A DNA stretch of 41,965 nt from Bacteroidales bacterium (GTDB lineage: Bacteria > Bacteroidota > Bacteroidia > Bacteroidales > F082), in NCBI GenBank assembly GCA_018399335.1, contig JAGYNM010000008.1, positions 1 through 41,965 on the forward strand. The letters are read 5' to 3'. The position numbers were made by a program, and so were the translations under genes. The stretch's first letter is position 1. The number at the start of each line of letters is the position of its first letter. Shown piece after piece: positions 1 to 41,965 of the stretch. Below the pieces are notes generated by a model. That model ran no database searches, had not been told where the DNA came from, and was given only the letters and a program-made list of their open reading frames with translations.

Positions 1-770
1 AATTTAAAAATCAAACCCGTCTTAATTTCCTGGTCGTCATTAACAGATTCACCAATCGCAACACTGCGATGCAGGTAACGAATTTTGAAACTGAGTGCTA
101 AATTCTTTAACACATCTACGGTAAGATTCATGTCTGCTGAAAACCTGAAATCATCAAAATCTTCCAGAGCAGGCTGGTAATACGTTACAAAACCCAACTG
201 TGCCTGCTCCGATAATCTCATTGCCAGCGATATATAATTTGTTGATCTGTAATGACTAACAATTATTTCAGGATCAGTTGTATAGTGTTCACCTTCATGC
301 ATTACACCAATCCCTACAAATAGCTTTAAGGGTTTATTTAATGTAGAGTCAGAAAAAAGTTGCACCAAATCTGACCTTACGCCAATTCCCAATAAAAACC
401 TGGATTGCAATTGTAAAAACTGATCAAATTCAAGTTGAGTAAAGGCTTCTGCCATAATCTTATCCTCGTTCAATTGCCTGATCGAGCGCAGGTGAATAAA
501 ACCCTTGTTCTTGGTTTTCTCTTTATTAGCCCGCTTAAAGTCATACTCAATAACGGCATAATAATCCTGAATGGGTTTATTCCAATCGAGGCGCAACTGC
601 TCGCCCACTTCAAACTCGTTGGTATTTCCGGAGGAAAAATCTATACTGGTGGTATTTCTCATGCTAAATCCAGGCGTGTCGTATTCCTTTCGGTAACGCT
701 CTGTATTTACCTGAGCAAAAGCATTAAAGGAAAAACAGATAAAAATAAATACAACAAACAACCTCTGCAT
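1..770 (-). CDS. DUF481-like outer-membrane protein (3' end beyond window)
   Basis: Read on the minus strand from the ATG at 768-770, an open frame runs 256 codons without a stop to the window edge. The protein starts with a signal peptide (MQRLFVVFIFICFSFNAFAQ). It continues with alternating hydrophobic/polar stretches typical of outer-membrane beta strands, for example LQSRFLLGIGVRSDL and LALSFKIRYLHRSVAIGE. The layout resembles the DUF481 (YdiY-like) barrel family; this is family resemblance, not a search result. The visible end (KTGLIFK) looks like the last strand of a barrel, so probably only a few codons are missing. The start lies 2 bases after the lolA stop, so it is the third gene of an ftsK-lolA unit. 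Function unknown. Confidence 0.72.
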   Translation of the reverse strand, partial: MQRLFVVFIFICFSFNAFAQVNTERYRKEYDTPGFSMRNTTSIDFSSGNTNEFEVGEQLRLDWNKPIQDYYAVIEYDFKRANKEKTKNKGFIHLRSIRQLNEDKIMAEAFTQLEFDQFLQLQSRFLLGIGVRSDLVQLFSDSTLNKPLKLFVGIGVMHEGEHYTTDPEIIVSHYRSTNYISLAMRLSEQAQLGFVTYYQPALEDFDDFRFSADMNLTVDVLKNLALSFKIRYLHRSVAIGESVNDDQEIKTGLIFK

Positions 771-772
771 AA

Positions 773-1417
773 CTACCGCATATCAATCATCTCATATGCA
801 GGATATTCCGCTTCATCGTATTCAAAGAAACCAGGTGTAGGCTCAAAAAGCTCATCCAAATTTTTGATGACATAAATAAACGAATTTCCGCCATTATCAA
901 ATATTGTGAACTGCTTTATCTGAAGGCCCTGTTCCTGAATGTCGATATGAATTTTAGCAAATTTTTTTCCAGACTCCGGCTTCAATTCGATAGTTTTGTG
1001 ACCAGGAGTTTGATTGCGTCTGTTTTCCTGAAAATAACTGATTTTGTGATCTTCGTAATAAGAAGTCAATAAGCGACTTGGCGTGATACTTTCTTCTCCT
1101 TCCATAGCGTCGCTGATCATTACTTCCTCAGAATCTTCCAGAATAGTCCAAATTGTATTTCCATTTGAAATTACGGACTGACCGGCCATTACCAGTTTGT
1201 ATGCATCGCCCTGAATAAAAACCTCTCCGGTTTTTAACTCATCAATTCCGGCATCTTCATTTATCATGCGATAATCAAACTCCACCTTCATTGCCGGATA
1301 TGATTTAGTTTGGTCAATAACTTTTCGCAACAATTCTTCAGCAGTATCCTGGGCAGTGAGTTGTTGTGTCATTCCAACAAGAAACAATAAAATCAAGGTC
1401 TTCATTAAGTTTTTCAT
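773..1417 (-). CDS. lolA: LolA-like outer-membrane lipoprotein carrier protein
   Basis: A 214-residue protein with an N-terminal signal peptide ending near QLTAQ (residues 1-23), then a LolA-fold sequence. It has the family's early alternating strands (MKVEFDYRMINEDAG, TGEVFIQGDAYKLVM) and the NGNTIWTILED stretch that matches the LolA 'dG..lw.Y.' strand. LolA family proteins are periplasmic chaperones that carry lipoproteins from the inner to the outer membrane. In Bacteroidota, LolA-like genes commonly sit next to ftsK. The start is 1 base after the ftsK stop and the stop is 2 bases before the DUF481 start, so the three genes are very likely co-transcribed. Divergent LolA homologues are hard to tell from general LolA-fold carriers. 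Confidence 0.82.
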   Translation of the reverse strand: MKNLMKTLILLFLVGMTQQLTAQDTAEELLRKVIDQTKSYPAMKVEFDYRMINEDAGIDELKTGEVFIQGDAYKLVMAGQSVISNGNTIWTILEDSEEVMISDAMEGEESITPSRLLTSYYEDHKISYFQENRRNQTPGHKTIELKPESGKKFAKIHIDIQEQGLQIKQFTIFDNGGNSFIYVIKNLDELFEPTPGFFEYDEAEYPAYEMIDMR

Positions 1418-1418
1418 G

Positions 1419-3917
1419 CTATTCGTGTTTAGGCAGATCTAAATCCTTCAAAAACTGTTCCAAAGCCATTTCGTTGGCTACTTTTACTTCGCGCGCCTTA
1501 CTTCCCTCAAAAGGACCAACGATTCCGGCAGCTTCCAGTTGATCGATTATTCGCCCTGCCCGATTGTATCCCAGTTTTAATTTCCGCTGCAACAATGAAG
1601 TTGATCCCTGTTGGGTTTGAACAATGATGCGTGCTGCATCCTCAAACAATTCGTCCCTTTCGGTAGCATCAAAAACATCACCAGCTTCATCCTGTTCCTC
1701 AGCAAACTCAGGCAGGTAATAAGCATCCGGATATCCGCGCTGTGAGCCGATAAATTCCGTGAGTTTTTCCACTTCAGGCGTATCGATAAAAGCACATTGC
1801 AGCCTCACCAAATCACTTCCTGTCGAAAGCAGCATATCTCCGCGGCCAATAAGCTGATCAGCACCTTTGGTATCCAAAATCGTTCTGGAATCTGTACCTG
1901 AAATCACCCGAAAAGCTATACGAGCCGGGAAATTGGCTTTAATAGTCCCAGTGATAATGTTTACAGAAGGACGCTGAGTTGCGATGATCAAATGAATCCC
2001 AACTGCCCGGGCAAGCTGCGCCAAACGTGTTATTGGGCTTTCTATTTCCTTTCCTGCCGTCATTATAAGATCTGCAAATTCATCCACAACCAACACGATA
2101 TAAGGCAAAAACCGGTGACCATGCATGGGATTCAGCTTCCGCGATCTGAATTTGACATTATACTCTTTAACATTTCTTACCTGAGCATCTTTGAGCAGTT
2201 CGTAACGATTATCCATCTCTATGCTCAAAGAGTTAAGTGTTCGTACAACTTTCCTGGTGTCGGTAATAATAGCCTCTTCTGAATCAGGTAATTTGGCCAG
2301 ATAATGCCTTTCGATGCGACTAAACAAGCTGAGTTCTACTTTTTTGGGATCGACCATCACGAATTTTAGCTCGGCAGGATGTTTACAATACAACAAAGAG
2401 GCAATGATAGCATTGAGTCCCACAGATTTTCCCTGACCCGTTGCGCCAGCCATCAGGATATGAGGCATTTTAGCCAAATCAGCTACAAAGCTTTCATTTG
2501 CAATTGTTTTACCAAGCCCGAAAGGAAGTTCAAAGTTATTGTCAGAAAACTTTTCAGACCCAATAATAGTGCGCATCGAAACAATCTCAGGTTTCTGATT
2601 TGGAACTTCAATCCCCACTGTTCCTTTGCCAGGTATCGGGGCGATAATCCTAATTCCGATAGCTGAAAGACTCAATGCAATATCGTCTTCAAGGCCTTTG
2701 ATCCGTGCAATCCGAACTCCGGCTGACGGAACAATTTCATACAATGTAACCGTTGGCCCAATGGTTGCCTTGATTTTTTCGATGCCAATACTGTAATTGG
2801 CCAAAGTCTCAACAATTCGCTTTTTGTTCGATTCTAGCTCGCTACGTTCTACACTTACTCCTCCATCTCCATAATCGGTGAGCAAATCAAGATGTGGGAA
2901 TTTATATTCAGGTAAGTCAAGTGTAGGATCAAAATGTGTATCAAGGCCCTGTCGTTCAATGGTTCCCTTTTTTCGGGTTTCCTCTTGTTTTACGGGTTCA
3001 ACACTAAATTCAATGTCTTCTTCAGTAATTTCCTCAGCGGGATTACTATCTTCAAGAGGCAAATCAACTTCAAGACTTACCGAACCGCTATTTTCTGTTT
3101 CAGTTTTTTTTAATGTATTGCCAGAACCATTTTCCGGCTTTTGAAAATCACTGCTATCATCTTCATTGTCAACAGCATATTCAATTGTATTGTATAAATC
3201 AATAGGAGCATCTGATGGACTTTTTCTACTCTTCTGCCCTTCAGCATTTTTATTTCCTGTATTCACTTTTCTGCTAAAAGTGAGGTTAAATTGGAGGATG
3301 ACGTAAGCAGCAAAAGTAAACGTAAGTGCAATGATAATCCCAGCTGTGCCAATAATCCCTTTAAGATAAATATGAATATAATGCCCCAAAACTCCACCGA
3401 GCACATTCAGGGGATCAGTTCTAAAAATGAATGCAAGCAATAAAGGCAACCAGATCAGACTTAGAAAACCATATTTCCATAATGTCCAAGCTTTGAATAG
3501 TTGAATACCTGTTCCTAGCTGAATTCCCCAGGCGAATAAAATAAGAACCAGGAAATAAGCACCAACACCAAAGCCTTCTTTGGCTAAAAACTGCGCCAGA
3601 TAGGCTCCCAGATTACCGGTCCAGTTGCGTATATTCAACTCTATATCAGTAAGTAAACGGCTTATAGTAATATCAGCAATCACATCGTCTGTTACCTGAT
3701 TAAACCAGTTTATAAAAAATGAAGTAAAGGCTAAGGCGAGATAAATAGCTACAAAAACAAAGAAAATCCCAATCAACTTTTTGAAAGGAAAATTATGGCC
3801 TGGTTTTGTTGGCTTTTTTGTGCTGCTACTTTTTGGTGATTTCTTATTAGCAGTTGATGCTGCAGCTTCCTTCTCTTTGAAAGTATTTGTTTTTAACTTA
3901 TTTACAGGTTTGGCCAT
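1419..3917 (-). CDS. ftsK: DNA translocase FtsK/SpoIIIE family
   Basis: 832 residues from the ATG at 3915-3917 (MAKPVNKLKT). The frame is open 13 codons further upstream, but that extension is unlike the family and overlaps the likely promoter. Order of parts: a Lys/Ser-rich cytoplasmic start, four membrane helices (about 48-68, 119-134, 151-165, 188-207), an acidic linker (about 245-330), then the motor. The motor has Walker A GATGQGKS (491-498), Walker B VLVVDEFADL (acidic pair D612-E613), and the RIAFRV..DSRTILD..GAD..LGRGDML type segment; here the last motif reads LIGRGDML. The C-terminus is a winged-helix gamma domain (SLLQRKLKLGYNRAGRIIDQLE), which in the family recognises polar KOPS-like sites. 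FtsK pumps chromosome ends across the division septum and activates XerCD recombination at dif. First gene of the ftsK-lolA-DUF481 unit. Confidence 0.96.
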   Translation of the reverse strand: MAKPVNKLKTNTFKEKEAAASTANKKSPKSSSTKKPTKPGHNFPFKKLIGIFFVFVAIYLALAFTSFFINWFNQVTDDVIADITISRLLTDIELNIRNWTGNLGAYLAQFLAKEGFGVGAYFLVLILFAWGIQLGTGIQLFKAWTLWKYGFLSLIWLPLLLAFIFRTDPLNVLGGVLGHYIHIYLKGIIGTAGIIIALTFTFAAYVILQFNLTFSRKVNTGNKNAEGQKSRKSPSDAPIDLYNTIEYAVDNEDDSSDFQKPENGSGNTLKKTETENSGSVSLEVDLPLEDSNPAEEITEEDIEFSVEPVKQEETRKKGTIERQGLDTHFDPTLDLPEYKFPHLDLLTDYGDGGVSVERSELESNKKRIVETLANYSIGIEKIKATIGPTVTLYEIVPSAGVRIARIKGLEDDIALSLSAIGIRIIAPIPGKGTVGIEVPNQKPEIVSMRTIIGSEKFSDNNFELPFGLGKTIANESFVADLAKMPHILMAGATGQGKSVGLNAIIASLLYCKHPAELKFVMVDPKKVELSLFSRIERHYLAKLPDSEEAIITDTRKVVRTLNSLSIEMDNRYELLKDAQVRNVKEYNVKFRSRKLNPMHGHRFLPYIVLVVDEFADLIMTAGKEIESPITRLAQLARAVGIHLIIATQRPSVNIITGTIKANFPARIAFRVISGTDSRTILDTKGADQLIGRGDMLLSTGSDLVRLQCAFIDTPEVEKLTEFIGSQRGYPDAYYLPEFAEEQDEAGDVFDATERDELFEDAARIIVQTQQGSTSLLQRKLKLGYNRAGRIIDQLEAAGIVGPFEGSKAREVKVANEMALEQFLKDLDLPKHE

Positions 3918-3944
3918 GCCTTTTTTTCCTTTGAAATGAAAGCA

Positions 3945-3952
3945 CAAAAGTA
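3945..3952 (-). promoter_or_regulatory. Candidate -7 element of ftsK promoter
   Basis: Minus strand reads TACTTTTG, matching the Bacteroidota -7 consensus TAnnTTTG, 27 bases before the ftsK ATG and after the preceding unit's terminator. No good -33 TTG lies at the usual distance, so the call is tentative. Confidence 0.4.
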
Positions 3953-3976
3953 GCAAAAATGGCTTGATCCCTGATG

Positions 3977-4023
3977 TCTAAAACAAAAGAAGCATCAACA
4001 GGCTTTGTGCTGCTGATGCTTCT
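3977..4023 (-). terminator. Intrinsic terminator after the DUF4625 gene
   Basis: The arms at 3988-4001 and 4010-4023 pair over 14 bases with one mismatch and an 8-base loop. On the minus strand the hairpin is followed by TTTTGTTTTAG. It lies 20 bases after the DUF4625 stop and before the ftsK promoter, separating the two units. Confidence 0.75.
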
Positions 4024-4043
4024 GGCTGAAAATATTAAAGTGA

Positions 4044-4901
4044 TTATTGAATCACAATGGGAAAGCGCTGGCTAAATGCAGTGTTTCCACTTTCATCGAC
4101 CGCTTTCACGATCACATAAAACTCTCCTCTTGACCATGTTACAGTTCTGGGAGGAACATTATTATCCTGTGTTGCTCCAACAATAATTGATGCATTGAAA
4201 TCAAAACTATTTTGTTCTGCCACCTGTTCGTTGGCATTCAACATAATTACAAAGGCATCTGTGGTGTTTACCATATCTTCCGTTGAAGTGCTGCGCATAA
4301 CAGCAACCAGCAATTCACTGAGGTGTTTGTTATCTGAAACACTTCCGGCAATTTTTATAGTATCGGCCCTGATATAAGCCTCATTTTCTTCGGGAGTAAA
4401 GCTGAAGGATATTTCAGGTGCAGTTTCGTCTGCTGGTTCCACAATAATTATATCGTGTGCCACAAATTCCTCATTACCAGCCTTATCAGTGCAATAAACC
4501 AAAAAATGATAATCGCCGGGCATCGTTGGAACGCCATCAACCTCTTCGGGAATAACAATTTCGGAATGACTCACGGTTTCATTAGTTGATCCTTCGGGTA
4601 ATGACCAGCTTTTTTGGTAACTCCAGGCTCCATTATCTGAAGTGCTTTTGTGATCATGACCTTCGCCCGGATGAATATCAATTTTGTAGCTACCCAATTC
4701 TTTATCATCTGAAAAGACAGCACCAAAAGCAATGGCATCACCTGGCATAAATTCAGTTTCATTCGCCGGCGAAGTCAAATTAATCTGTGGTTTTGTGGTA
4801 TCCTTTTCGTCAGCAGGATCATCCTCATCTTTTGAGCAAGAGGCAAATGCAACTGCAGCTGACAAAAACAGCATCAAAGCAAAAAAACGATTGTTTCTCA
4901 T
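4044..4901 (-). CDS. DUF4625 domain lipoprotein
   Basis: 285 residues. The N-terminus is a lipoprotein signal (AVAFASC, lipid Cys21) followed by an acidic linker, so it is probably surface or periplasmic and anchored in a membrane. Two Ig-like beta domains follow, starting near DTTKPQINLTSPAN (about 38) and DETAPEISFSFTP (about 158). The first has the DUF4625 hallmark IDIHPGEGHDHKS, a His/Glu-rich turn that could bind metal (inference). The gene follows a Fur-family regulator and a TonB receptor with a 128-base gap and is closed by a terminator. This suggests a helper role in metal acquisition, for instance holding substrate near the receptor. The DUF4625 call rests on recognised sequence pattern; the function is not established. 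Confidence 0.8.
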   Translation of the reverse strand: MRNNRFFALMLFLSAAVAFASCSKDEDDPADEKDTTKPQINLTSPANETEFMPGDAIAFGAVFSDDKELGSYKIDIHPGEGHDHKSTSDNGAWSYQKSWSLPEGSTNETVSHSEIVIPEEVDGVPTMPGDYHFLVYCTDKAGNEEFVAHDIIIVEPADETAPEISFSFTPEENEAYIRADTIKIAGSVSDNKHLSELLVAVMRSTSTEDMVNTTDAFVIMLNANEQVAEQNSFDFNASIIVGATQDNNVPPRTVTWSRGEFYVIVKAVDESGNTAFSQRFPIVIQ

Positions 4902-5029
4902 AGGTTTTTATTTATGAATTAAAAATTGATTACTCATTTGCGCCTGCAAAAGTAATGGATTAAAAACATTTACTGGTCGCAAAATCTTATTAAATGGGTT
5001 CACTCTCATCTATACTTTTTCAAAAATCT

Positions 5030-7411
5030 TTAACGTTTAACTTTAGCATTTATTGGAACAGACAATGAAAGCTGAAGGTTAGTGCCGGCTTCGGGCAGCT
5101 GAAGTTGCCTGTAAAAACTCAGGTGATTGAAATATTTCGCGTTGAAAACATTTTGCCACTGCAGATCAATTCCCAGTGGAAAATATGCGGTGAGGATTTT
5201 AGTTGAAAAACTAATATTAAACAAATTATAACCCGGCGTAACTAGTTCGTTGCGCGCTACCAGTTCTTGTTTGGCAACACCAACCATTTCGAAACGCAAT
5301 TGTGTTTGATGCAACTTGCGCCAATAAGCTGGCAATTTGTGATTTATTCCAATTACAAGCTTAAATGGCGGTGTGAAAGGAATGGGATAAACACCATCAG
5401 TAGTATACACATATTCTGTTTGTAAGTCCCAATCGAACAGGCGGCTAAGTTGCATTCCGAATTCCATTTCGGCGCCAAACCGATAAGCCTCCGACTGCAC
5501 ATAACGATAGATCTGGCCTGCATCAGCTTCCTGAACTTCGGTTCCATCCGGCATTAGATAACTTCCGGTAGGATTCAGGTAAATAAAATTGGGAAAATAG
5601 GCTGCAAACGGACTAATCGAAAAATACCAATTCTGTTTTTGCCATTGCAGCGCCAGATCGGCCTGATAGGCATACTCCGAAGTGATTGCTGTGTCGCCTA
5701 ATTCATAGCGAAACGACCCATGATGAATTCCGTTCGAACCCAGCTCGGCAGTTACAGGCATCCGAAAACTCTTGGCCAGATTCAGCTTGATCAACAGACT
5801 ATTATCCGGATCAAAAACAGCGCCTAATCCCCAGCTCAGGTCATTAAAATCTCCCTTGTAATCTGGTGATTTAACTGTTGAAGTAAAAGGAGAAAAATAG
5901 TAATCTAATTTCAAATTTCCCCAATCATAACGCAAGCCCCAATTAAATCTCCACTTTTCGCTCAGTTTCCAGTCGTGCACATAAAATGCTCCTACGCCCG
6001 TTTTTTGATACGCAGGAATTAAAAACATATATCCACCAATTCGATTTGCCTGATAAACCGTACTCAAACCAAAATCCAGGCGATGATCTGAAACCTGCCG
6101 GCGGTAAACGACATTCCCCAACCAGGTATCCAAAACCCATTCCAGCTCAAGATCAGGGTCGATTTCGGGAGCTTGCTGGCCGGGAAAATGGCTGTGAAAC
6201 AACGACCATTCCTGTCTGTGGTTGGACTGATATCCGCCGTCGACAAGTAACTTTTGTGATTCATTTAAAACAAAAATTCCGTTGACACTAAATTTAAAAT
6301 GATTTACCTGTTGAAAAGGAAGCTCGATATTCCTAAGCGAACCATCATCCTGAAGTTTTGCTGCGCTTGGCAGTCCATGAGCACCAGGAAAAAAGCCAGT
6401 CTTGGCAAAAACATTACTGGCCGAAAGCGAGAGTTTTCCCCAATCATCAATCCATCCAGCAGTGAAGTAAGCGCTTTGTTCCACACCCGCTGTGTTTTTA
6501 AGTCTTCTGTTAGGAATTTCAAAGCGGTATCTGTTGTAATAAAAACTATCGGCCGGAACACGATAATCTGAAAAACGCGTTTGGGTAAAGCGTGCATAAG
6601 TAAAAAAATTTTCAGCGCGATACCGGCTTCGAACCGAGATTCCGAGCAAATCATTAACCGATCTGAAAATTGTATTCACTTCTGTTTCTATACTTCCCGG
6701 CGATGCTAAAGCGTGTGGTTTTATGCGAACTACACCTCCTACGGCATCAGAACCATAAATTAAACTGGAAGGTCCCTTGATAATTTCAATTTGCTCCACA
6801 CCAAACTGATCCACTTCGAGGCCATGATCAGCGCCCCATTGCTGACCTTCTACCTTGATATTATTTTCGGTAACCACAACCCTGTTAAAGGAAAGACCGC
6901 GAATCATCGGTTTCGAAAGCCCTTGTCCTATCGTCATTGCCTGAACACCAGGCAGTTTTTCCAAACTTGTCATCAGGCTGCTTCCCCTGTTTTCTCTAAG
7001 GTATTTTTCTCCTGCTCCAACAACAGCCTGAGGGGTTCTCTTGGCTTCTTCCCGCCGGTCAGAAAGTACGACAACTTCATCCAGACCAAGATTTTCGGGC
7101 TCCATGATGACTGTCACTTTTGTGTTTTTCTGATCCACAACAACGCGATAGGGATGGATACATCGATAACCAATAAAACTCACATGCAATCTGTACTGGC
7201 CGCTTGCCAAACCTGTGAAATAGAAATACCCACTGCTATCCGAAAGGGTTTGTTCTGATTTTTCTGCAAGGAAGATATGTGCACCCTCCATTGGTTCGTT
7301 GCGATCGTTGAGCACAAGACCTGTGAGTTGATAGTCATCATCCTGCAACTGACTATAACCCGATTGCACAGCAAAAACCAACAAAAGAAGTAAGATTAAT
7401 TTACTCTGCAT
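5030..7411 (-). CDS. TonB-dependent outer-membrane receptor, probably metal-ion uptake
   Basis: 793 residues from the ATG at 7411; an ATG three codons earlier (7420) is equally possible. After a signal peptide (ending near GYSQ) comes a carboxypeptidase-regulatory-like domain (about 27-95: LTGLVLNDRNEPMEGAHIF). A plug follows (about 115-230, with KLPGVQAMTIGQGLSKPMIRG and IEIIKGPSSLIYGSDAVGGVV), then a 22-strand type barrel to the end. The segment ELGSNGIHHGSFRYELGD resembles ZnuD-like metal receptors, and FHSHFPGQ adds two more His in a predicted outer loop. The gene overlaps the end of the Fur-family regulator gene by 16 bases and precedes a DUF4625 lipoprotein. Substrate (zinc or iron) is inferred from context. 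Confidence 0.88.
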   Translation of the reverse strand: MQSKLILLLLLVFAVQSGYSQLQDDDYQLTGLVLNDRNEPMEGAHIFLAEKSEQTLSDSSGYFYFTGLASGQYRLHVSFIGYRCIHPYRVVVDQKNTKVTVIMEPENLGLDEVVVLSDRREEAKRTPQAVVGAGEKYLRENRGSSLMTSLEKLPGVQAMTIGQGLSKPMIRGLSFNRVVVTENNIKVEGQQWGADHGLEVDQFGVEQIEIIKGPSSLIYGSDAVGGVVRIKPHALASPGSIETEVNTIFRSVNDLLGISVRSRYRAENFFTYARFTQTRFSDYRVPADSFYYNRYRFEIPNRRLKNTAGVEQSAYFTAGWIDDWGKLSLSASNVFAKTGFFPGAHGLPSAAKLQDDGSLRNIELPFQQVNHFKFSVNGIFVLNESQKLLVDGGYQSNHRQEWSLFHSHFPGQQAPEIDPDLELEWVLDTWLGNVVYRRQVSDHRLDFGLSTVYQANRIGGYMFLIPAYQKTGVGAFYVHDWKLSEKWRFNWGLRYDWGNLKLDYYFSPFTSTVKSPDYKGDFNDLSWGLGAVFDPDNSLLIKLNLAKSFRMPVTAELGSNGIHHGSFRYELGDTAITSEYAYQADLALQWQKQNWYFSISPFAAYFPNFIYLNPTGSYLMPDGTEVQEADAGQIYRYVQSEAYRFGAEMEFGMQLSRLFDWDLQTEYVYTTDGVYPIPFTPPFKLVIGINHKLPAYWRKLHQTQLRFEMVGVAKQELVARNELVTPGYNLFNISFSTKILTAYFPLGIDLQWQNVFNAKYFNHLSFYRQLQLPEAGTNLQLSLSVPINAKVKR

Positions 7412-7815
7412 TGTGCACAAAACCCATTAAACATGATCTCAAAACTATTTACCTGAAAATCCTTTGGAATGTTAAGTAAATCACGTGACACAGCCCCCAA
7501 ACAAAAAACCTTATCGCATTTATCGCAATGAAAATGAGCATGCCCTGGCTGCTGTTCCAGTTGCAGATGCGGCTGATTAAGCGCATACTTCACCTCATTT
7601 TTTTGCACAACTACCTGATGAATAAGACTGTTCTCCAAAAAAGTACGCAGCGTACGAAACAAGGTTGCCCTATCGTAATCAAAATGCAATTTGTCCTTGA
7701 TCTCTTGTTCAGACAAAGCAGTTGAAGCCTGATATAATGCTTCCAATACGTCGATTCTACAGGGTGTTTTCTGTAGTTTTTTTTCCTCAAGTATAGTTTT
7801 AACAATATTTTGCAC
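7396..7815 (-). CDS. Fur-family metal-responsive repressor
   Basis: 139 residues starting at a GTG (7813-7815); no ATG exists between the upstream in-frame stop and the conserved first helix, so the GTG start is favoured. The N-terminal winged helix reads LQKTPCRIDVLEALYQ and YDRATLFRTLRTFLE (the family's TVYRTL helix). The C-terminal part has HAHFHCDKCDKVFCLG and the final CAQC, two CxxC pairs forming the structural zinc site. Family members bind DNA when loaded with Fe, Zn, Mn or Ni. Co-transcription with a ZnuD-like receptor suggests a zinc or iron regulator, and a palindrome over its own promoter suggests autoregulation. Which metal is sensed cannot be decided from sequence. The gene end overlaps the receptor start. 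Confidence 0.9.
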   Translation of the reverse strand: MQNIVKTILEEKKLQKTPCRIDVLEALYQASTALSEQEIKDKLHFDYDRATLFRTLRTFLENSLIHQVVVQKNEVKYALNQPHLQLEQQPGHAHFHCDKCDKVFCLGAVSRDLLNIPKDFQVNSFEIMFNGFCAQCRVN

Positions 7816-7824
7816 AAAAGTATT

Positions 7825-7845
7825 ATTTGCAACGAGGTTGCAAAT
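7825..7845 (-). promoter_or_regulatory. Perfect palindrome, probable Fur-family operator
   Basis: Arms ATTTGCAAC (7825-7833) and GTTGCAAAT (7837-7845) are exact reverse complements around a 3-base centre GAG. It sits 10 bases before the GTG start of the Fur-family gene and overlaps the predicted -7 element, where a repressor would block transcription. Confidence 0.68.
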
Positions 7846-7848
7846 TTA
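7841..7848 (-). promoter_or_regulatory. Candidate -7 element for the Fur/TonB/DUF4625 unit
   Basis: Minus strand reads TAAATTTG (TAnnTTTG consensus). The predicted transcription start falls near 7834, about 19 bases before the GTG start. The right arm of the palindrome covers five of its eight bases. No clear -33 TTG is present, which would suit a regulated promoter. Confidence 0.5.
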
Positions 7849-7854
7849 ATTGAA

Positions 7855-7887
7855 TTTCTAAAAATACCGACTAAAAAGCCGGTATTT
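7855..7887 (-). terminator. Intrinsic terminator after the cyclophilin gene
   Basis: AAATACCG (7862-7869) and CGGTATTT (7880-7887) pair over 8 bases with a 10-base loop. On the minus strand the stem is followed by a short T-rich run. It separates the cyclophilin gene from the Fur promoter. Confidence 0.6.
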
Positions 7888-7903
7888 ATTTTTTCGAATC
7901 AAA

Positions 7904-8341
7904 TTATTCTTCTATAACACTGAGCTTGATCATTTTATCTCCCTGTCGAATCATATCAACCACTTCGATATTTTCAATCACCTTACCAAAAACTGTATGA
8001 TTACGATCCAGATGAGCAGTATTTTCGCGACTGTGACAGATAAAAAACTGTGATCCGCCAGTATTTCTTCCAGCGTGAGCCATGGACAAAACACCGCGAT
8101 CATGTCTCTGTTTTTCCCCGTCAAGTTCACAATTTATAGCATAGCCCGGGCCTCCCGTGCCATCGCCTTTGGGACAACCGCCCTGCACAACAAAATTGGG
8201 TATTACCCTATGGAAAGTAAGACCATCATAAAAGCCTTTCTGGATTAAACTGATAAAATTCTCAACAGTTTTAGGTGCATCATCATCATACAACTCTACA
8301 ATCATGGTACCCTTTTCGGTTTCAATTTTTGCTTTCTTCAT
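7904..8341 (-). CDS. Peptidyl-prolyl cis-trans isomerase, cyclophilin type
   Basis: 145 residues, the compact bacterial cyclophilin size. It has no signal peptide, so it is probably cytoplasmic. Family motifs are [13 protein letters not shown] (residues 43-55, with the catalytic Arg45), GSQFFI and [13 protein letters not shown]. Cyclophilins catalyse cis-trans isomerisation of the bond before proline during folding. The loop [14 protein letters not shown] matches the short single-domain PpiB-like group. The gene lies 41 bases downstream of lepB and may be the last gene of the parA-to-lepB unit, closed by a terminator at 7855-7887. Confidence 0.95.
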
Positions 8342-8382
8342 AATAGTTTAGCTAAATATTTATAAAACTTGTTTGCAACATA

Positions 8383-9897
8383 TTAATTTACAACACGCAT
8401 CGACTTATTAAAGCGGATTTTACCGCCAAATAATGATTTGTTGGGATCGAGCGACAACCAGACAAAAACAGCTTTTCCAACAACATGATCTTCAGGCACA
8501 AAGCCCCAAATGCGCGAATCAGCTGAATTATGACGATTGTCTCCCATCATCCAATAATAATTCATTTTAAAGGTGTATTCGCTTACCGGAGAGCCATTTA
8601 TCAGGATATTCCCATCTCTTACTTCCAGAGAATTTCCCTCATACGCTGTGATAATACGCTCGTACAAAGGCAGGTTTTCAGTTGTTAGCTGAACTGTTTT
8701 ACCCTTTTCAGGAATCCAAAGTGGCCCAAAATTATCAATATTCCAGTTGAAATTAGCAGCATTAGGAAACACTTCAGGATCTCGGATTTCTGCCGGCTCA
8801 ACAACTTTCTCAACGCTATATACATTGGGCAATTGCTCCAATTCAGAAGCAACTTGTTCACTAATCCATAACATATATTCATCAGGCTGGCTAAGTCGTT
8901 TGCCTTCAGTAATATTAAAACGATCCATTATGCGCTGATTGATCATCGTACCATCAGTTTTCACAAGATGTTTGAATTGCAGCGTAGCAGGTGCATCCGC
9001 TTTTTTACCATTAACAAGCAAATCCGCTTCAACAATTTGGATGGTGTCTCCGGGCATCCCAACTCCCCGTTTGATATAATTTTCGCGCTTATCAACAGGT
9101 CGTGCAATGATATTACCAAAATTTCTGTTATCAGTCCAAACCCTCTCCCTGCCATATTGCCTCACCAAAGAATAATAGCTGACATTACTCTGAAAACGGT
9201 CGCTAACTGTATCTCCGGCCGGATAATTAAATACCACGGCATCATTGCGTTCAACATTTCCCATTCCTGCGAAACGATAATAAGGAAGCTTTATCCACTC
9301 CACATAACTTTTTGCTGTTTGGCTCCAGGGCAAAGTATGATGAACAAAAGGAAAAGCAAGTGGAGTATTAGGAACTTTTGGACCATAGCTTATCTTGCTC
9401 ACAAACAAGAAATCGCCGACCAGGAGAGATTTTTCCATGCTGGAGGTGGGAATTGTATAGGCTTCTATTAAAAAGGTGCGAATAATCGTAGCTGCTACCA
9501 CGGCAAAAATGATGGCATCGAGCCATTCACGAACTGGTCCTTTTTTGGGACGCTCAGTAATTGAAGGATCCTGATAGTTAAGCTTACTGTCGGTACTTAT
9601 CACAGGCAGGTAAATAAAAGGCACTACAACAGCCAAAAATTGCTCTCCCAGACCATATTTCCCATAACACTTTACCAATTCGACCAGCATCAGCATATAA
9701 ACGAAAACGTTGAGGAAAGGAATCAGCAGCAGAAGATACCACCAAACAGGCTTCTTGATAATCTGCAACAGCACAAACAGATTATAAAAAGGTATCAAAC
9801 TCAGATAACCAGGCTTTCCTGCTTTAGCAAACAATTGCCAGGCAAAGAGGGTCGGTATGGTAAAAAGCAGCGGAATAATAATGATCAATGCAAGCAT
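8383..9897 (-). CDS. lepB: Signal peptidase I with extra N-terminal membrane region
   Basis: 504 residues, about half again as long as E. coli LepB. Residues 1-100 are an added hydrophobic region with about four helices (DUF5684-like: AWQLFAKAGKPGYLSLIPFYN), followed by the usual membrane anchor at about 127-145. The catalytic Ser is S153 (PTSSMEKSLLVGD). The general-base Lys is K276 (YIKRGVGMPGD). About 120 residues separate them, far more than the roughly 55 of E. coli LepB, so there is a large insertion in the catalytic domain. Box E appears as MMGDNRHNSADSRIWGFV. The enzyme cleaves signal peptides of exported proteins on the outer face of the inner membrane. It follows the dapB-lipoprotein pair. 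The long form is common in Bacteroidota. Confidence 0.94.
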   Translation of the reverse strand: MLALIIIIPLLFTIPTLFAWQLFAKAGKPGYLSLIPFYNLFVLLQIIKKPVWWYLLLLIPFLNVFVYMLMLVELVKCYGKYGLGEQFLAVVVPFIYLPVISTDSKLNYQDPSITERPKKGPVREWLDAIIFAVVAATIIRTFLIEAYTIPTSSMEKSLLVGDFLFVSKISYGPKVPNTPLAFPFVHHTLPWSQTAKSYVEWIKLPYYRFAGMGNVERNDAVVFNYPAGDTVSDRFQSNVSYYSLVRQYGRERVWTDNRNFGNIIARPVDKRENYIKRGVGMPGDTIQIVEADLLVNGKKADAPATLQFKHLVKTDGTMINQRIMDRFNITEGKRLSQPDEYMLWISEQVASELEQLPNVYSVEKVVEPAEIRDPEVFPNAANFNWNIDNFGPLWIPEKGKTVQLTTENLPLYERIITAYEGNSLEVRDGNILINGSPVSEYTFKMNYYWMMGDNRHNSADSRIWGFVPEDHVVGKAVFVWLSLDPNKSLFGGKIRFNKSMRVVN

Positions 9898-9973
9898 GAT
9901 TATGATTTTTTGAAAGTGCTAAATTAGAAAAGTGAAGCCAAAGGCCAGTCAGGATTTTGTTAATAATTCGTAA

Positions 9974-10450
9974 TCACTTGAGCGGTAGGGCATAAAAAAA
10001 ATCTTTTTGCTGTCCGGAAAAGCGCAAATTGATACCACCATCGCGTGCCATTGCCTCCAGGTATGCAATATCAATGGCAATACTATCAGTTACCAGCTCG
10101 CGACAGGCATCCGCACCCTGAATTACCAAATCAATCAGTGCTTGTTTGGGATAAGCTCCACGATCAATCTCAAGCAGATTCACACTAATTTCAGGCTTGC
10201 TACATCCTCCACTGTAATTCACAACCGTTAAAAGGCAATTACCTTGCAGTTCGAATGATACTAACTCATAAATTCTTCCTTCAGGGTTTTTATCGCTTTT
10301 GTTTTCAATATTCAAATTGTAACATGAATTGTCAGTGGCTTCCTGATTTCCTGTAGCTTTTTTTGAACTTGTACATGCTCCAACAAAAAGGATTACTCCA
10401 AAAAGTGCTATAAATGCGGAACCAAAAGAAAAAATCCTGTTATTTTTCAT
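9974..10450 (-). CDS. Uncharacterised lipoprotein
   Basis: 158 residues with a lipoprotein signal (LFVGAC, lipid Cys26) and a polar linker. I do not recognise the mature domain. It has the pattern SCYNLNIENKSDKNPEGRIYEL..FELQGNCLLTVVNYSGGC, with several Cys that could form disulfides, then a helical part and a final strand (GGINLRFSGQQKDFFYALPLK). The shape suggests a small beta-rich periplasmic protein. Its start overlaps the dapB end by 11 bases and lepB follows 76 bases later, so it belongs to the same transcription unit. No function is assigned. Confidence 0.85.
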   Translation of the reverse strand: MKNNRIFSFGSAFIALFGVILFVGACTSSKKATGNQEATDNSCYNLNIENKSDKNPEGRIYELVSFELQGNCLLTVVNYSGGCSKPEISVNLLEIDRGAYPKQALIDLVIQGADACRELVTDSIAIDIAYLEAMARDGGINLRFSGQQKDFFYALPLK

Positions 10451-11171
10451 CTGACTGCAATAAATCTTTCATGGTAAACGCTCCTTTTTTGCCTGCTAAA
10501 AACTCAGCTGCCATCAAAGCGCCTATAGCAAATCCTTTCCTGCTAAAGGCTTCGTGCGTCAGGCTAAGGCTTTCATCTGCCGAAATCAGCTCCAAGCGAT
10601 GTAAGCCATTAACTTCTCCCTCGCGAATTGCTTCGATAGGCAAAAGCTTGTGGTTTGGTGTTTCTTCCAGGGCATAACCCTCAATAAGCGGGTGATATTC
10701 TTTCACCAATCGGGCAATTTCCAGAGCTGTTCCGCTAGGTTTGTCAAGCTTGTGCTGATGATGTTTCTCAAACAACCGCATCCGGAAACCATATTTTGCA
10801 GCCAATTCACTCATTTCGCGGGTTAGTTGAAACATCAGATTCATTCCAACGCTAAAATTGGAAGCATAAAAAATGGCTTGATTTTGTTCACTACACCAGC
10901 TAAGCACCTCATTAAGATGATGATACCAACCTGTGGTTCCTACCACCACTGGCATATTGGCATCAAAGCATTTGTGAATATTGCCAACAACCTTATCTGG
11001 AAGACTAAACTCTATGGCCACATCGGCTGTTACAAAACTATCAAGTTGATCGCGCCAATCCCTTTCATTATCAAGCCTGGCAACCACCTGATGGGAGCGT
11101 TCCAGTGCTAGTTGCTCGATGGTTTTTCCCATGCGCCCATAACCAATCAAAGCTATTTTAAGTTTTTTCAT
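10440..11171 (-). CDS. dapB: 4-hydroxy-tetrahydrodipicolinate reductase
   Basis: 243 residues. The NAD(P)-binding fold is at the N-terminus (IALIGYGRMGK, residues 6-16). The VVVGTTGWY segment (about 76-83) borders the cofactor. The catalytic region is EKHHQHKLDKPSGTA (135-149), where His137 and Lys141 correspond to H159 and K163 of the E. coli enzyme. DapB reduces 4-hydroxy-tetrahydrodipicolinate to tetrahydrodipicolinate in lysine and meso-diaminopimelate synthesis in the cytoplasm. It is shorter than the E. coli enzyme (273), as in other Bacteroidota. Upstream lie parA, parB and a DUF5683 gene, a neighbourhood recurrent in the phylum. Confidence 0.97.
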   Translation of the reverse strand: MKKLKIALIGYGRMGKTIEQLALERSHQVVARLDNERDWRDQLDSFVTADVAIEFSLPDKVVGNIHKCFDANMPVVVGTTGWYHHLNEVLSWCSEQNQAIFYASNFSVGMNLMFQLTREMSELAAKYGFRMRLFEKHHQHKLDKPSGTALEIARLVKEYHPLIEGYALEETPNHKLLPIEAIREGEVNGLHRLELISADESLSLTHEAFSRKGFAIGALMAAEFLAGKKGAFTMKDLLQSDEK

Positions 11172-11249
11172 TCAATCGTTTCTAAAGCAAATTTACAAGC
11201 TGTTATTTCACGAAAATAACACTTTTTAGCGTACAATTTCTCATTGGTT

Positions 11250-11822
11250 TTAAAACCTGAAGCGTAAACTAAGCCCCGGCTGCACTCCGGCGTAGGATTG
11301 CGGCATCTCTGGAAACACCTGATCAGTCCTCATTACAGGCTCTATGCGTACAGATAAATCATCCGAAATATCATAATCAAAAAAATGCGCATCAACAGTA
11401 GCATCCAGAATATTCAGAACATACCACAAACCCATCACAATCCAACTGAGTTCCATGTTTCGACGGTAAAAATCCCTTATCGACTGCAAATCCTGAGCAG
11501 AATATCTGTCGACCAAATCATTATCAATTGGATAGTCATATTCGTTAACAACATAATCATACGCTTCCCGGGCTTTTCGGTATTCCTTTGCATTGGAACT
11601 AGCCAAATAGTAGATCGTCCCGATTCCGGCATAAACTACCGGGATTTTCCAGTACTTTCGGTTATAGGCCTGGCCCAACCCAGGAAGTATGGCTGAATAG
11701 ATAGTTGCTTTGTGAGGCGAGTGAGGCTTTTTGATTTCAGTTATATTGGTTGCATCCTGTGCCCTTAAGTTTACAGAAAACATGATAAGCAGCAAGAAAA
11801 TCAGAAAACTGGATCGATTCAT
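11250..11822 (-). CDS. DUF5683 family membrane protein
   Basis: 190 residues with a signal peptide ending near NLRAQ (residue 22). The hallmark HKATIYSAILPGLGQAYNRKYWKIPVVYAGIGT (about 42-74) is the conserved DUF5683 motif, whose 'PGLGQ.YN..YWK' core also appears in TM2-type proteins. A second hydrophobic segment is at about 125-142 (LSWIVMGLWYVLNILDATVDAHFF). The C-terminus ends in a strand with an aromatic last residue (PGLSLRFRF), the usual ending of outer-membrane proteins. The function is unknown. It sits 6 bases after parB and 78 bases before dapB, a conserved Bacteroidota order. Confidence 0.86.
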   Translation of the reverse strand: MNRSSFLIFLLLIMFSVNLRAQDATNITEIKKPHSPHKATIYSAILPGLGQAYNRKYWKIPVVYAGIGTIYYLASSNAKEYRKAREAYDYVVNEYDYPIDNDLVDRYSAQDLQSIRDFYRRNMELSWIVMGLWYVLNILDATVDAHFFDYDISDDLSVRIEPVMRTDQVFPEMPQSYAGVQPGLSLRFRF

Positions 11823-11828
11823 TGTTTA

Positions 11829-12740
11829 TCAATCATTTGACAGTTGTTCCATAAGCTTGTCAAAAGTAAAATCATCAGAAAAGCCAATCAGCAAACTTCC
11901 TTTGCCATTGCCGTCTCGTTTGATCGCAATTTTTGTATTCAACTGCTGTTCAAGGTGTTTCACCTTCTGCTTATGATGCTCTGGAATAACATTCTTTTGT
12001 TTTGATTTAGCAGTAATTTTCTGCGGAGGATCATTTACAGTCCGTACCAGGGCTTCAACTTGCCGCACATTAAGCTCTTCTTCAACAATTTGTTGCAGTA
12101 TAATGAGTTGCTGTTCAGGATTTTCCAAATTTATCAATGCCCTTGCATGCCCCATGCTAATATGGCCATCGCGCAATGCTACCTGCACTTCAGGAGGTAA
12201 TTTTAATAAGCGCAAAAAATTCGTAATCGTTGAACGGCTTTTCCCTACCCTGTCACTCAGTTGTTCCTGTGTAAGATCACATTCCTCGATCAAGCGCTGG
12301 TAGGATATCGCAACTTCTACAGCATTTAAATTCTCCCGATGAATATTTTCGACCAGGGCCATCTCAAGCATCTGCTCATCGTTGGCCACGCGAATAAAGA
12401 CAGGAATAGTCTCAATACCAGCTAATTTAGATGCCCGCAATCGTCTTTCGCCAGAGATTAGCTGATACCTGTCATAACCCAGCTTTCTTACTGTTACAGG
12501 CTGAATAACTCCTTGGTTTTTAATGGAAGCAGCAAGTTCGCGCAGCGCCATATCATCAAATTCGGTGCGCGGCTGAAAAGGATTAGCTTCAATCTTTTCA
12601 AGCGCAATTTCGGCTGTAGCACCGGCAACATAATTACCTGAAATATCAGCCGAAGTGATATCCGTATCCGGACTTTGAAGTATGGCTTCCAGGCCGCGAC
12701 CCAAAGCTCTTTTTTTTGATTTTCCTGAACTTGCTGTCAT
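11829..12740 (-). CDS. parB: Chromosome partitioning protein ParB
   Basis: 303 residues. The N-terminal motif RALGRGLEAIL (11-21) is the ParA-stimulating peptide. The CTPase/ParB domain has ANPFQPR (52-58), GERRLRA (97-103, the nucleotide-binding box) and ENIHRENLNAVE (131-142). A helix-turn-helix for parS binding lies at about 156-176 (LTQEQLSDRVGKSRSTITNFL). The C-terminal part (about 255-303) is the dimerisation domain. ParB loads on parS, slides as a CTP-dependent clamp and recruits ParA and SMC. The gene is 12 bases after parA. I found no full parS site in the window. Confidence 0.97.
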   Translation of the reverse strand: MTASSGKSKKRALGRGLEAILQSPDTDITSADISGNYVAGATAEIALEKIEANPFQPRTEFDDMALRELAASIKNQGVIQPVTVRKLGYDRYQLISGERRLRASKLAGIETIPVFIRVANDEQMLEMALVENIHRENLNAVEVAISYQRLIEECDLTQEQLSDRVGKSRSTITNFLRLLKLPPEVQVALRDGHISMGHARALINLENPEQQLIILQQIVEEELNVRQVEALVRTVNDPPQKITAKSKQKNVIPEHHKQKVKHLEQQLNTKIAIKRDGNGKGSLLIGFSDDFTFDKLMEQLSND

Positions 12741-12752
12741 CTTTTATTTCAT

Positions 12753-13547
12753 TTATTCCTGCTTTGCTTTTGCTTCTGCTCTGAGGTTGTTTTTGGTTAA
12801 AATTTCCCGGGCAAGATTTAAATAATTTACCGCTCCTGTGCTTGTTGCATCATGCATGATGATCGTTTGACCAAAACTGGGAGCTTCACTTAAACGGGTA
12901 TTTCGATTAATAATTGTATCAAAAACCATCGATTGAAAATGCGCTTTAACCTCATCAACAACTTGCTTTGAAAGTCGTAAACGACTATCGAACATCGTTA
13001 GCAGTATGCCTTCAATATCCAGCTTTTCGTTTAATCTTGTCTGAACTATTTTAATGGTATTCAATAATTTACCTAATCCTTCAAGCGCAAAATACTCACA
13101 TTGAACAGGAATAATCACAGAATCGGCTGCTGTTAAAGCGTTTATGGTAAGCAATCCCAAAGATGGAGAACAATCGATAATGATGAAATCATAATCTCCT
13201 TTGATTTTATCGAGCACCTTTTTCATCATTTGCTCTCTGTTAGGGAGGTTAATCATCTCTATTTCGGCACCTACCAAATCGATATGTGCAGGCATTATGT
13301 GCAAATACGGCGTTTCTGTTTCCCGTATCACCTGCTCAACCGGCACACCATCAATAATGCACTCATACACACTGTTTTCTATCTCTTTCGGATCAAGCCC
13401 AACACCTGAAGTAGCGTTGGCCTGCGGATCGAAATCTACCACCAAGGTCTTGTATTCGAGCACAGCCAGACTGGCAGCCAGATTAATGGCTGAAGTAGTT
13501 TTACCAACACCGCCTTTTTGATTTGCTATCGCAATGGTCTTACCCAT
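12753..13547 (-). CDS. parA: Chromosome partitioning ATPase ParA (Soj)
   Basis: 264 residues from the ATG at 13545-13547 (MGKTIAIANQ). The frame opens 22 codons further up, but the deviant Walker A (KGGVGKTT, 11-18) normally begins within about 10 residues of the start, and the extension would reach into the promoter. Other motifs are VVDFDPQANATSGVG (switch I region) and FIIIDCSPSLGLLT (Walker B). ParA forms ATP-dependent dimers on the nucleoid that move ParB-parS complexes. First gene of the parA-parB-DUF5683-dapB-lipoprotein-lepB unit, with a good promoter at 13603-13632. Confidence 0.97.
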   Translation of the reverse strand: MGKTIAIANQKGGVGKTTSAINLAASLAVLEYKTLVVDFDPQANATSGVGLDPKEIENSVYECIIDGVPVEQVIRETETPYLHIMPAHIDLVGAEIEMINLPNREQMMKKVLDKIKGDYDFIIIDCSPSLGLLTINALTAADSVIIPVQCEYFALEGLGKLLNTIKIVQTRLNEKLDIEGILLTMFDSRLRLSKQVVDEVKAHFQSMVFDTIINRNTRLSEAPSFGQTIIMHDATSTGAVNYLNLAREILTKNNLRAEAKAKQE

Positions 13548-13602
13548 AAATAACTGGTTTACTGTTAAATTTTTCTTCCAACCACCCCAAGGCAGTACCT
13601 CA

Positions 13603-13632
13603 CAAAAATACATTTTTCAAACAGGCGGTCAA
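13603..13632 (-). promoter_or_regulatory. Promoter of parA unit
   Basis: Minus strand shows TTG (13632-13630), a 19-base spacer, then TATTTTTG (13610-13603), matching both the -33 and -7 elements of Bacteroidota housekeeping promoters. The predicted start near 13596 leaves a leader of about 49 bases before parA. Confidence 0.68.
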
Positions 13633-13681
13633 TGCTTTTAGTCATTAACTTTTCAACACCGTGTAGAAATGCCTACTCCAA

Positions 13682-13712
13682 AAAAAATCAAAAGCTGCCC
13701 GAAGCAGCTTTT
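13682..13712 (-). terminator. Intrinsic terminator after the DUF3276 gene
   Basis: AAAAGCTGC (13690-13698) and GCAGCTTTT (13704-13712) pair perfectly over 9 bases around a 5-base loop. On the minus strand the stem is followed by a T-rich run. It lies 21 bases after the DUF3276 stop. Confidence 0.85.
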
Positions 13713-13732
13713 AACAGTTCTTAAACAAGAGC

Positions 13733-14101
13733 TTAAAGCTCATCGTCTATTTTGTCCAAATCTTCAAAAGAGACATCTACTGAGTTGTCTTGTCCTCCCG
13801 AATGCTGATCTTCATAATCTTCAGGAACTTCGCCTGTTTCAATAAATTGGATTGAATCGGTTAGTCCTTTCATGAATTTCTCAAAATCCTCCCGATAAAG
13901 GAAAAGTTTATGCTTTTCATAAAAAAACTTACCCTGTTCGTTGCTAAACCGCCGCTTACTCTCGGTTATCGTTAGGTATTGTTCATCTTGTCTCGTAGCT
14001 TTTACGTCAAAAAAGTAGGTTCGCTTTCCTGCGCGTATTGCCCTCGAAAACAATTCTTCATGTCTGTTTTGCCTTCCTTGATCTTCCATTGCGCTGTCCA
14101 T
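13733..14101 (-). CDS. DUF3276 (PUR-domain) family protein
   Basis: 122 residues from the ATG at 14101; an ATG four codons later (14089) is also possible. The frame is open 67 codons further upstream, but that part overlaps the predicted promoter (TATTTTTG, 14133-14126) and looks non-coding. The core (EELFSRAIRAGKRTYFFDVKATRQDEQYLTITESKRRF) is the DUF3276 signature, a bacterial form of the PUR repeat known from eukaryotic PUR-alpha and Borrelia Bpur, which bind nucleic acid. The C-terminal tail is very acidic (EVPEDYEDQ to DLDKIDDEL). It is probably a small cytoplasmic nucleic-acid-binding protein. It is divergent from the E2 gene and terminated at 13682-13712. Confidence 0.88.
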   Translation of the reverse strand: MDSAMEDQGRQNRHEELFSRAIRAGKRTYFFDVKATRQDEQYLTITESKRRFSNEQGKFFYEKHKLFLYREDFEKFMKGLTDSIQFIETGEVPEDYEDQHSGGQDNSVDVSFEDLDKIDDEL

Positions 14102-14125
14102 ATTGTTTGCTTGATAAGTTTCAAG

Positions 14126-14158
14126 CAAAAATAATAATTTCTGATAAAGAAGCGACAA
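14126..14158 (-). promoter_or_regulatory. Candidate promoter of the DUF3276 gene
   Basis: Minus strand shows TTG (14158-14156), a 22-base spacer, then TATTTTTG (14133-14126). The predicted start near 14119 leaves about 18 bases before the ATG at 14101 and rules out the longer reading of the gene. The spacer is slightly long. Confidence 0.45.
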
Positions 14159-14268
14159 TTGTTTTCTGACATGAAAATTTCTCGTAAAATAAAATTTCAT
14201 GAGATCGACTTCTTGAAGTAAATGCCGGGATTTCAATTTAGAATTATTCCAAATTTCAAAATTTATCC

Positions 14269-14276
14269 TAATTTTG
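14269..14276 (+). promoter_or_regulatory. Candidate -7 element for the E2 gene
   Basis: TAATTTTG matches TAnnTTTG, with a predicted start near 14283 and a leader of about 68 bases. No clear -33 TTG is at the right distance. Confidence 0.4.
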
Positions 14277-14350
14277 CAGCCGAATTTGAACAAAACCAGC
14301 ATTCTGGCTTTAAATAGATTTGACAGAAAATTTTTCTAAAAAAATACAGC

Positions 14351-15676
14351 ATGGCCAAATTTGATATTATTATGCCCAAGATGGGCGAAAGTGTGATAGA
14401 AGCAACGATTACCCGCTGGCTGAAAGGTGTGGGTGATACTGTTGAAGAAGATGATGCGATTGTAGAAATTGCCACCGATAAAGTTGACTCTGAAATTCCT
14501 TCCCCGGTCGAAGGCAAGATTATTGAAACACTTTACGCAGAAGGTGACGTAGTAGCTGTTGGAAAAGTAATTGCAGTAGTGGAAATGGAAGGTGATGATG
14601 AAGAAGATGCTGCTGCTGAACCAGTAAAAGAAGAAAAACAAGCCGCAAAATCAGAAGAAAAACAAGCGGAAGCTCCGGCAACTGAAAAAGCAGAAACTAA
14701 AGAAGCACCGATTAGCTATGCGGATTCTGATCGTTTTTACTCACCTTTGGTGAAACAAATTGCCAAAACCGAAAATGTAAGTCTGGCCGAACTGGAAAGC
14801 ATTAAAGGAAGTGGCGCTTCGGGACGTGTGACCAAAAATGACATTTTGGCTTACCTCGAAAACAAAACAGCTTCACCTAAAAAAGCTGCCGATTCAACTC
14901 AAAAAGCGGCATCTTCGGCTCCGGCTAAACCTGCCGCAATTGAAGCCCCCAAAGTGAATGCCGGCACAGGCGATCAAATCATTGAAATGGATCGCATGCG
15001 TCGCTTGATTGCTGATCATATGGTGATGTCGAAACAGGTTTCGCCGCACGTTACTTCCTTCATTGATGTGGATGTAACCAATGTTGTAAATTGGCGCAAC
15101 AAAGTAAAAGATCAGTTTCAAAAACGTGAAGGACAGAAAATTACCTTTACCCCAATATTTTTTGAAGCAGCTGCAAAAGCACTTAAAGACTATCCCCAGG
15201 TAAATGCCTCTGTTGATGGATACAATATTATCCTCCGTAAAAATATCAACATCGGAATGGCTACAGCGCTTCCTAACGGAAATTTAATTGTTCCCGTAAT
15301 AAAAAATGTGGACGAAAAGAATCTGCTGGGCATTACGAAATCTGTTAACGATCTGGCGAACAGAGCCAGAAATAATAAACTGGATCCTGATGAAATTCAG
15401 GGGGGAACATTTACAATTACAAACTTCGGTTCGTTCGACAGCCTTACCGGCACCCCGATCATCAACCAGCCTCAGGTTGCCATTCTCGCCGTAGGCGCTA
15501 TACGCAAACAACCCGCTGTGCTGGAAACTGCTATGGGCGATGTGATTGCCATCCGGCATATTATGATCCTGTCGATGGCCTATGATCATCGTATTGTAGA
15601 TGGCGCTTTGGCAGGAATGTACCTGAAACGCATGAAAGAGTTACTCGAAAACTTTGATCCTGAGAGGGAAATCTAA
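14351..15676 (+). CDS. 2-oxoacid dehydrogenase E2, dihydrolipoyl acyltransferase
   Basis: 441 residues with three parts. The lipoyl domain is 1-77, with lipoylated Lys44 in TDKVDSE. An Ala/Lys/Glu-rich linker leads to the E1/E3-binding domain at about 127-172 (FYSPLVKQIAKTENVSLAELESIKGSGASGRVTKNDIL). A second flexible linker precedes the acyltransferase core (about 205-441), with the active-site DHRIVDG near the end (His413, Asp417). E2 passes the acyl group from lipoamide to CoA in pyruvate, 2-oxoglutarate or branched-chain dehydrogenase complexes. The SEIPSPVEG form and a single lipoyl domain favour a branched-chain or mixed 2-oxoacid substrate, but sequence alone does not settle this. No E1 or E3 gene is adjacent, and a strong terminator follows at once. 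Confidence 0.94.
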   Translation: MAKFDIIMPKMGESVIEATITRWLKGVGDTVEEDDAIVEIATDKVDSEIPSPVEGKIIETLYAEGDVVAVGKVIAVVEMEGDDEEDAAAEPVKEEKQAAKSEEKQAEAPATEKAETKEAPISYADSDRFYSPLVKQIAKTENVSLAELESIKGSGASGRVTKNDILAYLENKTASPKKAADSTQKAASSAPAKPAAIEAPKVNAGTGDQIIEMDRMRRLIADHMVMSKQVSPHVTSFIDVDVTNVVNWRNKVKDQFQKREGQKITFTPIFFEAAAKALKDYPQVNASVDGYNIILRKNINIGMATALPNGNLIVPVIKNVDEKNLLGITKSVNDLANRARNNKLDPDEIQGGTFTITNFGSFDSLTGTPIINQPQVAILAVGAIRKQPAVLETAMGDVIAIRHIMILSMAYDHRIVDGALAGMYLKRMKELLENFDPEREI

Positions 15677-15697
15677 AATACCATATAATCTTTAACA

Positions 15698-15737
15698 GGG
15701 TTGGGAAGCTGACTTCCCAACCCTTTATTTTTTTTAC
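15698..15737 (+). terminator. Strong intrinsic terminator after the E2 gene
   Basis: GGGTTGGGAAG (15698-15708) and CTTCCCAACCC (15713-15723) pair over 11 bases with a 4-base loop, followed by TTTATTTTTTTT. It lies about 20 bases after the E2 stop and just before the exonuclease start at 15740. Confidence 0.95.
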
Positions 15738-15739
15738 CT

Positions 15740-16558
15740 ATGAAACTTCAACTCAAAAAGCCACTGGCCTTCTTCGATCTGGAAACTACCGGACTAAATA
15801 TCACCGAAGATCGCGTGATCGAGATCAGCATTTTAAAGGTTCATCCCGATGGAAAGGAAGAAATAAAAACCTGGCGAATCAATCCGGGTATCCCTATTCC
15901 GGATGCTTCATTTCAGTTTCATGGCATCTCGGAAAATGACATCGAACATGCACCGAAATTTAAAGCAGTTGGGCACGATATTGCTGCCTTTTTGCAACAT
16001 TGTGACCTGGCCGGATATAATGCGTTAAAATTTGATATCCCCATGCTAATGGAAGAATTTTTACGCAACGACATTGAGTTTGATTTAAAAAGCAGACAAC
16101 TAATTGACGTTCAAAACATCTTCATGAAGATGGAACCTCGCACCCTGAAAGGCGCATTACGTTTCTTTTGTGGGCGCGAACTCGAGAATGCACATTCAGC
16201 CGAGGCTGATACTATTGCAACCTACGATATTCTAAAAGCCATGATCGATCGGTATCAGGAGCAGGAATATGAGGATAATCTGGGCAATAAAAGCAAACCG
16301 GTAGTGAATGATATGCAGGCGCTGCATCACTTTTCGCAGCATCACCGCAATGCCGATTTGGCCGGGCAAATAATTTTTGATGATCAAAACAGGGAAATTT
16401 TTAATTTTGGAAAGCATAAAGGAAAGACTGTTGAAGAAGTATTTTTACAAGAACCGTCCTACTACGACTGGATGATGAAGGGATCTTTTCCCCTTTACAC
16501 CAAGAAATTAATTACTGCAATCAAACTGCGAATGTTTGGCAAAAACGTTAAAATGTAA
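15740..16558 (+). CDS. DnaQ-like 3'-5' exonuclease (DEDDh), with HKGK C-terminal domain
   Basis: 272 residues. The exonuclease domain (1-170) has all DEDDh motifs: ExoI FFDLETTG (Asp13, Glu15), ExoII GYNALKFDIPML (Asp99), ExoIII HSAEADT (His152, Asp157). An added C-terminal domain (about 215-268) carries FNFGKHKGKTVEEVFLQEPSYYDWMM, a module also seen at the C-terminus of other DnaQ-like nucleases (exodeoxyribonuclease X-like/DUF3820). It is annotated in many genomes as DNA polymerase III epsilon, but the length and added domain point to a stand-alone exonuclease rather than the replicative proofreading subunit. Only 3 bases separate it from the preceding terminator's T run, and the FAH-family gene starts 11 bases after it. 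Confidence 0.9.
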   Translation: MKLQLKKPLAFFDLETTGLNITEDRVIEISILKVHPDGKEEIKTWRINPGIPIPDASFQFHGISENDIEHAPKFKAVGHDIAAFLQHCDLAGYNALKFDIPMLMEEFLRNDIEFDLKSRQLIDVQNIFMKMEPRTLKGALRFFCGRELENAHSAEADTIATYDILKAMIDRYQEQEYEDNLGNKSKPVVNDMQALHHFSQHHRNADLAGQIIFDDQNREIFNFGKHKGKTVEEVFLQEPSYYDWMMKGSFPLYTKKLITAIKLRMFGKNVKM

Positions 16559-16569
16559 ACCATATTCCC

Positions 16570-17181
16570 ATGAAAATCATTTGTATTGGTCGAAACTACG
16601 TGGCACACGCCAAAGAATTGAATAATCCGATTCCAGAGAAACCAGTCTTTTTCATGAAGCCTGATACTGCCCTGCTTCCTCCTCATAACCCATTTTTTTA
16701 TCCTGATTTCTCGAAAGATGTGCATTATGAGGCCGAACTTGTGATTAAAATCAATAAAAACGGAAAGCATATTGCGGAGAAATTTGCACACAAATACTAT
16801 GACGAAATAAGTGTAGGAATCGACTTTACTGCACGCGACCTGCAAGCCGATTGCAAAAAAAAGGGACTGCCCTGGGAAATCGCAAAAGCCTTTGATTTTT
16901 CGGCACCTGTAGGAAATTTTATACCCATCACCACTTTCGAAAACACCTCCAGCATCCCTTTTGGCCTAAAAATTAATAGCGATTGGCGACAGCAGGGAAA
17001 CAGCAGTAATATGATTTTCAGCTTCGACCGAATCATCGCTTATGTTTCTCAGTTCGTAACCCTCCGAAGCGGCGATCTCATCTTTACAGGCACCCCCGAA
17101 GGCGTTGGACCAGCCCAGCGAGAAGACCACTTTGAACTCTTTCTGGCTGACGAAAAAGTACTTGACTTTAAGGTGAAATAG
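16570..17181 (+). CDS. Fumarylacetoacetate hydrolase family protein
   Basis: 203 residues, the compact single-domain FAH form (YcgM/FAHD1-like). The N-terminal MKIICIGRNYVAHAKEL is characteristic of the acylpyruvase subgroup. The metal ligands are probably Glu54 and Glu56 in VHYEAELVIK, and Asp85 in SVGIDFTARDLQ. GDLIFTGTPEGVGP near the C-terminus forms the active-site wall. Members hydrolyse acylpyruvates or decarboxylate oxaloacetate; the substrate here is unknown. It lies 11 bases after the exonuclease gene and is probably co-transcribed with it. Confidence 0.92.
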   Translation: MKIICIGRNYVAHAKELNNPIPEKPVFFMKPDTALLPPHNPFFYPDFSKDVHYEAELVIKINKNGKHIAEKFAHKYYDEISVGIDFTARDLQADCKKKGLPWEIAKAFDFSAPVGNFIPITTFENTSSIPFGLKINSDWRQQGNSSNMIFSFDRIIAYVSQFVTLRSGDLIFTGTPEGVGPAQREDHFELFLADEKVLDFKVK

Positions 17182-17282
17182 CCTTCAAGCGAATAATTTA
17201 CTGTATCAAATTTAAAAACAGCAAACTTTGAATAAATACAGTCTGTAATAGCTTGTTTTCAAAGTGCTCATAAATTGATTTT

Positions 17283-17311
17283 TTTGCGGTGCAAAAAATC
17301 CTGTACCTTTG
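17283..17311 (+). promoter_or_regulatory. Promoter of the 17329 membrane protein gene
   Basis: TTTG (17283-17286), a 17-base spacer, then TACCTTTG (17304-17311), a good match to the Bacteroidota consensus. It lies 17 bases before the ATG at 17329, implying a very short leader. Confidence 0.6.
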
Positions 17312-17328
17312 CTTGATACCTTTATGTC

Positions 17329-17739
17329 ATGCTAAAAAAAATCATTGCAGTTCTTGCCGGGATTCTAACAGGTTTTATACTTATCGGTCTGGTTGAAGCA
17401 CTTGGACAATATATTTTTCCTGTACCTGCAGAGCTTCTTTCGTCAAATCCCTCATTTCCGGAGGCTACCGAATGGATTGAAGCTATCCCATTAGAGCAAA
17501 TGTTAATGGTGTTACTGGCTTATATAATTGGTTCGTTTGGTGCCGGTTTTATTACAACTTCCATCTCGCCCGGCAAAAGCCTTGCGCTAATCACAGGATT
17601 TATTTTGCTAATCAGCGGCACTATCAATGTGCTCCTCATTCCGCATCCGCTTTGGTTTACGATTATTAGCATCAGCCTGTATATTCCCTTTGCCTATGCA
17701 GGTGGCATCGCCAGCATTCGAATGTTTAGAAAATCATGA
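17329..17739 (+). CDS. Small four-helix membrane protein, unknown
   Basis: 136 residues, mostly hydrophobic. Four membrane helices are visible: about 5-27 (IIAVLAGILTGFILIGLVEAL), 58-78 (MLMVLLAYIIGSFGAGFI), 86-104 (LALITGFILLISGTINVLL) and 110-130 (FTIISISLYIPFAYAGGI). A short loop (residues 34-55) between the first two helices is probably periplasmic. I do not recognise a family. It has its own predicted promoter, and the metallopeptidase gene follows 21 bases after its stop, so the two are probably co-expressed. Confidence 0.78.
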   Translation: MLKKIIAVLAGILTGFILIGLVEALGQYIFPVPAELLSSNPSFPEATEWIEAIPLEQMLMVLLAYIIGSFGAGFITTSISPGKSLALITGFILLISGTINVLLIPHPLWFTIISISLYIPFAYAGGIASIRMFRKS

Positions 17740-17760
17740 TAAAATCAAAATCTATATCTT

Positions 17761-19803
17761 ATGAAAAAGTTTTTAATCATCACATTTACAGTTATATTCG
17801 GATTACAAATGAATAAAGTAAGTGCATACGAATCAACGCAAAAGCATGATTTTGGTGAAGAAAATATCCAGTTGCTCATCAGCGAACTAAAGCAAAACTC
17901 CGAAGCAGATCAGTGGAAGCGCATTGAACAAGGCGTTCATCAGGCTGCCATGCTTTGGACTGCCGAAGATGGAAATTTTGACGACTTTCAAGCGCTTTGC
18001 CATACCTACAATGCAAAAAGTGAGGATGCCCGCGAACAAATGTTTTTACGCATCCAGGATAATTTTGAATTGCTGTGGGGGGGCTTCAACAAAATGAATG
18101 TGGGTTTAAAAATTCCACTTCATGTTGATATGGGAGAAATCCTGGAAATTGACAGGATTTTTGGAGGTTATAGTCCGGGAGCACACCTTAGCGCTGATTT
18201 CTTCACGAATAAAATCGCCTTCATTGTTCAGCTCAACTTCCCGCATTTTACACTTAAAGAAAAAACCAAGCTTGCTACGGGCTGGAACCGACTTGATTGG
18301 GCTTATGCCCGCCTGGGTGATGTGTTTACATCCCGAATTCCGGCCGTATTGTTGCAAAACTATGCCCAACTTTCAACTGACGCCGATTCCTACATCTCTG
18401 ATTACAATATTTATATGGGCAATTTACGCGATGATAAGGGGAAGCAGTTATTTCCTGACGATCTTAAATTGATCACGCATTGGGGTTTGCGCGATGAACT
18501 AAAAACACATTACGGAGACAAAGATGGTTATGAAAAGCAAGCCATGATTTATGCTGTTATGGAACGAATAATCAATCAGGAGATTCCTCTTGAAGTAATC
18601 AATAAAAATGATTTTTTATGGAACCCATTCACCAATATGATCACCAAAGAAGGCGCAACATTCCGCTATACTTTTGAGCCCGATACACGCTATCGTCACC
18701 TGCTAAATCTGCATGAAGCGCTGCGCGAAATAGATGCATATTCGCCCAGCGCTCCCACTTATATTCAAAGGCAGTTTGATGAAGCCATGGAGATTCCTGT
18801 TGATGATGTAGAGAAATTGTTTATCAGCTTATTAAGCAATCCCATCATGAAAGACGTAGCTAAAATCATCGAGAAAAGGATGGGCAGGAAGCTACAACCC
18901 TGGGATATCTGGTACGACGGCTTTAAAACACGTTCTTCGCTGGATATCAATAAAATTGATGCTGTTTTAAAATCAAAATATCCCGACAAAAATGCCTTTG
19001 AGGCCGATCTGCCAAACATCCTAATCAAGTTGGGATTTGACGCTGACTCAGCAAAATCTTTGGCATCGCGTATCACAGTTGATCCATCGAGAGGGGCAGG
19101 ACATGCCTGGGGAGCTGCCATGAAAGGCGACAAAGCCCGTTTGCGCACGCGCATTGGCAAAGACGGCATGGATTATAAAGGATACAATATCGCCATACAT
19201 GAATTCGGACATAATGTGGAACAAACCATTACTTTGTACGATGTGGACTATTATATGCTCAATGGCGTTCCGAACACTTCATTCACTGAAGCACTGGCCT
19301 TTGCCTTCCAGGCCCGGGACTTGGAACTCCTTGATATGGAAGTGGAAAACGAAGAAGCAGCACATTTGGCAGCACTCGATCAATTGTGGTCGAACTATGA
19401 AATTATGGGTGTTTCGCTTGTAGATATCAGGGTGTGGAAATGGTTGTACGACAATCCAGGAACAGATGAAACCAGACTAAAAGAAGCGGTATTAGCAATT
19501 TCCAAAGAAGTTTGGAATACTTTTTATGCACCGGTTTTTGGTAAAAAAGGCTCGCCAATCCTAGCGGTTTATTCTCATATGATTGATAATCCACTTTATC
19601 TGTCAGCATATCCAATCGGGCAATTAATTGAATTTCAGTTTGGTCAATATATCAGCGATAAAGATTTTGCAGCTGAAGTTTACAAGGCATTTATGCAAGG
19701 ACGACTCACACCACAGGAATGGATGCAAGGAGCCGTGGGAGCGCCTATTTCTGTTGATCCGGTAATTATGAAAGCTGAAAAAGCAGTTAATTACTTTAAA
19801 TAA
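17761..19803 (+). CDS. Secreted HEFGH zinc metallopeptidase-like protein, unassigned family
   Basis: 680 residues with a signal peptide (about 1-22, ending VSAYE), so periplasmic or exported. The zinc motif is HEFGH at residues 480-484, preceded by MDYKGYNIAI. A probable third ligand, Glu510, is in NTSFTEALAFAFQ, 26 residues after the second His, a gluzincin-like spacing. GAGHAWGAAMKGDKARLRTR upstream may shape the active site. The first 450 residues are helical and without recognised domains. The helical character, the size and the Glu-containing helix after HExxH recall M2/M3/M32-like peptidases, but I cannot place it in a family. No C-terminal type IX sorting domain is seen. It follows a four-helix membrane protein and ends at a terminator. 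Confidence 0.82.
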   Translation: MKKFLIITFTVIFGLQMNKVSAYESTQKHDFGEENIQLLISELKQNSEADQWKRIEQGVHQAAMLWTAEDGNFDDFQALCHTYNAKSEDAREQMFLRIQDNFELLWGGFNKMNVGLKIPLHVDMGEILEIDRIFGGYSPGAHLSADFFTNKIAFIVQLNFPHFTLKEKTKLATGWNRLDWAYARLGDVFTSRIPAVLLQNYAQLSTDADSYISDYNIYMGNLRDDKGKQLFPDDLKLITHWGLRDELKTHYGDKDGYEKQAMIYAVMERIINQEIPLEVINKNDFLWNPFTNMITKEGATFRYTFEPDTRYRHLLNLHEALREIDAYSPSAPTYIQRQFDEAMEIPVDDVEKLFISLLSNPIMKDVAKIIEKRMGRKLQPWDIWYDGFKTRSSLDINKIDAVLKSKYPDKNAFEADLPNILIKLGFDADSAKSLASRITVDPSRGAGHAWGAAMKGDKARLRTRIGKDGMDYKGYNIAIHEFGHNVEQTITLYDVDYYMLNGVPNTSFTEALAFAFQARDLELLDMEVENEEAAHLAALDQLWSNYEIMGVSLVDIRVWKWLYDNPGTDETRLKEAVLAISKEVWNTFYAPVFGKKGSPILAVYSHMIDNPLYLSAYPIGQLIEFQFGQYISDKDFAAEVYKAFMQGRLTPQEWMQGAVGAPISVDPVIMKAEKAVNYFK

Positions 19804-19830
19804 GGTTATCCTTTAAACAAAATCCAAAAG

Positions 19831-19861
19831 AAGGATTGGCTAAGAAGTCAATCCTTTTTTT
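19831..19861. terminator. Terminator between convergent genes
   Basis: AAGGATTG (19831-19838) and CAATCCTT (19849-19856) pair over 8 bases with a 10-base loop, followed on the plus strand by a T run. It serves the metallopeptidase gene. The T run overlaps the stop of the converging DoxX gene, so it may act in both directions. Confidence 0.8.
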
Positions 19862-20258
19862 ATCGGTCGATGGCATATTTCCCCGGACCATAAACAAATA
19901 GGGTGACATAAAAAAGCAGATAAAGCAAACTCATTTCCATGCGGGAAAAAGGATCGCCGGCATGAACCACAAAAGCAGCAATTGCCATTGTAAAAATGAG
20001 TGAAAAGGCAGCAAAGCGCGTCATAAAACCCAACATAATAAGCACAGATCCAATCACTTCAGCGCCAATTGCCAGCAGTAAGGAAATCAAACTTCCCACA
20101 CCCAGTGGATCAGGAAATCCTTCAGCTTTACCATCCAGTAGACGCATCAGCTTGGGATAACCATGTGTAAGCATAAAACCACCGACTGCTATTCTTGAAA
20201 TCAAAAGCCATACCGACACCAAACTGTTGTATGGTCTTGAAGATGTGAGAAAACTCAT
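19860..20258 (-). CDS. DoxX family membrane protein
   Basis: 132 residues with four membrane helices and the DoxX pattern: LLISRIAVGGFMLTHGYPKL in the first helix, a Gly-rich loop, AIGAEVIGSVLIMLGFMTRFAA in the second, then IFTMAIAAFVVHAG and LLYLLFYVTLFVYGPGKYAIDR at the end. DoxX-like proteins are inner-membrane proteins loosely linked to quinone or thiol oxidation, but the role of most members is unknown. The start is 41 bases after the lpxA end on the same strand, so it may be read through from the lipid A genes. Its stop codon lies in the T run of the convergent terminator. Confidence 0.92.
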   Translation of the reverse strand: MSFLTSSRPYNSLVSVWLLISRIAVGGFMLTHGYPKLMRLLDGKAEGFPDPLGVGSLISLLLAIGAEVIGSVLIMLGFMTRFAAFSLIFTMAIAAFVVHAGDPFSRMEMSLLYLLFYVTLFVYGPGKYAIDR

Positions 20259-20298
20259 ATGCTACTTTATCTAAAATTTTTGCAAAAAAATGACAGGA

Positions 20299-21093
20299 TT
20301 ATTCCCTTTCCCGCAACTTGCCGTATCCCTTCATTATACCCCGAGTTGAATTTGCGATAAAACTTAAAATCTCATCACGCTCGGGCGAAACGGGAAAGTT
20401 AGCTTCGATATAACTAACAGCCTGCGATACATTTTTACCTTTAAGGTATATAATTCTGTAGATATCCTGAATAGCGTTAATTCGGTCATCGGTAAATCCG
20501 CGACGGCGCAAGCCAATTGAATTAACTCCAACATAGGATAGCGGTTCACGACCGGCTTTGGTATATGGAGGCACATCTTTACGTGCCATTCCTCCACCGC
20601 TGATCATCGAATGAGCACCAATTTGAACAAACTGATGCACAGCTGCCAATCCGCCAATGATAGCCCAATCATCAACTTTGATGTGACCTGCAAGGTTACA
20701 TGCATTGGCCAAAATAACATTGTCGCCGATTATACAATCGTGGGCAACGTGCACATAAGCCATGAGCAGACAATTATTGCCCACTACTGTTTCCCAGTTT
20801 GCTTTGGTACCTCTGTTTATGGTGACAAACTCACGAATTGTGGTGTTGTTTCCAATTCGCACGATCGTTTCTTCACCGCTATATTTAAGATCCTGCGGTG
20901 CCGCGGAAATTACTGCACCCGGATAAATCCGGCAGTTTTTTCCAATTCGGGCACCTTCCATGATCGTTACATTTGAGCCGATCCAGGTTCCTTCTTCAAT
21001 TACAACGTTCTTTTCAATGTTTACAAAAGGTTCAATCACAACATTGTTGGCAATTTTTGCCTGCGGATGAACATATGCCAGTGGTTGATTCAT
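20299..21093 (-). CDS. lpxA: UDP-N-acetylglucosamine acyltransferase LpxA
   Basis: 264 residues. A left-handed beta-helix of hexapeptide repeats covers about 1-190, with the catalytic His118 in YVHVAHDC (H125 in E. coli). A helical C-terminal domain follows (about 195-264, GLRRRGFTDDRINAIQDIYRIIY). LpxA transfers a 3-hydroxyacyl chain from ACP to UDP-GlcNAc, the first step of lipid A synthesis in the cytoplasm. It is the last lipid A gene of the group lpxD, lpxC-fabZ, lpxA, starting 15 bases after the lpxC-fabZ stop. It is the expected length. Confidence 0.97.
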   Translation of the reverse strand: MNQPLAYVHPQAKIANNVVIEPFVNIEKNVVIEEGTWIGSNVTIMEGARIGKNCRIYPGAVISAAPQDLKYSGEETIVRIGNNTTIREFVTINRGTKANWETVVGNNCLLMAYVHVAHDCIIGDNVILANACNLAGHIKVDDWAIIGGLAAVHQFVQIGAHSMISGGGMARKDVPPYTKAGREPLSYVGVNSIGLRRRGFTDDRINAIQDIYRIIYLKGKNVSQAVSYIEANFPVSPERDEILSFIANSTRGIMKGYGKLRERE

Positions 21094-21108
21094 AGCAGTT
21101 TATTGAAT

Positions 21109-22500
21109 TTAATGTTTTCTGGCAATCTGTGCCATAAGCTTTCCTTCGGTCACAATTTTGTCGCCAACATAAGCAATTCCCCTCATATTGCATATCCCGC
21201 GGCGAATAGGCGAAGTGAGTTCGAGTGCGAAAACAATCGTATCGCCGGGAACTACCTTATGACGAAACTTTGCCTCCTCAATTTTGAGAAAATAGGTGAT
21301 ATAATTTTCCGGATCAGGAACGGAATGTAACACAAAAATTCCACCTGTTTGCGCCATGGCTTCAATTTGCAGCACGCCTGGCATAACAGGTTCTTCGGGG
21401 AAATGCCCAACAAAAAAATGTTCGTTCATCGTAACATTTTTTACGCCGAGAATATGTTCCTCACTGATCTCTATAATTTTATCAATCAACAAGAAAGGCG
21501 GACGATGAGGTAAGATTTTCTGAATCTGAATAATATCATACACAGGTGGTTTATTCAGATCGAAGGGTGGTTCTTTTAACATGATCGGTTTTTTAGTTTG
21601 TTCCTTTATTAGTTTAGCAAATTCGGTATTGGCAAAATGGCCAGGCCTGAAAGCTTTCACATGACCTTTGATGCGCTTACCCAGGAGACTCAAATCTCCA
21701 ATTACATCAAGCAATTTATGCCTTGCGGGTTCGTTCGGAAAGTGAAGATCCAGATTATTCAGAATACCTTCCTCCTTCACTTTTACTTTGGGTTTCTGAA
21801 ATAAATCAGCCAGGCGATCCAGTTCTTCCTGGCTCACTTTCCGGTTTACAAATACAATGGCGTTGCTCAAGTCGCCTCCTCTGATCAGATTGTTTTTGAG
21901 CAAAAACTCCAGTTCGTGCAAAAAAACGAAAGTCCGGCAAGGAGCTATTTCATCTTTAAAAAGTGATAAATCACTGAGCGAGGCATGTTGAACATTAAGC
22001 ACTTCGGTGCCATAATCAATTTTTACGTCAACTTTAAACGTATCCGATGGCTCGATCAGAAGTTCAAATCCTTTCTCGTCATCTTTAAGGTGAATGGTTT
22101 TTTTTATCTCAATATACTCACGCACGGCGTTCTGCTGCTCTATTCCAGCTGATTCCAAGGCTTCCACAAAAAAGCGTGCACTGCCATCACGGATGGGAAT
22201 CTCATCCATATCCAAATCAATCATCAGGTTGTCAACCCCAAGCCCCATAGCAGCTGCAAGCACATGCTCGATCGTGTACACCCTGGCTCCATTCTGGCCT
22301 AATGTTGTGCCACGCGAAGTATCAACCACATGATCTACATTTGCTTCGATTACGGGTTGTCCATCAAGGTCAGTACGCCTGAACTTAATGCCATGATTAG
22401 CCGGTGCGGGATTGAAAGTGATACTTCCGTGCTGTCCGGTATGAAGGCCAGTGCCTTCGACACGAACAAGCTTTTTGATAGTACATTGATTTTCTGTCAT
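21109..22500 (-). CDS. lpxC-fabZ: Bifunctional LpxC deacetylase / FabZ dehydratase
   Basis: 463 residues, a natural fusion typical of Bacteroidota. LpxC occupies about 1-305. Its zinc ligands are His79 (TIEHVLAA), His261 and Asp265 (RHKLLDVIGDL), and the acid/base His288 is in RPGHFANTEF. FabZ occupies about 320-463, with catalytic His366 (FVGHFPEEPVMPG) and Glu380 (LQIEAMAQTGG). LpxC removes the acetyl group from UDP-3-O-acyl-GlcNAc, the committed step of lipid A synthesis. FabZ dehydrates 3-hydroxyacyl-ACP and so competes for the same precursor pool. Joining the two in one chain would fix their ratio (inference). It lies between lpxD and lpxA. Confidence 0.97.
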   Translation of the reverse strand: MTENQCTIKKLVRVEGTGLHTGQHGSITFNPAPANHGIKFRRTDLDGQPVIEANVDHVVDTSRGTTLGQNGARVYTIEHVLAAAMGLGVDNLMIDLDMDEIPIRDGSARFFVEALESAGIEQQNAVREYIEIKKTIHLKDDEKGFELLIEPSDTFKVDVKIDYGTEVLNVQHASLSDLSLFKDEIAPCRTFVFLHELEFLLKNNLIRGGDLSNAIVFVNRKVSQEELDRLADLFQKPKVKVKEEGILNNLDLHFPNEPARHKLLDVIGDLSLLGKRIKGHVKAFRPGHFANTEFAKLIKEQTKKPIMLKEPPFDLNKPPVYDIIQIQKILPHRPPFLLIDKIIEISEEHILGVKNVTMNEHFFVGHFPEEPVMPGVLQIEAMAQTGGIFVLHSVPDPENYITYFLKIEEAKFRHKVVPGDTIVFALELTSPIRRGICNMRGIAYVGDKIVTEGKLMAQIARKH

Positions 22501-22568
22501 AAGTATGCGACAAAATCTAGATTTGCATCATAAAAAGTCTGCGCAAAAGTAAGTGTTTTCAGTCAAAC

Positions 22569-23618
22569 TTACACTTTAGAATTATGCGATTGAATTTCAG
22601 CAATTTGCTTTTCGAGTTGCTGAATCCTGTCCATCAAACGATCCAAGCGGCGGGTATGCATGTAAACACGTTTGTACTCATCAGCAGGAATGGCCGGCGA
22701 ACCCATAAAAACGGCATCTTCTTTTCGAATGCTTGTGCCCACACCTGACTGTGCAGCCAGTTTTACGCCATCAGCAATATTTAAATGTCCTGCAAGGCCA
22801 ACCTGGCCTCCAAACATACAGTTTTTACCAATTTTTGTTGAACCGCTGATACCAGTTTGCGCTGCAATAACAGTATTTTCTCCCACTTCAACATTATGCG
22901 CTACCTGAATTAAATTGTCCAGCTTTACGCCTTTGCGAATCACCGTTGCACCAAGCGTTGCCCTGTCGATGGTGGTATTTGCACCAATTTCGACATAATC
23001 CTCCAATATCACCTGACCTATCTGAGGAATCTTTTTATATTGATTATCAGACTGGGGGGCAAAGCCAAAACCATCACTGCCAAGCACCGCTCCCGCATGA
23101 ATTACGCATGATTTACCTAAAACAGTTCCCGGATACAATTTTACACCCGGGTATAAAATGCAATCGTCGGCAATCTGACAATCGTCACCTATATAAACCT
23201 GAGGATAGACCTTTACCCGATCGCCAAGTTTCACACGATCACCGATATAAGCGAAAGCACCAGCATATATTTCTTCACCATAGGTGGAGTCATGACCAAA
23301 AAATGCCAAAGAAGAAATACCTGTTTTATTGCTGGTATATTGCTGATACACCTCCAGCAGTTTTGCAAAAGCAGAATAAGCATCTTCAACCCTGATCAGT
23401 GTTGTTTTCAGAGGCTTCTCAGCTTTAAAATCGTTATTAACGATTACTATGCTTGCTTCTGTTTCGTATATATAAGGTGTGTACTTCACATTAGCTAAAA
23501 AACTCAGCGTTTCCGGTTTTCCATCTTCTATCCTCGAAACATTTGAAACCAAAACGTTTTCGTCACCTTCAACGACACCTGATAGCAAGGCAGCAATCTG
23601 AGCAGCAGTAAATTTCAT
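22569..23618 (-). CDS. lpxD: UDP-3-O-acylglucosamine N-acyltransferase LpxD
   Basis: 349 residues from the ATG at 23616-23618 ([14 protein letters not shown]). The frame is open 14 codons further up but family members start here. The N-terminal uridine-binding domain is about 1-100, then a long hexapeptide-repeat helix (about 105-315) with catalytic His241 (QVAHNVEVG). A short C-terminal coiled coil follows ([21 protein letters not shown]). LpxD adds the second 3-hydroxyacyl chain to the glucosamine amine, the third step of lipid A synthesis. It starts the lipid A group and is divergent from the moxR gene across a 262-base gap, in which I could place a -7 element only for moxR. Confidence 0.97.
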
Positions 23619-23843
23619 TTCTTTTCTTTTAGTTAATTCAAAAGGCTTGTTAAACCACACTAATACAATCTAAATCGGCTGCAATTTACGATTATTCAAT
23701 ATACTAGATGAAACACCTCTTGGTTTAGCCAGTAAAATAAAAGCAAGAAGCATATGCATAAAAATACTGTAACATGCTTAAATTGTTTAACTTACATTAA
23801 TCCCCTTTAACTTTTTTTAACGCAGCTGCTCACTCGCCTTTGT

Positions 23844-23851
23844 TATATTTG
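23844..23851 (+). promoter_or_regulatory. Candidate -7 element of the moxR/Bat promoter
   Basis: TATATTTG matches TAnnTTTG, 29 bases before the moxR ATG. No clear TTG is at -33, so an activator or weak core promoter is possible. Confidence 0.5.
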
Positions 23852-23880
23852 CAATCCGAAAAAACTACCTAATTCAAAAT

Positions 23881-24873
23881 ATGATGCAAACAGATATCAG
23901 CGCCTTGAATGAAAAAATCCAGCAGGAAAGTCAGTTTATCGACCTGATAAATCTGGAGATGAATAAAGTTATCATTGGTCAAAAAGCGATGACCGAACGT
24001 TTATTGATTGGCCTGTTGGGCAATGGTCACATTTTATTGGAAGGTGTTCCGGGTTTGGCTAAAACGCTTGCCATTAAGTCGCTTGCAAACGTGATTAAAG
24101 CTGATTTCAGCAGAATACAGTTTACGCCTGATCTTTTGCCTGCCGACCTTTTAGGAACACTCATCTATAGCCAGAAATCTGAAGAGTTTGTGGTGCGCAA
24201 AGGCCCTATTTTTGCCAATTTTATTTTGGCTGATGAGATCAACCGTTCTCCGGCCAAGGTGCAGAGCGCATTGCTGGAAGCCATGCAGGAACGACAAGTT
24301 ACCATTGGTGATGAAACATTTAATCTTCCCGATCCATTTTTGGTAATGGCCACACAAAACCCTATCGAACAGGAAGGTACCTATCCCCTTCCCGAAGCTC
24401 AGGTTGACCGTTTTATGCTCAAAGTTGTAATTAACTATCCAAAAAAAGAAGAAGAGAAATTAATTCTAAGGCAAAATATCACCAACGAACAGCCTAAAAC
24501 AAATCCGGCAATCAGTCCCGAGATGATATTGAAAGCCAGAGCAGTTACCAGAGAAGTATATCTGGATGAAAAAATCGAAAATTACATCACCGACATCGTT
24601 TTTGCTTCACGCTATCCGGCCGATTACCGCTTAAAAAGATTTGAAAATCTGATCAGCTATGGCGGCTCACCACGTGCCAGTATCAATCTGGCACTTGCTT
24701 CAAAGGCTTATGCGTTTATTAAACGTCGTGGCTATGTGATTCCTGAAGATGTGCGCGCCATTGCTCATGATGTGTTGCGTCATCGTATCGGTTTAACTTA
24801 TGAAGCTGAAGCAGAAAACGTTACATCCGAAGAGATCATCAATGAGATTTTGAATACGATAGAAGTGCCATAA
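23881..24873 (+). CDS. MoxR family AAA+ ATPase
   Basis: 330 residues. Walker A is GVPGLAKT (55-62) and Walker B is FILADEIN (114-121). It also has the MoxR signatures GPIFANFILADEINRSPAKVQSALLEAMQE and PFLVMATQNPIEQEGTYPLPEAQVDRF (sensor 1 region), with a lid domain at the C-terminus (YGGSPRASINLALASKA). MoxR ATPases act as chaperones with VWA-domain partners, as in metal insertion or complex maturation. Here it opens the Bat locus and is followed 43 bases later by the DUF58 gene and then two VWA genes, the standard Bacteroidota arrangement. The start at MMQTD is the first Met; Met2 is equally possible. Confidence 0.96.
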   Translation: MMQTDISALNEKIQQESQFIDLINLEMNKVIIGQKAMTERLLIGLLGNGHILLEGVPGLAKTLAIKSLANVIKADFSRIQFTPDLLPADLLGTLIYSQKSEEFVVRKGPIFANFILADEINRSPAKVQSALLEAMQERQVTIGDETFNLPDPFLVMATQNPIEQEGTYPLPEAQVDRFMLKVVINYPKKEEEKLILRQNITNEQPKTNPAISPEMILKARAVTREVYLDEKIENYITDIVFASRYPADYRLKRFENLISYGGSPRASINLALASKAYAFIKRRGYVIPEDVRAIAHDVLRHRIGLTYEAEAENVTSEEIINEILNTIEVP

Positions 24874-24916
24874 AAATATTTTAACTTAAGGCATTTATAA
24901 CGCAATCAATACCATC

Positions 24917-25795
24917 GTGGAATCAACGGAAATATTAAAAAAGGTAAGGAAGATCGAAATTAAGACGCGTGGATTGTCCAATCAAATTTTTTCGGGACAT
25001 TACCACAGCGCTTTCAAAGGCAGAGGTATGGCGTTCAGCGAAGTGCGTGAATATCAATATGGCGACGATATACGCAATATCGACTGGAATGTTACCGCAC
25101 GTTTTAATCATCCTTATATTAAAGTTTTTGAGGAAGAGCGCGAGCTTACTGTAATGCTAGTTGTGGATGTTTCAGGATCGAACGATTTTGGATCAGGCAC
25201 ACAGCTCAAACGAATGCTGGCTGCCGAAATAGCTGCTGTTCTTGCTTTTTCTGCCATCCAAAATAATGATAAAGTTGGGGTGATTTTTTTTAGTGATCAA
25301 ATCGAAAAGTTTATCCCGCCCAAAAAAGGAACCAGTCACATCCTCAGGATTATTCGTGAAATTATCAGTTTTGCACCTCAGCATCAGGGCACTGACATTG
25401 CCGAAGGCTTGCGCTTTCTTACCAGCGCCATAAAAAAACGGTCAACAGCTTTTTTGATTTCCGACTTTATGACAGCTACTACCTTCGATCATGCACTGCG
25501 CATCGCATCCCGAAAGCACGACCTAGTTGCGCTGCGTATCACAGACAAAAGAGAACTGGACATTCCACCACTTGGATTGCTCAAACTTCGTGATCCTGAA
25601 ACTGAAAAAGAGATCTGGATCGATAGTTCTTCCGCTGCTTTCCGAAACGACTATAAACAAAAAATACTGGCTAAATCACAAATGCTTAATCAACTTTTTG
25701 CACGAAGTGGTACAGATAACACCCAATTATTTACTGATGAAGATTATGTGAAGCCCCTGATGAAACTTTTTAAGCGAAGGGAGGCCAGACGATGA
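24917..25795 (+). CDS. DUF58 / VWA-like domain protein
   Basis: 292 residues from a GTG start (24917-24919). The N-terminal part has GHYHSAFKGRGMAFSEVREYQYGDDIRNIDWNVTAR, the signature of DUF58. A VWA-like fold follows with LVVDVSGSNDFG (MIDAS DxSxS) and DKVGVIFFSDQIEKFIPPKKG. No membrane helix is seen, so it is cytoplasmic. DUF58 proteins nearly always pair with MoxR ATPases and are thought to be their partners or adaptors. Its last four bases overlap the next gene (ATGA), and a good Shine-Dalgarno site lies in its 3' end at 25778-25784. Confidence 0.95.
   Translation: MESTEILKKVRKIEIKTRGLSNQIFSGHYHSAFKGRGMAFSEVREYQYGDDIRNIDWNVTARFNHPYIKVFEEERELTVMLVVDVSGSNDFGSGTQLKRMLAAEIAAVLAFSAIQNNDKVGVIFFSDQIEKFIPPKKGTSHILRIIREIISFAPQHQGTDIAEGLRFLTSAIKKRSTAFLISDFMTATTFDHALRIASRKHDLVALRITDKRELDIPPLGLLKLRDPETEKEIWIDSSSAAFRNDYKQKILAKSQMLNQLFARSGTDNTQLFTDEDYVKPLMKLFKRREARR
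25778..25784 (+). promoter_or_regulatory. Shine-Dalgarno site at the coupled DUF58 / BatD-like junction
   Basis: AGGGAGG lies 7 bases before the ATG at 25792, inside the end of the DUF58 gene. It supports that start and re-initiation at the ATGA overlap. Strong sites of this kind are uncommon in Bacteroidota. Confidence 0.6.
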
Positions 25796-26772
25796 AATCA
25801 CTTAAAATACTTTTAGTCTTAGGTTTAACAGTTGTATTTGGATATCATGTAAATGGTCAGGCTGTTGAAGCAATGAGCAAAATCAGCACTGATTCGCTGA
25901 AGCCCGGAGAGCGTTTGATCCTCGAAATCAATATGAAAGCTCCGGAAGGTTTTGAGGTTGCATGGCCAGATTTCCAGGATACACTAACTGCAGGAATAGA
26001 AATTTTGGGCAAAAGCCCTATTGAGCAAATTCCACTTGATAAGGACGGCAATGTTTGGATGCGTCAGGAACTAACGCTCACCATGTTTGATACAGGTTAT
26101 CAGGTAGTTCCTCCGGTTAAACTTAGTTTTAAACCGCGCGGCGATTCAAGCCTTTTCGAAGCCAGCACACCTCCGCATCAGGTGTATGTTATGCCTGTTC
26201 AAATTGATACCACAGCAAGTTTCCAGCCCATCATTGGGCCACGAAAAGAACCCATAAGCTTTGCCGAAATATTACCATGGATCATTGGTGGTCTTGGATT
26301 AGCTGCCATTATCGCACTGATTATCTGGTTTTTTGTTTACCGCCAACGCAAAGAAAAACCTATCCCCATTTTCCAAAAACCTGTTATTCCTCCACATTCC
26401 AAAGCCCTGGAAGAGCTGGAGTCTCTCAGACACAAAAAACTTTGGCAAAACGGAAAAACCAAAGCTTATTATTCTGAATTAACCGAAATTGTGCGCATCT
26501 ATATCGAGGATCAATTTAAAGTGCCAGCTGTTGAAATGACCACAGCAGAAATCCTTCAGGGAATAAAACCTCTAAAAATAAATAGTGAAGCTACCAGCAA
26601 ACTGGAACACACGCTTCAACTTGCCGACCTCGTAAAATTTGCAAAAATGCAGCCAGGAGCTTTGGAAAATGACCTCTGTTTGGAAAACATGGTCGTTTTT
26701 GTAAAAGAAAGCCATGCCAATATTGCTCTTCAGGAATCAAGCAATGACGAGAAAAAGGAGGATCAGCCATGA
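25792..26772 (+). CDS. BatD-like membrane-anchored protein of the Bat locus
   Basis: 326 residues. A signal peptide (about 1-22, ending VNGQ) is followed by a periplasmic beta domain (about 23-155: LKPGERLILEINMKAPEG, LTMFDTGYQVVPPVKLSF). One membrane helix is at about 163-185 (ILPWIIGGLGLAAIIALIIWFFVY). The cytoplasmic helical tail has LWQNGKTKAYYSELTEIVRIYIEDQF, similar to the C-terminal part of BatD and DUF4381 proteins. It therefore looks like a short relative of BatD. It is coupled by ATGA overlaps to both the DUF58 gene before and batA after. The biochemical function of these proteins is unknown. Confidence 0.85.
   Translation: MKSLKILLVLGLTVVFGYHVNGQAVEAMSKISTDSLKPGERLILEINMKAPEGFEVAWPDFQDTLTAGIEILGKSPIEQIPLDKDGNVWMRQELTLTMFDTGYQVVPPVKLSFKPRGDSSLFEASTPPHQVYVMPVQIDTTASFQPIIGPRKEPISFAEILPWIIGGLGLAAIIALIIWFFVYRQRKEKPIPIFQKPVIPPHSKALEELESLRHKKLWQNGKTKAYYSELTEIVRIYIEDQFKVPAVEMTTAEILQGIKPLKINSEATSKLEHTLQLADLVKFAKMQPGALENDLCLENMVVFVKESHANIALQESSNDEKKEDQP
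26755..26761 (+). promoter_or_regulatory. Shine-Dalgarno site before batA
   Basis: AAGGAGG lies 7 bases before the ATG at 26769, inside the end of the preceding gene. It supports MMNN as the batA start and coupled translation. Confidence 0.6.
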
Positions 26773-27767
26773 TGAATAACATCACTTTTGCTAATCCTGA
26801 ACTGCTTTACCTGCTACTGATTATACCTGCTGCCATTGTGTGGTATGTTTTCAGAACAAATAAACAGCAGGCCTTTTTACAGTTTTCTGACACCACGGCA
26901 ATGGCTGATTTGGCAAAAAACTGGAAAGTGATTTTCAGACACAGTTTATTCGCCTTGCGCTGGATAGCAATTGGGCTAATCATTGTTGCACTTGCCAGAC
27001 CGCAAACCAGCTCTTCATCACAAAATATGACGATCGAAGGAATAGACATTGTGATGGCCCTTGATGTGTCGGGAAGTATGCTTGCCCGCGATCTTAAGCC
27101 TGATCGGCTGGAAGCTTCTAAAGCAGTGGCATCCAGCTTTATCGAAGACCGGCCAAACGACCGTATTGGTCTTGTAATTTTTAGCGGTGAAACATTCACG
27201 CAGGTGCCACTCACAACCGATCATTCTATTTTGTTGAACATGTTCAAAGATATCAAAAGTGGCATGATCGAAGATGGAACAGCCATTGGCGACGGCCTTG
27301 CAACAGCCGTAACAAGGCTCAAAGACAGCCGGGCCATTTCAAAGGTGGTGATTTTACTTACCGATGGTGTAAACAATGCTGGTTCAGTTGATCCCATGAC
27401 AGCGGCCGAAATAGCAAAAGTTTTTGGAGTGCGCGTTTATACAATTGGTGTTGGATCGTTTGGAACGGCGCCCTATCCGGTGCAGACTCCCTTTGGCATT
27501 CAACTCAGGGACATGAAAGTGGAAATAGATGAGGAACTGCTTCAAAATATTGCGACACAAACAGATGGGCGCTATTTTAGAGCTACAACCAATCAAAAAC
27601 TGGAAGAAATCTACGCAGAAATAGATAAATTGGAGCGATCAAAAATTGAAGTTACAGAGTTTAAAAGAAAGCATGAGGAGTTTTTACCTTTAGTACTTTT
27701 AGCTTTTGGCCTCCTTTTGGCAGAGTTTTTATTGCGGCAAACAATTTTTAAATCAGTAATCGGATAA
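26769..27767 (+). CDS. batA: BatA, VWA-domain membrane protein
   Basis: 332 residues. It has two N-terminal membrane helices (about 10-27 and 58-77), then a VWA domain (about 90-285) with an intact MIDAS: ALDVSGSML (Asp99, Ser101, Ser103), a Thr in PLTTDHSI, and LTDGVNNAG. A C-terminal helix is at about 309-327 (FLPLVLLAFGLLLAEFLL). The VWA domain probably faces the periplasm, anchored at both ends. BatA is named from the Bacteroides fragilis aerotolerance operon, where its role in oxygen tolerance has been debated. It overlaps the preceding gene by 4 bases and is 7 bases before batB. Confidence 0.94.
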   Translation: MMNNITFANPELLYLLLIIPAAIVWYVFRTNKQQAFLQFSDTTAMADLAKNWKVIFRHSLFALRWIAIGLIIVALARPQTSSSSQNMTIEGIDIVMALDVSGSMLARDLKPDRLEASKAVASSFIEDRPNDRIGLVIFSGETFTQVPLTTDHSILLNMFKDIKSGMIEDGTAIGDGLATAVTRLKDSRAISKVVILLTDGVNNAGSVDPMTAAEIAKVFGVRVYTIGVGSFGTAPYPVQTPFGIQLRDMKVEIDEELLQNIATQTDGRYFRATTNQKLEEIYAEIDKLERSKIEVTEFKRKHEEFLPLVLLAFGLLLAEFLLRQTIFKSVIG

Positions 27768-27774
27768 ATAAAAA

Positions 27775-28833
27775 ATGGAACCTAACGTAATCAGATTCGA
27801 AAACCCGGAATACCTCTATTTGCTTGCAGTAATTCCACTGTTTCTGTTACTGTTTTGGTGGGTTAGCTGGCAAAATAAAAAACTCCTCAAGCGTTTTGCC
27901 CAGCCTGCATTACTTAAAGTACTCATGCCATTAAGTTCTGCAAGCAGAAGAAGGTTTAAATTTTTTCTTTTTTCACTCGCAATTGCTAGTGTGATTGTAG
28001 CCCTTGCTAATCCTCAAACCGGCGCAAAACTCGAAGAAGTGAAACGTGAAGGTATCGACCTTTTTATTGCAGTAGATATTTCCAACTCTATGCTTGCTGA
28101 AGATATTCTTCCAAATCGGCTAGAGAATGCCAAACAAGCTATTAACAGACTGATTAACAAACTTGAAGGCGACAGAATTGGAATCGTGCTTTTTGCCGGA
28201 AAAGCTTATATCCAACTGCCACTTACTACGGACTACGCAGCTGCAAGAATGTTCGTTTCTACGATAGAAACCGATTTAATCAATGCACAGGGAACTGCAA
28301 TAGGCGAGGCAATAAGCACTGCTGCTGAGGCATTCGACGAGAATGAGCACAACAAGGCAATCATTATTATCTCGGACGGGGAAGATCATGAAGAAAACCC
28401 CATGGATGCTGCAAAACAAGCTATCGACAAAGGCATTACTATTTATACCATCGGAATGGGACTGGCCGAAGGAGCCCCTATCCCAATCTATAATCAATAC
28501 GGGAAAAGAACTGGTTTTCGTAAAAACAACGAAAACAGCACCATCATTACCCGTCTGAACGAGCCTATGCTTCAGCAGATTGCCGCTGCCGGAACTGGCA
28601 GTTATGTGCGAGCTAACAACAGCCGGTCAGGACTTGATGCCATCTTCGATGAAATCAACCAAATGGAAAAATCTGAAATTGAAGCAAAAGTTTTTACAGA
28701 TTATGAAGATCAATTTCAGTGGTTTTTAGTTCTGGCATTGATTTTGCTGGTTTTGGAAGCCGGTATTTCATCCGCAAAAAAACAATGGGAAAAATGGTTC
28801 AACATTTTTGACAGAAAGGAAAGCCATGTATAA
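27775..28833 (+). CDS. batB: BatB, VWA-domain membrane protein
   Basis: 352 residues, a paralogue of the preceding BatA with the same plan. Two N-terminal helices (about 13-30 and 60-78) are followed by a VWA domain with MIDAS AVDISNSML (Asp101, Ser103, Ser105), PLTTDYAA and ISDGEDHEENP. A C-terminal helix is at about 318-335 (FLVLALILLVLEAGI). The conserved HEEN segment and the longer loop before GNGKRTGF-like text (here YNQYGKRTGFRKN) distinguish BatB from BatA. Both VWA proteins probably form one complex in the inner membrane. The last eight bases overlap the batC start. Confidence 0.94.
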   Translation: MEPNVIRFENPEYLYLLAVIPLFLLLFWWVSWQNKKLLKRFAQPALLKVLMPLSSASRRRFKFFLFSLAIASVIVALANPQTGAKLEEVKREGIDLFIAVDISNSMLAEDILPNRLENAKQAINRLINKLEGDRIGIVLFAGKAYIQLPLTTDYAAARMFVSTIETDLINAQGTAIGEAISTAAEAFDENEHNKAIIIISDGEDHEENPMDAAKQAIDKGITIYTIGMGLAEGAPIPIYNQYGKRTGFRKNNENSTIITRLNEPMLQQIAAAGTGSYVRANNSRSGLDAIFDEINQMEKSEIEAKVFTDYEDQFQWFLVLALILLVLEAGISSAKKQWEKWFNIFDRKESHV

Positions 28834-29578
28834 ACTAGTGATCTTTTTGGTTTTTATTTTTAGCACGATTCAACTATCCGCACAATCCGACAAAAAACTG
28901 ATTCGAAAAGGTAATAAAGACTTTCAAAAATCAGAATATCAGGAAGCTGAGAAAAACTATAGCAAAGCACTGGAGACAAATCCCAGCAGCAACAATGCAG
29001 CATTTAACCTGGGCACATCCCGTTATGCGCAGGAAAATTTTGAAGAAGCCGTAAAAGATTTTGACAAAGCAGCATCGATGAGTTTGAAGCCTGAAAAAGA
29101 GGCAGAAGCCATGTATAATCTTGGCAACAGTTTGATGAGTCTCGAGAAATATCAGGAAAGTATTGAAGCTTATAAACGAGCGCTCCGAGCTCAGCCCGAA
29201 AATGAAGATGCCCGATACAACCTGGCGTATGCCCAGTGGAAAATGAAACAACAGCAAGATCAGCAACAAGATCAGCAACAAGATCAGGAAGATCAAAATA
29301 AAGATCAGCAAGAGGAAAACCAGGATCAACAGCAACAACAAGATCAACAGCAAGATCAGCAACAAGATCAGCAAGAGAATTCAGATCAGCAGCAGCAGGC
29401 TGATTCAGATCAACAGCAGCAGCAGGGCAAACAGCAACCACAGCCTCAGCAGCTTACAAAAGAAGATGCCGAGCGCATGCTTCAAGCCCTGCAAAACAAC
29501 GAGAAGAAAACAATGGACAAAGTGAACGAGCAGAAAGTAAAATCATCGGCTCGCGTTAGTAAGGAAAAGGATTGGTAA
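28826..29578 (+). CDS. batC: BatC, TPR protein with Gln/Asp-rich tract
   Basis: 250 residues from the ATG at 28826 (MYKLVIFLVFIFS); a TTG six codons earlier is a poorer start because it precedes the signal peptide. After the signal peptide (ending LSAQ) come about three TPR units (about 25-130: YQEAEKNYSKALETNPSSNNAAFNLGTSRY and YQESIEAYKRALRAQPENEDARYNLAYAQ). A low-complexity tract of about 75 residues follows, made mostly of Gln, Asp and Glu. The C-terminus (LTKEDAERMLQALQNNEKKTMDKVNE) is the conserved end of BatC. It is a periplasmic scaffold in the Bat set. The tract is encoded by a tandem repeat (29256-29380). Confidence 0.93.
   Translation: MYKLVIFLVFIFSTIQLSAQSDKKLIRKGNKDFQKSEYQEAEKNYSKALETNPSSNNAAFNLGTSRYAQENFEEAVKDFDKAASMSLKPEKEAEAMYNLGNSLMSLEKYQESIEAYKRALRAQPENEDARYNLAYAQWKMKQQQDQQQDQQQDQEDQNKDQQEENQDQQQQQDQQQDQQQDQQENSDQQQQADSDQQQQQGKQQPQPQQLTKEDAERMLQALQNNEKKTMDKVNEQKVKSSARVSKEKDW
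29256..29380 (+). repeat. Tandem GATCAGCAACAA-type repeat in batC
   Basis: Units close to the 12-mer GATCAGCAACAA (Asp-Gln-Gln-Gln) recur with breaks in two blocks, about 29258-29290 and 29341-29375, joined by related GATCA.. units. Frame is kept throughout. Such in-frame repeats can gain or lose units, changing the length of the Gln/Asp tract. Confidence 0.8.
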
Positions 29579-29603
29579 TACTAATATAAAGGTAATATAT
29601 TTG
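29572..29603 (+). promoter_or_regulatory. Candidate internal promoter for batD
   Basis: TTG (29572-29574), a 21-base spacer, then TATATTTG (29596-29603), with a predicted start about 15 bases before the batD ATG. It lies at the end of batC and in the only long gap between bat genes, so batD and batE may be partly independent. Confidence 0.5.
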
Positions 29604-29624
29604 TAAAAGAATAAACTTGCGTGC

Positions 29625-31460
29625 ATGCTTGAACTAAAACACATCAAAATTTTACTTTTCGTCTTGCTGATTCCGCTCTTAGGATTTGGTCAGGAAGTGA
29701 TGCTTAAAGTAAGCACCAAAAGTCAGGTAAGCCTTGGCGAACAGTTTCAGGTAGTGTTCGAACTCAATGCTGAAGGTGAGCGTTTTAAAGGTCCTGATTT
29801 CAAAGATTGGCGGGTTTTATCGGGGCCGATGAGTTCAACCAGCTCCAGCATTCAGATTATTAACGGCCAGATGAACAGAAGCTTCACGCAATCATACACT
29901 TACATCATCACCCCAACAAAAGAAGGAGAACTCAGCATTGGCTCAGCTGAAGTTGTTGTTGATGGTGAAACCTTTAAAAGCCAGCCCGTTACCGTAAAAG
30001 TTACTAAAGGCAGCGCAAACACTTCGTCCGAATCAAATAATCAAAACCAGCAACAAGGCCTCACTGATAAAGATCTGTTCCTCAGGGCTATCATCGACAA
30101 AAAAGAAGTAGTTACCGGCGAACAGGTGATTGTTACCTACAGAATTTACACCCGTGTTCCCGTTTCATCCGTGTCAGTTACAAAACTTTCTGCTTTCCCT
30201 GGCTTCTGGACAAAAGACCTGCTAAGCGATAAAGACGCCTTGCAACAAACAACCGAAACGATTAATGGTGAGGAATATACAGTTGCCGACATCAGGAAAA
30301 TGGCACTGTTCCCACAGAAAAATGGAAAACTCACCATTGAGCCCATGGAATTGGAGTGTGTAGCTCAGGTGAGAACACAAACCAACCGACAACGGAGCAG
30401 AGATCCTTTCGAAAGCTTCTTTAGCGATCCTTTTTTCAACAGAGGAATTTCCAATGTTCAAAAACTCCTTGTCTCGGAACCGCTCTCTGTCGAGGTAAAA
30501 CCCCTCCCCGGCCAGGGCAAACCCATGAATTTTAGTGGCGCAGTTGGCCAGTTTGGTATTAGTTCCAGTATCGACAAAACATCCGTCAAAACGAACGATG
30601 CCATTACGCTAAGCTATACAATCAGCGGAAAAGGAAATGTTGAACTGGCAGAATTGCCTCAGCTTCAGTTTCCACCAGATTTTGAGGTGTACGATCCAAA
30701 AGTTGCAAGCAATATTAACACTTCTGCCAGCGGTGTAAGCGGAACGAAAAAATTTGAATACCTCTTAATTCCAAGAACAGCAGGCGAATTCAAAATTGAT
30801 GAGCTGCAGTTTAGTTACTACGATCCTAAAAAGCAATCCTACATAAACCTGAAAACTCCGGCATACAACATCACGGTTGAAAAAAGCGGGAAAGAAGAAT
30901 CTCAGGGCGTTTTTGTGCCAAGTCAATCAGATGTAAAATATATTGGCAGCGACATCCGACACATAAAAACGAATACGGTTTTCTTTAAACAAAAAGGATT
31001 ATTTTTCTTTGGATCAGCAACTTATCTGGCTTCGATAGCTTTGATGATCATAGTTTTCGTAAGCTTGCTGTTTTTTACAATTAAACGCAAAAAACTTAAC
31101 AAAAACCAAAAACTTGTCCGAAACCGTCAGGCAACGAAAATTGCTAAAAAACGACTTAAAACTGCCAATATTCACCTCAAAAACAAAGCTCAAAATGAGT
31201 TTTATGCTGAGATGAGCCAGGCTTTATGGGGCTACATTCGTGATAAGTTTGACATTGAACCTTCTAAATTGGGACTTGACTATATTGCTGAAGTGCTCAA
31301 CGAAAAAGGAGCCCCAGAAGCGCTTATTCAGGAATTGGTTCAGGCACTCAATAATTGCGAGTTTGCACGTTTTGCTCCTGGTGAAACCGGAAAGAAAATG
31401 GAAGAGCTTTATAGTCAAGGAATTGAGATTATCACTAAAATCGAAAAAACGGTAAAGTAA
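29625..31460 (+). CDS. batD: BatD, oxygen-tolerance family membrane protein
   Basis: 611 residues. A signal peptide (about 1-23, ending GFGQ) is followed by the BatD repeats of immunoglobulin-like beta domains (LGEQFQVVFELNAEGERFKGPDF, VVTGEQVIVTYRIYTR, IDKTSVKTNDAITLSYTISGKGNVEL). One membrane helix lies at about 461-483 and a cytoplasmic helical tail (about 500-611: FYAEMSQALWGYIRDKFDIEPSKLGLDYIAEVL) ends the protein. The tail resembles that of the BatD-like protein at 25792, suggesting they arose from one ancestor. Probably an inner-membrane partner of the VWA proteins. batE starts 2 bases after its stop. Confidence 0.93.
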   Translation: MLELKHIKILLFVLLIPLLGFGQEVMLKVSTKSQVSLGEQFQVVFELNAEGERFKGPDFKDWRVLSGPMSSTSSSIQIINGQMNRSFTQSYTYIITPTKEGELSIGSAEVVVDGETFKSQPVTVKVTKGSANTSSESNNQNQQQGLTDKDLFLRAIIDKKEVVTGEQVIVTYRIYTRVPVSSVSVTKLSAFPGFWTKDLLSDKDALQQTTETINGEEYTVADIRKMALFPQKNGKLTIEPMELECVAQVRTQTNRQRSRDPFESFFSDPFFNRGISNVQKLLVSEPLSVEVKPLPGQGKPMNFSGAVGQFGISSSIDKTSVKTNDAITLSYTISGKGNVELAELPQLQFPPDFEVYDPKVASNINTSASGVSGTKKFEYLLIPRTAGEFKIDELQFSYYDPKKQSYINLKTPAYNITVEKSGKEESQGVFVPSQSDVKYIGSDIRHIKTNTVFFKQKGLFFFGSATYLASIALMIIVFVSLLFFTIKRKKLNKNQKLVRNRQATKIAKKRLKTANIHLKNKAQNEFYAEMSQALWGYIRDKFDIEPSKLGLDYIAEVLNEKGAPEALIQELVQALNNCEFARFAPGETGKKMEELYSQGIEIITKIEKTVK

Positions 31461-31462
31461 TA

Positions 31463-32323
31463 ATGAATAGCTTTAAACATATTCAGTTCATGATTAAAGA
31501 CGGGCTCAAGAAAGCAGCCGTTTTTAAGCTATACAGAACGAAATCAAAAATGATTTCATCCACCTTTGCCATTATCATTTTTGTAATTGTCACTTTATCC
31601 TCCAACAGCCTTAACGCTGAGGCAATAAACTTTGAACAGCAATACGAAATTGCTCATCAACAGTATAATGAAGCAAATTTTGATTCAGCATTGGTTGTCT
31701 ATCAAAGCATTTACGAAGCTGGTTTCACCTCTGCCGAACTCCTTTATAATATTGGTAACACCTATTTTAAACTCCGGCAAATCCCTTCGGCAATTCTGTA
31801 TTATGAAAGAGCATTAAAACTTGCCCCCAACGATACGGATATCTTGCATAATCTGGCAATTGCCAATAGCAGAATTATCGATAAAATAGAGCCTGTTCCG
31901 CAACTTTTCTTTAAAAACTGGTGGGAAACTTTTTACAAAATGTTTTCTGCCGATTGGTGGGCGATTATTTCCCTGATTTTTCTGGCTCTTTTTCTTTTGC
32001 TTCTGTTCACTTTTATCATCTCCGGGAATCGTGCAATCCGCAAGGTTTCTTTCTTTTCAGGACTGCTATTTTTACTGATTACGATAGGAACATTCGGCAT
32101 GGCCTCACAAAAATACTATTATACGAAATCCATTAACGAAGCAATTGTTTTTACTCCAACAATAACAGTAAAAAGCTCTCCTTCAGCATCCAGCGTTGAT
32201 TTATTTGTGCTTCACGAAGGGACCAAAGTAAGTTTGCTGGATGAAGTAGATGGATGGAAAGAGATTAAAATCGCCAATGGAAGTGTTGGCTGGATGCCTT
32301 CAGAAAGTCTGAAAGGAATATAA
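31463..32323 (+). CDS. batE: BatE, TPR and SH3-like protein
   Basis: 286 residues from the ATG at 31463, 2 bases after the batD stop. The true signal peptide may begin at Met30 (31550, MISSTFAIIIFV), and the first 29 residues are polar and unusual for a start. Visible parts are a signal segment (about 32-52), two TPR units (about 58-130: YNEANFDSALVVYQSIYEAGFTSAELLYNIGNTYFKL), two membrane helices (about 165-187 and 196-213), and a C-terminal bacterial SH3-like domain (about 225-284: TITVKSSPSASSVDLFVLHEGTKV). It matches the BatE plan, and the set runs batA-E in the usual order. Confidence 0.9.
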   Translation: MNSFKHIQFMIKDGLKKAAVFKLYRTKSKMISSTFAIIIFVIVTLSSNSLNAEAINFEQQYEIAHQQYNEANFDSALVVYQSIYEAGFTSAELLYNIGNTYFKLRQIPSAILYYERALKLAPNDTDILHNLAIANSRIIDKIEPVPQLFFKNWWETFYKMFSADWWAIISLIFLALFLLLLFTFIISGNRAIRKVSFFSGLLFLLITIGTFGMASQKYYYTKSINEAIVFTPTITVKSSPSASSVDLFVLHEGTKVSLLDEVDGWKEIKIANGSVGWMPSESLKGI

Positions 32324-32341
32324 ACCAATTTTTTCTTCAGT

Positions 32342-33574
32342 ATGCGGATTAGGCTATTTATAGTAATGACGTTAGTTTTTGTGGTCATGCTTGGTCTGCT
32401 GCAGCAATCCTGCCTCAAATCAAAGCGACCTGGTTTGCCGGCCAATGTTGTAAAAGTAATATCCGAAACTGGGATTAATCGTGTTGAACTGAATAAAACA
32501 ATTGGTCATTTTATTGATAAACAGGATAGTATATTTCTTCATTCAGCATATTTTCTTATTCAACATCTTCCACATCATTATGCCGTCACTTATAAGCTAA
32601 CGGATAGAAGAGACAGCACCCTCGATTTTAATTTAAATCAATTCAATACTTACGAAGAACTGCAAGAATGGTGGTTTGAACAGAAATACCGAAAGAATGG
32701 CATTCGTTACAAGCCAAAAAAATATACACTTGACAGGGATACAATCACAGCTGAATTATTGATCAATACGATAAATCTTGCTGTTAGCAGCAAAAGCTAT
32801 CCATGGACCAAAACCTATTCAGAAAAAGACTTCTTCGAATATGTCTTGCCCCACAGATTTGGTAATGAAACAATTCACGATTGGCGATCAAACATACACG
32901 AAACTTATTCCTGGATTGTCGATTCTGTTGGAAATCAGGAAGACCCTTCCAAACTAATCCAATTGATCAATGCTCATGTAAATGGAAATTTCGTCTTCGA
33001 TAAAAAATATTTAAAGCGTCCTGAACCGCAGCACTTTAATGAAATTTTAGAAACCAAAAAAGGAAACTATCAGGATTTGGCCTATTTGAAAGCCATGTTG
33101 CTCAGAACCTTTGGGATTCCAGCCACAATAGACTATGTACCTTATCTTGCGGATACGACCGGAAGTTTTTATTTTGCGGTAGCCAAAAATGCACAAGATC
33201 AATTTGAACCTTTACTTCCAATAAACACTACATATCTTTTTCAGCAAAATAAAATACCCAAGGTTTACCGCAGAATTTACACCAACAACCCAATTAGTTT
33301 GTATGCGCTGAAAGATCTTAGCCTGAATACGCCACCGTTTATTGGTCACTACCATTACTATGATGTTACCAACGAATATGTACCGGTTTCATCTTTTAGT
33401 TTTCCGGTAAAACAAACTGACACCTTATATTATGCTGCTGTTTTCAACGATTCCTCCTGGCGGGCCGTCGACTGGGCCTTATCCTTCAGTGAAACAGCCA
33501 TTTTCCCTTCCTTAGGAAGTGATATTTCTTACCGAATAATGTTGATTGATAATGATTCGCTGGTTTTTGAGTAG
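32342..33574 (+). CDS. Transglutaminase-like lipoprotein lacking catalytic residues
   Basis: 410 residues with a lipoprotein-like signal (about 1-24, possible lipid Cys24, with a weak lipobox QQSC). From about 220 to 300 there is a transglutaminase-like core: KKGNYQDLAYLKAMLLRTFGIPATIDYVPYLADTTGSFYFAVA. In active family members the first motif reads G-x-C-x-D, but here the Cys place is Tyr243. The later His place (G-H-x-W) is filled by Ser/Phe. The fold therefore looks kept while the Cys-His pair is lost, making this probably a binding or structural protein. It starts 18 bases after batE and is probably the last gene of the Bat unit. Family assignment rests on pattern only. Confidence 0.72.
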   Translation: MRIRLFIVMTLVFVVMLGLLQQSCLKSKRPGLPANVVKVISETGINRVELNKTIGHFIDKQDSIFLHSAYFLIQHLPHHYAVTYKLTDRRDSTLDFNLNQFNTYEELQEWWFEQKYRKNGIRYKPKKYTLDRDTITAELLINTINLAVSSKSYPWTKTYSEKDFFEYVLPHRFGNETIHDWRSNIHETYSWIVDSVGNQEDPSKLIQLINAHVNGNFVFDKKYLKRPEPQHFNEILETKKGNYQDLAYLKAMLLRTFGIPATIDYVPYLADTTGSFYFAVAKNAQDQFEPLLPINTTYLFQQNKIPKVYRRIYTNNPISLYALKDLSLNTPPFIGHYHYYDVTNEYVPVSSFSFPVKQTDTLYYAAVFNDSSWRAVDWALSFSETAIFPSLGSDISYRIMLIDNDSLVFE

Positions 33575-33674
33575 ATCAGACTGCAAGTAACTAAGATACC
33601 ACTACTTCAACGACTCATAAAACCCGTATTAATCGCCTCAAACTTAAGGCCATTTACCGAAAACTGGAATACAG

Positions 33675-33704
33675 TTGCGCTTGTAAATTTTAAGTTTATC
33701 TTTG
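33675..33704 (+). promoter_or_regulatory. Promoter of the type IX cargo gene at 33847
   Basis: TTG (33675-33677), a 19-base spacer, then TATCTTTG (33697-33704), an exact fit to the Bacteroidota consensus. The predicted start near 33711 leaves a long leader of about 136 bases before the ATG. Confidence 0.68.
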
Positions 33705-33846
33705 TTCCCTTAAATAGAACCAGCATAAACGTTAAGGATTGTTAAATAAAAACCTTTTTTTAGTGTTGCAGGTTTCAATATTTGCTGTAACTTGTGCCAC
33801 TATTTAAAGCAGTCTGAGAACTGAAATATAATCAAAATTACATGAT

Positions 33847-35667
33847 ATGAAAAAAGGATTTCTACCGTTAAGTTTATTATTGACACTCACACTCTTAGCC
33901 GGAACAAGTCTTTTAGCCGGAACGCCGGATAATGAGGTTAAAGCTACACCTCAAAATGATCAGCAACCCACTGCTGAATCGTATTTAAAAAGCTTAAAAG
34001 CTAACCAGCATACAGGCACTATTGATGCCAGGCAAGTGTTGGAAGCCATGTATCAGACAAAGAATTTAGCTTCGAACCGCGATCGCGAAACATTAAACTG
34101 GACTAATCTTGGCCCGGATAATTTTGGCGGGCAGGTAAAAGCTATTTTGTTCGACAACAGAGCTGGTAATGAGGGTACAATTCTAATTGGTGCCAGTGGT
34201 GGCGGAATTTGGAAGTCAGTCAATAATGGTATTACCTGGAGCCGTGTAAGTACTAACAACATGATGGTTAGTAGTATGGTGCAGGCAGCTAACGGCGACA
34301 TTTACGTTGGAACAGGAGATGGCTTTAATGCGCAGGATTACAATGGCTTAAGCGATTTCGAATACACCTCAGGATTAATTGGCCAGGGCGTATATAAATC
34401 GACTGACGGCGAAAACTTTGTTCAGCTTGAAAGCACCTTACCCGCTATTAATGATAACACTGCAGCCTGGGCTTTTGTGAACGAACTGGCCGTGAATGAA
34501 TCAGGTCATGTTTTTGCCGCTACAAATGCCGGACTGATGGTTTCTACTGATGGTGGTGCCAGCTGGACAGTAGCTTCTGATGAAGAAGGCACTGAACTCA
34601 GCATGAATGCTACTGATGTGAAAGTTGGAAGCGATGGAATTGTTGCAGCAAGTATTGATAACAAATGCTATATCTCCAAACTTGGAGATATCAATGCTTT
34701 TATGAATCGCTCGACTGGTGACTCTGTTTCACTTCCATTCGAAAATGTTTCACGTCTCGAATTAGCCGTTGCACCCTCCGATCCTAACAAATTATATGCA
34801 AGTGCAGTAACTAGTTTTGGAGTTCATGCCGGTATATTTGCTTCCTCTGATAAAGGTGATACTTGGGAAGTTATTTTACCAGCAACTAACTCCATTGATA
34901 TTTATCAAACATATGGTAATTACAACAATAATATTACTGTATTTCCTAACGATCCTGACCGGATTTTAATAAATGCCGTAAACCTTTGGCAAGGAAGAAG
35001 AATTAATGAAGAAGGATTATATTCATGGGATACCAAATCCAATGGTTTTGGTTCAGATTTCAATCCATTTTACGTTCATATCGGACAACATATAACAGCC
35101 TTTAATCCCAACGCCAGCAATCAAATTTATATTGGTACTGATGGCGGTATTTTTAAAGGAAGTATTTCTGGCGAAGAAATAACCTTTGAAAGTTCAAACC
35201 GTAACTTTATCACATCCAGATTCTATTCCGTTGCACCAACAGGACAGGAAAACAGAGTTGTTGGAGGTTCACAGGACAATGGAACCATTTATGTTTCATC
35301 AACCGGAAATACGGCTAAAGAAGGCGAAATCATTTACACCGCCTCTATCCCGAATCATGGCGGCTCAGCAGTAGTTTCAACAATTGACCCCAACGCTGCT
35401 GTTGTGAGCTCAATTGCAGGAAGCATGGATAGAACTGAGGATATGGGATTTACCTTCTCTACACAGTTTTTGGGTTCGCTCATGGGTAATACTCAGGTCT
35501 TTAATACCCCAATCAAGCTATGGGAAAGCTATGACAATGAAAATAGCAGGGATTCAGTTACTTATGCTAAAAAGAATTATGCTGCCGGAGATGTATTAAA
35601 AGTAAAAAGCGGCAAAAACAACGATCATCCTTTTATTACACCTGCCTGCAGCTTTGCAAAATGGTGA
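33847..35667 (+). CDS. Secreted BNR-repeat beta-propeller protein, N-terminal frame
   Basis: The first 606 codons of a larger gene that probably runs to 36752. A signal peptide (1-24) is followed by propeller repeats with Asp-box/BNR-type motifs: SVNNGITWSRVS, STDGGASWTVAS and SSDKGDTWEVI. The frame ends in an artificial tail: reading is normal up to about GKNNDHPF, after which the real protein (LPAALQNGDSIRVKDIV) continues in another frame from 35642. BNR propellers of this size are sortilin/glycosidase-like secreted proteins; no substrate can be inferred. The gene has a long leader and a good promoter. The C-terminal sorting domain encoded near 36505 shows it is type IX cargo. Confidence 0.85.
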   Translation: MKKGFLPLSLLLTLTLLAGTSLLAGTPDNEVKATPQNDQQPTAESYLKSLKANQHTGTIDARQVLEAMYQTKNLASNRDRETLNWTNLGPDNFGGQVKAILFDNRAGNEGTILIGASGGGIWKSVNNGITWSRVSTNNMMVSSMVQAANGDIYVGTGDGFNAQDYNGLSDFEYTSGLIGQGVYKSTDGENFVQLESTLPAINDNTAAWAFVNELAVNESGHVFAATNAGLMVSTDGGASWTVASDEEGTELSMNATDVKVGSDGIVAASIDNKCYISKLGDINAFMNRSTGDSVSLPFENVSRLELAVAPSDPNKLYASAVTSFGVHAGIFASSDKGDTWEVILPATNSIDIYQTYGNYNNNITVFPNDPDRILINAVNLWQGRRINEEGLYSWDTKSNGFGSDFNPFYVHIGQHITAFNPNASNQIYIGTDGGIFKGSISGEEITFESSNRNFITSRFYSVAPTGQENRVVGGSQDNGTIYVSSTGNTAKEGEIIYTASIPNHGGSAVVSTIDPNAAVVSSIAGSMDRTEDMGFTFSTQFLGSLMGNTQVFNTPIKLWESYDNENSRDSVTYAKKNYAAGDVLKVKSGKNNDHPFITPACSFAKW

Positions 35668-36752
35668 TTCTATCAGGGTGAAAGATATCGTATCTACAAA
35701 ACTGTTTATTGCCATTGCTAACAGGTTTGGATGACAAAAGATGTCCTTAAATTCTTGGTATTCAGCCAGAATGGTACGAATTAAAACACAAGTGTTAACT
35801 TCTCCGAATTCCACAGTCGATGGCTTATTCAAAAGATGCTAATCACCTTTTGTGGCACACGCGATGGAAAATTATTCCATTTCAAATCTGGCTTTGGCCT
35901 ATAATTATGACCTTGCTGACGTAAACAGCCCACAATGTATCGTAAGAACCCGCCAGCTTCCCGTTAATATCCCCGGCACATCCGATCCTATTAGTCAAGC
36001 CATTACGTCAATTTCGTTGATCCAAACAATCCTAACAATGTGATGATCACCTTAGGAAATTATGGAAACGATCAGTATGTGATGATGACTACCAATGCTT
36101 TGGATGCTGGACTACTTTTGTAAGCAAACAAGGCAACTTGCCAAAATGCCGGTATATTCATCCATCATTGAAATGAGCAATCCTGAAAAAAGCAATGTTA
36201 GGTACAGAGCACGGTATTTTTATTACCGACGACATATTTAGCAGTAGTCCCAATTAAGGTTGCCGGATCAGGGCGAAATGGGTAATGTTCCGTATTCGAT
36301 CTTAAACAGCAATGGATAAACAAGTCTGCAGATACAGCTCAACCGATCAATGTTGACACCACAGTACTTCATTATCCTGAACGAATAACTACGGCATCAT
36401 TTACGCGGCTACTTTTGGCAGAGGATTCTACAGATGCAACAACTTCAGGAAACCTGTAGGTGTGGAAGAAAATCCTTTCATCGCATCTAATTCAAATGAG
36501 CCGGTAGTTACGATGTATCCAAATCCTGTTAGAGGGTCTAACCACCTTGCAATATGAAGTCTTCCAAAATGCCAATGTATCTTATCAGGTATTCGATCTT
36601 CTGGAAAAAGCTCATTCTTTCGCAAGAACTTGGCAACCATACTGTTGGAGACTATCAGGAAACTTTTAACTTGACAAACTCAGACGTGGTGCTTACATTT
36701 TAAGACTCAACAGTGGGAATACTAATAAAGCCTCAAATTCTTCGTATATTAA
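35642..36752 (+). pseudogene. Frameshifted C-terminal part of the same propeller gene
   Basis: Protein-like text continues here in pieces across all three frames. Pieces include LPAALQNGDSIRVKDIV (from 35642), VWMTKDVLKF (35725), ISNLALAYNYDLADVNSPQ (about 35879), DPNNPNNVMITLGNYGND (about 36020), AMLGTEHGIFITDDI (about 36197), NNYGIIYAATFGRGFY (about 36383), MYPNPVRGSN (about 36512) and GAYILRLNSGNTNKAS (about 36690). The last pieces are a type IX (Por) sorting domain; with one base restored the end would read KFFVY and a TAA at 36750-36752. About a dozen small indels interrupt otherwise good coding sequence. The pattern fits consensus errors better than decay. Confidence 0.8.
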
Positions 36753-36782
36753 TTGAATATTGACCTCAAAATCAAGTATTAA

Positions 36783-37041
36783 ATGAAAAGATTTTTATCC
36801 GCTTCAATCATAGTGCTCTTATTTGGATTTCAACTTTCAGCACAGGAGCGTATTTACACACCAGAGATGATAGCGCCAGAAAATGGAGCTATTGATCAGA
36901 TGCCTAATGCACTGCTCGGGACTGGAATGCCGTTGCAGGCCAAGGCACTGAAGTAACCTACGAAAGTGCAACTCTCATGAAGACGAAACCTTCACCAATC
37001 CTATTTCGTTTCCACAAACAAATGTTACTGCTTATGAAATG
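36783..37041 (+). pseudogene. Frameshifted 5' end of the FN3/propeller cargo gene
   Basis: The gene's true start is probably the ATG at 36783: MKRFLSASIIVLLFGFQLSAQ is a clean signal peptide. RIYTPEMIAPENGAIDQMPNALL then begins an FN3-like domain. The frame breaks near 36915, continues as WNAVAGQGTEVTYE in another frame, and breaks again near 36975, after which SHEDETFTNPISFPQTNVTAYEMSEL is in the frame of the long downstream reading frame. With two or three small corrections this joins the gene at 37039-39054 into one protein of about 755 residues. Confidence 0.78.
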
Positions 37042-39054
37042 TCAGAACTTGGTTTCAATGAAAACCTATTTCTGGCGAGAAGAGCCAACGATGGTATTCC
37101 ACTTCGACTGGTCAGAACCGTGGTCATTTACCATTGTAAAACAGTAACTTTAACTGCTCCCGGAAACGCTTCAGTCCAAAATCCTGATGCAATCCTGGAA
37201 TGGATGCAATTACAGGTATTGGCTGGCGGATATGACATTGAAGTGGATACAGCCTACAGTTGGCGTGTGGAATCTTCAGGACAGGATGAAGATCTCTTTG
37301 ATGTTTATGAAATTGACGAAACCACGGCATGGGCTGTTGGTTCCTCAGGAACAATCGTAAAAAGAGAAAATGGGGTTTGGACGAATTTCGAAAGCCCTGT
37401 TAGTGTTGATCTGTTAGATGTTTACTTTACCTCTGCAACTTCTGGTTGGATTTGTGGTGTTGATGGCATTCTGCTTAACTTTGATGGAACTACCTGGAAT
37501 GAGGCTGTTTCAGGAACAACAGAAGATTTAAATGGTTTGTTTTTCGCTTCTGAAAATGATGGCTATGCTGTTGGAAATTCAGGAACAGCACTTCACTACG
37601 ATGGGTCAAACTGGAATCCAATTGATGTTGGGTTAACCGGACATCTTTTTGCAGTACACGGAATCGACAGTGAAAATATTGTGGTATCAGGTGCTTCTGC
37701 AACAAGTTCCATTTTCGATGGCACAAGCTGGACTGATTATTCAGCTGGTAGCAGAGATATACTTGGCGTATGGATGCTTGCACCTGATAATATCTGGGGA
37801 GCTGCCAAAGGTGGACGTATGTACAGCTTTGACGGAGCAGAATGGACAGAACAAACTGTTGGCAATCGCGACTGGCGAGATGTTTACTTTTTAGATGCTG
37901 AAACAGGCTATATGGTTGGCCGTAACGGATCTCTTGCTGCATTTGACGGAATAGCATGGCAACTTTCTGCCAGTGGCACAGGAACTGATCTGAGCGGCAT
38001 GCATATATATGACGAAAACAGCGGATATCTTGTAGGTAACGATGGTATTGTAATTTCGTACCAGGGAGATGGGTTTAACAGCGACTATCTGAAAAGCTAT
38101 TCTGTTGGAAGTGATATAGTTGAATTCCAATTAAACAACCTCATGTTTGGTAAAAACCACTATTTCCGGATGAGAGCTAAACATGCCACTTCTATCTCGG
38201 AATGGTCATCAGCTGGTGCATTTAGTGTAATTGCTTATCCTGAGCTGGACGACCCTTCAAATAATGCCAACAATATTATTCTTGATCCCACACTTTCATG
38301 GGATGCAATTAGCGGCGTAGCACGTTACGGACTTCAGGTATCGATGGACGAAGACTTTACAAACCCATTACTCTTCGAAACAAACGAAACCAGCTATACT
38401 ATTTCAGGTTTAATATTTGGTCAGGATTATTATTGGAGAACGAATGCCCGCCATGCCGGTGGAGTATCTGAATGGTCACCTGCATTTAAATTCACTACTA
38501 TTAGTACTGTAACCTTAACAGCCCCTGCAAATAATGCCACTGATGTTTCCAGACTTCCACGCCTGACATGGGCTGAAATACACGGAGCAGAAAAATATCT
38601 GGTTGCTTTGGATCACACACCTGATTTCACAAATGGTGAACATGAATATGTTGAAGATAACTTCTGGCAGCATGTTTTCATGCTCGATCCGCTCGAAACT
38701 TACTACTGGCGCGTGAAAGCTATTCAAGGTTTGGATACCACTGCATGGAGTGCAACATGGAGTTTTACAACAGCAAACGAAACTTCAATTGATGAGCAGC
38801 TGCAACAGGCATTTACTATTTATCCTAATCCTGCTAATGATTATTTCCAGTTGAAAACTGAAGCAATAACAGTGCCTCAAGCACAACTTGAAATCTATAA
38901 CATTATTGGAAGCAAGGTTTTTGCACGGGAAGTTACTTTTGGAGCAAATCAGCAAATGGTAACTATACAATTAGATGATTTTAAATCAGGCCTTTACTTC
39001 GTGAAGCTGATTAATGGAAACAGTGCATACACCCAAAGGCTAATCATTGAATAA
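37039..39054 (+). CDS. Type IX-secreted protein: FN3-like repeats with an inserted seven-blade propeller
   Basis: 671 codons open from an internal Met; the real protein starts at 36783. Two further compensating shifts garble residues about 14-32 and 54-62 (DWSEPWSFTIVK and a DAITGI-like stretch lie in other frames). Parts in order: the end of one FN3-like domain; the start of a second (VTLTAPGNASVQNPDAILEW); seven repeats of about 39 residues (37270-38075, for example GYAVGNSGTALHYDGSNWNPI); the rest of the second FN3 domain; two more FN3-like domains (about 400-490 and 493-585); and a type IX sorting domain (about 590-671: FTIYPNPANDYFQL, SGLYFVKLINGNSAYTQRLIIE). Secreted and probably surface-attached; ligand unknown. 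A terminator follows. Confidence 0.85.
   Translation: MSELGFNENLFLARRANDGIPLRLVRTVVIYHCKTVTLTAPGNASVQNPDAILEWMQLQVLAGGYDIEVDTAYSWRVESSGQDEDLFDVYEIDETTAWAVGSSGTIVKRENGVWTNFESPVSVDLLDVYFTSATSGWICGVDGILLNFDGTTWNEAVSGTTEDLNGLFFASENDGYAVGNSGTALHYDGSNWNPIDVGLTGHLFAVHGIDSENIVVSGASATSSIFDGTSWTDYSAGSRDILGVWMLAPDNIWGAAKGGRMYSFDGAEWTEQTVGNRDWRDVYFLDAETGYMVGRNGSLAAFDGIAWQLSASGTGTDLSGMHIYDENSGYLVGNDGIVISYQGDGFNSDYLKSYSVGSDIVEFQLNNLMFGKNHYFRMRAKHATSISEWSSAGAFSVIAYPELDDPSNNANNIILDPTLSWDAISGVARYGLQVSMDEDFTNPLLFETNETSYTISGLIFGQDYYWRTNARHAGGVSEWSPAFKFTTISTVTLTAPANNATDVSRLPRLTWAEIHGAEKYLVALDHTPDFTNGEHEYVEDNFWQHVFMLDPLETYYWRVKAIQGLDTTAWSATWSFTTANETSIDEQLQQAFTIYPNPANDYFQLKTEAITVPQAQLEIYNIIGSKVFAREVTFGANQQMVTIQLDDFKSGLYFVKLINGNSAYTQRLIIE
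37270..38075 (+). repeat. Seven tandem propeller blades (YCF48/BNR-like)
   Basis: Seven units of about 39 codons share the pattern L..V.....GW.VG..G....FDG..W. Examples are DLLDVYFTSATSGWICGVDG, DLNGLFFASENDGYAVGNSG and DWRDVYFLDAETGYMVGRNG. The DNA is diverged between units, so only the protein repeat is obvious. Seven units make one closed beta-propeller. Confidence 0.82.
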
Positions 39055-39077
39055 GCCATAAAGCGCAAAGATTCATA

Positions 39078-39112
39078 AACACCTGTTGATCGATTCAGCA
39101 GGTGTTTTTTTA
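39078..39112 (+). terminator. Intrinsic terminator after the FN3/propeller gene
   Basis: AACACCTGTTG (39078-39088) and CAGCAGGTGTT (39096-39106) pair over 11 bases, one of them a wobble, with a 7-base loop, then a T run. It lies 24 bases after the stop. Confidence 0.92.
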
Positions 39113-39293
39113 TGCCCAAAAATTTGGCATGAACAATTTGCAATAAACATTAATCAAGCTAAATATCATCATCCCCATCTAAAGGTAACTTCACTTAATT
39201 AAGGAAATTTGGAAGAATAATGCTGACCGAACTTGCTTAATTATTACTTCCGGTCAAGCTCATATAAATGGTGAGATTCAAAAAAATCAAGCC

Positions 39294-40067
39294 TTAAAAA
39301 ACATTGAACCGCTTCCCGAAACCAAAACTGATATAAAAGGTCAGGAAGAAATTTTGATTTTTATTGTCAGCCATTATGGTTACTCCCTGAGGGAAAAACT
39401 CAACAGCACCCCCAACTTCAACGGCCTTAATCTGAGTTTTTACATAACCAAACTCAAAATTCAATCCCGATTTAAAATAAATACCCGGCCGGATTGAAAT
39501 CTCACCAAGGCCTTTTGTAAATGGTGCTCTCCCATAAATATCATCGGTGCTTGTAGTACCTTCGTCATATCGCTTGGTTTCGATTACAAGATTTCCATTA
39601 ACACCCTGTTCAATATTTATCACAAAATAATAGTAAGGCTTTTGAAAGGCCAGACTGGCGCCACCTTCAATTAGCCAGCGCAATTCAATCCCTCCCCAAT
39701 AAGGTTTTTGGTTAAGCAATTTTTTCACGCCATAACCAGCCCGAAGCATAAATACATCATTAAGCTTTCCATAAACATATCGCTTTGAATTGTTATAGTA
39801 AGGATTGATGATTTTCACCTGCTTGAGTGATTTCACCGTGATCAGTTCAAAATTCAAAATGGTGGTCGAGAAGGCAGTCTTATTCCGGCCCGGCCTGTAA
39901 CTCAATCCAAATCCCAGGTTATGCGCGGTGATATTGGCTGTTCGCTCGCGGTTATAAATGATTTGTTCAGACACATCATCCAAATCTTCATTTGAAATGT
40001 TCTGCCCAAAGGCAACTCCTGACAAAACCAGAAGAAAAATTAAAAGAAATGATGAAGCCTGCTGCAT
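39294..40067 (-). CDS. Outer-membrane beta-barrel protein, unknown
   Basis: 257 residues from the ATG at 40065-40067 (MQQASSFLLIFLLVLSGVAFGQ, a clean signal peptide). The frame is open 50 codons further up, but that stretch overlaps the small lipoprotein gene in another frame. The mature part has alternating strands (NLGFGLSYRPGRN, LRAGYGVKKLL, YWGGIELRWLIEGGASL, ISIRPGIYFKSGLNFEFGYVKT). It ends in FYISFGFGKRFNVF with a terminal Phe, as in outer-membrane barrels. The family is not recognised; perhaps a 10-12-strand barrel. It follows the 42-codon lipoprotein gene by 49 bases on the same strand and is probably in one unit with it. Confidence 0.82.
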   Translation of the reverse strand: MQQASSFLLIFLLVLSGVAFGQNISNEDLDDVSEQIIYNRERTANITAHNLGFGLSYRPGRNKTAFSTTILNFELITVKSLKQVKIINPYYNNSKRYVYGKLNDVFMLRAGYGVKKLLNQKPYWGGIELRWLIEGGASLAFQKPYYYFVINIEQGVNGNLVIETKRYDEGTTSTDDIYGRAPFTKGLGEISIRPGIYFKSGLNFEFGYVKTQIKAVEVGGAVEFFPQGVTIMADNKNQNFFLTFYISFGFGKRFNVF

Positions 40068-40116
40068 AGTAAAATGTTTAAAAACAGCGGCCAACGGGTA
40101 AATATTTCCCGGGCTA

Positions 40117-40245
40117 TCAATAACGTGTTTCGCGCTGATATTTATGCGATTCACCATAAGCAGCACATTTGCTGGTAGATTTGCAAGAAGTAGCTGCCAG
40201 TGACACTGCAAAAACAAATAGAATTAAAACAGCAATTTTTTTCAT
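40117..40245 (-). CDS. 42-residue small lipoprotein
   Basis: Minus-strand ATG at 40243-40245, stop at 40117-40119. The product starts MKKIAVLILFVFAVSLAATSC and ends KSTSKCAAYGESHKYQRETRY. This is a textbook lipoprotein signal: two Lys, a hydrophobic core, then a lipobox AATSC with lipid Cys21. The mature peptide is only 22 residues, with one more Cys (26) in a KCAAYGE stretch. Similar small Cys-Lys-Ser lipoproteins with a CxAYG motif occur in other Bacteroidota as far as I recall, but this needs a search. It precedes the barrel gene at 39294 by 49 bases. The length and coding quality make chance unlikely, but translation is unproven. Confidence 0.72.
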   Translation of the reverse strand: MKKIAVLILFVFAVSLAATSCKSTSKCAAYGESHKYQRETRY

Positions 40246-40352
40246 ATCTTAGCGGAAGGTTAAATTATCCATTAAAAAATTTGTTACAAAGTAACATATA
40301 ATCTTTCTAAGAACAAAAAACGAAGCTTAATATTGTTCAAAACACAAAACAA

Positions 40353-41033
40353 ATGCCGACCAAGCCAGAAATTGAAGACAGTTGGTACAAGGTACTAAAA
40401 GCTGAATTTGACGCGCCCTATTTTACAGCGCTTAAAAGCTTTCTTCAGGAGGAAATGAAGCAATACAGTGTATTTCCGCCCGCTAAGCTTATCTTTAATG
40501 CTTTCAATAAAACACCCTTGCCTGCCGTAAAGGTAGTAATTGTAGGTCAGGATCCCTATCATGGACCAGGGCAAGCCCACGGATTGGCCTTTTCGGTTCC
40601 CGATGGTGTTAAACCTCCTCCCAGTTTGATGAATATTTACAAAGAATTGTATTCCGACCTGGGTATCACACCTTCAAAAAGTGGCAACCTGGAAAAATGG
40701 GCTAAAGAAGGCGTTCTGTTGATAAACACATCGCTTACAGTGCGTTCAGGCCTAGCAGCCTCACATTCAGGAAAAGGCTGGGAAAACTTCACTGATGCTG
40801 CTATCAAAGCTGTTTCAGAATATCGGGCCGGAGTAGTTTTCATGCTTTGGGGCAACCATGCCATCAGCAAAGAAAAACTGATCAATTCATCTAAACATTT
40901 AATACTCAAAACAGTCCACCCGTCCCCATTATCTGCTTCCCGTGGTTTTTTTGGCTGCAAACATTTCTCAACCGCCAATGATTACCTGCAAAATATTGGA
41001 TTTCTACCAGTAGATTGGCAACTTGACTCCTAA
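40353..41033 (+). CDS. ung: Uracil-DNA glycosylase, family 1
   Basis: 226 residues, the usual length. The water-activating motif GQDPYHGPGQAHGLAFSVP has catalytic Asp67 (QDPYH, 66-70). The DNA-intercalating motif HPSPLSASRGFFG has His189 and the Leu loop. The uracil pocket also includes LLINTSLTV (Asn at 125). The enzyme removes uracil from DNA that arises by cytosine deamination or dUTP misincorporation, starting base excision repair in the cytoplasm. The start at MPTKPEIE fits family starts. It is divergent from the small lipoprotein gene. Confidence 0.98.
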   Translation: MPTKPEIEDSWYKVLKAEFDAPYFTALKSFLQEEMKQYSVFPPAKLIFNAFNKTPLPAVKVVIVGQDPYHGPGQAHGLAFSVPDGVKPPPSLMNIYKELYSDLGITPSKSGNLEKWAKEGVLLINTSLTVRSGLAASHSGKGWENFTDAAIKAVSEYRAGVVFMLWGNHAISKEKLINSSKHLILKTVHPSPLSASRGFFGCKHFSTANDYLQNIGFLPVDWQLDS

Positions 41034-41115
41034 TGATTTTTTTGAGGCAATTTGATACAGGATTGCCCAATTAAAATTTTCGTACATTGCGCCGGTTTAA
41101 TTAAAAAACAAATCT

Positions 41116-41965
41116 ATGCGTAAACAGTTTATTCTAACCACATTGCTGGTGATGAGTTTTATTGCTCTTCATGCCGGCGGTTACCAGGTGCGCCTGCAAA
41201 GTAACAGAAGTACAGGGATGGGTCTTACAGGAACAGCCCTGCAAATGGGAGCATCTTCTATGTTTTATAACCCGGGAGCTTTGGCGATGATGCAAAGCAA
41301 AACCGATTTCTCTTTGGGTGCCAGCGGAATTATTTCCCGAATCAGCTTCCGAAAATTTGAATCGGATATCATTGCTGAAACAGACAACAGCATGAGTACT
41401 CCATTTTATGTTTATGGTGCTGGAAAAATCAATGAGAAATGGTCAGTAGGATTAGCCATTTATACCCCTTACGGTAGTTCATCCAAATGGGAAGACAGCT
41501 GGGCCGGACGTCTGCTAATCCAGAATATCGCTTTACAAGCAATATTTTTTCAGCCAACAATTGCTTACAAAATCAGTGACAAAATTGGTATTGGTGCTGG
41601 ATTGGTTTATGCCACAGGAAAAGTTGAGCTGCAAAAAGGCCTAAACTATGGATCTGATAGTTATGTAAACCTGGAAGGCAGCACCTCAAATATCGGCTTC
41701 AATGCTGGCTTGTATTTCCAGGCGAGTGATGAACTTTCTTTTGGTTTAAATTACCGTTCGGAAGTCGTTATGGAAATTTCAGGTGGAGATGCCACTTTTA
41801 ATGTACCAACTGCCGTTGGAGCAAGTATCCCTGCTACAAACAAATTTGATGCTGCATTACCAATGCCCGCCAACCTTGATTTTGGTGTATCCTATCAGGC
41901 AACAGAAAAACTGCTTGTATCAGCTGAGATCAATTATGTGATGTGGGAAACTTATAAAGAACTGG
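41116..41965 (+). CDS. OmpP1/FadL/TodX family outer-membrane transporter (3' end beyond window)
   Basis: 283 codons are visible from the ATG at 41116, with no stop before the window edge. A signal peptide (MRKQFILTTLLVMSFIALHA) is followed by the family's N-terminal hatch-like segment GGYQVRLQSNRSTGMGLTGTALQMGASSMFYNPGALAMM. Beta strands typical of the barrel follow: KWSVGLAIYTPYGSSSKWED, SWAGRLLIQNIALQ, IGIGAGLVYATGKVEL, LSFGLNYRSEVVM, ANLDFGVSYQATEKL. FadL-type channels carry hydrophobic molecules such as fatty acids or aromatics across the outer membrane. The substrate cannot be told from sequence. It is on the same strand as ung, 82 bases after its stop. Confidence 0.92.
   Translation, partial: MRKQFILTTLLVMSFIALHAGGYQVRLQSNRSTGMGLTGTALQMGASSMFYNPGALAMMQSKTDFSLGASGIISRISFRKFESDIIAETDNSMSTPFYVYGAGKINEKWSVGLAIYTPYGSSSKWEDSWAGRLLIQNIALQAIFFQPTIAYKISDKIGIGAGLVYATGKVELQKGLNYGSDSYVNLEGSTSNIGFNAGLYFQASDELSFGLNYRSEVVMEISGGDATFNVPTAVGASIPATNKFDAALPMPANLDFGVSYQATEKLLVSAEINYVMWETYKEL

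Follow-up and report, generated by a model that had tools for sequence, protein, structure and literature searches.

A Conserved Palindromic Box as the Probable Operator of a Zur-Like Zinc-Uptake Operon in the Bacteroidales

A 21-base palindrome in the genome of a Bacteroidales bacterium is very probably the operator of a zinc-responsive, autoregulated Zur-like repressor, which is encoded directly behind it and would control a zinc-uptake operon. Judged from the sequences of related bacteria, the same box appears to govern metal export genes when it occupies another position on the promoter. This wider import/export pattern of the box is the new part of the work, beyond the palindrome itself. 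The features of the operon are collected in Table 1; the window is the whole stretch of 41,965 nucleotides that was analyzed.

Table 1. Positions of the putative operator, its promoter element, the genes behind it and the flanking hairpins in the window
Feature	Position	Strand	Basis or remark
Palindrome (candidate operator)	7825-7845	minus	21 bases, exact repeat
-7 promoter element, TAAATTTG (Bacteroidota TAnnTTTG)	7841-7848	minus	Sequence; last bases common to operator
Fur-family regulator, Zur-like	7396-7815	minus	139 aa, GTG start; PF01475, 34.9 bits (cut-off 23.1)
TonB-dependent outer-membrane receptor	5030-7420	minus	PF00593 and PF07715
DUF4625 lipoprotein	4044-4901	minus	PF15418, 121.1 bits (cut-off 27); two DUF4625 stretches
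Terminator-like hairpin behind the operon	3988-4023	minus	Terminator scan
Hairpin with T's behind it, between cyclophilin gene and operon promoter	7862-7887	minus	Inverted repeat; absent from the terminator scan list

The palindrome reads ATTTGCAAC-GAG-GTTGCAAAT with 0 mismatches, and the two exact 9-base arms around GAG that the first-pass annotation had placed directly upstream of the Fur-family gene are thus confirmed. The span of 7825-7848 given there holds as far as 7845, but the last three bases (7846-7848) are the TAA of the -7 element. The proposed overlap with this element, which runs from 7848 to 7841, was also found. According to an excerpt of PMC7366714, TAnnTTTG is the -7 consensus of the Bacteroidota. 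The part of the palindrome that is conserved is a 15-base core box, TGCAAC-N3-GTTGCA (7828-7842), with a 7-1-7 arrangement; 12 nt separate its end from the GTG start codon at 7815, where the regulator gene begins. Since the core box starts inside TAnnTTTG, a dimer bound to it should shut the promoter off. Viewed just as a repeat, the palindrome is unremarkable and only weakly significant. The window contains one perfect repeat with 9-base arms and a 3-base loop, where 30 shuffles give 0.3 on average; with all loops of 0-8 bases there are 8 overlapping matches against 2.8 in the shuffles, and the palindrome pattern with up to 3 mismatches gives 1 match against 0.05 expected. The weight of the palindrome comes from the conservation of the core box and not from the repeat alone.

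Homologues of the regulator, defined as matches at an E value of 0.001 or better and including distant Fur relatives, are present in 81 of the 149 genomes of the order and in 48 of the 100 genomes of the family. The two closest orthologues (L077 and L078, from the same genus and 90% and 71% identical, respectively) carry the identical 21 bases at the same position. Among the 30 best loci of the order, the window included, the core box appears with at most 1 mismatch within 150 nt of the gene in 23, and 17 of these boxes are exact; the seven loci without a core box nearby all fall on the export side of the regulator tree or at its base. Of the 19 loci of the family, 17 have the core box no more than 50 nt upstream, one has it downstream, and one lacks it. 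All three exact core boxes of a genome from the same genus (G156) adjoin its three regulator homologues, and four of the five in G169 adjoin its four homologues. A held-out set of 80 named loci was fetched by protein similarity, and 63 of these have sequences absent from the earlier loci. In 79 of the 80 (41 exact) and in 62 of the 63 new ones (30 exact), the 200 nt ahead of the regulator contain the core box with at most 1 mismatch, compared with 3 of 3088 equal-sized control windows of the named loci. Genera represented among the named loci include Marinifilum, Labilibaculum, Draconibacterium, Mariniphaga, Maribellus, Saccharicrinis, Alkaliflexus and one Cyclobacterium. Comparison of the upstream regions therefore upholds the expectation that the palindrome is conserved before orthologous Fur-family genes. 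The -7 element is often conserved with it: TAnnTTTG starts 6 bases before the core box, with the TG common to both, in 23 of 27 boxes upstream of fur, and the overlap is present in 54 and absent in 25 of the 79 box-bearing named loci.

Across the 149 genomes of the order the exact core box occurs at 69 places, against 35 for an everted control built from the same half-sites and 5 for a control read backwards; many of the 69 are within genes that have no metal link and seem to be chance matches, but were kept in the counts. With the 51 best regulator matches used, 26 of the 69 exact boxes and none of the 35 everted sites are located within 150 nt of a regulator homologue. The genome-wide excess over the everted control is only twofold, yet the placing is non-random. 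The pairing of regulator and box is deduced from such sequence comparisons, and the box could in principle belong to another regulator and stand beside fur through operon layout alone. This is very unlikely, because the box accompanies homologues of this protein in many genera, keeps to the clade-typical side of fur with one side change on the tree, and occurs in divergent layouts elsewhere in the phylum.

The first-pass annotation had also described terminators on both sides of the unit. Hairpins are present on both sides, but their status as terminators is that of a consensus match: the terminator scan lists 4 sites in the window against 4.0 in shuffles, and terminator-like sites are therefore consensus matches only. 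The upstream hairpin lies between the cyclophilin gene (7904-8341) and the operon promoter. Further strong perfect hairpins were noted in the window at 15698-15723 and 34670-34691. The palindrome itself is listed by the scan as terminator-like on the minus strand, as would be expected if it were the stem of an RNA hairpin or terminator and no protein site. That explanation is extremely improbable. The commonest variant of the box has TGCATC for TGCAAC with the other side unchanged, which breaks the pairing, and the tail AATACTTTTG is weak. Because the palindrome overlaps the -7 element, most of one arm should moreover stay untranscribed, given the predicted start site.

The protein encoded directly behind the box scores above the Pfam cut-off of the Fur superfamily (PF01475). 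Its predicted structure (pLDDT 87.8) has the winged-helix and dimerization domains of the Fur fold, and the model gives Z values of 14.6 for Fur (9a4a) and 14.3 for E. coli Zur (4mtd) over 134-135 residues, 13.8 for Xanthomonas Zur (7dh8), and 12.1-12.9 for PerR. Fur ties with Zur and PerR is close, and therefore the fold does not name the metal. The NCBIfam models are similarly distant: the enterobacterial Zur model (PRK11639) gives 28.4 bits against a cut-off of 167, and the PerR model gives 52.4 bits, above the score for Zur and far below its own cut-off of 180. In view of the score below the Zur cut-off and the tie between folds, the regulator is named Zur-like. Two features looked for in a Zur are nonetheless present by sequence. 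The first is the two CxxC pairs of a putative structural zinc site, C97xxC100 and C133xxC136. All 24 proteins of one alignment have both pairs without exception; C136 shows slight variation among a wider set of 28 proteins. The second is the palindromic box overlapping a putative zinc-uptake promoter. PgFur of Porphyromonas gingivalis, another Fur-family protein of the Bacteroidota, likewise has two CxxC motifs, which in PgFur bind structural zinc, and is described in an excerpt of PMC6613475 as having no His-rich motifs, whereas the window protein retains HAHFHC.

The reading frame of the TonB receptor overlaps the 3' end of the regulator gene. The receptor carries a CarboxypepD_reg-type domain, and its best NCBIfam match is the ZnuD zinc receptor (NF038289), but at 114.1 bits against a cut-off of 950 it is no member of that family by this model. 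In the DUF4625 lipoprotein, C22 (the lipoprotein cysteine), H77 and H132 are invariant among 15 aligned sequences, the window included, and the protein may be a zinc-binding surface partner of the receptor. In relatives (L098, L109 and L160-L178) a small protein of about 110-165 aa is encoded between fur and the TonB gene. Its N terminus has a hydrophobic stretch and its C terminus a RAPP motif; it also carries His/Cys motifs (often CPICDY), and it is labelled in 45 of the 80 named loci; the one such protein tested has no Pfam match, and the window operon has no open frame for it between fur and the TonB gene.

Behind the box at the 80 named loci, the BLAST labels are TonB at 66, DUF4625 at 53, COG0523 at 8 and RND at 0. 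All six proteins chosen for a test proved to be ZIP, and one of them (L159) belongs to the same subclade as the window regulator. The BLAST label "MFP" at L283 is false, and the protein is ZIP by Pfam. ZnuA, ATPase and permease genes (ZnuABC) stand behind the box in L104 and, by label, also in L154 and L195, and GTP cyclohydrolase I (FolE) occurs with COG0523 in L098. The same gene classes are reported for Zur regulons (PMC2770081 and PMC6103462, in excerpt), and zupT, yciC and folE2 are listed in the Zur-regulon table of PMC6103462. TonB/DUF4625, ZIP, ZnuABC, COG0523 and FolE form a zinc-limitation set, from which a Zur-like zinc-uptake operon was concluded; with the metal read from gene content, zinc appears much likelier than iron. 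In L268, L274 and L105, the box stands before two COG0523 genes, an ABC ATPase gene and then another gene, of about 450 aa, possibly an unrecognized zinc-linked ABC system.

The same operator and regulator might instead respond to iron, manganese or nickel, as a Fur-, Mur- or Nur-like uptake repressor. The tie between Fur and Zur structures would allow this, and the ZnuA-like binding protein of L104 leans the same way, its best NCBIfam match being a manganese model (96 bits, against 88-89 for the zinc models); for the binding protein of L154 the zinc models lead. A metal other than zinc is unlikely, since the ZIP, COG0523 and FolE genes behind the box belong to Zur regulons in the table of PMC6103462 and the sister clade described below adjoins ZntA- and CzcA-like exporters. 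The genome has, in addition, a second Fur-family gene (G000:C171:40291-40650), which scores 79.5 bits for PF01475, above the window regulator, and is taken to be the iron regulator.

In the mechanism that we infer for a zinc-responsive repressor, the metal-loaded dimer would bind the 15-base 7-1-7 box when zinc is sufficient and would cover the latter half of the -7 element together with the likely start site, a position typical of a repressor. The bound dimer would keep the regulator gene itself and the genes for the TonB receptor and the DUF4625 lipoprotein from being transcribed. As zinc runs short, it would leave the box and the operon would be transcribed, and the receptor and the lipoprotein, in the role proposed for the latter, would carry zinc across the outer membrane. 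The conserved box, the -7 overlap and the zinc-type genes thus argue for the self-repressed metal-uptake unit with a readable operator that had been suggested from the window alone.

In the own genome, whose assembly is 77% complete, the window holds the one exact core box. There are 16 further places with at most 2 mismatches (14 inside called reading frames and 2 between them), none with a -7 element at either fixed position, and looser import- and export-type promoter patterns return the window site or nothing. As no second site of the import or export type turned up, the regulator seems in this genome to be a switch for one operon. The suggestion that the motif could be used to find other targets accordingly failed in the own genome, beyond the window, but succeeded in relatives.

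A tree of 63 homologues and the other Fur of the genome separates uptake-linked from efflux-linked proteins with 2 label changes, and proteins with the box before fur from those with the box after fur with 1 change; it was built by a quick method without bootstrap, has several long branches, includes two proteins labelled by hand (L109_9 and L109_19), and classes L171 with uptake only through a neighboring receptor fragment. D69, G70, C79 and C85 are among the invariant residues of the 18 aligned proteins of the sister clade. The genes of this clade adjoin CusA/CzcA-type RND pumps, cadmium-type (ZntA-like) P-ATPases and CDF proteins, and the box is usually just behind fur, in front of the next operon. 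In the 30 export-side rows, 9 of which were picked because an exporter follows and one of which (L191) has no labelled exporter, TAnnTTTG starts 27 bases after the start of the box in 23 and 28 bases after it in 2 (25 of 30); the same spacing was found in 0 of the 5 other rows of that output. The comparison was extended to 87 non-redundant exact boxes, many from loci fetched for their fur homologue and therefore, together with two caveats, no unbiased draw: TAnnTTTG lies at offset -6 or +27/28 in 42 of the 53 with a metal-linked gene nearby (for 2 of these 53, which fall within SusC-like TonB genes, chance is the probable explanation) and in 0 of the 34 without one. In six of the 42 both signals are present, the TAA being at the same time the stop codon of fur.

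A gene-blind search of 395 genomes of the phylum found 16 import-type places, one of them in the window, and 4 export-type places, with 0 for the reversed controls of both. All 4 export-type places precede exporters, namely ZntA-like ATPases (3) and a DUF6660-RND unit (1). At the 15 import-type places outside the window, the 1.5 kb that follow hold no gene for an RND, P-type ATPase or CDF protein, and 5 of the 15 adjoin a Fur-family gene. The next gene is MerC at 4 (three by Pfam), TonB at 2, and DUF4625, COG0523 and a pyridine-nucleotide oxidoreductase at 1 each. At 4 others it encodes a small His/Cys-rich protein, each with an ABC ATPase (direction uncertain) further on; an unknown lipoprotein follows at L296, and L307 has no gene in that direction. 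In L294, L299, L304, L305 and L306 the box stands between a divergent Fur-family gene and a MerC or oxidoreductase gene; FolE follows in L304, and the MerC of L306 was assigned by its likeness to that of L305. It may be speculated that MerC is a zinc-import partner at these loci.

The export-side box lies at a fixed distance, where the -33 element should be. This position would fit a zinc-loaded activator of export, and it would also fit a low-zinc repressor. Both arrangements have a counterpart: the Zur of Streptomyces activates export from a box 8 nt upstream of -35 (PMC5472717, excerpt), and that of Corynebacterium glutamicum has a site that overlaps exporter promoters in their -35 region and acts as a repressor when zinc is low (PMC6103462, excerpt). 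The latter uses a different, 10-1-10 direct repeat for export, whereas here the same palindrome would serve import and export. A joint reading, put forward tentatively as one possibility, is a two-armed zinc system of the Bacteroidota with one 15-base box and two sister Fur-family clades, in which the position on the promoter would set the outcome. On the -7 element the box would block import; 33 bases further upstream, at the expected -33 element, the zinc-loaded dimer would switch on zinc/cadmium export by CzcA-type RND, ZntA-like ATPase and CDF proteins. In Caulobacter crescentus, Zur is a repressor of zinc TonB receptors and at the same time an activator of export by RND and P-type ATPase systems (PMC4176598, excerpt). 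There one Zur does both, whereas here one clade goes with import and its sister clade with export, and one box is found at two fixed promoter positions.

With the Zur regulons of E. coli, Bacillus, Streptomyces, Xanthomonas and Caulobacter, the system has in common the predicted Fur fold with two CxxC pairs, the box over the promoter, and the putative control of ZnuABC, TonB receptors, ZIP and COG0523 (PMC6103462, excerpt). The 15-base 7-1-7 palindromic form of the box is also that of S. coelicolor Zur (PMC5472717, excerpt). It differs in the sequence of the box, the DUF4625 operon partner, the two sister regulator clades, and the distance of the regulator from the NCBIfam Zur model. Searches of a library of papers found no published account of the core box or of a Bacteroidota Zur regulon, and "bacteroid" occurs 0 times in the main text of each of the Zur reviews compared. 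The operator, regulator and promoter geometry described here offer a testable zinc system for a phylum that these reviews do not name. They would link the uncharacterized DUF4625 family with zinc uptake, and DUF6769 and DUF6660 with the export of metals, and the fixed 27-base spacing at exporter promoters raises the question of whether a Fur-type dimer can replace the -33 contact. In G024:C3:54000-90000 (L096 and L097), five regulator homologues are clustered in some 27 kb, with RND and CDF export genes around them, and this region is a metal-resistance island of repeated fur-box-exporter units.
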